Shown here: piece after piece, positions 1 to 64,000 of the stretch
How positions within the stretch are numbered: position 1 is the first letter of the stretch
Layout: each line of letters starts with the position of its first letter
DNA from: Pascua guehoae
Lineage: Eukaryota > Basidiomycota > Tremellomycetes > Trichosporonales > Trichosporonaceae
Reading direction: 5' to 3'
Length of the DNA: 64,000 nucleotides
NCBI GenBank assembly: GCA_001600415.1
Contig: BCJX01000008.1
Location: 189,851 to 253,850, forward strand
Program-made: the position numbers and the translations under genes
Notes under the pieces: model-generated
Databases searched by the model: none
The model's input: the letters and a program-made list of their open reading frames with translations, nothing else
What the model was told of the DNA's origin: nothing

Positions 1-294
1 TCTGGACCGACAACGCCTCGTACCCCCTTGGTGTCCACATGCTCCCCAAGTCGCTCGACGAGGAGGTCGCCCGTGCTCACCTCGGCCAGCTCGGCGTCAA
101 GCTTACCAAGCTCTCGGACGTCCAGTCCGAGTACCTCGGTATCCCTGTTGCGGGCCCTTACAAGGTGAGTAGAGCATAGCTAAGAGAGAGAACAAAGGCT
201 AATGCACAGCCCTCGCACTATCGGTTCGTGTTAACGGTTACGGTGTCCCAAACAAGAGAAAAATTGCGCGGATTGCTGACCCGACAGGTACTAA
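1..294 (+). CDS. SAH1: S-adenosylhomocysteine hydrolase, C-terminal end (partial)
   Basis: This is the 3' end of adenosylhomocysteinase, the cytosolic NAD-dependent enzyme that splits S-adenosylhomocysteine into adenosine and homocysteine and so relieves inhibition of methyltransferases. Bases 3-164 encode a stretch with the family hallmarks [25 protein letters not shown] and [18 protein letters not shown] intron (165-209, acceptor CACAG) is followed by PSHYRF, matching the usual HYRY C-terminus. The stop is not obvious: reading on directly stays open to about 476. A second small intron (about 230-287, branch CTGAC, acceptor CGACAG) would give a stop at 292-294, but its donor GTTAAC is poor. 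The 5' part lies before the window. Identity is sure; the last few residues are not. Confidence 0.88.
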
Positions 295-1148
295 ATCATC
301 GTCGACATGACGACTCTGTTTTAATTCAACATTGTAACATAGGAGAAGCAGAGAAGGAGCCCCATAGCATAATTCAACTTTGCATGCACATAGCGGGCGT
401 CAACCCCACAATTGTTATCATACAGCGTGTGCCATTGAATGGGCGAGAGATTGAATTTGGCATTCGTGGCAGTTGAGTAAAATGAAGAGTTCGAAGGAGG
501 AGGTGGAGGTGGCACTCGAAATGTAACCGCCACACCGGCCACGTGCCACACACGCAGTGCACAGACACACACACACAAACTAGTGAACCCTCAGTGTCCG
601 CCTAACAGCCACGGCCTACGAATCGTCACTGCGTGCATGGGGACTAGAAGCACCAACATTTCGTCGGAGCACAAGAGGCATCTACGCTAACAAAGACTTC
701 ACGATCTCGTCTTCTTTACTTTGCTGTAGCAAGGGGACAACGATGATAAGCAGGGCGGCCCAGCACTGGCAGAATCGAAGGTACGCGAGGGTGCGCCCTT
801 GCCTTGTGGAGCCCTCAAATCTGGCCCCAGGATTCGAGGATCGTCAAGCATTGCGCCCCTCTAGCCTCTTACGCGGCGGCCCCGTCCTCGCGTCTGCGGT
901 GCATGATGAACACGGGCGGAGGGCGTCAAAGGAGGCAAAATACTCTGCCGACATGCGGACACTGAGGACGTTTGCCACTCTCGACTTTTCTCTTCATACT
1001 TGTCGACTCCACCTTTTCTTGCTCGCCCTATCCCACCATCCCAGCCTTTACTCCTTGCTCTACGCCTCGACACCCATCCTCACCACTCTACGCCTTTGCA
1101 CCGCTACACCTTTGCACCTCTGCACCGCTACAACTCCCCTCATTCACA
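295..1148. other. intergenic, upstream of HSF-type gene
   Basis: No credible gene is seen here. Bases 324-406 resemble the 3' flank of the next gene (2260-2327). From about 1000 to 1148 the sequence is CT-rich with CACC/CTTTGCACC stretches, as expected for a 5' leader in front of the ATG at 1149. An open frame at 743-1684 crosses two real introns of the next gene and is rejected. Confidence 0.6.
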
Positions 1149-2172
1149 ATGAACGACGATCGCCTCAAGTTCCTCGACGAGCCTCCCATCCCGTTCGACA
1201 ATGTCCGGTTTACAAAGGAGGCCGAGGAGACCATCGCCAAGGAGGGTACGTTGTAACTGGTACTGCCAATTCCGTGCTCACCGCCTCTCAGAGGCCGAGA
1301 AGCGGCGCCACGAGCGCGCCGTTCAGTACGTCAAGGAGTATGATGACCACATCAAGTACATTGCGGAACACGGCTACCCGAACAAGAAGGAGCCGCTTCT
1401 CGGTCAAAAGAGGCCACCTCCTACGCACGCCACCTCGTCCAAGCGACCTGCAGAGGGTACCGAGGCAACCTCCACTAAACGCGCGCGCATGGTCACAGAC
1501 TCGGGAGATGTCTCCCCACCTGAGGGTAGCTCGGGCTCGCATACCGATGGCGAGCGCGCTTACGACAATGCCCTCCAGTGGGTCAAGGACCTCCAGCACG
1601 CGATTACCAAGGATACCGCGAAGGCCTCGTCACCGGCCGAGCGGTGGCTGTACTGGTCAGAGGACGGGAAGTCGCTCGTCATGAAGCAGAGCAACGGGTT
1701 TGTGGAGAAGTTCCTGTACGTTTGAGAGAATTCAGTCTCCACCAGCCAACTCTGCTGAGGACAGGGATGTGCACCTCGCCAGTTACCACATGGTCCCGTC
1801 CACCTGGAACGACCGTATGAAGGCGTACGGCTTCAAGAAGGTACATCCCTAAAATAATGTCACATAGACGGGGCTAACGAGCAAAAGTCGCAGGACATTC
1901 CGCGCCGCCGCACGGTGCCCGTGTCCCTCACTCACCCGAAGATCAACCGCAACACGCCGCTCGAGGACATGGCGCGCGCCATGGCCGACTCCGCACGCAA
2001 GGCTGGCGGTGCGCCGAGCGCGACCCCCAGCGTCATTGACAAGGTTCTCCACGCCGTTCGCACTCCCAGGCGCTTGCCCGCACCTACTCGTGAGGAGATG
2101 GAAGAGGGGCGCAAGGCGCGCGAGGCAATGGGGATCCGCGGTAACAAGAAGTTTGGCTCGCGGCGGCTCTGA
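1149..2172 (+). CDS. HSF-type DNA-binding domain protein
   Basis: This is a putative nuclear transcription regulator of about 291-293 residues. Exons are 1149-1245, 1292-1715, 1765-1840 and 1888 (or 1894)-2172; introns are 46-53 nt with GTACGT or GTACAT donors, and all phases agree. The second half matches the heat-shock-factor winged-helix fold in order: a helix around ALQWVKDL, WSEDGKSLVM (family W..DG.SF), a recognition-helix region ending in KAYGFKK (family LNMYGFHK), then VSLTHPKINR (family F.HP.F.R). The N-terminal half is charged, with basic KR clusters at KRPAEG and TKRARM. No coiled-coil trimerisation domain follows the DNA-binding domain, and the protein ends in a basic tail, so it is unlike classical HSF1. 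The start is the first ATG after the CT-rich leader. Gene model is solid; function is by fold similarity only. Confidence 0.72.
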
Positions 2173-2669
2173 GCTAGGGAGTCGAGGAGTAAACGACGCG
2201 GGTGGCTGGGGATACCACGACATATACGATTACACTGTCCATTTGATTGAGTTGCTGTGATTCAACATTGTTACATAGGAGGATAGGAGAATTGACTATG
2301 CATGTGCACAAGAGCGGTCAACGGATTAAGTCTTAGTCTCAATCATTAGGTGGGGTCAGTGGAACAGAAGCCATAAAATGAGAGCGGAATAACAGAGGGT
2401 GGCTTCGACCAGGCTGTCATCGGCTGCTCTTGAACAGCGAGTTTGGATTATTGCTTCAAGCGAGTAAGCCTCCGGGTTGAAACACACCGAGAGTTCCAGG
2501 GCAGGACAACAGCGATAGTGTGTGGCGTCGTCCGCTGTCTGGTGTGTCCCCTCGCTCCGGCGAGTACGCGATACATAGTCTTCCCGATACATTCAGCTCC
2601 CCCAACGGGACGCACTGCTTTGGCACACTGTCCTGCCTGCCATGCCGAGGAGTGGCCACATCCTGGCTG
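2173..2669. other. intergenic between convergent genes
   Basis: This holds the 3' flanks of two convergent genes. It contains 2260-2282, a near copy of bases 324-345 downstream of the hydrolase gene. Nothing else is recognisable. Confidence 0.5.
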
Positions 2670-3143
2670 TCAGACCATTGCACCAAGACACAACAGCATG
2701 AGCAGCTCCCACGCACATTGGTAAACGACATAGAGAATGTCATCCGCCTTCATACCCAACGACGTGACCGTGTCCTTCTTGCCGACAGTCCGGTCGTTGA
2801 ACCACAATCTCAAATCAGCCGCCACCAGCGTCCCACCCCCAAACCCCTCAGTCGTGTGCTCACAGCAGCTTCTTCGGGTCCTCGTTCTCGGCGCGTCCAA
2901 TGTCGGCCTGACGTTTAATTACCCCGTACAAGGCCAATCAGAGAGGTCGCTCAACGTACGAGAAAGTTGGCGATCGGGGTCTTCTCCTCGGGCCAGAACT
3001 GGAGTACGCGGCCGCTGGTGCACTGTACCTGGATGGCGATGGCTGCTGTCAACGCCGTGTCTGGAGCGGGACGTACGGATGTACTTGTTCGCCTTCTTGG
3101 GTGCGGGGGTGGTGGTGGTGGTCTTCTTGCTCTTGCGCATCAT
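2670..3143 (-). CDS. small ubiquitin/SUMO-fold protein
   Basis: The ATG is at 3143 (a second ATG follows immediately). Proposed exons are 3143-3077, 3045-2960, 2907-2864 and 2808-2670, about 111 residues. The N-terminus is a basic, Thr/Pro-rich tail (RKSKK...APKKANKY). After it comes a ubiquitin-like pattern: strand IAIQVQCTSGRVLQFW, a helix IANFLADI, then LLLWFNDRTVGKKDTVTSLGM and KADDILYVVYQ. The last two closely parallel SUMO (LRFLFEGQRI...TPKELGMEEEDVIEVYQ). No C-terminal di-glycine is visible, so it may be a non-conjugated Ubl, or the last exon may be mis-modelled (a further GTGCGT...CTGACAG intron at 2717-2666 is possible). Intron 1 would be only 31 nt, unusually short; introns 2 and 3 are 52 and 55 nt. 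Family is inferred from pattern. Confidence 0.5.
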
Positions 3144-6100
3144 GGTGGTGGGTGTAGAGTTGAGAATGTCTGAGGTGGGTGGCAAATTGTGAGAAAACGG
3201 GTATGGTAAGGTGGGGTATTTGAGCTGTGCCCAGGAAGGAAGGGCACAGTCAGTCGGCCTTTGTGTGCATTCTTGTGGGCTGGAGTGGAGGGTGCCGAGG
3301 TGGGAAGGAGAGAAGCAGGCGGACGAGGTGTGTGCATGCAATGTCCGTGTGGGTCGGGCTGGCGCCGGGATGGTCAAAGGTGGGCATCATCACGTTTTTT
3401 TTCTTCTTTCACAAACGGCCCGGGTGGTGGTGGGAGATGGCTAGTGAGGAGTGTGAGGCTCTGCAGCCTGTTAATACGATAATAATCCTCTTCCAACTGT
3501 ACGAGGCAGCCCGCTCGGTAATGATTGAAAGGACACGAGAAGTTGCCGAAGAGAATGGCGACAGTGTGGGGCCGACAGTGTGCGGGGCAACATTCGGGTG
3601 TCAGGCACCCCGGGACGGAGCGCGGGCGTGTCCATACTACGACTGTCAAGTGGATAATGTATCTGAGTGGCCCATGCTCGAACTTTGGGCTATGGCAGAG
3701 CCGCTTCTGCCTGCGTCCCAACTGCCTACGAGCTCATGTTAGACGAGCACTAGAGTAAGCCGTCAAGGCCCTTGTTGCAGGAAAGCTTCAGAAAGGATGT
3801 TCACAAGCCTGCGGAGCCTGGAGTCTCCGAGCATGTGCAAAAGTCTAATGTACCTTCCAGCACGAGAGATTCTCGAGCTGTGGGTCATCATGCTTCGGAC
3901 GACGCACAGGCCTTTCTCATCTCCCATCCCGACGCCCAAAGGCGCCTCTTGGTGCCTCTCGAGATCACGAGCCAGCAGCACTGCTTCGGCACATCTCCCT
4001 TACTCTCTTCACCACTGACCGTACTACTCCCTTACCACTCACCCATCGGTTCGCCCCATGGTGTCATCTATGGGGCTCCATTGTGGACGTCGGGCTCACG
4101 CATCTTCTTTTGCGGAGCCTCCGTTGGCCGGTGATATTGGGGCTCGTTGCGCACGTCTCAAATACACTCAGCCCTCGTATCTCTCACGCTCGAAGTGCAC
4201 CAGCCACTCGGGGCATTGTTGATGCTTCCTTGGAACCTCTCGCCATGGTTGCTCGTTCCGTTAACGGCGGGGCTCGCGTCATTATCATCTTCCCCCCTTT
4301 GGCCAACTCCTTGCTCCCCCTTCGGGGGGAGCGGGGTCTGATGTCATCGCCACTGCGGCTGCCATGACTGCTACTGCTGCTTTGTGCACTTACACCATCC
4401 CAGCCCCAGACCCCCCATAGCCGCTCCACGAGCGCCAGTGTACGGGCTGCAATGGGGGCCGCCGTTAGTCGCCCGTCGGATGTCCGCGACCTACAATCCG
4501 GCTCGGAACCACGTCTATTCCTAGCCACAGCGAGACCAAGGTCAACTGCCACTGGCAGCGTGGGAGCAGAGTCCCCCAGGACTCGCACATAAGAGACAGG
4601 CTGGGTCGACTGCATGGACAACGCATGGGCACTGCCCTACATACTTGCCTGATTCGTTGATCTTTGTTCTCAAGCAGTCACCGGGGGCAGCCAAGCAGCG
4701 TCTGGCATGAGTGGAAGAGCCGTTCCGAGCTTCGAGTCCGAATGCCAAGGCTGCCAGTGTGAATTCTGGGACTGTTATCCGCATCGGTGTTCTGTTTGTG
4801 TCACCAGTCAGCAGTTTACATGGCCAGCCTTCTGGGCCATGTTCCACAGTATCAGGCTACCCCCTTGCACCCGTTCCCGTCAGACACAGTCCCGAACGGT
4901 GCCGGTGGCAGTCCCAGCCAGGCAATGCAACTTTGGGATACAGCGGCGTGAAATGTTCGCCACCGTGTCCCAGCCAGAACAGGTTACTCCGCCCACTCTC
5001 AGAAGGGGCGCTCTGCCAGGCTCGACTGGTATGGACCACATATCGTGAGCCAGCGTACACAAGGACCAGAAGCACTGTCCGAGGCTGCGAGACGCAGCAT
5101 GAGGGCAGGCCAGGCCTGGACGAGTGGCAAAAGTTTCAGTGCGGGTGGCAAAAAGTTGGATCACTCGCAGTCCCTTATCCGCATCCGAACTGATTCTGTC
5201 TCACTGTTGCCATTCAACGTGACACTCACTGCTAGTGTTCTTCAGCTGGAGACTTGAACACTAGCATTCTAAGACCTTCCGAGTCGGGACCCGAGTCGGT
5301 GATTCAGAACGAATGCCACACAGAGCCATGTAGAGCCATCATGAAGCCGGCTACCATCTGACCTCGGCTCTTGTCCGGCTGGATACCCACGTGGAAGTCA
5401 ACCCCGCTTGCCAAGAACCGTGCTGTCGCTGACCTTGCTCAGTCTTGTTGCCACCCGGCCGCAGTCGCTCTTTCGCGCAAGAATGACCTTGGCGTTGATA
5501 TCACGTTTCGAGAACATGGACGGATTCGGCACGCCAAGACCAGTTCCAAGGTGCGAATGACACGCCAAGGGGCCGACTACCCACCGTCTCATCCAGCCAT
5601 CATCATGCGAAGTTCCTGAGGCCCACGCTCATGACCCACACGTCGTCCACAGCGAGTGTTGGGCGTGCTGCAACCTCTGGTCTGGACGTAACCTCTGAGC
5701 TGGCCTTGCAAGCTCGACTGAGTGCTGGTATCGACAGGACCAAATGTCGTGCCAGCGTTGTCTCAGTTCAACCGAGCCACCTCTCAGTTAGCCTCGGCCC
5801 GCAGCTCTCAGCCCAGCCTGGATCCAGAGTGTCGCTAGAATACTTTGTCAGTCCTTGTATGCGACACTCGGATACTAGAACCATCGTCCACGTTTATTCT
5901 CGGTGCTGATGAAACTTTTCGAGAACATGGACGCATTCGGTACGCCAAGACCTGTTCCACAATTGTCACGATTCTCGCACAGTGAGCGGTGAGACAGTGC
6001 CCGTGGGTCCAGACTGTCAAGACATGGAAAAGGGTGCAAGCCTGCAATGTCACACTCGCAGAACACTGAGATACACAGAGTATGCCTAGTTGCAGACCGA

Positions 6101-6866
6101 TGTGTGGTGGAAATGATAATCGAGCGAATCGCTTGGCGTGAAAAACGGCTTTTCTTAGAACCCGACGCATTCGGCTCGCCAAGCCTAGATTTCACCATGT
6201 CAGCCGTCATGGATGTCAGCCCTCATGGCGACAGGTTGTTCATCAGCGCCTGCAGTCTGTGTGCATCCATAGCGGTACTCACAGTGCACCGAGATGCATA
6301 GAGCACACGTACCCGCCAGCAATGATAGTCGTTTGGGACTGGGTCCAGACCCAGGGAACCCAGAATCATGCCGCAGTGCCCAGAGACTCAAACGGTAGTG
6401 TCTGGCGCGTCTATTCGTTTCTAGAGCTGGAACACGTCCAGCATGCCAAGAACTGTGTCGCTTTCTGTGTTCTGTGCGTGCCGAGCTTGGTGAGATGGTA
6501 CGGTACACGAGGAGAGATGGCGAGATGGGAGACGATGGATTGCGGATATCCGGAACGGATGCGGTCAGGCACAATTCAAACGAATGTGGCACTAGTGGAT
6601 TTCTTGGCTCAAACAGTCTTTCTCGCACCACTTTCAACCCGCATTCGGTTGTTACAACCATTTCCGTACTCAATGTCCCCAATGCGTGCATGCAAGAGTA
6701 AACTTTGAAGTGTCTGTGAGCGTCCCCAGTGACTGGAAAACGAGATATAAACCCCGGGTCTGCCGTCAGTTCTCTTCCATCCAAGCTCATCTCTCCCAAC
6801 GACCAACCTACCTCGTCCTCACCGTACCACCCACACCCACACCCAACACCCACAACCACACCCACG
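3144..6866. other. gene-poor region with decayed repeats
   Basis: This is 3.7 kb without an open frame that has convincing codon structure, splice signals or a recognisable motif. Short frames (for example 3227-3742, 4184-4621 and 6200-6958) overlap on several strands and frames without any dominating. Bases 5403-6470 contain a family of degenerate repeats, described separately. Bases 6770-6866 are a CA/CT-rich leader for the gene that starts at 6867. It may be a graveyard of an old element or duplicated gene; no terminal repeats or transposase motifs were found. Confidence 0.5.
5403..6470. repeat. degenerate dispersed repeat family
   Basis: A segment at 5506-5548 (core GAACATGGACGGATTCGG) recurs almost unchanged at 5917-5959, differing at only a few of about 43 positions. 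More diverged copies lie at 6152-6190 (core GACGCATTCGGCTCGCCAAG) and around 6425-6460, with a short fragment at 5403-5425. A second shared element, CACTGAGATACACAGAG near 6062 versus CACCGAGATGCATAGAG near 6287, shows that the similarity extends beyond the core. Spacing is irregular (roughly 110-410 bp). No coding potential is conserved across the copies. Confidence 0.6.
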
Positions 6867-7362
6867 ATGATCTTCCACCCCCAGTCCTCGAGCCACCCCA
6901 ACTCGTTCCAGCGCGGCAAGCCTCTCCCCAAGGCGACGATCCAGGCGATGATGTACAACGACTCGCTGCCCGTCCCCGCCTACTTTGGCGACCGCCAGGG
7001 GCTCGACCAGGTCCTCACCGAGCCGACGATCCGCGTGGGTTTCGCGCTCAAGCACGGCGACGTCCTCGTCCCGTACCTCGAGTGCTTCCACCTTTACGAC
7101 TCGTCCGAGCACCCCGACGGGATGTGGGAGGCCGTGGTGCCCTTCATCCACAACATCAAGGCCCTCCGCGACCGTGAGTTTTCTCCTTACCACTCAAATC
7201 CCTCTCCAACATAGCTGACCTCCAGGCGCCAAGGCCAGCCACAACAAGGGCACGCCCCTCACGGCGAGCGAAAAGGCGTACCGCAAGCGCGTCCAGGAGG
7301 CAACCAAGCGGTGGAAGAAGGAGTACAGGAGCGAGCACGGCGGTGGCCTGTTCTGCTGCTGA
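6867..7362 (+). CDS. hypothetical protein with C-terminal Cys-Cys
   Basis: A two-exon gene, 6867-7173 and 7226-7362, joined by a 52-nt GTGAGT intron with branch GCTGAC and acceptor CTCCAG. It encodes 147 residues. The central part (PLPKATIQAMMYND, VPAYFGDRQGLDQVL, IRVGFALKHGDVLVPYLE) looks globular. The C-terminus is a basic helix (AYRKRVQEATKRWKKEYR) followed by GGGLFCC. A terminal CC pair preceded by a glycine linker is compatible with lipid attachment (geranylgeranylation or palmitoylation), but this is inference. A CA-rich leader precedes the ATG. I do not recognise the family. The gene model is supported by frame continuity across the intron. Confidence 0.68.
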
Positions 7363-7567
7363 TCCAGACTCCATCGCTCGCCCTGGACCGCCGCCACCGA
7401 GTAGAAGATTAGACGGACTCATCAGTACTTTAATAATCTTCAGTATTTGGCACACTTTATAATCACTTTCATGCCATATACATTCTCGCTCACCGCTTCT
7501 GTGTTGCACCATTGTCCATGATAAGCAAAGATCCGTCTGTAGCACCGTCGTGATAGTGTACAATGCA

Positions 7568-10270
7568 CTAGCCAGGAGGCAGCCAATCCTTCTCGTTGAA
7601 CGCTGGACGTGGGCCAGAAGGGCGGGGACCTCTTGGACGCCGAGATGATCCAGAGGATGTTCCAGAGGGCGACTGTGGAGGTAGAGTCGGGGGAGGCGGT
7701 TGAGGGTGCTCCACATGCGGTGGCATGGGCTGGGAGACAGGCGGTGGGCGTTGTAGGTGTCCAGCAACAGGCGATACAGGCGAGAGCAATTGTCCGAAAG
7801 AGGGAGGACGTTGTCCGTATGCCATGTCTGGTGATAGCGGCTGCCATGCAGCAGGAGGATGCTGCAGGGGTTCTGCACCCGGTGAGAGTGGCTGAAATGC
7901 AGCGGGAGGAGGTTGCACGTATCCCACATCTGGGGATAGCGGCTGCATGGCAGGAGGAAGTCGCTGTGCGTGTCCCGCGTCGGGGGATATGGGGGAAAGA
8001 AGTGACCATGTCGGGTCGTATGTCGGAGGCATGCGTACGACACGCTCGGTAGGCTGGGGTTGGGGCTGGGGCGCTGGGCCGGCGTCGTGCTCGAGCTCGT
8101 ATCGTATTGGTACGAACGCAGGCCGTGCTGCGGGAGAGGGACGCATAGGTGGTGGACCGGGGTGGATGGGAGGTTGAGTGGGGCTCAGGGGAGACCTATT
8201 TGTTAGCTGGATGACTAGGAAGAGAAAGGAAGGAGTGAAAGGAAGGAGTGAAGGAAGGAGTGAAAGGAAGGAGTGAAGGAAGGAGTGAAAGGAAGGAGTG
8301 ACAGGAAAAGTGGTGGAATGAGGATGAAAAACTCGCCCCTCTCTAGACTCCACAATGGGCAGTGGCCATCAAGGTGGTCTCCAGTCACGCTGTGCGTACA
8401 TTCTAATCCACCACATCACCCATGTCACACCAACACTCACAACAGAGGCCCACTCATTTCAGGACTGTAGAGCCTAGCGCCTTCGGGATACTCGTACGCG
8501 CTGTACGGAGAGTCGACGTCGTCGTTCGGGTGTGCAAACGGGTCTTGTCCTCCCACGTTCTCGCCGGGTGAAACCCTTTGGTATTGCGCGGACTGGCTTC
8601 CATCGGATCCAGTGCGCGGTCCTCCCAGGAGAGGAATATCGGGGGAGTCTGGGAACGGCGTGGGATAGAGCGTGGGGTCGAATGGGTCGGCGCGCTCGAA
8701 TGGATCCGAATGTGCTGGGTTGGGCGAGTCGATTTCGAACATGGGACTTATGGGGGTGAGCGATTGGAGTCTTCTAGGCTGGGAGGGGCGATGATCTCAA
8801 GGCCGATGCTGTACTCACGGAACAACCCTCGCCTGCATCTCCTTTTGCCTGCGAACTTCGCGCCTGTGTCCCCACGCGGCCAAGGCCAGGAAGAAGCAGA
8901 AAGCACCAACACTTCCTACAACGGCCCCGATGATACCTCCAGTGCTCAACCCTTCATCGGGGCTCTTCGCCGGCGAGAAAGTAAATGTAGCTGCAACGGG
9001 AATACGTGTCGTTGTGGCCTTGGAGGACGTGATCGCGGAGGCGACGAGTCCCGCGTTGTAATTATAAATCGAAGTTGAAGTCGTGGTTGTTGACGTGGTC
9101 GACGTGGTGGAGGTCCTTGAAGTGGTCGCCGTCCCTCGTCTGTCGTTAATACAACCGCGAGGTGGGAATCGTCATGAGTGCCATAAAGGCCGTGTTCCTC
9201 CCTTGGGAGTGGAGCGCGGGGTTGGGACAGACACTCACCGAAAGACGCTGCAGTAGGTGAAAGAATGGAGAATCATATTCCGCGTGTACTGTGACGTTCC
9301 CTGCACGGTAATCGTGTAGAGGACTGTTGGATCGAGCGGGGTGACATATAAGGTTGCTCCATGAACGACCCACCCGCTCCACATGTCGGCGGCATTGAGT
9401 TTCGGAGCGAGTGGTGGTGGCGGATCGATGAGGACGTCGTACGCGCCAGTGGTGGGGCCGATGGTACCGTTCAGCCAGACAAAGGATGTGTTGGCGGGGA
9501 CACGCCAGGTAACGGAGGGTGTTCTTCCCAGAGCATCTGAATTGTTTGAGACAGCAACAAGAATGGGCAGTGGAGCCTGCCACGAAGCACCGTAGACATA
9601 TGGCCGGGGAGTCCAAGAGCCAGAAAAGTCCATGCTCGGGTTGAGGCGGGTGCCAGAAGCGGTGGTGAAATATTCATCCCTGCAGGGGATGTCTTTGACC
9701 ACAGAACTGTGACTGTTAGCTCCAACAAGGACTCCATGTGCCATTTGGCAGACGGGTCACTCACGCTTCAGTCTGGATTCCGACCTTTGTCGTAATCCCA
9801 AAAATCTGGAGTACCGCCCCTGGCGGTTGACCCTCGTTCAACCCAACTGAAAACGTGTGGACACCGTAGGGAAGTCCTTCGGTAACAGCGAGCAAGTTTG
9901 AGTTGGTGCCATTAGAGGGCGCTGCCGGACGCGGTTCGCCATCGACGGTCCAGGTGAAAGGGTTATCGGTGCCATTCAACACACGACCGTAAAGGGAGAG
10001 CGCCGTCCCAGTCAGCTCTCCATGCAAGTAGACAGTCGGGAGAGTCTGGTTCGTCCACGTCTCGTCCCTGCCGAGTCCATACGCACCCCTCACATACGGC
10101 GGGTCCGAGAAGTAGTAACCCCAAGCGTTGGGTGTGCCGGGTATGGGAACAGGCTCTGTGAGGGCCATGGGGGAAGTGCCCCGGATAGTAAAGTTGACGA
10201 ATATGGGTTCCTGTGCCAGAGTCGCCACGGCGAGCATGAATGCCCCAGCAACGGAAGCCAGGGCAGGCAT
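7568..10270 (-). CDS. single-pass membrane protein with proline-rich repeat tail
   Basis: Five exons (10270-9765, 9712-9239, 9139-8819, 8746-8441, 8195-7568), all phases consistent, give 744 residues. Residues 1-20 are a signal peptide (MPALASVAGAFMLAVATLAQ). The ectodomain, to about 326, has several N-glycosylation sequons (NFT, NQT, NGT, NNS, NTS). Next is a Ser/Thr-rich stalk (about 328-350), then one transmembrane segment near 393-416 (GGIIGAVVGSVGAFCFF) with a basic stop-transfer HRREVRRQK. The roughly 310-residue cytoplasmic tail is Pro/Ser-rich. Its last part carries about six imperfect 19-20-residue repeats built on QPLSPD...QRPP, with many SP sites. The layout resembles fungal SKG6/Mid2-like surface proteins, but no enzymatic domain is visible. 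Intron 4 (8196-8440) contains a minisatellite. Role unknown; surface sensing or wall scaffolding is inference. Confidence 0.8.
8226..8306. repeat. GGAAGGAGTGAA(A) minisatellite in an intron
   Basis: Alternating 13- and 12-bp units (GGAAGGAGTGAAA and GGAAGGAGTGAA) run six to seven times inside intron 4 of the membrane-protein gene. On the transcribed strand this is a pyrimidine-rich run upstream of the acceptor AACAAATAG. Confidence 0.85.
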
Positions 10271-12340
10271 GGTGTAGGTGATGATTATTGTAGATAAGCA
10301 ATGTTGGGAAGAGATGGTGGATGAGGAAAAACGAATATCAGCTGTCAGATAGCACGTCAACTGCACCTGTCATCTAGTGATACCAAGCCTCGAGTACAGC
10401 GTACGGGCATGGCGGCGAAGCAGTGTGTGGCGGCCAGCGGTGAGGTGCAAGTTGGGCGTGCGGGGATGCTTGGCCGGACACAAGCATAACGGAACTGTGG
10501 AACGAACGAGGTCACGCGACAGATGATATTGGAGGCGGAACATGTAACAGCAGGAGCACAATTACCCAATGTGGGTTGCAACAACATCAGGTACCCGCGC
10601 CGCTCATTCCAGCTCCAGGTTCGACAGTGGGCATGACGTAGGCTAAGACCTTTCCATGCTTGCTTGTGGCCATCCCAAGCCATGCGCCTTGAAGCCGTAT
10701 GTCTTCAGCAATAAGCTTATCCTGTTCCGCAACCTAACTTGCACTGCATGAGGGGTGGCGGTGCATCTGCATTCTAGGTCCCTCTAGGGTCTCGGTTAGG
10801 ACGGTTGAGCGGGGGACAGCAGGTAAGACTCAGTGGTGAACCATCCTCCCACTCGACACACGAAACGCCGACCGTGGCAATATTTGCCAGCCAGTGAACA
10901 TCGTTCTCGACCGGAGAAGAAGCGACGAGTTGAAAGGGAGTTGGCTCGATGAAATGCTAGAGCTGCCCATGATGAATCTAGCCTTTCGAGAGAGGTCTCA
11001 AAGGGGATAGGCGGTGGTTCAGAGCGCAGACACGCTGCACAATCGGTATTGAGAAGTGGAGTGAGGTGAGGTTGGTGTTAACATTGTAAGGTGGGCGGGA
11101 TTAGTCAATCGTCAGCATAGGAACACCGCCATCACCATGGAACGCCAACTCGGCACTCGTCCCAACGACCCACTAATCTAGCCTACACCCTCCTCTTCTG
11201 GAATGTCGGCCGTTTCACACTCTAGCCATTCACCAAACCGATTGGTCTTTGTCGAAAGCATCTCTGCAAGCTCAGTGTCGCCAAGTGGTGTCTGTCGGCG
11301 GTCATCGGCGATCCCCGGCGGCAGGCACCTCTTCACGGTCAGAATGCAAGAATTACAACGCACAGACGTCGAGATGGCGTCCTACCGACTACTGCCTGCT
11401 CCCATGCCAATGTGGGCCGCGTCTCCTCATCCACCACCGCAGCATGTACCTCTTGTCCTCACTGGCTGGGGGACATGTGGCGTCGGCCGGAGTAGGCGAG
11501 TCGAGTGGGAAGCGAGCTGGGCACGGTCTCACGGTCACATGCGGGCCCCGCCGCCACAGGCTGCACCACTGACCCAATTTGATCCCGTTGCCACCCCGCC
11601 ACTTACGGAGCTGGCTGGGCTGCCCATCTGGCCATGCATCCACCCACCAACACACCCCCCTCTTGGCTGACTGACTCCATCTCCGTCTCCACCGAGCATC
11701 CAATCGGCCCACCACCCACCACGCATCATCGACGCCGATCTCAGATCGCGATATCGCGGCCGATACAACGGCGAGCCGCGCGATCACCGAGACGCACAAA
11801 CACAGAGTAACCCCATATACGGAACGGTCGAGACTCACGTATCGTTGATTGCCAACCCCTCGAACCTGCCTCCTTAACACACCATCTCGATGACTTTGGC
11901 CGCCAGGATGGAGCAAATGACCTGGTACGTCGCGTGGATGGGATGCAGCAGTACCCACAGGGGATGTCTGCGCGATACCGCACGGAGAATGAACGAGATG
12001 AGAAGCTGACTGCGCAGGGACTAGTGAGTTGGGACCTACGGCCTCGGTGGCCTCTGATCATTCGAGGACAATACTGACGCTGTGTTTCTCCTTACCTCGA
12101 TACCGCGTACGCTTGGAACGCTCCGACTCTTACATCTGCACCGCGTGTCATCGCGTTACTTCCGCCTCGTCGATTGTCTTGCCTCGCTGGCATCTTGGCT
12201 GGTTACATCTCGGTTGTTTGTGGCTCGTCGCCTCGTCCCGCTTTGTGTCGTCATCGCCCACCACCTCCTCCTCACCACACACTCGACCACACTTGCTGTT
12301 GACCTCTTCAAAACTCAAAACACAACCTGTCCCGTCCAGC
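10271..12340. other. intergenic between divergent genes
   Basis: This 2.1-kb stretch separates the membrane-protein gene (-) from the Rab gene (+). Frames here (11203-11670 +, 11389-11958 -) overlap one another, lack splice or motif support and are not annotated. Bases 12060-12340 are CT-rich and would be the Rab leader; no ATG occurs in about 340 nt upstream of the Rab P-loop exon. Confidence 0.5.
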
Positions 12341-14103
<1,763 letters not shown>

Positions 14104-14667
14104 TGCGGTGGAGCGAGCGATGCGGGGCTGGACGGCGGACAGGAAGGGGGCGGGTACAACAGCCAGCATGCTAGGAGGCAGAGCGACGCACGGCAACGGC
14201 AGCAGAGATGGTATGGTGCCGGTTGTTGGTGGTGGTGCACAAGTTGTACGTGACTCCACAGGCGCCATGGAGATACTGTCGAGGGTTATTGGCATGAGCG
14301 TCGCGCCCATTGTCGCGTAGGCAGCGAGACCACACATGAACTAGAGGATCTGTACTATGAGACGTTCGATGCATATGTATGAAGTGGTACAAACAACATG
14401 GCGTCCCTGGGTGGGAGCCATCGGAGACAAGATCAGGGTGAAGCCGTTGAAGACGAGATTGTGGGTGGCCTGCGAAAGCTGGGATATGGTATTTGTGCTG
14501 CCAGCCCGAAGAGAGAGTTCTGGTTGAAGCAAGATTCTCGAGGCGATTATCGAAGCATTGGCGGGGGTTTGGGACAGGCGAGCTCATTCGCAGTCCTGTC
14601 CCAGTCCCACAAGCGTATTAGTTGGTAGCTCGGCTGGCCGAGCTCGCCGTGCCTGCTGCTCGCTGCA
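14104..14667. other. intergenic between convergent genes
   Basis: 3' flanks of the Rab (+) and DUF1275 (-) genes. No gene, repeat or RNA is recognisable. Confidence 0.5.
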
Positions 14668-16731
14668 TTAAGCACCAGGCAAGGACGGCGACGCGCGCGC
14701 AATCATGACCAGTGCGACAATCTTGAGCACGGCGGCGATAAAGGCGGCAAACCACGCCGACATGGCCTGCTCGACGCCGAGGCCCAGGAAGGAGCCAAAC
14801 CAAAAGATGGACAGGTAGACGATACGCCGGTCGCGGCCGCGCGACGGGTGGGGTTTGAAGAGGTGCGGGTCCGAGATGAGCGCGGCATAGGCAGAGGTTA
14901 CCATTGCAGTGGGCATTTCGGGGATGCCGAGGTTTGTGGCCTGGGTGTGAGCATGGGTGCGAGTGTGTGCGAGGGAAAGGACAAGTCGGGTGTCACCAGG
15001 CGCAATGGCCCGAACCCGATAAGGAGCGCCAAGCGATGGTAGGGTTACGAGCCAGTAGCGAGGTAACGGGGTACAGTGTGATGCCGCACGTCACCCGCAG
15101 CTGGTATCGCTATCAATGGCGACGACCCGTACCGTACGCGACTCCCCTGGCGCTCTCACACCGACAGCCCAAACAACCAATCACACTTACCATGACAACC
15201 TGGGGCCCACCTTGGACGGCACTGAGCAGCATGGGAACCCACTGGTACTTCCCGCCAACGTCAAACTTGGTGGGCGCGAGGGGCGAGACGAGCCAGACAA
15301 AGAGGGCCATGACGATACATTGGATGGCCATGGTCGTGAGGACCCATGCGCGTCGGCGGTGGCCTGGGGTTAGCGACGCAAAGCAGCGGGTACGCGCGTG
15401 GGGGAGATTGCGATGCAGGTCGTGATAAGGGTTTACGCCAGAAAGCAGCCTTGTAGAGTCATGCGCCACAGTCATGTGCATTCCGCAAATCGCGGGCCGC
15501 GGGATGAGGAGATTGCGCAACGACGCGTGATGTGCCACAAGTCAAGCGGGTTGCAGGTTGCACCATTCCAGGCACGATTTGCGCCAAGCAGATGCAATTG
15601 ACAACCCACTGGTGGGCCGTGGAGGGTGACAGTCTGCACAAGCCCTCTGCACCTCCACCCCCCTCGCAGTGACTCACCAAAGATGGCACCCAACTGGCCA
15701 AACACGAGGCCGGCGCCAAAGAACCCGCCAAGACTGGTGGCCGCGAGGACGAGCTTGCGGCTGCCGCGGTGGAGCGCGGCGAGGGTGAGGAAGACGGTGT
15801 TGCCCGTCTGGTTGGTTGCGAATGTGCCAAAGAGGCGGAACATGACTGCGTCGAGCATGCTGGGGGTCAGCGGGGCTGGGAGAGTGGGGCGTGGTGCTTT
15901 GGATGCTCGGGCACTTTGGGACAATCTGTGGAGCTGGGTGGTGATCATGGCCGGAGGGACATGAAGGATAGATAGTCATGGTGGGGAGGAAGGTGGGGTC
16001 ACGAGACAGTGGATTGAGGGCATCGGGTGGGCATGGACAAAGAAGATGGTCTTAGAGTGCGATGTGGCAGTGCAGTGGAGATCTCGGAAGTGATGGTGCC
16101 GATAACACTGGTGGTTGACTCGAGGTCGAGGGGCACCAGTGCGATACCAACAGGAGCGCCCGCAAGTGCAGTCCCGGCCCACTCGTGTCCTCGCCACCTG
16201 GGCTTATCGCTTCCTCTTATCGGACCCCGCCGTGCACGTCCTCTGGCCCCTCCTTCCGCTTCCTCCGAGAGCTCCGACGCACCCCTTCCTCTCATGCCAG
16301 TGACGCCCCATGCACTCATTGCTCGCCAAGTGACTACCGCCCAAACAAACTCACGAGGTCGACACGGTAATGACGAGATGGGAATAGAGTGCGTCGGGGG
16401 GGCCGAGCTCGTCGTCGAGCCACGCGCGCCAGCGGCGCCACGGATGGGGGTGCTTGCCGAGGAGGGGCGAGAGGGGCCCGCTCTCAATGTCGCCAAAGAG
16501 GGTAATGGTGTGTGCGTCGAGGGCGGGGTCGTTTGCGTCTGTAATGGTCGTAATCGTCGTGCTGCTGGGACACCGGCTGACGCGCGGCGTGTCCCCGGGT
16601 GTGCCCGCGCCGACGGCGCGTTTGGCGAGTGGGCTCGGNGGGNGGGNGGGGNGGGNGGGGNGGGGNGGGGNGGACTTGTTGCCGTGGCCGTCGTCCGTGT
16701 CGACGAGGGTGCCGTACGATCGGTGGCTCAT
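14668..16731 (-). CDS. DUF1275 (YoaK-type) multi-pass membrane protein
   Basis: Four exons (16731-16355, 15859-15678, 15363-15191, 14940-14668) give 334 residues with all phases matching; introns are long for this locus (495, 314, 250 nt). After a roughly 110-residue soluble N-terminus (MSHRSYGTLVDTDDG..., acidic, with WRRWRAWLDDELG before the first membrane segment) the protein shows the DUF1275 signature: SMLDAVMFRLFGTFATNQTGNTVF, then Gly-rich helix GGFFGAGLVFGQ, helix TTMAIQCIVMALFVWLV, and the C-terminal repeat region ATNLGIPEMPTAMVTSAYAAL followed by two hydrophobic helices. The family is widespread in bacteria and fungi; its biochemical role is not established. Exon 1 contains scattered ambiguous bases (16639-16671) in a G/C-rich run, so about a dozen residues near position 20-31 are uncertain. 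The intron-1 join is supported by frame and by the DUF1275 N-terminal pattern. Confidence 0.8.
16639..16671. other. ambiguous bases in a G-run
   Basis: Eight N calls are interspersed in poly-G (GGNGGGNGGG pattern) inside exon 1 of the DUF1275 gene. They probably mark a simple-sequence tract that sequenced poorly. The true length, and so the frame, of this stretch is uncertain, though the exon reads open on both sides in one frame. Confidence 0.85.
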
Positions 16732-18215
16732 GGTGGGACTGTTGACATGAGCGGGCGGAGCGGGGTTGTGGAGTCGAGTCGGGGGCGGCGTCGCGCGCGT
16801 GGTGGGTGGAGTCGAGATGGTAACGAGGGTAGTGGGTAACGCTTAAAAGAGCTCGAGTCAAGAAGGAAGGTGAGGGTGGTCGTGTGAGGAGCGAATGCAA
16901 ACGCTTTGCAAAGATTGCGACTGGACAAAGGTCGAGGTCGAGGTCAAGGTAGCCTTTTTTTGCACCGGCCGGTAGTGGATGGCTTGTTGGTTAATGAAGA
17001 GGATGTCTTGGCTTGGCTCTGGTTTGTTGACCTTGTCTCACTCCTGAAATTTGGTCGCGATTAGATGACACCACAACCACTACTGCATACCGGTCGCACT
17101 GTGTCGATCCGCCGCCGCCCAGCTCGACCAACCCCCCACCAAGACCGGTTCCGGCGCTAGCAGTGGTGGTGCACGTTGCACACGCTGCACACGCTGCACA
17201 CGCTGCACACGCTGCACTGCCGCTGCGGCATGCGAGGCGCATCGCGAGACATTACTGCGCTCGACGTTGGTTGGGTGGGCAGTGTGGCGCCGAAGCGCCA
17301 TTGACTGTCATGCCGCGATGTGTCCCATGGCACGCCCATCGCATGGGACATGGCGTCCGAAGAGGCGCACTAGCAGACAAGCGCTAGAGCGAGCGAGGTA
17401 CAGTCGAGTTACTCGAGACTGATGGCGCCAACGAGGGGACGAGAATGCGCCGCTGGATAACCGAGAACAATGAGCACGAGTGGGAGCGACAGGGATGCCT
17501 AGGCAAGGCTAAAAGTGATGGTGAAGAATGACGCGATAACAGAATGCACCAATCCGATTACTTTATGGGTTTTATCCGATCTTACACCGCAGCAGGCCAC
17601 CAGGCCGCCAGGCACCGGAGCAGATCAACATTCGACCAGTTGTGCATTGTACAGTATTGTGGCAGTGGTGCCAAAGTCTCGATTCCCTGGTACCCGTGTT
17701 TGTGGCTGATGCAAAGCATTCTGGTGTCATGATTCTATGGATTGGATGCTAGTACACGCCCACCTGGGGCTCAAGGGGACATCTATGTGTAGGTAGTAGT
17801 CTATGCACAAGCATGTCTAGCGGACGCCGTGTCTGTGCGTGTGTTCTGGTGTGTGTTCTTGTGTGCGTTCTTGCATGATTTTGGGTCGGCGCAGCGGTCC
17901 GTTCTTCCGTGTCGAGTATCTAGATCTCCGCACTCGATCGTCGCAGCGCAACTGTGCCTGCCGCGTGCTCCACTCTACCAGTTACAGAAATGTGACGAAA
18001 AATAGTGCGTGATTCGTGAGCGGCGCAGGGACGCCGAGGCATGCAGTGCCACCTCTGCGGGGAGAGCACGCTCTGCAGCTTCGAGACAGTATCACCCTGC
18101 GCCCATCACGAACCGTTTTTGTCATATTCTGGCCAGTCACCAACGACCCTGGCCGCGGCTGGCCGTAACCCCCCCCCCCCTCCCCTCGCACCCATTCGTA
18201 GCCTCGCGCGTCACC
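16732..18215. other. intergenic with short tandem repeat
   Basis: This is the upstream region of the DUF1275 gene and the 3' flank of the GT71 gene. A 9-bp repeat (CACACGCTG) runs about 4-5 times at 17171-17217, and a GTGTTCTTGTGTGCG-like stretch lies at 17830-17875. No gene is supported. Confidence 0.5.
17171..17217. repeat. 9-bp tandem repeat CACACGCTG
   Basis: Four to five head-to-tail copies of CACACGCTG are directly visible between 17171 and 17217 in intergenic DNA. Confidence 0.85.
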
Positions 18216-21200
18216 TCAGAACGAAGGCCTGAACCCGAGCGAATAAATCGTCGTCTCAAAGTCCTTGAGGTGCGGGTCGTCGGACCACTGCACCGTCTCC
18301 ATTGGGCTCTCGCGCCAGTCGGGTAGGACCACCGCGGAGGAAGCATCCTCGTCCAAAGTGTCGCGGTCGGCAGCCTTGGCCGCCTCCTTTGCAACGTCTT
18401 CAGCTTTGTACCGCTCCTCATCTGCCTCCTTGCGCGCCTTGGGGCGGGGGTCGACCCAGTCAATGTCGATGCTATTGTTAGCGAAATGGCATGGGGTGTC
18501 GCGAATGGGGGTAAAGGGACAGGTGGGTGACAACTACAGGCAGAACGCGTAAAGGGCGACGAGTATAGCCGTTTGGAATTACGTTTGGAATTAAAGGTCT
18601 AGGCCGGGATGCCACGGCGCCCGATCTCGCCGAGACAAGAATGCCAGCCAGGCAAGAATCTCTGCTGTCACGCGACCGCGCCTCGTCTTTACTCACCACA
18701 GAGCCGAGATCCAGCCTCCGTGAAACTTTGCCTTGAGGCCCCTCTCACGAACGGCGCGGCGCATGACCTCGACAGCGGCCGGTGCCCTGGCGCGGCCATA
18801 CTCGTCTGCGTCCGCGAGCATGTCGCAGTCGACGTCTCCGATCCCCGGTGCGCCCTCTGGTGGGCCCGAACGTGGGTCACCCTCGCCGAGGCGCGCGGTA
18901 GCCGGCGTGACGGATCCGTTGAAGAGGGGCATGACCTTGGTGCGTCCCCAGGAGAAACCGAGGCCGACGCCGGACGGGATATGCTTGAGGAGATTGTAGT
19001 GGACAAAGAGCGGGTCCCCCCACGCGTCGTGCTGGAGCATGGTGTGTGCGCAAAATCCAGTTGCCGTGTCGCTCGGGAGCGCGCCGCCGCCGACATACCG
19101 GCCCGGCATGGCCCAGCGCTTGCGGAGCATGAGCATGGCCCAGCGGAAAATGTCCTTGTCGCCGTCGGAAAAGTAAAACCACCACGCGTGGCCCTGCAGC
19201 ATGTGCCGGACGAGGTAGAGGACGTCGAGGTGCCGCGACTTGTCGATGAAGATTTGCCCCGCTTCAAACTCCCACTCGTCGCGGCATTTCACTCCCGCGA
19301 GCGCCCAGATGGGGCTGTTGGCACTCGTCTTCCAGTAGTCGGGCGTGCCCCACATCCCCAGGCGGCGGTATCCCGGCGCGTCAAACATGTACTCGGGGTC
19401 ACGCGACGGCACGCTGTCCGAGTCGAGGTAGAGCACCTCGCGCCACGGGCATTCAATCATGGCAATCGCCTTGAGGTGGTAGCTCTTGACGTCGCCCTTG
19501 TCCTTTTCCTGGCCCGCGGCTTCGACGAGCTCGGCACCGAGGTCTTCGAGTTCCTTGCGGATCGGGTCGTCGTCGGCAGGGCGCTCGGCAGGGAAGTGGA
19601 ACTGCGGTCAGCGGGGGTGTCCAGGGGAGCCATCACGGAGAGGCACAAGTTATCACCATTGACTCTGCTCCCAATGTGTTCTGTGGCAGGGGTGTGTTCA
19701 GGGGAGCAATCACGGAGAGGGCAAAAGTGTCGCCATTGCCTCTGGTTTCAAAGTGTTCTGTGGCAACTCTGCAACGTCCATGGTGACAGCTGTTGACTTA
19801 TCTCCTCTCCTCCAGCGGCCGTTACACACTCCACACAACATACACTCCACACACTCCACACACAACACCCCATGGCCAAAAACATTGGCTACCCTACTCT
19901 GAACCACAATGACCGAGTCGCCTGCCATACTCACAATCTGCACGGGCAGTGTGGTCCCGTACCGCCTCATCATGCCCAGACTCCACTTCACCCTCGTCAG
20001 CGTATCCTTATTTCCGGCAGTGAGGACAATCCCCCTCCCCTCGCCCGTGCGCTCCAGTTCATCCGACCCAACCAGGCTCTCCATGTGGGTAATGAGCGAC
20101 TCGCGGTGCGCGTGGATGGTGGAGCGGTTCATGGCGCCCCAGACATTGGCGGCCATTTCGAGCATGTGGGTATTGTGCTGTTCGTGGATGTCGGCGCACT
20201 TTTCGAGGTTCCACGCGACAAAGCCTCCGGGCTCGACTTCGCCGTCGACCTCGCCGCGGCCCCCGGGCGCGCGGCGCCACGCGTCGAGGCGCTGGCGCAG
20301 GGTGGCGTTGAGCGGGAGCGGGTCCGAGGCAATGTCAATCTCGCGCGTAGAGGGCCCGCCGTAGTAGGGCGAGTAGGGCGCGGGGGGCAGGGGTCGGCTC
20401 GGTGCAGTGCCAAAGCCCACAGATGCGAAGGCGGCGTCGACGTCGAACGTGTCGACGAGTCCGTGGCCGGCGTCGACGTTGTCCGTGTCGGCGAGGCCGT
20501 GGTCGGCGTCGACGGCGTCTGTGTCGACATCGTCCGTGTCGACCAGTCCGTGGTGATCGTCCGCGTCGACGAGTGAGTGGTTGGCGTCGACGGCGCCCGG
20601 GTCGACGAGTCCCTCGTCGCCGCCGTCAGCATAGATGCTGTCACTGGCGACGCCGCCTGTGCTCGCGCTGACGGGATGGCGGAGAACAACCTGGGCGTCA
20701 GTGTCGGCAGATGGGTCGCGTCAAAGCCAAGCCAAACACGCCGACGCCACAGGTGGCGTCATACGCCCGCGTCACCCTGCGTCGCACGTCGCACACTTTG
20801 CAATGTGATCCAGTGGTCAGGATCAGCCAGACGTCGATCCCGCATTGGCGGGCACACAGTGTGCGCCGAGACTGTCCGTCGACGGCAACGGCCCGGGTGG
20901 TGCACCATGCACACATGTCCACACAGCTTGCACCCCCGCTCACCGCTCCCCGCACACACAAACACACACACACACACAGACACGCACAAAATCATGACCC
21001 CAAATAAACGCCGCCAGAACCAGCACGACAGCGAGGCCGAGGATCCTCCGGCCCGCGCGCGACTTGACAGGGAGGGCCGGGAAGCCCATCGCGAGTGCCT
21101 TGGGAAGTGCAATGTCGCGTTTGAGTGGACTCCGACTCGGGGCCGTGAATGGGCTCGGTGTCGTGGGGCGGCTGCTGCGCTCGCCAGAGGACGAGGGCGA

Positions 21201-21401
21201 GTACGAGTAGGCGCTTGCAAAGTCGGCTTCCGACTCTGGGCTCGAGAGGGCGAGGCCGGCCTCGACGTCGGGGTCGGCGTCGTGGTCGCCGCTGCGCGAG
21301 GATGGGGCGGACGTAAAGGGCGATAGCCAGCCGGGGCGGGGTGTGCGCGGCGTGGAGCGCGCCTCGGAGATGGGGGTGAGAGACGGGTCGAACGGGCTCA
21401 T
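18216..21401 (-). CDS. GT71 alpha-mannosyltransferase (Mnn1-like), type II Golgi protein
   Basis: Four exons (21401-20988, 20690-19935, 19601-18697, 18471-18216) give 776 residues. Residues 1-115 are a Ser/Pro-rich cytoplasmic tail, unusually long; about 116-134 are the signal anchor (RILGLAVVLVLAAFIWG). A luminal stem (about 160-225) is made of acidic VDADHGLVDTDDVD-type repeats. The catalytic part matches the fungal Mnn1/GT71 family: GIVLTAGNKDTLTRVKWSL, RRYGTTLPVQI, REVLYLDSDSVP with the metal-binding DxD at about D450/D452, RRLGMWGTPDYWK, EWEFEAGQIFIDK, FSDGDKDIFRWA, and GDPLFVHYNLLKHI. It likely adds alpha-linked mannose to glycans in the Golgi using GDP-mannose; linkage specificity cannot be read from sequence. 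The C-terminus is a charged helix (RKEADEERYKAEDVAKE). Intron 2 carries a 76-bp tandem duplication. Confidence 0.85.
19613..19765. repeat. 76-bp tandem duplication within an intron
   Basis: Bases 19613-19688 and 19689-19765 are two diverged copies; both carry CAGGGGAGC, ATCACGGAGAG and GTGTTCTGTGGCA in the same order. They lie in intron 2 of the GT71 gene. Confidence 0.75.
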
Positions 21402-22560
21402 CGTCGCCGATGTGCTATGTGCAAAGTTCGAGATGTGCGAGCGGGTGGCAGCGAGGCAGGGGTGGGCCAGGGCCAGGTGTGTAGTAGGGAACGGGCGTTG
21501 AGGGCGCGTCGCGAGGTGTCCAATGATGGGCACGGTCAGATGTAAATGTGCACGAGCGTAGATGTTACTTGTTAATGCAACAGACAGAAGGTCGCGCAGC
21601 AGCCTCGCCAGGAGATTTCTTGTGCCCTTCGCAGCTGTGCTATTCTCGGGCGGAAAGCGCAGCTGGCTGGTATCAACGTTCAGTTCATGCCGGCGTCTGC
21701 GCGTCTGCCCCACATTCGAGCCGGCGTCTGCTCCTCCTGCTATGCCTCGACGGGACGTGCAGGCACGTCGCCATGTCCAGTCGTCATGCCGGGTCGTTTT
21801 GTCGGGTCGTTTCATCGTCCATGACGGCCGTCCATTATCCGGATGCAGGTGCGATGCAGGAGGACACGACGTTGGTGATAGAAACGTCGACGATAGGCTC
21901 CAGAAACGTGGGTGAGTCACCACGACCCTGTTCCTCCCCCTTCCCTGGCCCGAAACTCCGCCGCCCGCGCCGCCTGCGAGGCCTGCGAGGGCTGTGCGTC
22001 TCCACCACTCGGCTGTGCTACTGCGTCACGCTTTCGCAGTCCACAGCATCCATGTCAGTCACAACGGGAACGTGCCGTTTTGCGTCCCACTGGTACACCG
22101 CCACGGGTGTGACGTCCGCCGAGCTGTTCTGGCAGTAAAAGGCACCAAGTCAGAGGATCAGCGGCAGGGCCAAGATGTCCCTTGTCCAAAGTCCTGCTCT
22201 GCCGTTTCTTTTCGGCCGGGCCGTGCTCCAGGGGACCAGCCGGACGCACCGCCCGCATGTGAAACGCTCAATATAACATGGTAGACATGAAACTATAGCC
22301 TCAACGACTTGCCCCGTTAGCGGTGTAGCAGAGGCACAGTTGCATAGCCCCGAACTTACCCGTTCTCTCCCAACTGTGCACACAGTGACAACGACACAAT
22401 GCACAGCGACATGAGCACAGCTGTGCTTGAATGAATGGGTACGCCAGGTGTTGCCCGGCTGCGGAACCTCGCAAGTCCTGGGGTTCGACGCAGGCGAGGC
22501 ACGTCGATGCGATGCCGCAACCCCCTGAGCGCGGGTCTGCGCGTACCGCCTCAGCGACGC
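21402..22560. other. intergenic
   Basis: This separates the start of the GT71 gene from the 3' end of the RING gene. Frames here (for example 21548-22138 +) have no motif or splice support. No repeat or RNA was seen. Confidence 0.5.
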
Positions 22561-24337
22561 CTACGACTCGTCTTCGCTCTCGAACTCGCCCTCACTTGCA
22601 CCGTCATTGTCGCCGCGGTCATCGTCGTCGTCGTCGCTGTTGTCAGGTAGTTCCCACACCTGGGCATTCAAGACTGCGAGGCGCTGTCCGTCCCAGGCCA
22701 TGACGTAGTTGTGTTCGTTCTCGAGCGAGAATCCGTGGCTGCTGTCAGCGATTAAGTCTCGGCGTAGTGATGCTGCTGGAACCACCGAGCGGTACGTGGC
22801 CGTGGCCATATGGCTTGGCAATCCGTTGGCTGCCAGGTCGTGCATTCGTAGGGCGTCGCACTATGCGTTGCTGACGTTTGAACTCACCCATTAAGCGATG
22901 TCATGACCGAGTCGAGGAGACCAGGTCGCACCTCGCGATGCAGAGCGGCGGCGTCCGACGAGCCGAGGTTTGCGAGGTTCATCCTATCCAGGAGCGCTTG
23001 GACACGGTCGCCGGTGCCAGCGCCATGCGACATGCGCGTGCGGACTGCGAGGGCGAGCTCATCGGCGATAACGCCTGGGTTGGCAAGTACTCCACATGTC
23101 CAGGCCCTGCGGAGTTAGCTACTGACGCTATTATGGCAATGGCTAGGGCCGTTCCGCTGCTAACTGATGCGCCATGTTGATGGGTTGCCAGCCAGGCAGT
23201 CTGGGACACGCTCGCTCGCTGGTAACGAGTGTGCGTGCCCACCAGGCAATACTCTGCCGCCTACTCACTCAATGCGGGCATTTACATCTTCGTCCAAGTC
23301 GGCACACTCCAGGGCAACCTCGGCAGCCACACGATTGGGTACGAGGGGGTAAGGAAGATGCACGAGTCCGCGACACAGCGGGCACGTCGGCGGTTGTCCG
23401 TCGAGGACCTGCTGGGTTAACGCTATCAAGTTGTTGACACCCACCTGGGCCTTAAGGCACTCGAGGCCGCAACGCGCGCAGAAGATATGGCCGCAGGGCA
23501 CGAGGGACATGGGGCACGCGCTGATGTCAGCTGAAGATCGTGACTCTTCAAAGTCCCCCAGCTCACAAACACTGTAGACAGAGCGGACAAGTGGCCAGGA
23601 CTTCGAGATCAGCAGACGCAAAGGTCGGGGGAGTCTGGTGGTCGTCAGCTCGAAGGTACAACCGTTGCCGAGCTGATAGGACCTACCGTCACGCAAGTTG
23701 AAGGATGGGGCGAGCTGCCGCTCGACACCATGGACCGGCGAGGAGACCATTGTTGGGCTTTGGGCGATGGTGGGGAGCGGGAGGGCGGAGGTGTGGAGGA
23801 TCCGACGCGACTTGCTGCGCTATTGGACTGCCGAGAAAGGTCGGGAGGTGTTGCAAGGCCACGGCTGCCCGACGTAGTGGACTCGCCCGACTGGCTCGCG
23901 CCACTCGAGGTGCCCGCCGTGCTCGTCCGTGTCGGCGACTCCCTCGACAATGACGGAGTTGATGGCGAACTGGCTAGGACGCGGGGGAAGGGATCGTAGG
24001 CGTCATGATGAGACGTGCCAGTGTGCTCTCCGATGGTGATCGCCGAGTGCTGCGGGCTGGCCCGCAACTGCAACGGTGAGACTGTTCCCAGTGTCGCATC
24101 TGGCGAGTCTGTGGGCAGGAGTTGCAACGATAGACCTTCGACAGGTAGTGGAAGCTGCTCGATAGCCAACACGGTGGTAGTCGAGGTGACGGCGTCGTCG
24201 GTGGCTGGGTGGGCGTTCAGAGCGCGCGGGGCGTACGAGCAGACTTGGCTGTGATTGTCATCGCAGTGACAGTGTTTTTGAACAGGACGAGTGGGAGTGG
24301 CCGGGGCACTGGCGCTTCGCGACCGGATGAGGGACAT
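22561..24337 (-). CDS. RING-finger (C3HC4) protein, probable E3 ubiquitin ligase
   Basis: Six proposed exons: 24337-23687, 23634-23567, 23520-23269, 23106-22932, 22860-22796 and 22741-22561, about 463 residues. The N-terminal about 215 residues are Ser/Thr/Pro-rich and low complexity. The RING spans exons 2-3: CPLC, then PCGHIFCARC, then TCPLC after a roughly 30-residue loop, giving all eight zinc ligands. It is followed by helical sequence (RVAAEVALECADL; PGVIADELALAVRTRM) and a strongly acidic C-terminus (NSDDDDDDRGDND...ESEDES). The exon 4-5 junction is uncertain: I chose donor GTGCGA after LHRE because it keeps frame with RMHDLAANG; the stronger-looking GTGAGT at 22887 does not. Exon 5-6 intron (54 nt) keeps frame whether or not it is removed. 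The RING assignment is firm; substrates are unknown. Confidence 0.72.
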
Positions 24338-25522
24338 GGGTTACAAGATGCTGCAAGACTTGGAGGGTTTAGGATGTGAGGTTGATATGAGACAAACGAC
24401 TGTGGTTGATGGACAAGAAGTGGGTAGGAGATGAGGAAAGAAGAATGAGTGGAAGAGAAGAGAACAAGGAAGGATAGGAGGACAAAAGGGAGGAATGACA
24501 AAGGACACAAGGACACAAGGAGGAAGGAAAGGAAAGGAAAGGACAGACGGAAGGAAGGAAGGAAAGACAGGCAAAGGAAGGACAGGCAGACCGGCCCTGA
24601 CCACACACACACACAAAGGACGACATGAACGCGTTCAGAGTGGCGCGTGGGGAGTGGCACATGCCAGACTTTGTGTACCGCGTGCTCCGTGTTGGCCCAT
24701 ACCAAAAGCACACACTACAAACATGTCTTGTTGGTGGGGGGCTGGCTAGCTGCTGCGTCGCTACACCGTACGGTACGTCATTTAGTCAATGTCAACAACA
24801 CAACTCCTTGTCTTGCCGCTTCCATCAACACTCTGGTGCAAATGCAAAGTATCATGGCAGTGGTTTCTGCATCGTCTCGATAACTAGCTACAAGTGGGAC
24901 ATGTCTATATTCTCTCCCCTCCTCACCGACGGTGACGCCTGCCCAACCAGGGGCTACGACCCACCCTAACCGGCCCTCGTCCGCGCCCTTCAGCTGCACG
25001 GCGTGCTCTTCACCGCGACCACTACCGCATCTCCCAACCCACTCCCACAACTGCCACCGCGCCACTCTCCAACCCGTCACCAGTCGAACCAACTGGAAAC
25101 TCACGACCCCGCTCACGCGCGCTCACGGCTCAAGCCAACCATAGGCGAGCGGGTGTGCGGCGGAGGACTGTGGGTCGGCATGTTCCAGCGGTGTCGACCG
25201 GCGCAGGGCGGCGAGCGCGCGGGACAATTGTAGCAGAGGCCGAAAAACACAGCAGCGCCGCAGCGGCAAGCGAACGCGCGTAACAAACTTACACAGGCTA
25301 ACGGAAACAAAGGGACTCACAGCGTCGGGCTAAAGACAACGGTTGCGTCCAACCGCGCGTCGGGTCGATGATACACAAATCACACTCGCGTTCGAGCTGT
25401 CGACAAGGGTGAACGAACGCGAGCGAGTAATTAAGGATGGTATTGGTTGGGGTAGTAGAGTCGTGTTTTGTCGATTTTTTTTTTGTCTTCTGAATCGTCG
25501 AAGTCCGTCGGAGTCCTCCCCT
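24338..25522. other. intergenic with GGAA-rich microsatellite
   Basis: This is the leader of the RING gene and 3' flank of the bZIP gene. Bases 24420-24600 are a purine-rich run on the + strand dominated by GGAAGGAA/GGAAA units (pyrimidine-rich in the RING transcript), followed by a CACACACACA tract near 24602. No gene is supported. Confidence 0.55.
24522..24580. repeat. (GGAA)n/(GGAAA)n microsatellite
   Basis: Short GGAAGGAAAGGAAAGGAAAG and GGAAGGAAGGAAAG runs, interrupted by GACAGAC, lie upstream of the RING gene start. Confidence 0.8.
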
Positions 25523-27021
25523 CTAAAACTCGACCAGCGCTGCCTCCCATGTCCACTCTTCACCCGCCGTCGGGACCACACCAGCCGCACCGCCAGGAAC
25601 GACCGGGGGGACGCCGTTGGGCTTGTTGTTCGAGCCCTCGAGCGTCTCGAGAAGGTCGTTCATTTCCTCGTCCCATTCGGCCGCCTGAGTGCCCTCAGGG
25701 AACCAGGCGTTCGCCTGCGCGCCGTGGTCTTGGTGGCCCGCGGCGTGCGCGGCGTCGATCGGGATGAACGAAGCCTGGGGGATGCCGATGTCCATCCCCG
25801 AAGGCGCGCCAGCGCCACGACTACCCTGGCCACGACCGCCAACCGCTGCCTGTTCGCTGGCGAGTCCAAGTTGATTCCTGACAAAGAGCCCGTCGCCCGC
25901 TGCAGGGCCGCACCGCGCCTCTTCGTTGAAGAAGAGACGACTGGCTTGGTCGCCACCGCTGCTGGGTGGCGAGCGACGGGGTTTGACAGGTCAACAAAGG
26001 ACGCGACAGTGTCCGAGACATTTGGAGGCTGGACGTGGTTTGGGATAGTGGTAGGCTCGAGCTGCGCCTGAAGGTGGAGGGGGGAATGGACGGCCTCGCG
26101 GGGCTGAGTGGGGTAGAGGGGCGGCGAGAGGGTGGTGTCCATGCCGGGGGTCGGCTGGGGCGTGGTGGCGGCAAAGGTGGCGGCGTTGGCCATGTTGGCC
26201 ATGTTCGCCATAGGGTGGGGCTGGGGCATGCGACCGTCGGCGGGGTTGTGGAACGAGAAGAATGTGGCGGCCTGCTTGACAATGTTCTCAAGCATGCCGA
26301 CACGCCAGCGGAGAGCAGCGTTCTCGGTGCGGAGGTCGTTTGAGTGGTCCTCGGTGATCTGGAGCATGGGCTGCTCAGGTGCGACAGCGGCCAGGGACGG
26401 TGCAACGGGGGCGTTGAGGACGGGTTTAATGTCCTCGAGGACCTCGGCCGAAGGCGGTGCGACAGTCGCCAAGTTTACGCCACCGCCAGCGCTGACGATC
26501 TCAGGCGGGATGCCAAGATCAGACGCGAGGGAAAGGACGCTGTTGGCTGGAGATGCCTCGCGCGTCTTGCTGGGCGATGATGGAGCCGTGCCGGATCGGA
26601 GGCAACGGTTCTCCTGTTCGAGCTCCACAACGCGCTGCTCGAGCCATGCAAGGTGGGCCTTGCGCTGGTTGCGCGAGCGCTGTGCTGATTCGCGATTGCG
26701 GATTGTCTGTGGATTAGTGTCAGGTCGCATTCAGGATGATGGACGATCGGTGCGACGGGTGGGGGTAGGGGAAAGTTGAGGGGCAAAGTTGAGACGTACC
26801 CTGGCTTCCTTTCGGGCCGCCTTCATCCGGGCCTCATCGTCCATGTCCTCGCCTTCGGCCTTGATGTCGCCGTTGGTGTCGTCGTGGTGGTCATCTTCTG
26901 GGGATGCCTCGCGGGTGGATGAACGTGCGCGCTTGGCGGCGGGGGAAGATGGGGATGAAGTGGGCGCAGGGCGCTTTGACGACGACGCGGTGGCGGAGGT
27001 AGACGCGACAGCGTTGGACAT
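25523..27021 (-). CDS. HXL1: HAC1/XBP1/HXL1-type bZIP factor of the unfolded protein response
   Basis: ATG at 27021. Conventional exon 1 (27021-26800) and exon 2 (from 26706) are joined by a 93-nt GT-AG intron. Residues about 62-112 form the bZIP: basic region RMKAARKEAR/TIRNRESAQRSRNQR and leucine zipper LAWLEQRVVELEQENRCLR. A further helix (DLRTENAALRWRVGMLENIV) follows. Read without further splicing, the protein has 422 residues and ends at 25660 in an Arg-rich tail. Removing 25903-25961 (59 nt, non-GT-AG, IRE1-type sites) shifts to another frame and gives 448 residues, ending at 25523 with an acidic, aromatic C-terminus (AEWDEEMNDLLETLEG, EEWTWEAALVEF) typical of an activation domain. This is the known design of Hac1, Xbp1 and Cryptococcus Hxl1. 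The basic region and N-terminal position of the bZIP also fit. Orthology is inferred, not searched. Confidence 0.75.
25903..25961 (-). other. predicted 59-nt IRE1-dependent unconventional intron
   Basis: On the transcribed strand cleavage is predicted as CAG|CAGC between 25962 and 25961 and CTG|CAGC between 25903 and 25902. Both fit the IRE1 consensus CNG|CNGN and are followed by the same CAGCGG. The excised piece begins CAGCGG and ends CCCTG, so it is not a spliceosomal intron. 59 is 2 modulo 3, exactly the shift needed to pass from the bZIP frame to the acidic C-terminal frame. Confidence 0.72.
25950..25972 (-). promoter_or_regulatory. IRE1 5'-site RNA hairpin
   Basis: Positions 25972-25965 and 25957-25950 are perfectly complementary (8 bp), enclosing the 7-nt loop CAGCAGC (25964-25958) with the predicted cleavage after its third base. 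This matches the 7-nt-loop hairpins IRE1 recognises in HAC1 and XBP1 mRNA. The 3' site (25908-25895) can form a weaker GCCC/GGGC hairpin around TGCAGC. Confidence 0.72.
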
Positions 27022-30974
<3,953 letters not shown>

Positions 30975-31451
30975 TCACATGCAGCACCAGATACTATCCA
31001 TGGTGCTCATTGGACCGCCGCGATACTGGCCGACGGTGATGCTCGCCGACGGCGTACCGTCGCAGACCCGCAAGGTAGTCCAGCAGCCCACCATCAACCC
31101 CTGCTTCCAACCGACCCGGCGACGCGAGCACATAGGAGCGCTGCAGGTCGAGCCCGGTACCAGGCCACCAACAGAGTTTACCCCGACGGTCTGGTGCATC
31201 GCTACGACGGGCTGTGGCCGCCGGCGTGGGTACCCCGGTCGGCTGTTATACTGCCAAGAGGACCACGATGCGTAGTCGGCGCACAACGGGTGTGAGCGTT
31301 GGGGAGGCAACACCGCAAGCGCAGACGGGATGGGGTGTTCGGCGATGGCTGGGGCCGGTCCCGGCCTTCCACCGTTTGTTGGCGACGACGTCTGGTTCTG
31401 ATTGAATACTTGTGAGGGCGGAGCCTGGCGTTGCAGCTGGTAGGCGAGCAT
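30975..31451 (-). CDS. doubtful hypothetical protein
   Basis: An uninterrupted 158-codon frame with a true ATG at 31451, Gln/Pro-rich at the N-terminus (LQRQAPPSQVFNQNQTSSP) and Gly/Arg/Cys-rich later, ending IWCCM. No domain, signal peptide or splice site supports it, and it abuts the (GT)n array. It may be a chance frame. Confidence 0.2.
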   Translation of the reverse strand: MLAYQLQRQAPPSQVFNQNQTSSPTNGGRPGPAPAIAEHPIPSALAVLPPQRSHPLCADYASWSSWQYNSRPGYPRRRPQPVVAMHQTVGVNSVGGLVPGSTCSAPMCSRRRVGWKQGLMVGCWTTLRVCDGTPSASITVGQYRGGPMSTMDSIWCCM

Positions 31452-31809
31452 TGTGTCAGTGCAGCTGTGTGTGGCCGTGCAGCAGAGGACAGGCTATATC
31501 GCCTGTCGTATGAGTCGCAGCGCGGCAGCGACCCAGGTGATTCCGGAACAGCATCTTATCTGTCTCGCGTGGAGGATTGTGTCGTTCTTCTGCATCATTT
31601 AAGGAGATGTGACGCCTGTACTGTGTAAGTAGCGCATGATATTGGTCCACACCTGAGCCTCCTCATCGTCATGGCAACTTGTTAAGTGAAACGGACTGCC
31701 TACGGATACATTTGCATCGGACATTGCCGGACTGCAACGAGTCTATGGGAGGTTACACCGGAACTGGATCCACAGAAGATTGAGTCGTTGACTCTGTCGC
31801 TAAAATGTC

Positions 31810-31850
31810 GAGCTGGCCAAGAGCTGGCCAAGAGCTGGCCAAGAGCTGGG
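31810..31850. repeat. 11-bp tandem repeat GAGCTGGCCAA
   Basis: Three full copies plus a partial copy of GAGCTGGCCAA are seen just downstream of the stop codon of the 380-aa gene, so probably within its 3' UTR. Confidence 0.85.
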
Positions 31851-31897
31851 CGCTTGGATTACGATGCGGCCACCTTTGAGAGAGCAGTGGCACGTTC

Positions 31898-33087
31898 TCA
31901 GTACGGACTGTACCCGCCGTCGTAGTGGGCATAGTGTGACCCATCGGGGAGCGGAGCAATGACGAGGTACGGCTTTGACGCGCTCCTGTCCCTTTTCTCG
32001 TGCTTGCGGCGCTCCTTGCGTGCGTCCTTGGCGCCATCGGCGCGCGTGCCAGAGTCCGAGACCAAGCGCGCCACATCCAACGAGAGTGCCTCGGGGGCCT
32101 CGCCGACGTGGCGGGCAGTCACCCTCCGGCCGTCCAGGACGACATAGACGTCCATGCCTCTGGGCCCAAAGAAGCGTTCCTGCCACGTCTCGACCGTGTC
32201 GACGACAATGGGCTCGTTGCGGCGCGCCATGGCGCGCGTAATGGCCTTTGTGACAAAGTATCCCGTGGCGCCCATGTGCATCGAGATGGGTGCTACGGCG
32301 GCGACGATTTGCCCCGCCCCGCTGACCTTGCCCGCGGTGAAAATGTCCTCGAGGAAGCGCGCATAGTCGGCCGCGCTAATGTCGTGCGCCGCAAAGAGGG
32401 GGCCATAGTAGGCCGGCTTGAACCCGTCCCCGATGAGCTTGTTCTTGCCGCACGACTTGTGCACCACCGGCCGGAACCCACGCTGCCTCGCACCCGCCCC
32501 CGAGGCGGGTGCCGGACGCTGGAAACTGCGCGGCTCCGGGTCAAACGGGCTGCCTGCCTTGCGCGCCAGGCGCGACTTTACGCGCAGCATAAAGTCAATC
32601 GTCGGGAGGTCGCGCAGACCCGCGTCCTCGGACGTCGGCGACCAGGACGCGTTGTGCGCGAGCGGGTTGTCGTACTTTGCCTTGGCTTGGGCGTAGACCG
32701 AGCCCTGGGGCTGGTCGTCGTAGCCGTCGCGGCTGGGGCTGGGGCTGGGGCTGGGGCTAGTGCTCGAGGGAGCATGGGCGCGTTGGGGCGCACCAGATGC
32801 GCGGTGCTGGTCGTAGGGCAGGGGTGCTGGTGGGCTAGACTCGGCGTAGTGCCTCTGAACCTGGGCGTACTGCGGCGGGTTGCGCTGGCCGTAGGTCTGC
32901 GGGTACTGGTACTGGCCATTCGAGGCGGTAGTGTAGCCGAGGTTGCATTGCGCGGGCGACGACCAGGGCTGCGCCGAGGGGGGTTGGATGAAACCATACC
33001 GGTCTTCAAAGTAGACGTTGGGGGCTCTGCAAAGGTCAGCACGGGACAGTCGCGAGGACAGTTGTCGACTCACTGGACGAGAGTCAT
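31898..33087 (-). CDS. conserved-looking fungal protein of unknown function, 380 aa
   Basis: Exon 1 is only 14 nt (33087-33074, MTLVQ), followed by a 47-nt GTGAGT intron (branch GCTGAC, acceptor TTTGCAG) and exon 2 33026-31898. The N-terminal 125 residues are low complexity (Tyr/Gln/Pro, then a Ser-Pro run SPSPSPSPS). The folded part, about 180-340, contains KSCGKNKLIGDGF, YYGPLFAAHDISAADYARFLEDIF, QIVAAVAPISMHMGATGYFVTKAI and ERFFGPRGMDVYVVLDG. A hydrophobic glycine-containing stretch followed by F.PRG is a pattern I associate with a widespread fungal family of unknown function, but I cannot name it. The C-terminus is basic (KDARKERRKHEKRDR) then HYAHYDGGYSPY. The gene model is well supported by frame; the function is unknown. 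Confidence 0.75.
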
Positions 33088-34666
33088 GGTTGGCAGGTGC
33101 GTTTGGCTTGTGGTGGGTGTGGGAGTCTGCTGTCGCTGGGTGAGAGCTTGTCTTTGTGAGGGGTAAGAGAGGTTCGATAAAGGTCAGACATGGTCGATAC
33201 ACCCCAGATATATAGGAATCCCAGCTGCTCCTCTGAGCGGTATCTCGTCGCAAACAAGTCGTCGCAATGACAGCAACCGCCATTCTAGATGGCTAAAGAT
33301 AGAGTTGACGGAGATGGCAGCCTCCATCAACCTCCGAGAATGATGCCCGTGAGCTCCGTATCTGCTCCCGTCTGCTCGGTATCTGCTTCCGCCCCCACCC
33401 AGACATGCACCGAAATTGGTTCCGCCCGGAGCTGACCTCCGCATCTGCGTCCGCTCCGTTTCAGGCACCGGAGCCGGCGACTGTTATCGAGGCACCACAT
33501 CGCCATGCGCGTCATCCCGTCACCGCCGGCACCGCTGCCTGCCTGACCACACGTTGGACTGCAATCGTCGCTCGGAGCGTGCCAGCTGAAAGAGTGGTGA
33601 CATGCAGCTCAGCCGTTCAGCAAGGCACCTGGGGTTTGGACCACGGTTGGTGCGAAGAGGGGGCTCACTGGCGCCAACCCGTTGGGGATGGCTCGTGTGG
33701 TATACTCTGGACGACGAGGCAGCCGAGGTTACGAGACGGCACCTAGTCTGAAGTGTACCATGGCATCACTTGGTCCTTCGTCTGTCTCGCCAAGACTGGG
33801 TGCCACTTCTACTGGTGGCGGCTTTCATTGCCAGCGGCCAGTTTGTCAGGAGTTGCAGGCTGTGAATAGCATCGCAGAGGGGTTCAGGCATTTGTTGCTG
33901 GCGCCATCGGCTCCCGTGGTGCACGCTTCATAACACCGTCTGTGCGGGTGGTTGTGGTGCCAACTTTGTTCCCCGCTCTGTCGTTCCCATTTCTCCGCCA
34001 TCTGAATCACGTCGCGGGGGAGGGATCCGAGCGCCATCTATTGTCAGAACGAGAAGGAGATTCGAATGACGAATAACGATGGTACGTGGGAATGAATATG
34101 AGGTGTTCGGGAGGATTGAACAAAACAGGCCGAGTGTGAAGAAAACAAATGTGATGGTCTTGCAGAGTGTTTCGTTCCGACCAACGGTAGCCTCTGGCCG
34201 TGTCATTTAATTATGTGGAAAGCGGGTGGCGGATGAGGCTCATGGGACCGGGGACTGCGCGCAAACCCATATAAAGTGCATTTCAGGCATAATCAGCCGA
34301 TATAAACAAACCCAGCGGGCAATGCCACGCTGGTTGCGCCATTCTACTGTGTGTACCCAGCTTTTTCTGGACGTATGCTGTCGTGTCCCTCAGCAGCCAG
34401 CGAAGCACTGCAACTATGGAGGAATATCAAACGTGATCTATTGTGAGCGGCAAGGAATCGATATTGAACACACCTGCTGCTTCGCGACCGGGTCCTTGCC
34501 TGTTGAGGCCATCACAAAATCAAAGCGAGACGCCCTCTACTGTCAGCACGACCCGAGCCAAAACCAACTCACCAACTTGTCGTCGCACTGCGATTTTTGC
34601 CGCACTGCCACGTCTCCCAGAACTGCCACATCCCCCGGCGCTTCTACTTGTCCTCGGTCCGGTCTG
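33088..34666. other. intergenic
   Basis: Upstream of the 380-aa gene and downstream of the F-box gene. Short frames only; nothing supported. Confidence 0.5.
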
Positions 34667-35623
34667 CTATTTCTCGCCGCACAGGGCACAAGGCGCGGCG
34701 TCCTTGTAGCTGATGAAGCTGAGATGGTCGAGGAAACCGGGCGGGACAGTCTGAGTGACGTCGTCGATGCGGGCTGAATAGACTTGGAAAGCCTCGCACC
34801 AGGCATCCTTTTGGGCCTTGATTTCGGACGGTGACGGGCATTTGATACTGATAACCTCTACCGAACGAGCAAGGGTTAACGGTACAGAGTAGGCCATGGT
34901 GTAGGGGTTCTGCAGGCGGCAATGACCGTCAGGCACATGGGGCACGAAGACGCGTGCCACGCCACCGGGGGGGTAGTTTACGGGAACTTCAATGTTGCCG
35001 TGCAGTGTGACGCTCTCGAGCGGCCAGTGGCGGACGATAAGGGCCACAATCCAGTTGTACTTGCTCAACTTTTTAAAGCGTCGTCCCCACATGTCGCTGT
35101 ACTGGGACTGGTCCTCATCATTTTTGAAAGGCTTGTAGCAGAGATGACGAGCCCGGAACATATTGTGACAGTCGAGGAGCATGTTCTCGCTCTGGCTACT
35201 ATCGTCGAGGATGAGCGTGTCGACATTCGCAAAGAGAACCGTCTGCGAGGTTCGCACGTTGAAGGGGTTGTATCGAGGAGGGTTTTTGTACCCGCCCACA
35301 AGCCGAACACGCTTGGTCAGGGCGCAGCATGCAATCTTGTACGAGGCCCACTTGTTGGGCACGTCAAACTCGTGGAAGACAAAGCGGGCAGACGGACCGA
35401 CAGTGGAGACCAGCTTGTTGAGCTTGAGGTAGGCAATGTCGATCGAGGTGTAGAGCGCCGGAATCGCAATGGAGTGAACGTCCTTGTTGCAGCGGCCCAG
35501 AGTCGCAAGTGTGGCGGGGTCGCAGTAGCTAACGACTTGGAGGAAGACCTCGTTGGGGAGGCGTGGGGTGAGCCATCCGACTTGGCGGTTGAGCCAGGGA
35601 AAGCCGTCGTCGGGGGCGGACAT
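34667..35623 (-). CDS. F-box protein
   Basis: An intronless 318-residue gene with ATG at 35623. Residues about 20-60 match the F-box: RLPNEVFLQVVSYCDPATLATLGRCNKDVHSIAIPALY, which binds Skp1 in SCF ubiquitin ligases. The rest (VDTLILDDSSQSENMLLDC, WIVALIVRHWPLESVTLHGNIEV, LARSVEVISIKC) has the alternating hydrophobic pattern of the degenerate leucine-rich-repeat-like substrate regions common in basidiomycete F-box families. The C-terminus DAAPCALCGEK has a CxxC pair. This family is typically large, fast-evolving and single-exon. No substrate can be inferred. The start is the first ATG in the frame, in the context GGACATGG on the + strand. Confidence 0.78.
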   Translation of the reverse strand: MSAPDDGFPWLNRQVGWLTPRLPNEVFLQVVSYCDPATLATLGRCNKDVHSIAIPALYTSIDIAYLKLNKLVSTVGPSARFVFHEFDVPNKWASYKIACCALTKRVRLVGGYKNPPRYNPFNVRTSQTVLFANVDTLILDDSSQSENMLLDCHNMFRARHLCYKPFKNDEDQSQYSDMWGRRFKKLSKYNWIVALIVRHWPLESVTLHGNIEVPVNYPPGGVARVFVPHVPDGHCRLQNPYTMAYSVPLTLARSVEVISIKCPSPSEIKAQKDAWCEAFQVYSARIDDVTQTVPPGFLDHLSFISYKDAAPCALCGEK

Positions 35624-36362
35624 GGCGTGGTGGTAGTGTGGGAGAGGACGAGGACGAAATGTGCAGGTCGGGTTGGGAAGTGTCGGGATGCGCCGTGCTG
35701 CAATGTAGTGGGAAGAGGTGCAGTGTGAGGTGTGAGATGACAGGTGATTGAAAAGATGTAGAGTGAAGTGGGGTGAAGAGTTAGACTGCCTTGCTTATAA
35801 CTGCAACTCGTCGTCCATCCCATCACACTTCCTCCATTTCCAGCAAGGTAGCGCGAGACATCGCGAACAAGGTCGAGCAAGGCGGTTGCGAGAAAGGCCA
35901 AGGAAGGCCTCGCCACAGGCCCATCACACCCAGTGGCGTCACACCGAGTGGCATCACAGCCAGCGGTGCTTGCCTACTATTGTTCTCCGAGTGGTGGCAA
36001 CATCCAGTAGCATCACACCAAGTGGCAACAGACCCGGCGGTGCCTGCCTACTATTGTTCTCCGAGTGGTGGCAAAGTGCCACCAGCCATTGCTGGAAAAT
36101 CGCTCGTCCGCACCCCAAAACGCCCCGTATCTGGGGATGTTTCAAGGAGGATGTGACCTGTCCTTGACCCGTTTACCCAAGATGCAGGCCAGACAGGACC
36201 CCGCAAAATGCAGGTCATACGCCGTCGGGGCACCATCACAGCACGACCTTTCAGCCACCACCTGTCATCACAAGTTGCGCGTCACCTGGCACGTTGAACG
36301 ACGATCACAGCTCCCGCCTTCGGGGGAGGGGGTTACATCAGGACAATACAGTAAGCACCCAG
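35624..36362. other. intergenic with direct repeats
   Basis: Contains the F-box promoter and a repeated segment (35964-36074). Phrases such as AGTGGCATCACA recur between 35930 and 36070. No gene is supported. Confidence 0.5.
35964..36074. repeat. 74-bp-spaced direct repeat
   Basis: A 37-bp segment beginning CGGTGCTTGCCTAC (35964-36000) recurs at 36038-36074 with one visible difference (CTTG to CCTG). The intervening bases also share CATCACACCAAGTGGC-like pieces, suggesting a 74-bp tandem duplication. Confidence 0.8.
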
Positions 36363-38741
36363 CTACAACGGGACAAAGGGCAGATCAAAGCCATACTCTG
36401 TGAGATTCTCCATGAGCTCTGCCCAGTCGATATCGGCGGGGGCCACGTCGGGCGTGATGCCCGCCAGCAGGGACGTGTCTGACTCTGTGGAACCCACAAA
36501 GTCGGGCGTCCAGGGGGTCACCGAGTGTGGTGCCGTGTGCAGGAGAGAGTTTGATGCGGTCGTAAACGACGTCGATAGGAGGCCGTGGGTACCGAGCGTG
36601 TCGGTAGTGTGGGTCTGTGGGGTGTTGGTGCTCGACAGCACGTGCGTGCTGGGCAGGGAGGAGGGCTCGTGAGTCCCGAGCCCTTGGGGCGTGGTAGACG
36701 GTATACTCGGAGCGGGGTCGAATACGCTCCCGGGTGTGTCTGTGTGCGCGTCCGGCGGCCTCTGTGTCACTGACAATGTCGCGGTATTTGGAGAATACTC
36801 GGACCCCCGGGCCTGCCCCGGCTGCAATCCCCGCAACCCGCCCTCGGCCACGTGCGCGGCATCCCGAACCCCCACCGGCGCAGACTGGTACAGCACGCGG
36901 CTGAGGGTGTCTGCCAGCGGGGCCGAGTCGGGGTAGACGCGTGCGCTGCGTACGGCGCGGTTGAGCGTCTCGCCGAGGGCAAAGTACCGGCTCGACTGGG
37001 CGAGTGTGGGTGCGTGGATGTTGCGAAAGACGCGCGCGAGAAAGAGGACAAACGCCGCCATGTGGTTGCGGATGCTCTTGGGGGCGTGCACGTGCAGGTC
37101 GTGCTGGGTGCACAGGGCGGCGATGCGGGCCATGTCGTCGCACGCGGCCATGGCGGCGGCCTCGACGTCGGCGGCCGTGCTGGGTGAGAGGAGGTGGGCG
37201 GGGTCGCCCCAGCCCCGGGGTTGGCGGGCGGGGCCCGCGTCGTGGTGCTCACAGACGGCGACCCACGCGACGAGGTGGAGCCAGCGGTGGGTGCTGAGGA
37301 GGAAGAGCTGTTCGGCGGCGCACATTGGCCGCGTCCCGTTGAGCGGGGAGGGCATGTCTTGTAGCCATTGGGCGGTGTCTGGAGCGACGTACGCGGCCAG
37401 GCCCTCGACGCTGACCTTGATCGTACCCCTGAGCCCCGCGAGACGCCTTAGCACCTCGCGCACGTCGGCATCCGCTAAACCCCTCGCCTCGGCCCGCGGA
37501 CTCAGGAGCGCACGGCACATGTATCGCGTGACAAGCGCGAGGGCCATGAAGGGGTAGACGTCCGGGTCGGGCGCGGGCGGCCACCCAATATCGTCGTCGG
37601 CGATGCGGTACAGGGTCCGCGCCGACGCCGAGCGGATCGCGTCGTGCACCCAAATGGTCCAGAACACAACCTGGCGGCGGAGGTAGTCTGGCGCATCCGG
37701 CCGTGGCGGCACATTCAGGCCGTGGTGGAAGAGCAGGTCGACGACGCCGCCTTTACCCAGCGGATCGAGCGTGAGCGTCCGCCCCTCGAGGCGCGGGCGG
37801 ATATACTGTTCCGCAAGGAGGGCCACGGCCTCGACTGCATCCACGCCGTTGCTCGTCAGGGCGTCCGGCTCGGCGACGGCCGCACAGCACCGCGCATTCA
37901 GCGCGTCGGCCAGGTGCGCGTACGGGCTAAACGGCGCGCCCCGGCTTGCGACCGCCAGGATCAGCAGCTCGCTCGCGGGCCGGTCGGCCATGCCGGCCAG
38001 CTCGGCGGGAACGTCCAGCCCCGACACATAGTAGAGGTGCACGCGGACGCGCTGGGAGAAGACCGCCTCGGGCTCGGACAGGTGGAAGACGCGGCCGACC
38101 GTCGTGAAGAATGTGGCAATGCAGATGTCGAGCGCCTGGCGCGTCAGGCCCGGGACGCCGAGGAGCCGCGCCCCTGGTGTGCGGGCGGGGTTGTCTGTGG
38201 TGGTTGCAGCGTCAATGTGCGTGTTGACATCCACAGGGTCTGGGCGATACCGCTTGGTGGCCGGCGTAGCGTCTGCGGCGTTGCTTATGCTTGGCCCCGC
38301 ACTCTCGGTGTGATTGCGTTTCGGCCCAGGCGCTGGCCCAGGCGCTGGCCCAGGCGCTGGCGCAAATGCAGAAGCAGACGCAGACGCAGGCGCAGAAGCA
38401 GACACGTCCTCAACCCCGTCCATTACCCCGCCCCCACTCTCCCCCCCTCCCAACGCAGACACGTCCCCGCCCCCCTCCCCACCCCCGGCATCGCGCCCCC
38501 CGTTCGCCCGCAGCGCCCTCGGCCCAGCCTTCCGTCCCCGCCGCGGCGCGGTGCGGCACGGCATCCCGATCGACGTGCAGAACGCACATCCGCGGTCGGT
38601 ACGCACGCACCTGATCTTGCGCTGGCGGCACAGGTCGCACGCGTGCCGTGCCGCGGCGCGTGCTGGGGGGTTGGGCGGTGGGGTCGGTATTGTTATTGGT
38701 GTTGGTATGGGTATGGGTGGCGCCGCGGTGGTGTCGCTCAT
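36363..38741 (-). CDS. Zn(II)2Cys6 transcription factor
   Basis: A single-exon 792-residue regulator. The true start is the ATG at 38741; the in-frame codon before it is GTG. After a Pro/Thr-rich leader, residues about 32-65 form the binuclear zinc cluster: CDLCRQRKIRC, then CAFCTSIGMPC, followed by basic RRGRKAGPR. A spacer includes an Ala/Pro repeat (SASASAFAPAPGPAPGPAP). The middle domain fits the fungal-specific transcription factor domain: FFTTVGRVFHLSEP, ELLILAVASRGAPFS, and RRQVVFWTIWVHDAIRSAS...YRIADDDIGWP, the usual (R)R..FW..F..D motif. The C-terminus is Ser/Thr/Pro-rich and ends in an acidic patch (PADIDWAELMENLTEYGFDLPF) likely to be an activation domain. The regulated pathway is not predictable; no cluster of metabolic enzymes surrounds it. 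Confidence 0.88.
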   Translation of the reverse strand: MSDTTAAPPIPIPTPITIPTPPPNPPARAAARHACDLCRQRKIRCVRTDRGCAFCTSIGMPCRTAPRRGRKAGPRALRANGGRDAGGGEGGGDVSALGGGESGGGVMDGVEDVSASAPASASASAFAPAPGPAPGPAPGPKRNHTESAGPSISNAADATPATKRYRPDPVDVNTHIDAATTTDNPARTPGARLLGVPGLTRQALDICIATFFTTVGRVFHLSEPEAVFSQRVRVHLYYVSGLDVPAELAGMADRPASELLILAVASRGAPFSPYAHLADALNARCCAAVAEPDALTSNGVDAVEAVALLAEQYIRPRLEGRTLTLDPLGKGGVVDLLFHHGLNVPPRPDAPDYLRRQVVFWTIWVHDAIRSASARTLYRIADDDIGWPPAPDPDVYPFMALALVTRYMCRALLSPRAEARGLADADVREVLRRLAGLRGTIKVSVEGLAAYVAPDTAQWLQDMPSPLNGTRPMCAAEQLFLLSTHRWLHLVAWVAVCEHHDAGPARQPRGWGDPAHLLSPSTAADVEAAAMAACDDMARIAALCTQHDLHVHAPKSIRNHMAAFVLFLARVFRNIHAPTLAQSSRYFALGETLNRAVRSARVYPDSAPLADTLSRVLYQSAPVGVRDAAHVAEGGLRGLQPGQARGSEYSPNTATLSVTQRPPDAHTDTPGSVFDPAPSIPSTTPQGLGTHEPSSLPSTHVLSSTNTPQTHTTDTLGTHGLLSTSFTTASNSLLHTAPHSVTPWTPDFVGSTESDTSLLAGITPDVAPADIDWAELMENLTEYGFDLPFVPL

Positions 38742-40002
38742 CACTCGAGAGGTCAGAGAGCGCTTGTGTTGGCATCCAGAGAGTCAGCAGTCAGCAAAAG
38801 TCGTGGTCTGATGGTACTGTAGGTGGCGATAACATGTCTATTCCTGGCTCGAGGTGTCAACAGGCACAACTTTATCGCCCCGTCACGTGAGTCTGTCGAT
38901 GTGGCTGCCTCAGTGTATGCGTCGTGAGTGTAACATAGGAACAGAGTACTGTTGTCCTGTTCTCTCTGTGTGTGTGAGTGTTGTGACTCTGCTGGCGCCC
39001 AGGTGAGTTATGTTGTAATGCCAAGTGAAAGGAGAACAAGGAGATGACAAGCTGTCCGAGGTGATGGCAAGGGCGAGCGCCAGACTCGCGAGCGCCAGCC
39101 TCCCGAGGCCAGTCTCCATTGTTACTAACCAACATTCGGGCTAACCCACAGGCCGATCTACGTAGTAGTTAGGGCCACCCACCGTCTGCCCTCGGCCGCG
39201 GCCAGACGGCCAGGACAATCTACATATGCCTGTGGACACACGTGCATGGTCCTAGTCTCGAGTAGGTTGTCCGCTGGCGGGTGCTTGTGGCACATGTTGT
39301 TTTCCACTTCCACCGCACACTTGTATTCCAGGCATGCGCTCCCGACGTGCCGACCGAGAACATTTTTACAGCCGCATCCAAGCAGACGGCTGCCGCACGG
39401 GTCCTTTCTCCCAGCAGGTGGCAACTGCACAACTGGACCGACCGCCCTAATGAACGACCACGGCGCGTGGTGCTCGGTGCCAGTTCGTTTCCCAAAATGG
39501 CCATTGTAGCCCCACGCCAACACTCGACTAGAACACGGCCCGACTGGCCAGCTCCCAACGATGCGTGCAAAGTGGCTATTAATACCACGCCTGATGCAGT
39601 TCAAGTCGGCCGAAAGCAGGCTTGTCAAATGTGTCGAGTGGTGCACCTGGACAAACCGTCTCCGTGCACGGGTTACAAGTGGCACAGCACACGTCGTCGC
39701 CACGAATGTACCTTACTTATTCGACGGGGAGATGAAAATGACCTACAGAGACGAGTGCAGAGGAGGTGCTCCGGGGCAGACCATGGTGGCAATGCACTTG
39801 TACGAGCTAATCCACATGTACCAGCTTGCGCAGCGAGCACGCCAGCTCGGCCTCCGGTTCAGACATATATATAATAGAGAGCCAAAAACGAGCCGTCTAC
39901 CTCTACGTTGTCCCATCCGACTCGCATCAAGTGAGTCTCCGGCCCCCGGCCTGTTGACTGATATACGTATTGTATTGGCCACGAAAGCACCATCGTACCA
40001 CC
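38742..40002. other. intergenic between divergent genes
   Basis: Divergent promoter region of the Zn2Cys6 gene (-) and the 76-aa gene (+). Apart from a TATA-like element near 39866 and a possible 5'-UTR intron (GTGAGT near 39931), nothing is recognisable. Confidence 0.5.
39866..39877 (+). promoter_or_regulatory. TATA-like element
   Basis: ATATATATAATA lies about 125 bp upstream of the ATG at 40003, in otherwise GC-balanced DNA. A GTGAGT at about 39931 followed by TTGACTGAT and CGAAAG|C may be an intron in the 5' UTR, which would place the TATA at a normal distance from a spliced leader. Confidence 0.45.
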
Positions 40003-40233
40003 ATGCCTGACAAGTCTACGCCGCCCGTCGACGAGACGGACGTCGGTGCGCTGCGCGCCGAAAACGATCAGCTCAAGGCGCGCCTCAAGGACCTCGAGTG
40101 GTGGTTTGACAAGACATACAACGTCATCGGGTACATCGTGGGCCTGGCGTTTTTGTGGCTTGTCTTTTCGTTCCTCATTCCTGCCGGGAAGCGGTGGCAG
40201 GCTGACGACGACGGGGGTCCTTGCTGTCTCTAG
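40003..40233 (+). CDS. small tail-anchored membrane protein, 76 aa
   Basis: Single exon with a strong start context (CCACCATGCC). The 76 residues comprise an acidic N-terminus, a short coiled-coil (VGALRAENDQLKARLKDLEWWFDK) and one transmembrane helix (YNVIGYIVGLAFLWLVFSFLIP). After that comes a short basic/acidic tail, GKRWQADDDGGPCCL. The order coiled-coil then C-terminal TM suggests a tail-anchored protein facing the cytosol; the CC pair near the end could be palmitoylated. No known family is recognised. It is a good candidate for a real micro-protein because it has a TATA-like element, a good start context and a coherent topology. Confidence 0.65.
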   Translation: MPDKSTPPVDETDVGALRAENDQLKARLKDLEWWFDKTYNVIGYIVGLAFLWLVFSFLIPAGKRWQADDDGGPCCL

Positions 40234-40617
40234 CATGTGGCTTTTGGACGGGCACGTTTCGCGCGGCCGTGACTCGCCAGTCGGTCGACGCTTCGCGGTG
40301 GCCCAGTGATGTCCATCTCACGCGATCAAGCCAACGGATAACTCAACGGTGCGACAGAAGCGCGTGTGAATGGGAGTTTGGCCAGAGTTTCGCCCAAGTT
40401 TCACCCAAGTTTCGCCCAAGTGCTCCACGCGCGTCGTGCCAGAGCCAGCACCAGTCCAAGCACCAGTCCCAGCACCAGCTCGAATCAATCTGTATATACA
40501 TGCCACGAACAATGCATTCTCTACACGCCCGCGCCTCGCTGCGGGACCATATGCGTGGGTATCCAATGGGTGGTGGGTGGGGGTGTCTCTAGGGCTAGAG
40601 GGGAATACCGCCTAGGG
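40234..40617. other. short convergent intergenic region
   Basis: 3' flanks of the 76-aa gene and INO80. Contains small repeats: TTTCGCCCAAG/TTTCACCCAAG units at about 40388-40420 and CAGCACCAGTCC-like units at 40443-40475. Confidence 0.5.
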
Positions 40618-43600
40618 CTAGATGGGGAGACCGTCTGGTCCAAGTGCAATCTTGACCTTCTTTGCACGCTTTGCGGCCGCTTTTCGGTGTCAGCTTCCGC
40701 GTTTCAAGTCCACCAAACGCCAAGCATACTCACGCTGACTCGCGCTCTTCTTTGCCGCGCGCTTCTTGGAGGGTACAGGGGTGCGTGCGCCGCTGGGCGC
40801 CTCGTCGTCGTCGTCGTCATTGTTGTTCTGCTGCTTGCCCGAGCTAAACCAGTTGTCCTCGTCCTCGTCGTCCATGTTGCCCAGGCCGTCGCCAATGGCG
40901 GGGCGCGCCTGGCCAAACGCGGGGCCAGAGTAGCCGTGCGCCTCGGCCTGCTTGCGCTTGGCGACCGACTCTGCAAGCTCCTCGTCGTCCATGAACAGCG
41001 ACGCAATCTCGGCCGGCTTGGCCACATCGTTGAGCGACTTGGTGCCGACGACAATATCCTGGACGTCCTTTTTCGCACGCGCCAAGTGCACAATGCGCTG
41101 CTCGATTGTGCCACGCGCAATGAGGCGGTACACCGTGACCTGCTTGGTCTGGCCGACACGATGCGCGCGGTCCATGGCCTGGGCGTCGTTGGACGGGTTC
41201 CAGTCGTGGTCGTCTGGGATTGTCAGTAATAGTTCTGGGCAGGTTGGACTTACAGAAAATGACCGTGTCGGCTGCGGTAAGGTTGATACCAAGACCACCA
41301 GCACGAGTACTGAGACAGAAGACGAAAATATCCGGGTTTGTCTGCCACGACGTGACCATGTCGCGGCGCTCACCAATAGGCGACGAGCCGTCCAGGCGGA
41401 GGTACTTGTACTGGCGGTAGATGAGGTACTCTTCGATAAGGTCCATCATCTTGGTCATCTGGAAGTAGAGCAGCACGCGGTGGCCGCCGTCCTTGAGCTC
41501 GCGAAGAAGCTCGTCCAGGCGCGCAAGCTTGGACGAGTCGATAATCATCTTCTTGATGGCAGGCAGGCGGATGGGCGAGATGGGCGTTTGGTAGACCGGA
41601 GATGCTTGCATCAAACCGCGTGGTGGGACGCCAGGCACCAACTGGCCGAGACGCTTGCACGCCTCAATGTCGTCGAGCTCACTTGGCGCTACACCGTACA
41701 GGGTGGAGCGGACAATCGAGTCGGACGCTAGACGCTCCTGCGTGTTGAGGAAAGCCCGGTTCGACATGACTGGCTTGACGGCGGGCGCAACGACGCTGTC
41801 GACAGCAAACCGCACTCCGCTTCGAGAAAGAGGCGACTCGTTCCATGTGCGCTGGGTAATGTCGCGCAGGGCGGGGAGATCCGAGCTCAGTGGAGCAGCG
41901 CTGGGGACACGGGGCTCAGGCCGCGTATAGCGCTTGCTGGACGATGCCGCAAAGTCGCGGTCAGAGATAAACGCGCCCTGTGTCACCAGCTCGGTCGAAT
42001 CTTCAGCGCCATCGAGAAGCTTGATGAGCGGGTGGGCAGTGGCCTGGCGGTGTGCTTCGGCAGGTGACATGCCCATGACGCGGAGAAAGGCAAAGCGTGA
42101 CTCGTCTTCCTTGAGAGACGAGTTGATCCATTCGGTGCTCCAAATGTTGAACAGGTTTTGCAAAACGTGCGTGTCGGATCCCGCCATGCTCGTCTCTCCG
42201 GGAACATCGAGCTTGCCGCCGTCGGTCCAGAGAATCTTGGGCAGCTGGATCTCGATGGCGTTGCGCGCAGACTGCGGGCAGTACAGCATGTCGCCTTGGC
42301 GGGCGAGGTTGCCGCTCTGGCTAAACGAGCCAAACATGACAGGCATGGCCACATCCTCACGCTGGAACAGGTCGGGGTGGTTGCAGACCTTGCGGAACTG
42401 CATGACCAAGTTCATCAGACTCTTGGTGCTCGTCGTGTCGTTGGACTCGTTGCTCGCCTGGGCGATAAGCTCGGCAATCGGGACACGTTGCCGCAAGCTC
42501 TTGTACAGTTGCCGTTGCCGTTGGCTGAGATCAACAAGCACGTCAATCTCAATCTTGTCGCCAAGCTCCTTTTGGACATGCTTCTTGACACGGCGCAGCA
42601 TGAACGGCTTGAGGATCATGTGCAGACGCTTGAGCTGCTCGGGCTTGAGAGCAGAGTTGGCTCCACCGGCCGCGTTCTCAATATCCTTTGAGAACCATTC
42701 GCTAAACTCTTCGTGCGAGTCGAATAGTGACGGCATGATAAAGTGGAGAAGCGCCCAGAGTTCTGTTGCGTGTTAGCAACTGGGTTTTGCCACACTTTTA
42801 CTCACCCTGCATGGAGTTCTGGATCGGGGTACCCGTCAGAAGCAAACGGTTGCGGCAGTTGAGCGACAGAAGCGACTTCCAACGAGCCGACGAAGAGCTC
42901 TTGATTGCCTGGGCCTCGTCGAGAATCATGTATTGCCAGCGCACCATCTGGAAGTACTTTTCGTCCTGTACAGCCTGGCAGGTTAGCAGCTAGGACAAAT
43001 GGACCCAACGCACCAGCTGGTAACTTGTGACAACAATGTGCCATGGCGAGTCCTCGTTGAAGGTTTGGTTCTTGCGGTTCCAGATACGTCGGAGCGTCTC
43101 GCGGTCCTTGGGTCCTCCCCAGTATGGCACGACACGGAGGTTGGGAACAAAGCGCGTAAGCTCTTGTTGCCAGTTGTGCAACGTGGATGCCGGTGCAATG
43201 ACCAGGAAGGGACCCCAGAGGTTGTGCACCTCGGCCAGGTAGGCCAAGAGCGAGATGGACTGGATGGTCTTGCCGAGACCCATTTCGTCGGCAAGGATAC
43301 CGTTGATACCCTGCTCGTAAAGGTTTCCCAGCCACGTGAGACCCTTGAGCTGGTACTCTTTGAGCTGAGCACGAAGCATCTTGGGCTGCGTAATCGTGAC
43401 ATGGTCCTCGCCCATGGATGGGTTCTGGAAATTGAGCTCGTCGCCGTCCACTGCTGCGTTAGCCAAAAGTACAGGGCAAATAAAGTGAATACCCACTAGT
43501 GTCATCGTCCAGAGCCTGACCGTTGGCCTGTTCACGAGCGGCGTCAAACGAACGCGCCTTGTCCTTGGCTGCCTGCATGTGTGCCTGGGCACTACGCGCC

Positions 43601-46530
43601 GCGTGTCGACGGAGGTTCTCTTCGTCGTCGTCGTCATAGTCGAGCTCGGCGAGGGGCTCGGACGAGTCCAAGCCTTCGAGTTCGGCGCCCTGTGGCGCTA
43701 TAGGCGCTGCAGTCGGCGCCGCGCCGTCGTCCATGTTCTCGGCCTCGTGCGTCTTGATCTTCTTCCCGATAAAGTGCGAGTACAGCTCGGTCTGCGTGAG
43801 CAGGAAATTGAGCTTGCGCGATTGACGCTTGGCTTCGCGGGCTTCTTCCTCGGCCTTTGCCTTTTCGAGCGCCTCCTTTTCGGCACGCTTGCGGGCTGCG
43901 AGCTCGTCCTTTTCGTTCTTGCGCCAGTAGACGAGCATCTCGCGCATGACGCGCTTGGCCTTTGCGGTCGCATCCTTGTTGGCCCTGGTCGATGACCGGT
44001 ACGTGGGTTTCAAGTTGCGCTGCGTAAAGGCGTTACGCATGCACGCCTGTGCTGTACGGAGAGCATCCTGTTTGACAGCATTGTCGTACGCTTGGTTGAC
44101 ACGGTACACCTGGACAGCATGAGCAGCGCTCTCAACCCCGCTTGTAAGTAGACTCACCCTGGGAACATCGCGCACGATCGAGCTCCATGCTTGGCGTTGA
44201 AGCTCCTCCACAAGGCCCAGGCGAACCTTTGCCTCGGCCTCAGACACACCACGCGGGTCAAAAGTGTTGGGAATGTGCTTTGGCTCTTGAGGTTTCTTGG
44301 GCTTTTCTGGCTTTTCTGGCTTTTCCGGCTCCTCTGGCTTTTCCGGCTTTTCGACCTTGACCTTGGCCGCAGGGGTGGCAGGCTCGCCGTCCTCGCCCAA
44401 GACAGAGTCAAACACGTCCCCGACCTTGTCGGCTTGGGCTTTGCTGGCAGCAATGGCCTCGGCCTTCTTGTTGAGCTCCTTCTCCGCCTTGCTTGGGCGC
44501 GTCCATCGGCCCTTGCCGACGCCAGGCTCCTTTGCCTTTGAGCGCTTCTTGGGAGGCGGAGGCGGAGGAGGTGCCGCGTCGCCGTTTGCAGAGGCCAATT
44601 CATCCTGTTCCTCCTCTGGTGGTAAGATCTGCTCGAGCTCCGAGTCGAGCAACTTGGACGTGTCGTCTGGCTCGGGTGGTGCAGCCTTGGACTTTCTCTT
44701 CTTCTTTTGCTTGGGCTTGCGTACGGGTGTAGAAGTAGAGCCGTCGTCGAGGAGAGCAGCAATGTCGGCATCCGCCTCGCCGTTGAGGACAGACGTGTCG
44801 GCGGGCTCAGGTTCGGGCTCTGGCTCTGGCTCGCCACGAGCAGCACGCTCCTGCGCGGCACGCATGGCCTTCCAGCCCTTGGCTGGGCCGGGCTTCTTGC
44901 GCATCGTGCCGTCCTTGCGGAGCGCAGCTGGGCCGTTCTTGCGCAACCACATTTCGTCTTGCACTTGCTTGACGTCGTCCTCGCACAGGCCCGAGAGGTC
45001 TCCACCCTCCACCTTGTTGATAACCTCGGCGCGGGTGAGACCGCATGGGAGGATAATCGAGTCGGGGTCCTGTACTGGCACGTCCTCGCGTGGGTGGTGG
45101 TCATCCATGTCGACAACTGACGACGCGGGTGCAGGGCTACTTTTCACGACCGCGTCGCCCTCGGCAAGGCCGAGGAGTTCGTCGTCAATGGCGTTGGAAG
45201 CAGCAGCAGCAGCCTTGGCGGTCGACTTGCGCTTGTATTTCTTCTTTGGAAGCTCAATACCAGCAGCGAGAGCCGCCTCCTTGGCCTGGCGCTGTGCGAT
45301 GCGCGTCGGGTGGTCGGCAGGCCAGCCTTTTCGCTTGACGGGCACCTTGACAGGTTTTTCACGCGCGCCGTTGCCAATCTCTGGTGTCCAGTTGATAACG
45401 TCGCGTGCCTCGCGCTCGCGGCGCTGCTGGAAGAGACGCAGGTGCTCCTGCCACACCTCTTCGTTGGCCGAAAGAGTGTCCTCTGGTCGCATAGACTGTC
45501 CCCGGCGTGTCGTGATGGCAATGGGCGCCAGACCCGTAGGCGGGCCTGTTGGTTCCACAGAGAGCGAGCGTTGGCGTTCCGACTCTCCGATACTCGATGG
45601 CGGGCGCGACGACAGCTGTTGCGGAGGCGGGCTCAGTGGGGGCGAGGCAGCGCGACCATTCCGACCATGCCAGCCAGACGGCTCAAACGGCTGAAAAGTT
45701 GGCGTTGGAGCGAGCCGAGGAGGCGGTGGCGGAGATGGCGAATGATACGCGTAGCGCGACGACGCGACACTCGCGCGCGAGTGCGAGGCACGAGTTGAAG
45801 GATGCAGCCTGTGGTCGCGGTCGTAACCCCGCGTTCCCGCTGAGGGAGGCGCGCGGACTGGGGGTGGTGGAGAGTTTACAAGTCTGCGGTCCCGAGGGTC
45901 GTCATCATAGTCGTCAACATAGGCGTCACGATCATCATAGGACGTTGCACGCTCGTCGTAGGAAGGTGCACGCTCGTCATAGGATGGTGCACGCTCGTCG
46001 TAGGACGGCGCGCGCTCGTATGAAGCAGAGCGCTCATAGGCGGGCATCGTCGGCTTGATGTCGCTACGGCGGCTACTGCTGCCCCGGTGCAGGTAGCTGC
46101 GACCAACATCGGGCGGCATGCCATAATAGTCGCTGTGACGCGAATGGCTGTGGGCAGGATAGCCATTGTCAAAAGCACTAGGCCCGCTGTGGTAGTCGTA
46201 GCGCGACGGTTGTTGCCGAAGTGCCTCGGCTTGGCGTGTGGAACGGGAAGGAGGAAGAGGAGGCGACTGGGGCGGCGGAGAGTTTACTAGAGCCGAGAGT
46301 GACATACGCGATGCAGACGGCCGTGGCGGTGATGGCTGGTGGCTGGTCAGCATGGCGCGCGGATGATGATGATGCCACAACAATGGAGCTGCTGCAACAA
46401 GTTTTGATTCAACACGAACTGGTCTGTCAATGTCCATGGCCGACCCCACCAGAGCTCGCGTAGACTGGACTGGGCTGATACTGGTTGAATGCCGCGGCCG
46501 GCGGGAGGGCACATGGTCATAGTCGACCAT
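40618..46530 (-). CDS. INO80: INO80 chromatin-remodelling ATPase
   Basis: Seven exons (46530-44158, 44109-43497, 43453-43014, 42974-42806, 42762-41254, 41213-40734, 40679-40618) with all phases consistent give up to 1881 residues; introns are only 39-54 nt. The N-terminus is disordered and includes 7-residue repeats (APSYDER). The DBINO region ([21 protein letters not shown]) precedes the Snf2 ATPase: [12 protein letters not shown], motif I DEMGLGKT at about 1051-1058, motif II DEAQ at about 1161-1164, and [18 protein letters not shown] split insert (about 300 residues) separates this from the helicase C half: [46 protein letters not shown]. The C-terminus is basic (AAKRAKKVK). It is the catalytic subunit of INO80, which slides nucleosomes and exchanges H2A.Z. 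The start may be a later Met (46437, 46353 or 46305). Confidence 0.95.
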
Positions 46531-49500
46531 CTTGGGGCTGGGCCGGCGCGTCGCGGCGCGTTGGATGGACTGCTACTGATGACAAGGGGTTGTTGCGAGT
46601 GGGAGGTGGGAATATTGGTGTCGGCGGCAAAGGGGAAGAGCCCACTGGAGCGGGGGGCTGGGTCGCTGGAGGATTTGACCCAAGCTACAGTAGGTGGGTG
46701 TGGGTGGGTTGGGTAGAGAGTTTGGCCCAGTCAGCGTTCAAGTGGGTGGAGGTGGGTTGGGNGGGNGGGTGGATGCTGGTTGGGTGAGGGTGGTGATGGA
46801 TGATCTTTGGATGGGGTAGTGAATGGGAATGGTGATGATGGTGAGAGATGATATCGAGGTCGCACAACGAGATTGCATCTTGGTGGTCTTTGGATGGCCT
46901 GGTGGGGCAAGAGGCGAGGGGGGGGCGGTGGGCGGCCGCGTTGGTGGGTGGGTGGGTATGGGTCGTCTCAGTCAGTCAGTCACGACTTGGTACTGCACCA
47001 AATCCACTTGGATTGCATGCAACCTGACCCCGTGTCCTTTCGACCTCTCCTCCTCCCTCCCAGCTCCTCCTTTGTGTGTGGTTGCCTCTTTTCCTTTGTT
47101 TCCCTCCTCTCGTTGGTGCCGTCCCTTTCTGCCGGTCCGACAAATACCATAACGGAATCAATTTTTTCACACCCAAATAAATAAACCTTGTCCATTACTA
47201 CTGTTATTACATAATAAACTGTGGGGTCTTTTTTAGAGGGAGCGCGTCTAAATTGCCACCACTTTTGTCCTTGTCCTTGTGATGCATGCGTGCGTGCAGT
47301 GCATGCGTGCATCATGGATCATCCATCCATTCCGGAACGTTTGTCCTTTTTGCATATCCACTTTCCCCCCGCGCCCCCCCCGCCCGCGCTCTTTCCCCCT
47401 GGCATGACGCCTCTTGTCTTTGGCCCGCGCACCCGCGGTACCCCATCGGCTCTTCGGACCACAACCACCACCACGACGTTGCACTTTTTTCGTATCTGGT
47501 CGCATAGCTCTTTTGAGTGGAACAGGTTTAAACCCTCTCCCTCCCATTCAACCTACATAGCCCCCCCGTTTGAGACGTGTCCAATTTGTTCCGTTCCTCC
47601 CCATCAGAACTAACCCCTTCCTTCCCTCGGTCAGTCATGCTGCTAAACCGTGCCACCACCACCCGCATGGTGCATACCAAGTTCAGTGAGCTGTGCACAA
47701 TGCAGTAGTGTTGTGGTCCACTGGCCACTAGTAAATAAATGTCAGTCTGCACCGATCGGTGATCAAGTGGATCTTGCCGCTGCATCCTCGTTTGTGGCGC
47801 ACAAAGGGTAGCTCCCTCGCTCTCTCCACCCATGCCACGCACCCAAACTGGTTCCCACCCGCCAACCACAATGTCATTCTCCTGGGTGCTCGAGTCCTCG
47901 TCATCGGCCGCATCCATTTCTCCAGGCAACCGCAGGTGCAAAAACCGATCCCACTCCACTCGACCTTTGTCCAGGCAACCGCCGATTCGCAATACTTCGG
48001 CTACCACATCGGTTTTCCCGTTTACCATCCCTCGGTCCACGTAACAAGCGCGCAGAGACATCGTGTCTCAACTTGCACGCGAACACGTCCGACAGATACA
48101 ATAGGACCAATTGTCAGAATAGCACAGAGCTTTGAGGACCGATTATGCCTGCTTCTGTCTCTGTGAGAATCGCAACCATTAACACAGGCGACCCCGGTGA
48201 TGCCTATGGGTACTTGGAGATTAAGTTGCTCAGCGCTTGCCACCAGCCTGCCACCTGCACATCGGCATTCAAGCTTGCCTTGTACAAAGTACCTCTCTGC
48301 TAAACTCTGAGAGGCAGAGTCGAGTTGACATGCACCTGGCAGCTAAAGTGACGGTGGTGATGGGCGCGCTCTCGCCCTGCTTGGCATGCTTGGGCCGAGT
48401 CGGAAACTGCCGATCTTGCCTGGCCCATCGGCCAACGGCCAGCGGCCACATGCGGGCCGGAATCACCCAGGACATGAGTCTCTCCACATACATACTCTGC
48501 AGTCAAATCTGATTACTGACGAGAAGGTGCTGGGAGGTGTTCGTGCGACATGGGATGCATCTGTCGTTTGCTGCGCATGATGCTAGCTGGTGAGAGTGCG
48601 AGGTGGCTGGAAGGATACGTCATTTGGTGAGTGTTGAGCTGGCCACTGGCTACTGGCCGGCAAGGAGAGGAGGGGCGGGGATTGACGTGGATGGGCAAAT
48701 TCAAAGGTGGATGAACTGGACATTTGTATGAGCCGACCAATGACGGATGCCCACAAATAATAATGCCACCATCATCCAGAGTGAGAGCGCGACGCGGGGT
48801 GACCCACGACGACGCGGGGGTATTTTCTTCTTCTCTGGCTGATGGTAGTTTTCAGGGTCGAGCTGCTTTGTTGTGCCTGGATCGGACCCGTGCCTAGATA
48901 TGAGACCCAACGAGGTGGTGCGCGTTTTAAAGTATCAAATCTCTGCTCGCGTTTGATCTCGTTGGCCTGCTAAGCTGCCATTGCCCAAAACGTCTTTTGG
49001 CACAATTGGGCAAATGCCACAAGGTCGGTCGTAGGGGCGAATAGACCAGACTGCCGCAGTAGACCACTCGTTGTGCTCCACCCCATTGTCACTCGAGTGC
49101 GCAGATTATTCCACAATCAGCACAATCCCAACCCCCATACCAGCATTATTATTTTGCCACCCAACGACTGCAAAAGGTAGCAGGAGTGGTCTCTGGCTGA
49201 TACACGATCACACGATCGGCGTCATCCTGGACCCCCACCGAGCAGGGGAAATTTGGTTCCGCGTTTCCCCCCCGGCCCTCGCCTCGGTCTGTCGTCGCGT
49301 CAGGCCCGTCCCAAAGCGGTCATGGATCTGCGCGTCCAGCGCGTGCAGCGCATGCAGCGCACTCAGGTTCAAACGAGCTCTAGAGCTGGCTGGCGCACAG
49401 CAACTATCGGGCCGTATCCATACTGACATTATGCTTGCCCTTCCGTGGTTGCTATTTATTCAACTCGCACCAACTGCACCGCTCTCTCTCTCTCTCTCCA

Positions 49501-50261
49501 CTCGAGCCCCCTCGTTGCGCTTCCGTCTTGTCCAAACGGGGCTCGTCACGCGCAAAGTGCTCAGTGTACACAGGTCACACACGTGGGGCATGTGGCACAG
49601 GCCCTCGATGCTGTACAGCTCACAGGGGCAACCAGCGCGCGGCGCGGCCGGCGCGGGCGTGTCGGGGGAATGGACAGCCAGCAGAGTGCAAGGTGCCATG
49701 TGTAAGCACCCTGTGCATGTGCACCCTGCAAGCTGCATGGCCTGTGGCCTGTGGGCCGACTCGTTGTGTGCGTCATGCATGACCATGGCGCCATGGACGC
49801 GCAGACGCGAACGCCGACCACGACCGGCACGAGCAACGACTGGCACGACCACGACCACATGCACAGAGCTTCCTGCCCACGATCGCTCACAGCAACTGCA
49901 TTTGTACTCACTCACCACCTCAACTACCACACAGCCCGGAACCCTCGCCTTTTCTCTTATCCTTTTTTTACGCGCAGCACCCGCTCCTAAATGCCCTCTA
50001 CGCCCCGACCGTCCAACCCTCTTTGACATCTGCAACTTGCGCATTCTCCCTTGCAACCACCCCTTTTGCCTTTGCGCCCTTCCTAATCCCCAAAAACAAC
50101 ACATACACCGCGCGCGCACCCTTTCCACGCTCCTCCCTCCCCCTCCCTCTTCCTTCCCACTTGTACACCACCATCCTATTTTCCGACACCCCGTTTCCAC
50201 CTCCCCTGCCGCGCTCATTACACCGTTGACAAGCTGCTAGTGTGTGCAGAGCCCGCTCACC
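46531..50261. other. long divergent intergenic region
   Basis: 3.7 kb between INO80 (-) and the next + gene. Bases 46680-46800 are G-rich with GGGTGGGT units and two N calls (46762, 46766). Bases 49900-50230 are strongly CT/CA-rich and fit a long 5' leader. A frame at 49071-50240 begins with TTG and covers this leader, so it is rejected. One low-confidence frame at 47528-48061 is listed separately. Confidence 0.5.
47528..48061 (-). CDS. doubtful hypothetical protein, 177 aa
   Basis: A single open frame with ATG at 48061. The first half reads plausibly (MVNGKTDVVAEVLRIGG, RVEWDRFLHLRLPGEMD, acidic DAADDEDSS, VVGGWEPVWVRG); the second half is less protein-like. No domain, signal peptide or clear introns. 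Possibly a real exon of a gene not otherwise seen, possibly chance. Confidence 0.25.
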   Translation of the reverse strand: MSLRACYVDRGMVNGKTDVVAEVLRIGGCLDKGRVEWDRFLHLRLPGEMDAADDEDSSTQENDIVVGGWEPVWVRGMGGESEGATLCAPQTRMQRQDPLDHRSVQTDIYLLVASGPQHYCIVHSSLNLVCTMRVVVARFSSMTDRGKEGVSSDGEERNKLDTSQTGGLCRLNGRERV

Positions 50262-52188
50262 ATGCCGACGATTGAAGAGTTTGAGTCGCTCGTGACCAAG
50301 GAGGTGTCGAAGCGGTCCGATCTCATCCACTTTGTCCTATGGAGCCGCAACCGCCAGACCAAAGAGGAACTCGAGCTCATGGGCGACTTTACGCTCATTG
50401 TCCTCGAAATCTTGGCCAAAAACTTCCCCACGCTCGTGTACGACTCTGGCTATGTCCGTCTCGCCCGGCATTCCCTCCCATCCTATCTGGCCGTCTTGGA
50501 CGCGGCCAAGGGCCTCATCCGCCTGCATATGGAAATGACCGAGCCGGTGAGCCCGTGTGGGGAGGGGTCCTCCAACCAATGTCGTGCTCCGTCCTCTTCG
50601 GGGGAGGAGCGAGGGGTTGCCACGAGTATACCAAGCTGACACGAAGGGGTTCGATGCGAGAAGGGTCGAAGTAGAGGCGCGGCGTGCAAGACCCCTCAGC
50701 ATGCCGCCACTCGCCAGCAACAACAAGGTGCCCGCGATCCGTCGGGTACCCTCGGGGACGTGAGTTTGATCGCCCGGAACCCCGTGCTCTCCCGCCGAGG
50801 GGGAGCGCGGCCACGAAGGGTTGGCGATAAACCTGGGAGCGCGGCCACCTTGTTGCAGTTGGCTGACAGCACTACAGGCCCCAGACGATCCAGCACTCGC
50901 AGACGCGCGAGTCGATCAGCGCCTTGCGGTCGATTGAGACAAACGTCGACCGGCCGACGGCTGGGGCGAGCAGGACGCCTACGAGCAGGACGCCTACCAC
51001 ATCCACTCCGGCGTCCACTCCGGCGCTAACACCGACCCCAGCCGACCGCCCACTTTTGCCCCGCACGTCGTCGTATGAGTGGACACGGTCCAAGTCGAGC
51101 ACGCCGCCCGAGCTGATCAAGCCTCGTTCTTCTCCACCCCCGCTGACAGGGGCAAAGCCCCGTTTCTCGACGACAGGGGAGGCGCCCCGGCAACGGACCG
51201 CTTCAGCGACGGCCGAGTCACCTCGAGACCGGCAGCGGACCTCGCCCACGACAGCTGAAGCGTCTCGAGACCGGCAGCGGACCTCGTCGACCCCAGTCGA
51301 AGCATCTCGAGACCGGCAGCGGACCTCGTCGACCCCAGTCGAAGCGCCTCGGGAGCGTCAGCGCACCTCTTCGACCACCGTTAATGGCACTGCGACGGCA
51401 ACCACACCCACCTCGAGCTCGAGGAGCTCTCCTCCGGTGGCATTACTCTCGGACCCACGCGTCGCCAACGCCATTCCGCGTCCCCAACGTTCCCCATTCC
51501 GCATGCAGCTGCCTGCGGGCGCCATGCCTCCGCGGGAGGTGACGTACACGAAACCGCTCGCCGACGTCGGCACGCCGCCCAAAATCGGTACACCGCCGAC
51601 TCCGACAACGCCGGGCTTCACCCCATGCCCGACCATGCCGTGGGGGTCGCAAGCCTCGCTTGCGGGGTCCCCCAAAGCGACGCCGTCTCCCGCATTCATG
51701 ACCAGTCCCCACCCTGGGCCTCCACCCTCGCGCCCTTCGTCGCTGCTCATGCCCGAGCGCCCGGCCTCGATCCTGCTCCCCTCGCGCCCCAATTCCATGA
51801 TTTCGCCGTGCGTCACGCGGCTGCCCGCCGAAGCGCTTCCGCCGCCGTCCTCACACTCGCGCGACGCCTCGTCGTTGTCCAATATCCTCGCCGAGGCAAA
51901 GGCGCCAGAGAAGAAGGTCAAGTGTGAGTGTGGGGGGTCGGTGTCGTCTGTTGGGGTAGATCTGACGTGGCAGGGCGGTTCCCATGGACCGGCGGCGGCG
52001 ACTCGCCACACAAGTCTGCTTCAGACAAGAAGACGTACGAGAGGGCGCACGAGAGGGCGTACGACAAGACGGCCGGCAAGCCTAAGAAGGAGTCACTGCT
52101 GAGCCGCTCGAGGCTGGCTTCGGGGAGCCACTCGGACCGAAAGAATAATAATCCTAACAACTGCAACTGCGGGGGTGTGCACTACTGA
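50262..52188 (+). CDS. Ser/Thr/Pro-rich protein with 14-aa repeats and conserved-looking N-terminus
   Basis: Exons 50262-50546, 50870-51923 and 51974-52188 give 517 residues with consistent phases; intron 1 is 323 nt (acceptor GGCTGACAG), intron 2 is 50 nt. The N-terminal 125 residues are compact and look conserved: FESLVTKEVSKRSDLIHFVL, ELELMGDFTLIVLEIL, TLVYDSGYVRLARHSLPSYLAVLDAAKGLIRLHMEMTEP, then HYRPQTIQHSQTRESISALRSIE. The middle is Ser/Thr/Pro-rich with about five tandem repeats of the form (S/P)RDRQRTSSTPVEA (around 51205-51375), each with RxxS/T-type phosphorylation-prone sequence. The C-terminus is Arg/Ser-rich and ends NNCNCGGVHY. I do not recognise the family. The ATG follows a CT/CA-rich leader and is the first in frame. 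Confidence 0.72.
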
Positions 52189-52241
52189 GACTAGCGATTG
52201 TGGCTGTGCATGCGGCCAGCTCTCGGCCGTGCACTCGGTGG

Positions 52242-52299
52242 TGTACTCGATGCACTCGATGCACTCGATGCGCTCGATGCACCGATGCACCGATGCACC
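52242..52299. repeat. 9-bp tandem repeat (CACTCGATG)n
   Basis: Several copies of CACTCGATG, grading into CACCGATG, lie about 60 bp downstream of the preceding stop codon, probably in the 3' UTR. Confidence 0.85.
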
Positions 52300-52489
52300 C
52301 AAAGGCGCAACCTTGACGAGTTGAGCCGGACAACAGCGGACAGTACTGGACCTAGACTCTGATGCTGCTGGGCCGCACTTAGCCCCGCCTAGATTAGAAC
52401 ATGATTCAACGACACGACATGACGCCAATGGACGTTTCTTGTATATTAATCATGCATGGAGTAGTTATGCGCTGGTGGAAGGAATCACA

Positions 52490-52608
52490 AGTAGCTGGCA
52501 GGTCGCTGGCGGACAGTAATCGTGAGTAGCTGGCAGTTTGCTGGCGGACAGCAGTCGTAAGCAGCTGGCATTTCGCTGGCGGACAGTAATCGTAAGCAGC
52601 TGACAGTT
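52490..52608. repeat. 35-bp minisatellite, about 3.4 copies
   Basis: Units beginning AGTAGCTGGCA or AGCAGCTGGCA and containing GCTGGCGGACAG and AATCGT repeat with a 35-bp period three times, plus a partial fourth. Confidence 0.85.
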
Positions 52609-53194
52609 GTCGCTTGGGCTGTGCACGAGCAACCCCAGCCATGCCAGTCATGCCAGCCATGCCAGCCATGCACTGCACTGCAGTGCACTGCACTGCACTC
52701 CCCGACGGCCGACGCCCACGGAACGGACACCGGCCACAGGCCGGGTCTGGTCCTCTACGCGTCCCGTGCTTTGTCCAGGGCGCGCACAGACCATGTAACG
52801 CGTCGCCACCGGCCCGATACCCCGCACCCCCCCGCGCCCCGGTTGGCCGGTTGGTGGGCCGTCTCCGGGGTGGCCAGTGGCCACTGGCCACTGGGTGGTG
52901 TTTACAAACACGCCCCGTGCGCCATCCGACGACCAGCCTTCGTCGCGCGTCGCGTTTATTGTTTCGTTTCGTTTCGACCCCATGCAGCATGCGGCATGCG
53001 GCATGCAGGCCGGAATGTACATGGACATGAATCATGACACCGATCCCCGCCACTCGCCACCATCGCACAACTCTTCGTCAACAAAAAATCCACCACAACT
53101 CTTCGTCAACAAAAAATCCACCAGCCAAACTGGACAAGTCGGCACTGTCCTCACTCCTCCCCCCCTCCCCTCCTCCCCCCCTCGCCCTCGCCGT
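52609..53194. other. intergenic, repeat-rich, before the gap
   Basis: Contains CATGCCAGC and CACTGCACTGCA short repeats (52638-52700), palindromic GGCCAGTGGCCACTGGCC near 52873, and a duplicated CACAACTCTTCGTCAAC (53067 and 53095). No gene is supported. Confidence 0.5.
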
Positions 53195-53777
53195 NNNNNN
53201 NNNNNNNNNNNNNNNNNNNNNNNNNNNNNNNNNNNNNNNNNNNNNNNNNNNNNNNNNNNNNNNNNNNNNNNNNNNNNNNNNNNNNNNNNNNNNNNNNNNN
53301 NNNNNNNNNNNNNNNNNNNNNNNNNNNNNNNNNNNNNNNNNNNNNNNNNNNNNNNNNNNNNNNNNNNNNNNNNNNNNNNNNNNNNNNNNNNNNNNNNNNN
53401 NNNNNNNNNNNNNNNNNNNNNNNNNNNNNNNNNNNNNNNNNNNNNNNNNNNNNNNNNNNNNNNNNNNNNNNNNNNNNNNNNNNNNNNNNNNNNNNNNNNN
53501 NNNNNNNNNNNNNNNNNNNNNNNNNNNNNNNNNNNNNNNNNNNNNNNNNNNNNNNNNNNNNNNNNNNNNNNNNNNNNNNNNNNNNNNNNNNNNNNNNNNN
53601 NNNNNNNNNNNNNNNNNNNNNNNNNNNNNNNNNNNNNNNNNNNNNNNNNNNNNNNNNNNNNNNNNNNNNNNNNNNNNNNNNNNNNNNNNNNNNNNNNNNN
53701 NNNNNNNNNNNNNNNNNNNNNNNNNNNNNNNNNNNNNNNNNNNNNNNNNNNNNNNNNNNNNNNNNNNNNNNNNNNNN
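53195..53777. other. assembly gap (Ns)
   Basis: 583 N bases flanked by low-complexity sequence: C-rich CCTCCCC on the left and GGTGTGGGTGT minisatellite on the right. Confidence 1.
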
Positions 53778-54250
53778 TGGTATGGGTGGTGGTCTAGGTC
53801 GGGTCTGGGTGTGATGCTGTCGGTACCGAGTGGGGTCTGGGTGTGGGTGTGGGTGTTGGGTGTGGGTGGTGTGGGTGGTGTTGGCCTGGGTCTGGGTGTG
53901 ATGGTGTCGGTAGTGGGGGTGTTGGGTGTTTGTTTGGGGTTGAGTGTTGGGTGGTGGGGTGGTGTCGGTGGTGTCGGTGGTATCATTGGTGTCATTGGTG
54001 TCATTGGTGTCATTGGTGTCCGTGGTGTCGATGGTATCGTTGGTGCCCGTGGTGTCATTGGTGTCCGTGGTGTCCCGGTCTGGCTGGGTATGGGTCTGGT
54101 TCTGGGGGTCTGGGTCTGAGTCTGATCTGGGTCTGGGTCTGATCTCGGTCTGATCTGGGTCTCGGTCTGATCTGGGTCTCGGTCTGATCTGGGTCTCGGT
54201 CTCGGTCTCGGTCTCGGTCTGAGTCTGGGACTGAGTCTGATCTGGGGGTC
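53778..54250. repeat. GT-rich minisatellite cluster
   Basis: Several adjacent arrays: GGGTGTGGGTGT-type units (53778-53960), 9-bp GGTGTCATT units (about 53965-54065), and GGTCTGATCTGGGTCTC units with period about 17 (54115-54245). On the minus strand the middle array would read as Thr/Asp/Asn repeats, but no complete gene can be built because the gap intervenes. Confidence 0.8.
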
Positions 54251-54883
54251 GGCCGGTTTGTGTGGGTGTCAGTGGTGGTAGAGGGTCCAGGCGAGGCTGA
54301 AGACGAGGGAGGACGTTGGGCGCAGCAAGGGCTCCGACCTCCTGGGAGTCTGAACGGAGAGGAAAGAGGCCGAAAGGAGCAGGACGAGGCCGACCAGCAC
54401 GCGAGACGAGGACAAGAGCAGTGGCGGCAAAGTGGCGAAAGCGAGTGGCAGCAACGTGGCGAGCGAGTGGCACTGGGCAATGTGGCACCCACCCAGGCAG
54501 GATTCATCCAACCACTGGCACATACAGAGGGTGTCAAAAGGAACGAGCAAGGCGCAGGAGCCGACGCATGCAGATGTTGAGCTGCTGCAGACATGCAGAC
54601 CTTGCGAGAGTCCGCCAGTCTCACCCTGCGCCATTACTGGTTCCTTTTTAACACCCACCGTATCTACGGCGTCGACTGGTACAATGCCCAAAGTGCAAAG
54701 GCCGCGAGACTAGATCGACGCCGTACATCCCGTACATCCCCGGGACATGGCTACAGATCACAGGCGACAGCGCAGACCCCTCAGGCTCCACTAGCTCCCA
54801 GACTCTATCACACCCCATCACTCTCTATCAGACGACACCAACCATACCAGACTCCGCCACAGTAGTACTCACAAGCTGACAAG
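54251..54883. other. unresolved region, possible first exon(s)
   Basis: No complete gene can be drawn. The first exon of the following Pro/Gln-rich gene should lie here or in the gap; ATG CCC AAA at 54684 followed by GTGCAA could be a 9-nt first exon in the right phase, but this is weak. On the minus strand a hydrophobic stretch near 54340-54450 resembles a signal peptide but has no supported gene around it. Confidence 0.35.
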
Positions 54884-56930
54884 CAGGACTTTGACGTCTT
54901 CGCCGAGCCAGAGCCAGAGCCAGAACCCGAGCCCGAGCCCGAACCAGAGCCCGAACCAGAGCCCACACCCGAGCCAGACTCCACCCCAAACCCCGAACCG
55001 CCAAAACCCGATCCCGAGGAAAAGCTCAACCCCGACCGCAAAGGCGAAACCACACGACCCCGCTCCGGCTCGTTCCTCGACACGGCGAGCGTGAGCGGGA
55101 GCGTCGGCGGGAGTGTCGTGGGCAGCGCGACGCCGAGGGGACCCAGGAGTCCGCGCGTACATCGGACGTGAGTGGTTCTGTTCCGCCCCTCTTGCCCGTC
55201 TCTTGTTACGGCTTGTACTCTATTCCTGCCACCTTGTCCTGCTCTACCTTCGTCCCCCTACTCCTCACCCCCCTCGGATGGGCACTGCCACTTCCAGCCC
55301 ATTGTTAATCCCAACCCGGGGCGGTGTCCATCCCCATCCCCATTCCCATCCCCAACCTGACGCCCTCTGCCCTGCTTCCCCTCTCCCACACCCACCCACA
55401 CCCACCCAAACTCCCTACTCACGCCAGACCCGCCCCCTCCTCGCTGGGCCTCTCCCCACTGCCACGGGCACCACCCCTCCCCTCGTCCCCTTCACCCTCA
55501 CACGCACCGGCACCGGCACCGTCCCCCCTCTTGCCCCGGCAGCAGCCACCCCGCGTGCCGTCGCCACCGCTGACCCCCATCCCGCCGCCGGGGCAAAAAA
55601 TCCCGGGCTTTCGCGGGCACTGGGACTGGAACACGCCGCACGCCGCCCCCTCCATGGCCCCATCCCGGTCGTTTGTATCCCTCGCACCTTCGGACTCGCA
55701 CTCGTCCCGCCCCGCCCCGGCGTCTGTCGGACTGGGTCACCGTTCGCGGCCGGTGTCGATGCCGCCGACTCTCCCGGCCCCGTCGAAAGCCAACCCCAGC
55801 TCCAATTCCAACCCACCCTACCCCTCGTCTCCGTTACAGCCCCGGTTCCAGCCGCCTCCTTCGCCACAGCCCCGCTTCCAGCCACCTCCTTCGCCACAGC
55901 CCCCGTTCAACCCCGGCCTCCCCAACGGGGCACCACCCCCGGGGCCCGCGTTGCCGTTCATGCGGCACACCGGTCTCCCCCCGCCGCCACAGCAATCACA
56001 CCCGTCACACCCTGGCTCCCTCGGGCTGCATTCAGGCCAGGCCCCTCCGCCGTCGCCGGGGTATAGGCCCCCCGCGTCCCTCCCTCCCCAGCCCCCGACA
56101 CAGGCGCCGACACAGCCCCCGCCCCAGGCTCAGTCTTTCCAACCCCCCTTCGGCTTCAACAGCTTCAACTTCCAGGCCCCGCAACAACCACCCCAACCAC
56201 CACCCAAACCACCGACTCCACCCCCGCCCACCCCGAAACCGCCCGCCCTGCCGTCCCCACAACCATGGAAGTTTCAGCTCCCCTTCCAGCCCACCATGCC
56301 AGCCACGCCCTTCCAGTCCCTCCAGCCCGGCTTTGACATGCCCAACTCGGCCAAACCAGCCACACCCAAGCCTGCACCGCCACCCACACCAGCACCGCCC
56401 CCACCCCCGCCGCTCCAGTCGCCCCGTCCTGTCGTGCCCCAGCAGTTCTACGCGGACGGGCAGATGTATGCGGGGTATCCTGGTTGGGGAGGGCAGGTCC
56501 ATCCGCAGTACTTGCAGGCGCAGCAACAGCAGCAAGCTCAGCAGCAAGCCCAGCAGCAAGCCCAGCAGCAAGCCCAGCAGCAAGCCCATGCACACGCTGC
56601 ACAAGTCCTGGCACAGGCACAGCAGGCGCAGCAGGCGCAGCAACAACAGGCCCAGCAGGCGCAGGCGCAAGCACAAGCCCAGTCCCAGCACGAAATCTCA
56701 TTACGAGCACAGGCAGAGTACCAAGCCCGCGCACTCGCGCAACAGCAAGCACAGCAGCAACAAGCACAGCAGCAGCAAGCACAGCAAGCCGCAGCACCCC
56801 CAGCCGCCCAACCCCCACCCGACATGTGGACACAGTGGCGGTGAGTGCGGGGTCAGGTGGGGCAGGGCTGACAGGCAGGTCGTTTGAGGCGGACATGTAT
56901 CACCGGCCCGGGGGAGAGGGGTATATCTAG
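54884..56930 (+). CDS. Pro/Gln-rich low-complexity protein (5' end unresolved)
   Basis: Three exons can be joined: 54884-55167, 55428-56840 and 56879-56930 (582 residues from the first visible codon). The joins use GTGAGT donors and acceptors CACGCCAG and CAGGCAG, and phases match. Exon A opens with DFDVFAEP and about nine EP repeats, then RSGSFLDTASVSGSVGGSVVGS. Exon B is extremely Pro-rich with repeats of (F)QPPPSPQPRF, one conserved-looking patch (QKIPGFRGHWDWNTPH), a YADGQMYAGYPGWGGQVHPQY patch, and then about 90 residues of QQAQQQA repeats (56521-56800). Exon C restores a short ordered end, SFEADMYHRPGGEGYI. The composition is prion-like or scaffold-like, of the kind seen in RNA-binding and endocytic coat proteins. 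No domain is recognised; function unknown. Confidence 0.65.
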
Positions 56931-57909
56931 TGTATACCTTGCGAGGAGTGTGTATTGCCATCTCGTTTGGGCATTTAAGAGAGTGTTGAGGAGGAGGCGG
57001 GAGGCATTTCTTGGTATTTCGTAGCTTACTGTATGGAGGGTAGAGACTAGAGGGCAGAGGAGAAGATAGTCTTGGTATTTCGTAGCGTACAAGTGGGTTG
57101 AGGCGTTGGTGGGTACGGATATGCACACGGTGTAACGCTGCGTGATCGCGCCGAGGGCGTGTCTGGCAACCAAACTGGTGTTGTGTGCAGGTATGGACCT
57201 GCGGCGACCCACCACCAACCCCAACCGTTCGGGCGAGCCCAGTCGACGTCGGCTGTGATTGTGGAGAGTGCTCGCTCTGACGATTCCTCCAAGACGCCAA
57301 GGCAGACCCGAACCAAGCTGGCACTGTAACCCACTCGCCGGCAGGCTATCGCAGAAAACAACCAGGAGGCAGGGAATAACAGACCTGATGATCATAAGCC
57401 AAACACCACCACCAACAACAGCAACAACAACAACAAACAACAAACAACAGGCACCACGCGACGCCCAACCCCACCCCTCCCTGACCCCCGAGGCTCGACG
57501 TTCGCCCGACAGGACAAGCCCCACCGTCCACACGCCCAGAACCCGGCCCGCGCAGTCATCCAAGCGGTCCAGGCAGACTGGACGGACAGTTGTCCCTCTG
57601 GACATGGACAATTGTTCGAGCCATGTATCCGTCGCCCGAGCAGCCCAAACGTTTTTTTTTTTGGAGTCGAAACGCCGAAGCGTAACTAGCAGCAGCAGCA
57701 GCAGCGGTAGTGGTAGCGGCATGATTGATTACCCAGAAAAAAAATCGGGGCAGTTCCAACGCCTGCAACGTATATACAACGCGTCGGACTCGTCAACCAA
57801 CCACAAAAAATAAATAAAATAAATAAAATAAATAAAATAAATAAATAGAAAACAGTTACACAAAAATGTGAGATTTGTTTGGGGTTTTTTTTCTAAAGGT
57901 GAAAAAGAT
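56931..57909. other. intergenic
   Basis: 3' flank of the Pro/Gln-rich gene. The 16-bp CTTGGTATTTCGTAGC occurs twice (about 57009 and 57071). Frames at 57259-57813 (+) and 56853-57722 (-) are unsupported. Homopolymer T and A runs and an AAATA array lead to the tRNA gene. Confidence 0.5.
57805..57849. repeat. (AAATA)n microsatellite
   Basis: AAATAAATAAAATAAATAAA-type repeats (4- and 5-bp units) lie about 60 bp beyond the 3' end of the tRNA gene. Confidence 0.85.
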
Positions 57910-58001
57910 TGGACGAGTGGCGGATTGAACGCCAGACCTTCAGTATTCGCAAGTCGTCATGTCAATGCAAAACGGACGCTCTACCACTGAGCTACACGCC
58001 C
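57910..58001 (-). tRNA. tRNA-Ala (UGC) with intron
   Basis: The 92-nt gene starts GGGCGTG and ends CTCGTCCA. The acceptor stem pairs with a G3-U70 wobble (the alanine identity element) and one T-T mismatch at 6-67. The D arm is GCTCAGTGGTAGAGC (A box), the T arm TGGCG/TTCAATC/CGCCA (B box). The anticodon stem TCCGT pairs with ACTGA with one mismatch and the anticodon reads TGC. An intron of about 20 nt follows position 37. CCA is not encoded, as normal in eukaryotes. A run of T (TTTTTTTC, 57890-57880 region on the coding strand as A/T-rich) lies downstream. Confidence 0.85.
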
Positions 58002-58793
58002 TTGGGTGATTACACTGTTGACATTCACTTTTGATATTGGTTGTGAGCATGTGATTGGCGCGTTTTCGAGATGGGTGTACGCGTTTGTGGTTCAGCGACT
58101 CTTTCGCGGAGGTTTAGTCGTTGGTTCGATTCGGCCTGACAACTGACCACATCCTTCGGCCGCACCCTTCGGAGTCCAACCATCGTTTGTCATGCGTTCC
58201 GTGGCGCGGCTGAGACCTCAAGAGGCAACATCACGACATTTCCTTTGTTCCCATTTTGCACACAGGTCGTGGCCGTGTTGGCAGCCTTGATTTCACTGAA
58301 ACGTGGGCGACACTTCACAGTGCATTAAACTGTCTCAACACGAAATATGAGGGAATCCGAATGAGTGAAAATGCAAGATATACAGGTCGACGGGTATACT
58401 GTACGCGTACGCGTACGTCTCGGCTTCCGGGACGCCGCCGCGGGAGATGGTAATGATAATGGCAGCGGGCAATGGCGACCGCCGGCGGCCGAGGCAGCAT
58501 CTTGGTTGTTCTTGTCCCCGCTCTATCGCCTTGATGGTCATCACCACCACATTCGCTGTAGGCCTGTACTGTAGGCTTGGGCGGCATCGGGTGCATGGTG
58601 CATACAGGCGGACAAGCCAGCCTTGCGGCGTCCAAGACGGTCGCCGGCGCGGATTATTGTGCGAGTGCTAATCTCCTGTCGTCCCAGTCCGTGTCGTTGC
58701 TCGTGGTTGTGTCGTGTCGTAGTCGTAGTCTCCGCCTGCCAAGGTCGTCCGATCACCGGGATGTCGACTCCTGTCCATTGTCGTTTGCGCCGC
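58002..58793. other. intergenic
   Basis: Upstream of the tRNA and downstream of the BTB/CAP-Gly gene. Contains the palindrome-like GTACGCGTACGCGTACG at 58401. No gene is supported. Confidence 0.5.
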
Positions 58794-61700
58794 TCACTCT
58801 GCACCGACGACAAACACGACGTCGCTGGGACGCACAAACAGCGCGCGCGGGTGATCTGGCGGCCCCCACTCGGCCGATGCAAATGGACTGGCCGCACGGC
58901 GTCCCATGTCCGGCGGCGCTAGGCCAGCACCCGGCATGCCGCCCAGCCCCAACCCGTTGAGGCCGTGCACATGCGGCATCGCAATGGGGCGGTACCGCGG
59001 ACGTGCAGGAAGACTGTCTGCAATGGTGGCGATGCGGCGGAGGCGGACGGCGCGCTCGCGTTCTTGGTCGGAACTCTGTGCGGTCGGCGCAGGGGGCGTA
59101 AAGTGAAAGTAGCGGATGCCGTCCTTGACACCAATCGGGAGTGTCTCGACGCCGAAGCGCTCCAGGTCGTCGACTTCAAGACCCACCCAAGCCCCGTGCG
59201 AGCCCACGACGCCGCCAAGGTACTTTACATTGCCGCGGAAGCGGGCGCGCCGTTGACCGCTGAGGGTGACAATGCACGGGATGCCCACGCGCAGGGACAC
59301 GCCCGAGACCTTGTCCGCAAATGGCTCGTACTCGTCGTCCACCACTTCGTCCTTGGGGAGTACAGGTGCCGGTGGCGGGGCGCGGGGCGGAGGGTCGAAT
59401 GCGAGCGCAGGGTGAGGGCGAAACACGGACGAGACCGAGCGAACCGAGCCAGAGTCGGGCACGAGACGCGTCACTGGGCTCCTCGGGCTGCCCTGCACCT
59501 GGTATGCGCTCGAGAAAGAGCTCACCGAGCTCACATTCGAGAGGCGCGTCGAACTCGTGCTCATCTTTCGTGGAGTAGATGCCTTGCCATTGATTGCGGA
59601 TGGAGTCGGGGCCGATGGCGTGTAGCCGAGTGTGGGAGACGACTTGACGGGCGGCGTTGCTGCAGGCGTCGGCGGTGCGTTTGCACGCACAGGTGTCGGG
59701 GGTACCGGCGTGGTGAGGATGGGCACCTTTGGCGGTGATGCCGCGACATGGGTGGTGGTAGCCTTTGGGGTTGATGGACCAGACGCCGAGATGGGCACTG
59801 CCGAGAGCGGCGACGCAGGTGACGTTAGGTCCAAGGCTGCGGGACTTGTTGGCTTTGGTGTCGGCGGCAGCGTCGACGGCGACTCGGGAACAGGCGTGAG
59901 CGGCGTCGCAGACAACGGCGTGAGCTTGGACGGGGAAAATGCCTGCGCTGCAAGGGGTTGCGCAGGTGGCGTGGATTCAGTCGCAGCCTCCTCCTCGTCT
60001 GGTGGAGTGACCCGGACCCCACCAACGTCGTCCTCGGGCACATCGTCTGCCGGCGCAGTGACCCGCACCTCGGTTGGAATCGAGTTGGCAGTGGATGGTG
60101 GTGACGGGTCCGTCTCCGTGTCCGTCACCTGGATGTCAACGTGGTCGGACGGCGTCTCTGGCGGGTACGTCGCGTCCGAAGGCGTCTCGGGCTCTACAGA
60201 CTCTGCGGCAGAGTCTGCGCCCTTTTCAGCGCCGACATCGATAGACGAGTGCGTCGGCGAGGCAGGACGAGACTCGGCGAGCTCGACGACCAGCTCGGCA
60301 TCAATCCGTGGAGTGATGGCCTCGGGCGGGCCCTCTGTTGACATTGAGCCCGTTGGCGAGCGTGCCGTCCGCGCAGCATTTGCGACTGGCCCAGACCCAG
60401 TGCGAGCACGGGCACCACGGGAACTGAGGGATGCCCGAGGACCAGCAGCTGCGACCGATGGTGCCGACTTGCTGGGCGACAGAGTAGACGGTACTTCCTT
60501 GCCGGTTGAACTGCGAGGCCCAGCACGGCCCGGTGGAAGGGGCGTGGCTCGTTTCCATGGCGCGGCCGCAGACTTTGTCCGTGGGCGCGTCTCGCTGTTT
60601 GGCGTCGAGCCTGGGGTGAGGGACGTTGCCCGTACGCGGGGGTTGAGCGGTGTTCCTGGTGAGAGATGGAGGGGGGGTGACCGTGTCGATGCAGCTGTGG
60701 CAGGCCGGACAGTCCCAGCCTTGGACACGGTCCTGGTCGCAGGCGTTTTCGGGGCCGTTGGCATAGGGCTAGGTTTGGTGGGAACAGGAGGATGGGCGTT
60801 CCGAAGCGACTTGGTGGACGTCGACGGGCGGAGTGCTGGAGTCCTTGCAGGATTGGTCGACTGTGCCGTGGTCGTCGTGGTCCTCGAGCTAGACGTCCGC
60901 GGGGGAACCTTTGGTGCAGGTCGAGTGGTCCCTGGCGCGGCAGTGCCCGTCCGACTCGACGTCGACGCCGTCTTGTTTGGCAACGATGCTCGAGAAGCCG
61001 GACGCGCGGGAGCGTTGGGTAACGACGGCGCAAGAGACGCGGACCCACTCGCCACCTTTGACTTGGTGCTCTTGGTGCTGGTGGTGGATACGCTCCGGGT
61101 GCGGGTCGGTAACGGTGGCACTCGTGACGTCGTCGACGAGGTCCGCGGCGCTGTCGACTTGCCCGTTGCGGTCGAACGAACAGTCGCCCCGCTGCGGGAT
61201 GTTGTCGTCGTTTTGGACGTGGTGGTCGACCGCGTTGTCGCACTAGACTGTGCCGACGTAGACGAGCGCACAGACGACACTGAAGGCTGGTGCCGTAACA
61301 ACGTTGGCGATCCAGCACGGGGTGTGGGCGATGATGCCGCCGAGCGGTTCGGCCTACTCACGCCCTTGCCCTTATTCATCCCCGTAAGGAGCGGACGTGG
61401 GGGGCCTGTCATTACTGGTCGCGCAGAGGGTGTTGGACTTTGCGATGGCGATCCTACGGATGGGCTGCGCTTGCGCGATGAGCCGACAGAGACGAGTGGT
61501 GTCTTGCTGGCGGCCGTTGGACTGCGTGCTAACGGGCCATCAATGGGTAGGGCTGGGGGTCTTGGAGTCGAGAACGTGCGCGTGCGCGATGCCGCTGTGC
61601 GGACCGATGCTGCAGACGTCGTCGATGCAGACGACGAGAGGCGGAGTCGTCGGAGACCATTCGCCTCTGGGGGCTCGGGTGTTGTCGGCGTGTGCTGCAA

Positions 61701-64000
61701 TGTCGATGTCGATGCGGCCGTTGACGTGGAGGTCGATGCGCGACTGGACGTGGAAACCCGAGTCTTTCGTGTAGAGGGCTGGTCTGGCTGTTGGGCGGAG
61801 CGGCCTGCGTCGTGTAGGCCCACGGCTCGAGAAGAGGTGCGCGGGAAACCGTTGTTGCGCGAGCGGGGGAAAGGGACTTGTGGGGGACTGAGAAGCTCGT
61901 CGATGGGAACATCGATTTCTGCGTGTCAGCTAGTTGTCCGCTCCCCCTCCCCCCCAATGGACAGGACGCGGTCTTGGCCTGTGCGCTCGGGCGCCGTGTT
62001 TCACTCACCATCGCTCATCTCCTTGATCGCCCAGGGCTCGAGACCGACAAAGCCCCCCTCGTCCTTGATCTGCATCCACCGTCGGCGAATGTGGCCCAGG
62101 ATACCTTCCTTGGCCTCCTCGACCTTTTTCCGCGCGCTCGAACGAGGTGGGAGAGCAGCCTCCAGCGTATCGGGGTGAACCTTGAGGAGGAGGGACGAAA
62201 CCATCGTCTGGTACATGCGCGGGGCGCTAACAAAGCTGCCCACACGTCCGGCAGCGCCGACAATCTCGCGGAGGACAAGGTCAAGCAGGTCATCGCTAAA
62301 GCCAACGCCGTTGAGCAGGTTCCACAGCTCCTTGCTCCCGCACAGCTCGGTAAAGTTGGCAGCGAGTACTTGTCGCGCCTGCACCTCGACTGGGTCGACC
62401 ATGTCGCCGAGCGCGTCCACCCACACTGATGCCTCGGCACCCTTTGTGCGGATGCCATGTTCCATACGTGCACGCACGCGTACAATGCCACGAAACGCCG
62501 AAACGACGTTTGCGGGGCCGAGCTTGTTGATGACGTCCTTGACGAGGTCCAGGCGCTCGCTCTCGTCGGCGGACGCTACCTCTCGGTTCCAGCATTCTGC
62601 CCAACCAGCCAGAATGAAGCGGCGCGCCCGCCGCTGGATCTCGAGGGAGCCCACATCGCTGCTGCCAGCAAAGCGCCAGACGCGAGAGACGCGCGTGACA
62701 CAGCGGCGGCAATGGCAGTGGTTCCACTCGAGTCCATGACAAAAATCGTACACGAGGCGAGACTCGATTTCGTTGACGAGGACATCGAGCTGGAGGTAGG
62801 TTGCGGCGCGGTGGATCTGGAACGCAGTGAGGAGGTCAAAGGACCGGTTTGAAAAGTCGAGGTGGCCAGCATAGATCCAACCCAGGCAAAAGTGGAGTGC
62901 GGCGGGGGTGAATGGTGGGGTCGGGAGGTGAATATCCGCCGTAGCTGGGCGGAAGAGGCCAGCATTGAGGAGCAGGGAAGCAAAGTAGGGCGAGCGCGAT
63001 ACCAGCATGAACCGATGGGCAGTGAAGATGACCGTCGCCGACAGACTGTCGTCTGAGCCGTCCGACGTGTCCGAGTCATAGTCGGCACCCTCTGGTGAGT
63101 CGAGATGGATACGCACATCGCAGTACAGCTTGCTGGTCCACATGTACGTGAGATCTTGGCCGAGCTTGTCCCTGCGTTCAGCGAGGTCACCGCGTCGTCC
63201 AAGTGAGTCGCGGACGCTACCGCCGCCGTTGTTGTGGTCTTCGGAAATCCACTCGACCACATCTCCAAAACCCTCGCCCGTGTAAAGCCACTCGAGCCGA
63301 GCGCGGAAGAGCTCGGGCGCGTCGTCGTGACCCAGGCGGAGCACGCCAATTCCCGATCCCTGGTCGCTCCCACCGCCCGTGCTCAACGTTGGCGCGCGAA
63401 GCGTTCCATCGCTTTCGGCTGTATCGACCGATAGGCTACTTCCTCGTCTGTAGAAGGATGGACTGGGGGTGTTGCGCGCAGACGCCGGGTGGAGCGTGGA
63501 CAACGAAAGCGGCGTGGGGGAAGGTGCACCGAGGGACGTGGGCGAGCGCGACAGTCCTATTGTCTTGCTCGGCAGAAAGTAGCGGTCCTTGAATGCTTCT
63601 GAGTTTGGTTAGCTATTCCACTCGAGTCTTGGAACCGCGCATGGTCCACACGGGACATGGCCGGTGGTCGTAGACATACTTGGTGCTCGCACGTAGACGA
63701 CCGCTGTGGTGTTAGCTTTGGCTTGACCAGTCTGGGCAGTCTTCCCTCGGCATCGTCAATCACTCCCATCCCAACCCGCTTCCTTCTCCGCGTCGATGCC
63801 CAACCATATGCACACACCTTTATGCGCCCAGACCCGCTCTCCTCCCTCGGTTTCCCAGGATACATCGGCGAAGCGCTCGCGCGAGTGTGCGAGGAGCTCG
63901 TGTAGATCGCGCGCCCAGAGCTCAGTGGACGCGGAAACACGGTCCTCGACGGTGGGGAATGGTGTAAGCGCCGATGAAGCGTCCGGCCCGCGCCGGAGCG
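58794..64000 (-). CDS. BTB/POZ and CAP-Gly domain protein (5' end beyond window)
   Basis: Exons visible: 64000-63818 (open to the edge), 63703-63680 (24 nt), 63598-62009 and 61918-58794, phases consistent; about 1630 residues are in the window. The N-terminal part has a BTB-like start (FADVSWE...ERVWAHK/AVVYVRAP/KAFKDRYFLP). A second BTB-like module follows: YCDVRIHL, TVIFTAHRFMLVSRSPYFASLLL, ADIHLPTPPFTPAALHFCLGWIYAG, YLQLDVLVNEIESRL. A helical region comes next (BACK-like position). A roughly 650-residue basic Ser/Thr/Pro-rich linker resembles microtubule-binding linkers. The C-terminal CAP-Gly domain (about 59080-59320) reads GIPCIVTLSG, RARFRGNVKYLGGV, GAWVGLEVDD, KDGIRYFHF; the usual GKNDG is replaced by a longer GVETLPIGVKDG loop. 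It probably links microtubule ends with a Cullin-3-type or scaffold function; that is inference. Confidence 0.85.

What the first reader, a model, noticed from the sequence alone, without database searches (positions are those of the whole stretch)
25895..25972. IRE1-type unconventional intron in a HAC1/XBP1/HXL1-like bZIP mRNA
The bZIP frame and a clearly protein-like acidic C-terminal frame are separated by a shift that no GT-AG intron explains well. Two CNG|CNGN sites (CAG|CAGC and CTG|CAGC on the minus strand) lie exactly 59 nt apart, and 59 nt is the length class (2 mod 3) needed for the switch. The 5' site is the 7-nt loop of a perfect 8-bp hairpin. Established knowledge: IRE1 cleaves HAC1, XBP1 and Cryptococcus HXL1 mRNAs at such loops during ER stress. 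The sequence predicts 422-aa unspliced and 448-aa spliced proteins sharing about 322 residues. This appears to be the lineage's unfolded-protein-response switch.
Basis: partly seen in the sequence, partly recalled or inferred. Interest (0 to 1): 0.92.

Follow-up and report, generated by a model that had tools for sequence, protein, structure and literature searches.

The report
IRE1-spliced stress-response switch gene (HXL1)
This fungal gene carries a 59-letter stretch of the kind that, in its known relatives, is cut out of the messenger RNA during protein-folding stress so that the gene makes a different protein ending; the switch is already known in related yeasts, but this messenger also shows extra RNA folds and a conserved protein tail that look functional.

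Summary
The minus-strand gene 27021-25523 is a bZIP gene with one GT-AG intron and a 59-nt IRE1-type intron (25961-25903, CAG|CAGC and CTG|CAGC) that switches a 422-aa frame to a 448-aa frame (324 aa shared). No well-formed GT-AG intron was found that resolves the frame. It is the Trichosporonales orthologue of Cryptococcus HXL1; the genome has IRE1 and a fungal tRNA-ligase domain. Two database proteins, identical over 307 residues, diverge exactly at the homologous junction, one spliced and one unspliced. DTT-increased HXL1 splicing is published for Trichosporon asahii. So: new member of a known kind.

Three added observations are less ordinary, all functionally untested. (1) The 5' hairpin competes with a long exon-exon duplex that synonymous codon choice favours (0 of 300 codon shuffles as stable). 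(2) A 98-bp hairpin lies about 260 nt after the spliced stop; only the mRNA-sense strand folds much better than shuffles. (3) The unspliced frame holds a conserved hydrophobic-cationic island (RLAVVARVVVALARLRGW here), level with the splice-site motifs. I suggest that it works like XBP1u HR2, bringing the mRNA to the ER; that is inference.

The parts
26800..27021 (-). exon 1 of HXL1, from the ATG
26707..26799 (-). conventional GT-AG intron (GTACGT...CACAG)
   Evidence: relatives such as P0004 and P0008 read on directly as REARTIRN
25523..26706 (-). exon 2, holding the rest of the bZIP (Pfam bZIP_1, residues 67-112), the IRE1-type intron and both C-terminal frames
25903..25961 (-). 59-nt IRE1-type intron, cuts CCCAG|CAGC (25962/25961) and CCCTG|CAGC (25903/25902)
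   Evidence: both motifs in 50 of 70 sequences; junction seen in 5 of 69 relatives
25950..25972 (-). 5' site hairpin, 8 bp around the loop CAGCAGC
25660..25662 (-). stop codon TGA of the unspliced frame (422 aa)
25523..25525 (-). stop codon TAG of the spliced frame (448 aa)
25792..25845 (-). conserved hydrophobic-cationic island RLAVVARVVVALARLRGW of the unspliced frame, in DNA that also codes in the spliced frame
   Evidence: function inferred only
25780..26100 (-). region of the exon-exon duplex (26100-25963 pairs with 25902-25780; 92 pairs in the model) around the intron
   Evidence: model only
25020..25264 (-). 98-bp hairpin downstream of the spliced stop, probably in the HXL1 3' UTR
   Evidence: membership of the mRNA not shown

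Best explanation
This is the HXL1 gene of a Trichosporonales fungus, its Hac1/Xbp1-type regulator of the unfolded protein response. Shown from sequence: a bZIP gene with one conventional intron and a 59-nt intron bounded by CNG|CNGN sites whose removal changes the reading frame, in a genome with IRE1 and a fungal tRNA-ligase domain. Inferred from relatives: under ER stress IRE1 cuts both sites in the cytosolic mRNA, the tRNA ligase joins the exons, and the spliced mRNA encodes the active factor with a new acidic C-terminus. Inferred with lower confidence: the exon-exon duplex keeps the cut exons together while the intron leaves, and the unspliced tail, the 3' hairpin or both bring the unspliced mRNA to the ER membrane.
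For: Gene model and frame switch. bZIP domain. Orthologues across Trichosporonales and Tremellales. Both site motifs in 50 of 70 sequences, with the published 56 nt recovered for Cryptococcus. Spliced and unspliced forms P0004 and P0008; five relatives of 69 show the exact spliced junction. IRE1 with kinase and RNase and tRNA-ligase CPD. No well-formed GT-AG alternative. DTT-increased HXL1 splicing in T. asahii (PMC9515189, passages).
Against: No transcript of this species was seen. The 3' site hairpin is weak and the 5' hairpin is a minority state in long contexts of the folding model. No luminal-domain family was recognised upstream of the IRE1 kinase. That P0004 and P0008 are cDNA is inferred from their missing conventional intron and short contigs.
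Confidence: 0.95

Rival explanations
1. A spliceosomal GT-AG intron, not IRE1, resolves the frame; public gene models of relatives appear to use such introns.
For: 94 GT-AG pairs would restore the frame without a stop; the best 5' sites match GTRNGT at 5 of 6 positions (GTGCGG at 25913). Models P0001, P0002 and P0003 leave the unspliced frame at other places than the IRE1 junction.
Against: None of the 94 has a full GTRNGT site or a CTRAY branch point, whereas the gene's own conventional intron has GTACGT. The exits differ between P0001, P0002 and P0003, while the IRE1 site motifs are shared by 50 of 70 sequences.
Confidence: 0.03
2. A sequencing error or pseudogene produced the frame switch.
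Against: The same two frames in the same order occur in many relatives, including P0004 and P0008, identical over 307 residues before the junction.
Confidence: 0.01
3. The conserved island of the unspliced tail is a by-product of selection on RNA pairing or on the spliced frame, and the unspliced protein has no function of its own.
For: The DNA lies in the downstream arm of the exon-exon duplex and also codes in the spliced frame. Over the whole overlap the two frames are about equally conserved (53/48, 31/28 and 40/39% identity for three pairs); up to the G-W position one pair even favours the spliced frame slightly (43 unspliced, 44 spliced).
Against: In the 18-residue core (chosen after seeing the alignment) the unspliced frame scores 70, 62 and 54 in BLOSUM62 sums against 43, 14 and 16 for the spliced frame. 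The changes are mostly I/V/L/M and R/K exchanges, and column scores equal those of the splice-site motifs.
Confidence: 0.35
4. The folds (exon-exon duplex and 3' hairpin) are by-products of composition or of an old inverted repeat, without function.
For: In a GC-corrected scan the exon-exon region lies only 1.8 SD out, with 4 of 2124 windows lower, one of them over the 3' hairpin. It is absent from the top 15 of 3099 windows of 245 nt, where the 3' hairpin is seventh. The antisense of the exon-exon region also folds well (z -4.1).
Against: Synonymous codon shuffles: 0 of 300 as stable (z -3.9, -3.6); only the windows starting at 26100 and 26040 of 15 along exon 2 reach z below -3. The 3' hairpin is single copy and strand-specific: z -6.1 sense, -1.2 antisense.
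Confidence: 0.4

Closest known systems
HXL1 of Cryptococcus neoformans and C. gattii (PMC3154848)
   Same: Orthologous bZIP, a conventional intron, then an IRE1-type intron at the same codon position, with a frame switch to a new C-terminus; the unspliced tail island is present too (P0042, P0044).
   Different: 59 nt here against 56 nt; a large 3' hairpin is present here, whereas that paper reports the HAC1-type bipartite element as not detected in HXL1 (it was not compared structurally here).
HXL1 of Trichosporon asahii (PMC9515189; protein P0002)
   Same: Same order of fungi, 53% identity; splicing of its HXL1 mRNA increases with DTT.
   Different: Species; by the residue count its intron would be 53 nt; the deposited model appears to use a GT-AG intron instead.
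Metazoan XBP1 with HR2 in the unspliced form (PMC9217131)
   Same: IRE1-type intron with a frame switch, and a hydrophobic segment encoded only by the unspliced frame.
   Different: No membrane targeting shown here; the island is shorter and more basic (my judgement; the two were not aligned).
Saccharomyces HAC1
   Same: IRE1 plus a Trl1-type ligase; a structured 3' UTR element is used for recruitment (PMC9217131, passages).
   Different: Short intron without complementarity to the 5' UTR; the 3' hairpin here is not shown to be a bipartite element.

Membership tests
HAC1/XBP1/HXL1 IRE1-spliced bZIP mRNAs | encodes a bZIP domain | tested here: met
   Pfam bZIP_1 E 2.5e-08 over the cut-off
HAC1/XBP1/HXL1 IRE1-spliced bZIP mRNAs | CNG|CNGN at both intron borders | tested here: met
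   CAG|CAGC and CTG|CAGC
HAC1/XBP1/HXL1 IRE1-spliced bZIP mRNAs | both sites in 7-nt loops of stable hairpins | tested here: inconclusive
   5' site: 8-bp stem, but a minority state in long contexts; 3' site: weak stem
HAC1/XBP1/HXL1 IRE1-spliced bZIP mRNAs | intron removal switches the frame to a new C-terminus | tested here: met
   422 to 448 aa
HAC1/XBP1/HXL1 IRE1-spliced bZIP mRNAs | orthology to a proven member | tested here: met
   Cryptococcus HXL1 proteins (P0042 has the published 406 aa) align along the length
HAC1/XBP1/HXL1 IRE1-spliced bZIP mRNAs | IRE1 and an RNA ligase in the same genome | tested here: met
HAC1/XBP1/HXL1 IRE1-spliced bZIP mRNAs | stress-induced, IRE1-dependent splicing | not testable with these tools
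   no transcripts of this species; shown in Cryptococcus (PMC3154848) and, for DTT, in T. asahii (PMC9515189)
HAC1-type translational attenuation | intron complementary to the 5' UTR | tested here: not met
   longest exact complement 6 nt; 81 of 100 shuffled UTRs pair at least as well (5' UTR taken as 280 nt)
HAC1 3' bipartite element | 3' UTR stem-loop with the bipartite motif | tested here: inconclusive
   a large 3' hairpin exists; the motif itself was not searched and the mRNA end is unknown
XBP1u HR2-type co-translational recruitment | conserved hydrophobic segment in the unspliced C-terminus | tested here: inconclusive
   island in 40 of 70 sequences by pattern; mean hydrophobicity 0.59 and moment 0.17 in the window
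XBP1u HR2-type co-translational recruitment | brings the mRNA to the ER membrane during translation | not testable with these tools
   needs a fractionation or imaging experiment

The most novel reading that the evidence does not exclude
In Tremellomycetes the unspliced HXL1 frame encodes a conserved hydrophobic-cationic island with a function of its own, overlapping the spliced frame, which brings the unspliced mRNA to the ER much as HR2 does for XBP1. In this species the mRNA also carries a selected exon-exon duplex around the intron and a large 3' hairpin, so that one transcript would combine XBP1-like peptide recruitment with a HAC1-like 3' RNA element.
Probability: 0.25. Interest if true: 0.65.

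Novelty: new member of a known kind. Interest (0 to 1): 0.4.

Why it matters
It fixes the coordinates and gene model of the unfolded-protein-response switch in a Trichosporonales genome and suggests that some public models of close relatives (P0001, P0002, P0003) miss the IRE1-type junction. If the unspliced island and the RNA folds work, they would address how basidiomycete HXL1 mRNA meets IRE1, given that the HAC1-type bipartite element was reported as not detected in Cryptococcus HXL1 (PMC3154848).

Tried and rejected
Rfam search of 25400-27200: no relevant family (one chance match at E 4.8). Intron-5'UTR pairing as in HAC1: not supported. A simple PUF-like pattern in 27300-24900: no match. 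DNA of relatives was sought in viral contigs and genome contigs with the unspliced alignment A1: pattern matches, but no confirmed relative; covariation and codon-level selection could therefore not be tested. Searches with the two tails added three unspliced relatives (P0067-P0069) and no new spliced one. That the 3' hairpin is a dispersed repeat was rejected: one copy. That the island is a strongly amphipathic helix was dropped: moment 0.17 (the hydrophobicity scale was written from memory). A genome-wide rarity claim for the exon-exon fold was dropped after the GC-corrected scans. A first count of four exact spliced junctions was corrected to five (P0029 added).

Full report
What is there. 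On the minus strand a coding frame starts at ATG 27021, has a conventional intron 26799-26707 (GTACGT...CACAG) and continues in exon 2 from 26706. Read through, it gives 422 aa and stops at 25662-25660. With the 59 nt 25961-25903 removed it gives 448 aa and stops at 25525-25523; the two share 324 aa. The cut sites read CCCAG|CAGC and CCCTG|CAGC. The 5' site is the 7-nt loop of an 8-bp Watson-Crick stem, the longest such stem around the 948 CNGCNGN sites of the window; the next best has 5 bp, and with G-U allowed one other site reaches 9 bp. Forty shuffled windows have 0.05 stems of 8 bp or more each. The 3' site has only a weak hairpin.

No ordinary intron explains it well. With donors from 26406 on and lengths of 35-249 nt, 289 GT-AG or GC-AG pairs restore the frame without a stop, 94 of them GT-AG. 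None of the 94 has a full GTRNGT site (best 5 of 6) or a CTRAY branch point; no CTRAY occurs in the searched stretch.

Family. The protein has a bZIP domain. A protein search, limited to 7992 scored candidates, returned 66 relatives, best in Vanrija albida, Trichosporon asahii and Apiotrichum porosum, and further in Cutaneotrichosporon, Kwoniella, Saitozyma, Naematelia and Cryptococcus. The host is thus a Trichosporonales fungus by inference from best hits. Two searches with the tails added three proteins, making 69. In 50 of 70 sequences (the 69 plus the window) both site motifs occur in one frame (H-P/S-A ... LQRA, QQRA or LQRT), implying introns of 35-101 nt; the count is 2 mod 3 by construction. 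The same count gives 56 nt for P0042 and P0044, the published HXL1 length, and P0042 has 406 aa, the published C. gattii unspliced length (PMC3154848, passages). In an alignment of 39 unspliced sequences, which I picked from the 66 hits plus the window, A, H and A of the 5' motif and Q and R of the 3' motif are invariant.

Both forms in a relative. P0004 and P0008 are identical over 307 residues and then diverge exactly at the homologous junction, one reading AAGEGLFDNQLGL and one AAVATTSVV. Both lack the conventional intron and come from contigs of at most 2.7 kb, so they are most simply cDNA; the sources do not say so. The exact junction H-P/S-A-A-G-E is in 5 of 69 proteins: P0004, P0011, P0029, P0033 and P0050. 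Other models leave the unspliced frame elsewhere, apparently by GT-AG introns that differ between species (their DNA was not seen).

Machinery. The genome (G000, 33.6 Mb) has one match to the IRE1 RNase family, in one frame with a kinase domain; its best solved relatives are yeast IRE1, with the RNK-x-HH stretch kept (that these include catalytic residues is recalled). No luminal family was recognised in the upstream frames. A tRNA-ligase CPD domain is present. HXL1 has no second copy by protein search. In T. asahii, DTT increases spliced HXL1 mRNA (PMC9515189, passages).

Exon-exon duplex. The 5' hairpin is 90% populated in 41 nt but 3-4% in pieces of 101 nt or more, because exon sequence upstream pairs with exon sequence downstream; forcing the hairpin costs 2.2-2.9 kcal/mol. 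The 321-nt piece 26100-25780 folds at -157.2 kcal/mol with 92 exon-exon pairs, 0 of 100 dinucleotide shuffles as stable (z -5.7), and 0 of 200 with arms shuffled apart (z -6.3; z -6.0). Shuffling only synonymous codons of the upstream arm gives 0 of 300 as stable in each of two versions (z -3.9 and -3.6). Of 15 windows along exon 2, only those starting at 26100 and 26040 reach z below -3. Against: a GC-corrected scan puts the region only 1.8 SD out, with 4 of 2124 windows lower; it is not in the top 15 of a 245-nt scan, and its antisense strand also folds well (z -4.1). Such a duplex could act like the RNA zipper described for XBP1, a paper seen only as a reference-list entry and otherwise recalled.

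3' hairpin. At 25264-25020, about 260 nt after the spliced stop, 245 nt fold into 98 pairs, 20 of them G-U (-144.6 kcal/mol; arm-wise z -7.3, -6.1, 0 of 200). The antisense strand is near its shuffles (z -1.2) and shows four A-C mismatches. Decay of a DNA palindrome without selection should affect both strands alike, so I infer selection on the HXL1-sense RNA. It is single copy and persists in a 2108-nt fold limited to 400-nt spans. In the GC-corrected scans it ranks first of 2124 and seventh of 3099 windows. Whether it is in the HXL1 mRNA is not known; the next minus-strand frame begins near 24337 and has no Pfam match. HAC1 uses a 3' UTR element for recruitment (PMC9217131, passages); the HAC1-type element was not detected in C. 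neoformans HXL1 (PMC3154848).

Unspliced tail. Between the 3' site and the unspliced stop one block stands out, RLAVVARVVVALARLRGW (25845-25792). By pattern it is in 40 of 70 sequences, all among the 50 with both site motifs; P0008 also has it, with Q first. The other nine of the 50 (P0002, P0022, P0026, P0028, P0045, P0047, P0048, P0053, P0057) did not match the pattern. Column scores put it level with the site motifs and above its surroundings. In the core the unspliced frame is better kept than the spliced one (BLOSUM62 sums 70, 62, 54 against 43, 14, 16 for three pairs of species; the Cryptococcus pair joins two proteins 97% identical), but over the whole overlap both frames are about equal (53/48, 31/28, 40/39% identity). 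XBP1u uses a hydrophobic C-terminal segment, HR2, to bring its mRNA to the ER (PMC9217131). I propose a similar role here; nothing was tested. For Ustilago Cib1 a role of the unspliced form has been suggested in print (PMC6988420, passages). The listings show no paper on such an island by title or abstract start; the word hydrophobic is absent from PMC3154848 and PMC5970146. A Cryptococcus UPR review and the Puf4-HXL1 paper were not held, so prior description cannot be excluded.

Verdict.

Noticed in passing
25020-25264 (-): A 98-bp, strand-specific, single-copy hairpin between HXL1 and the next minus-strand frame, the most stable 321-nt region of the window after GC correction.
   Followed up: partly
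   Followed up: partly
P0001, P0002, P0003 (relatives): Public gene models of HXL1 orthologues leave the unspliced frame at places that differ between species, apparently through GT-AG introns forced by the frame switch.
   Followed up: partly
window, 723 N bases: The window contains 723 N; their place was not examined.
   Followed up: no
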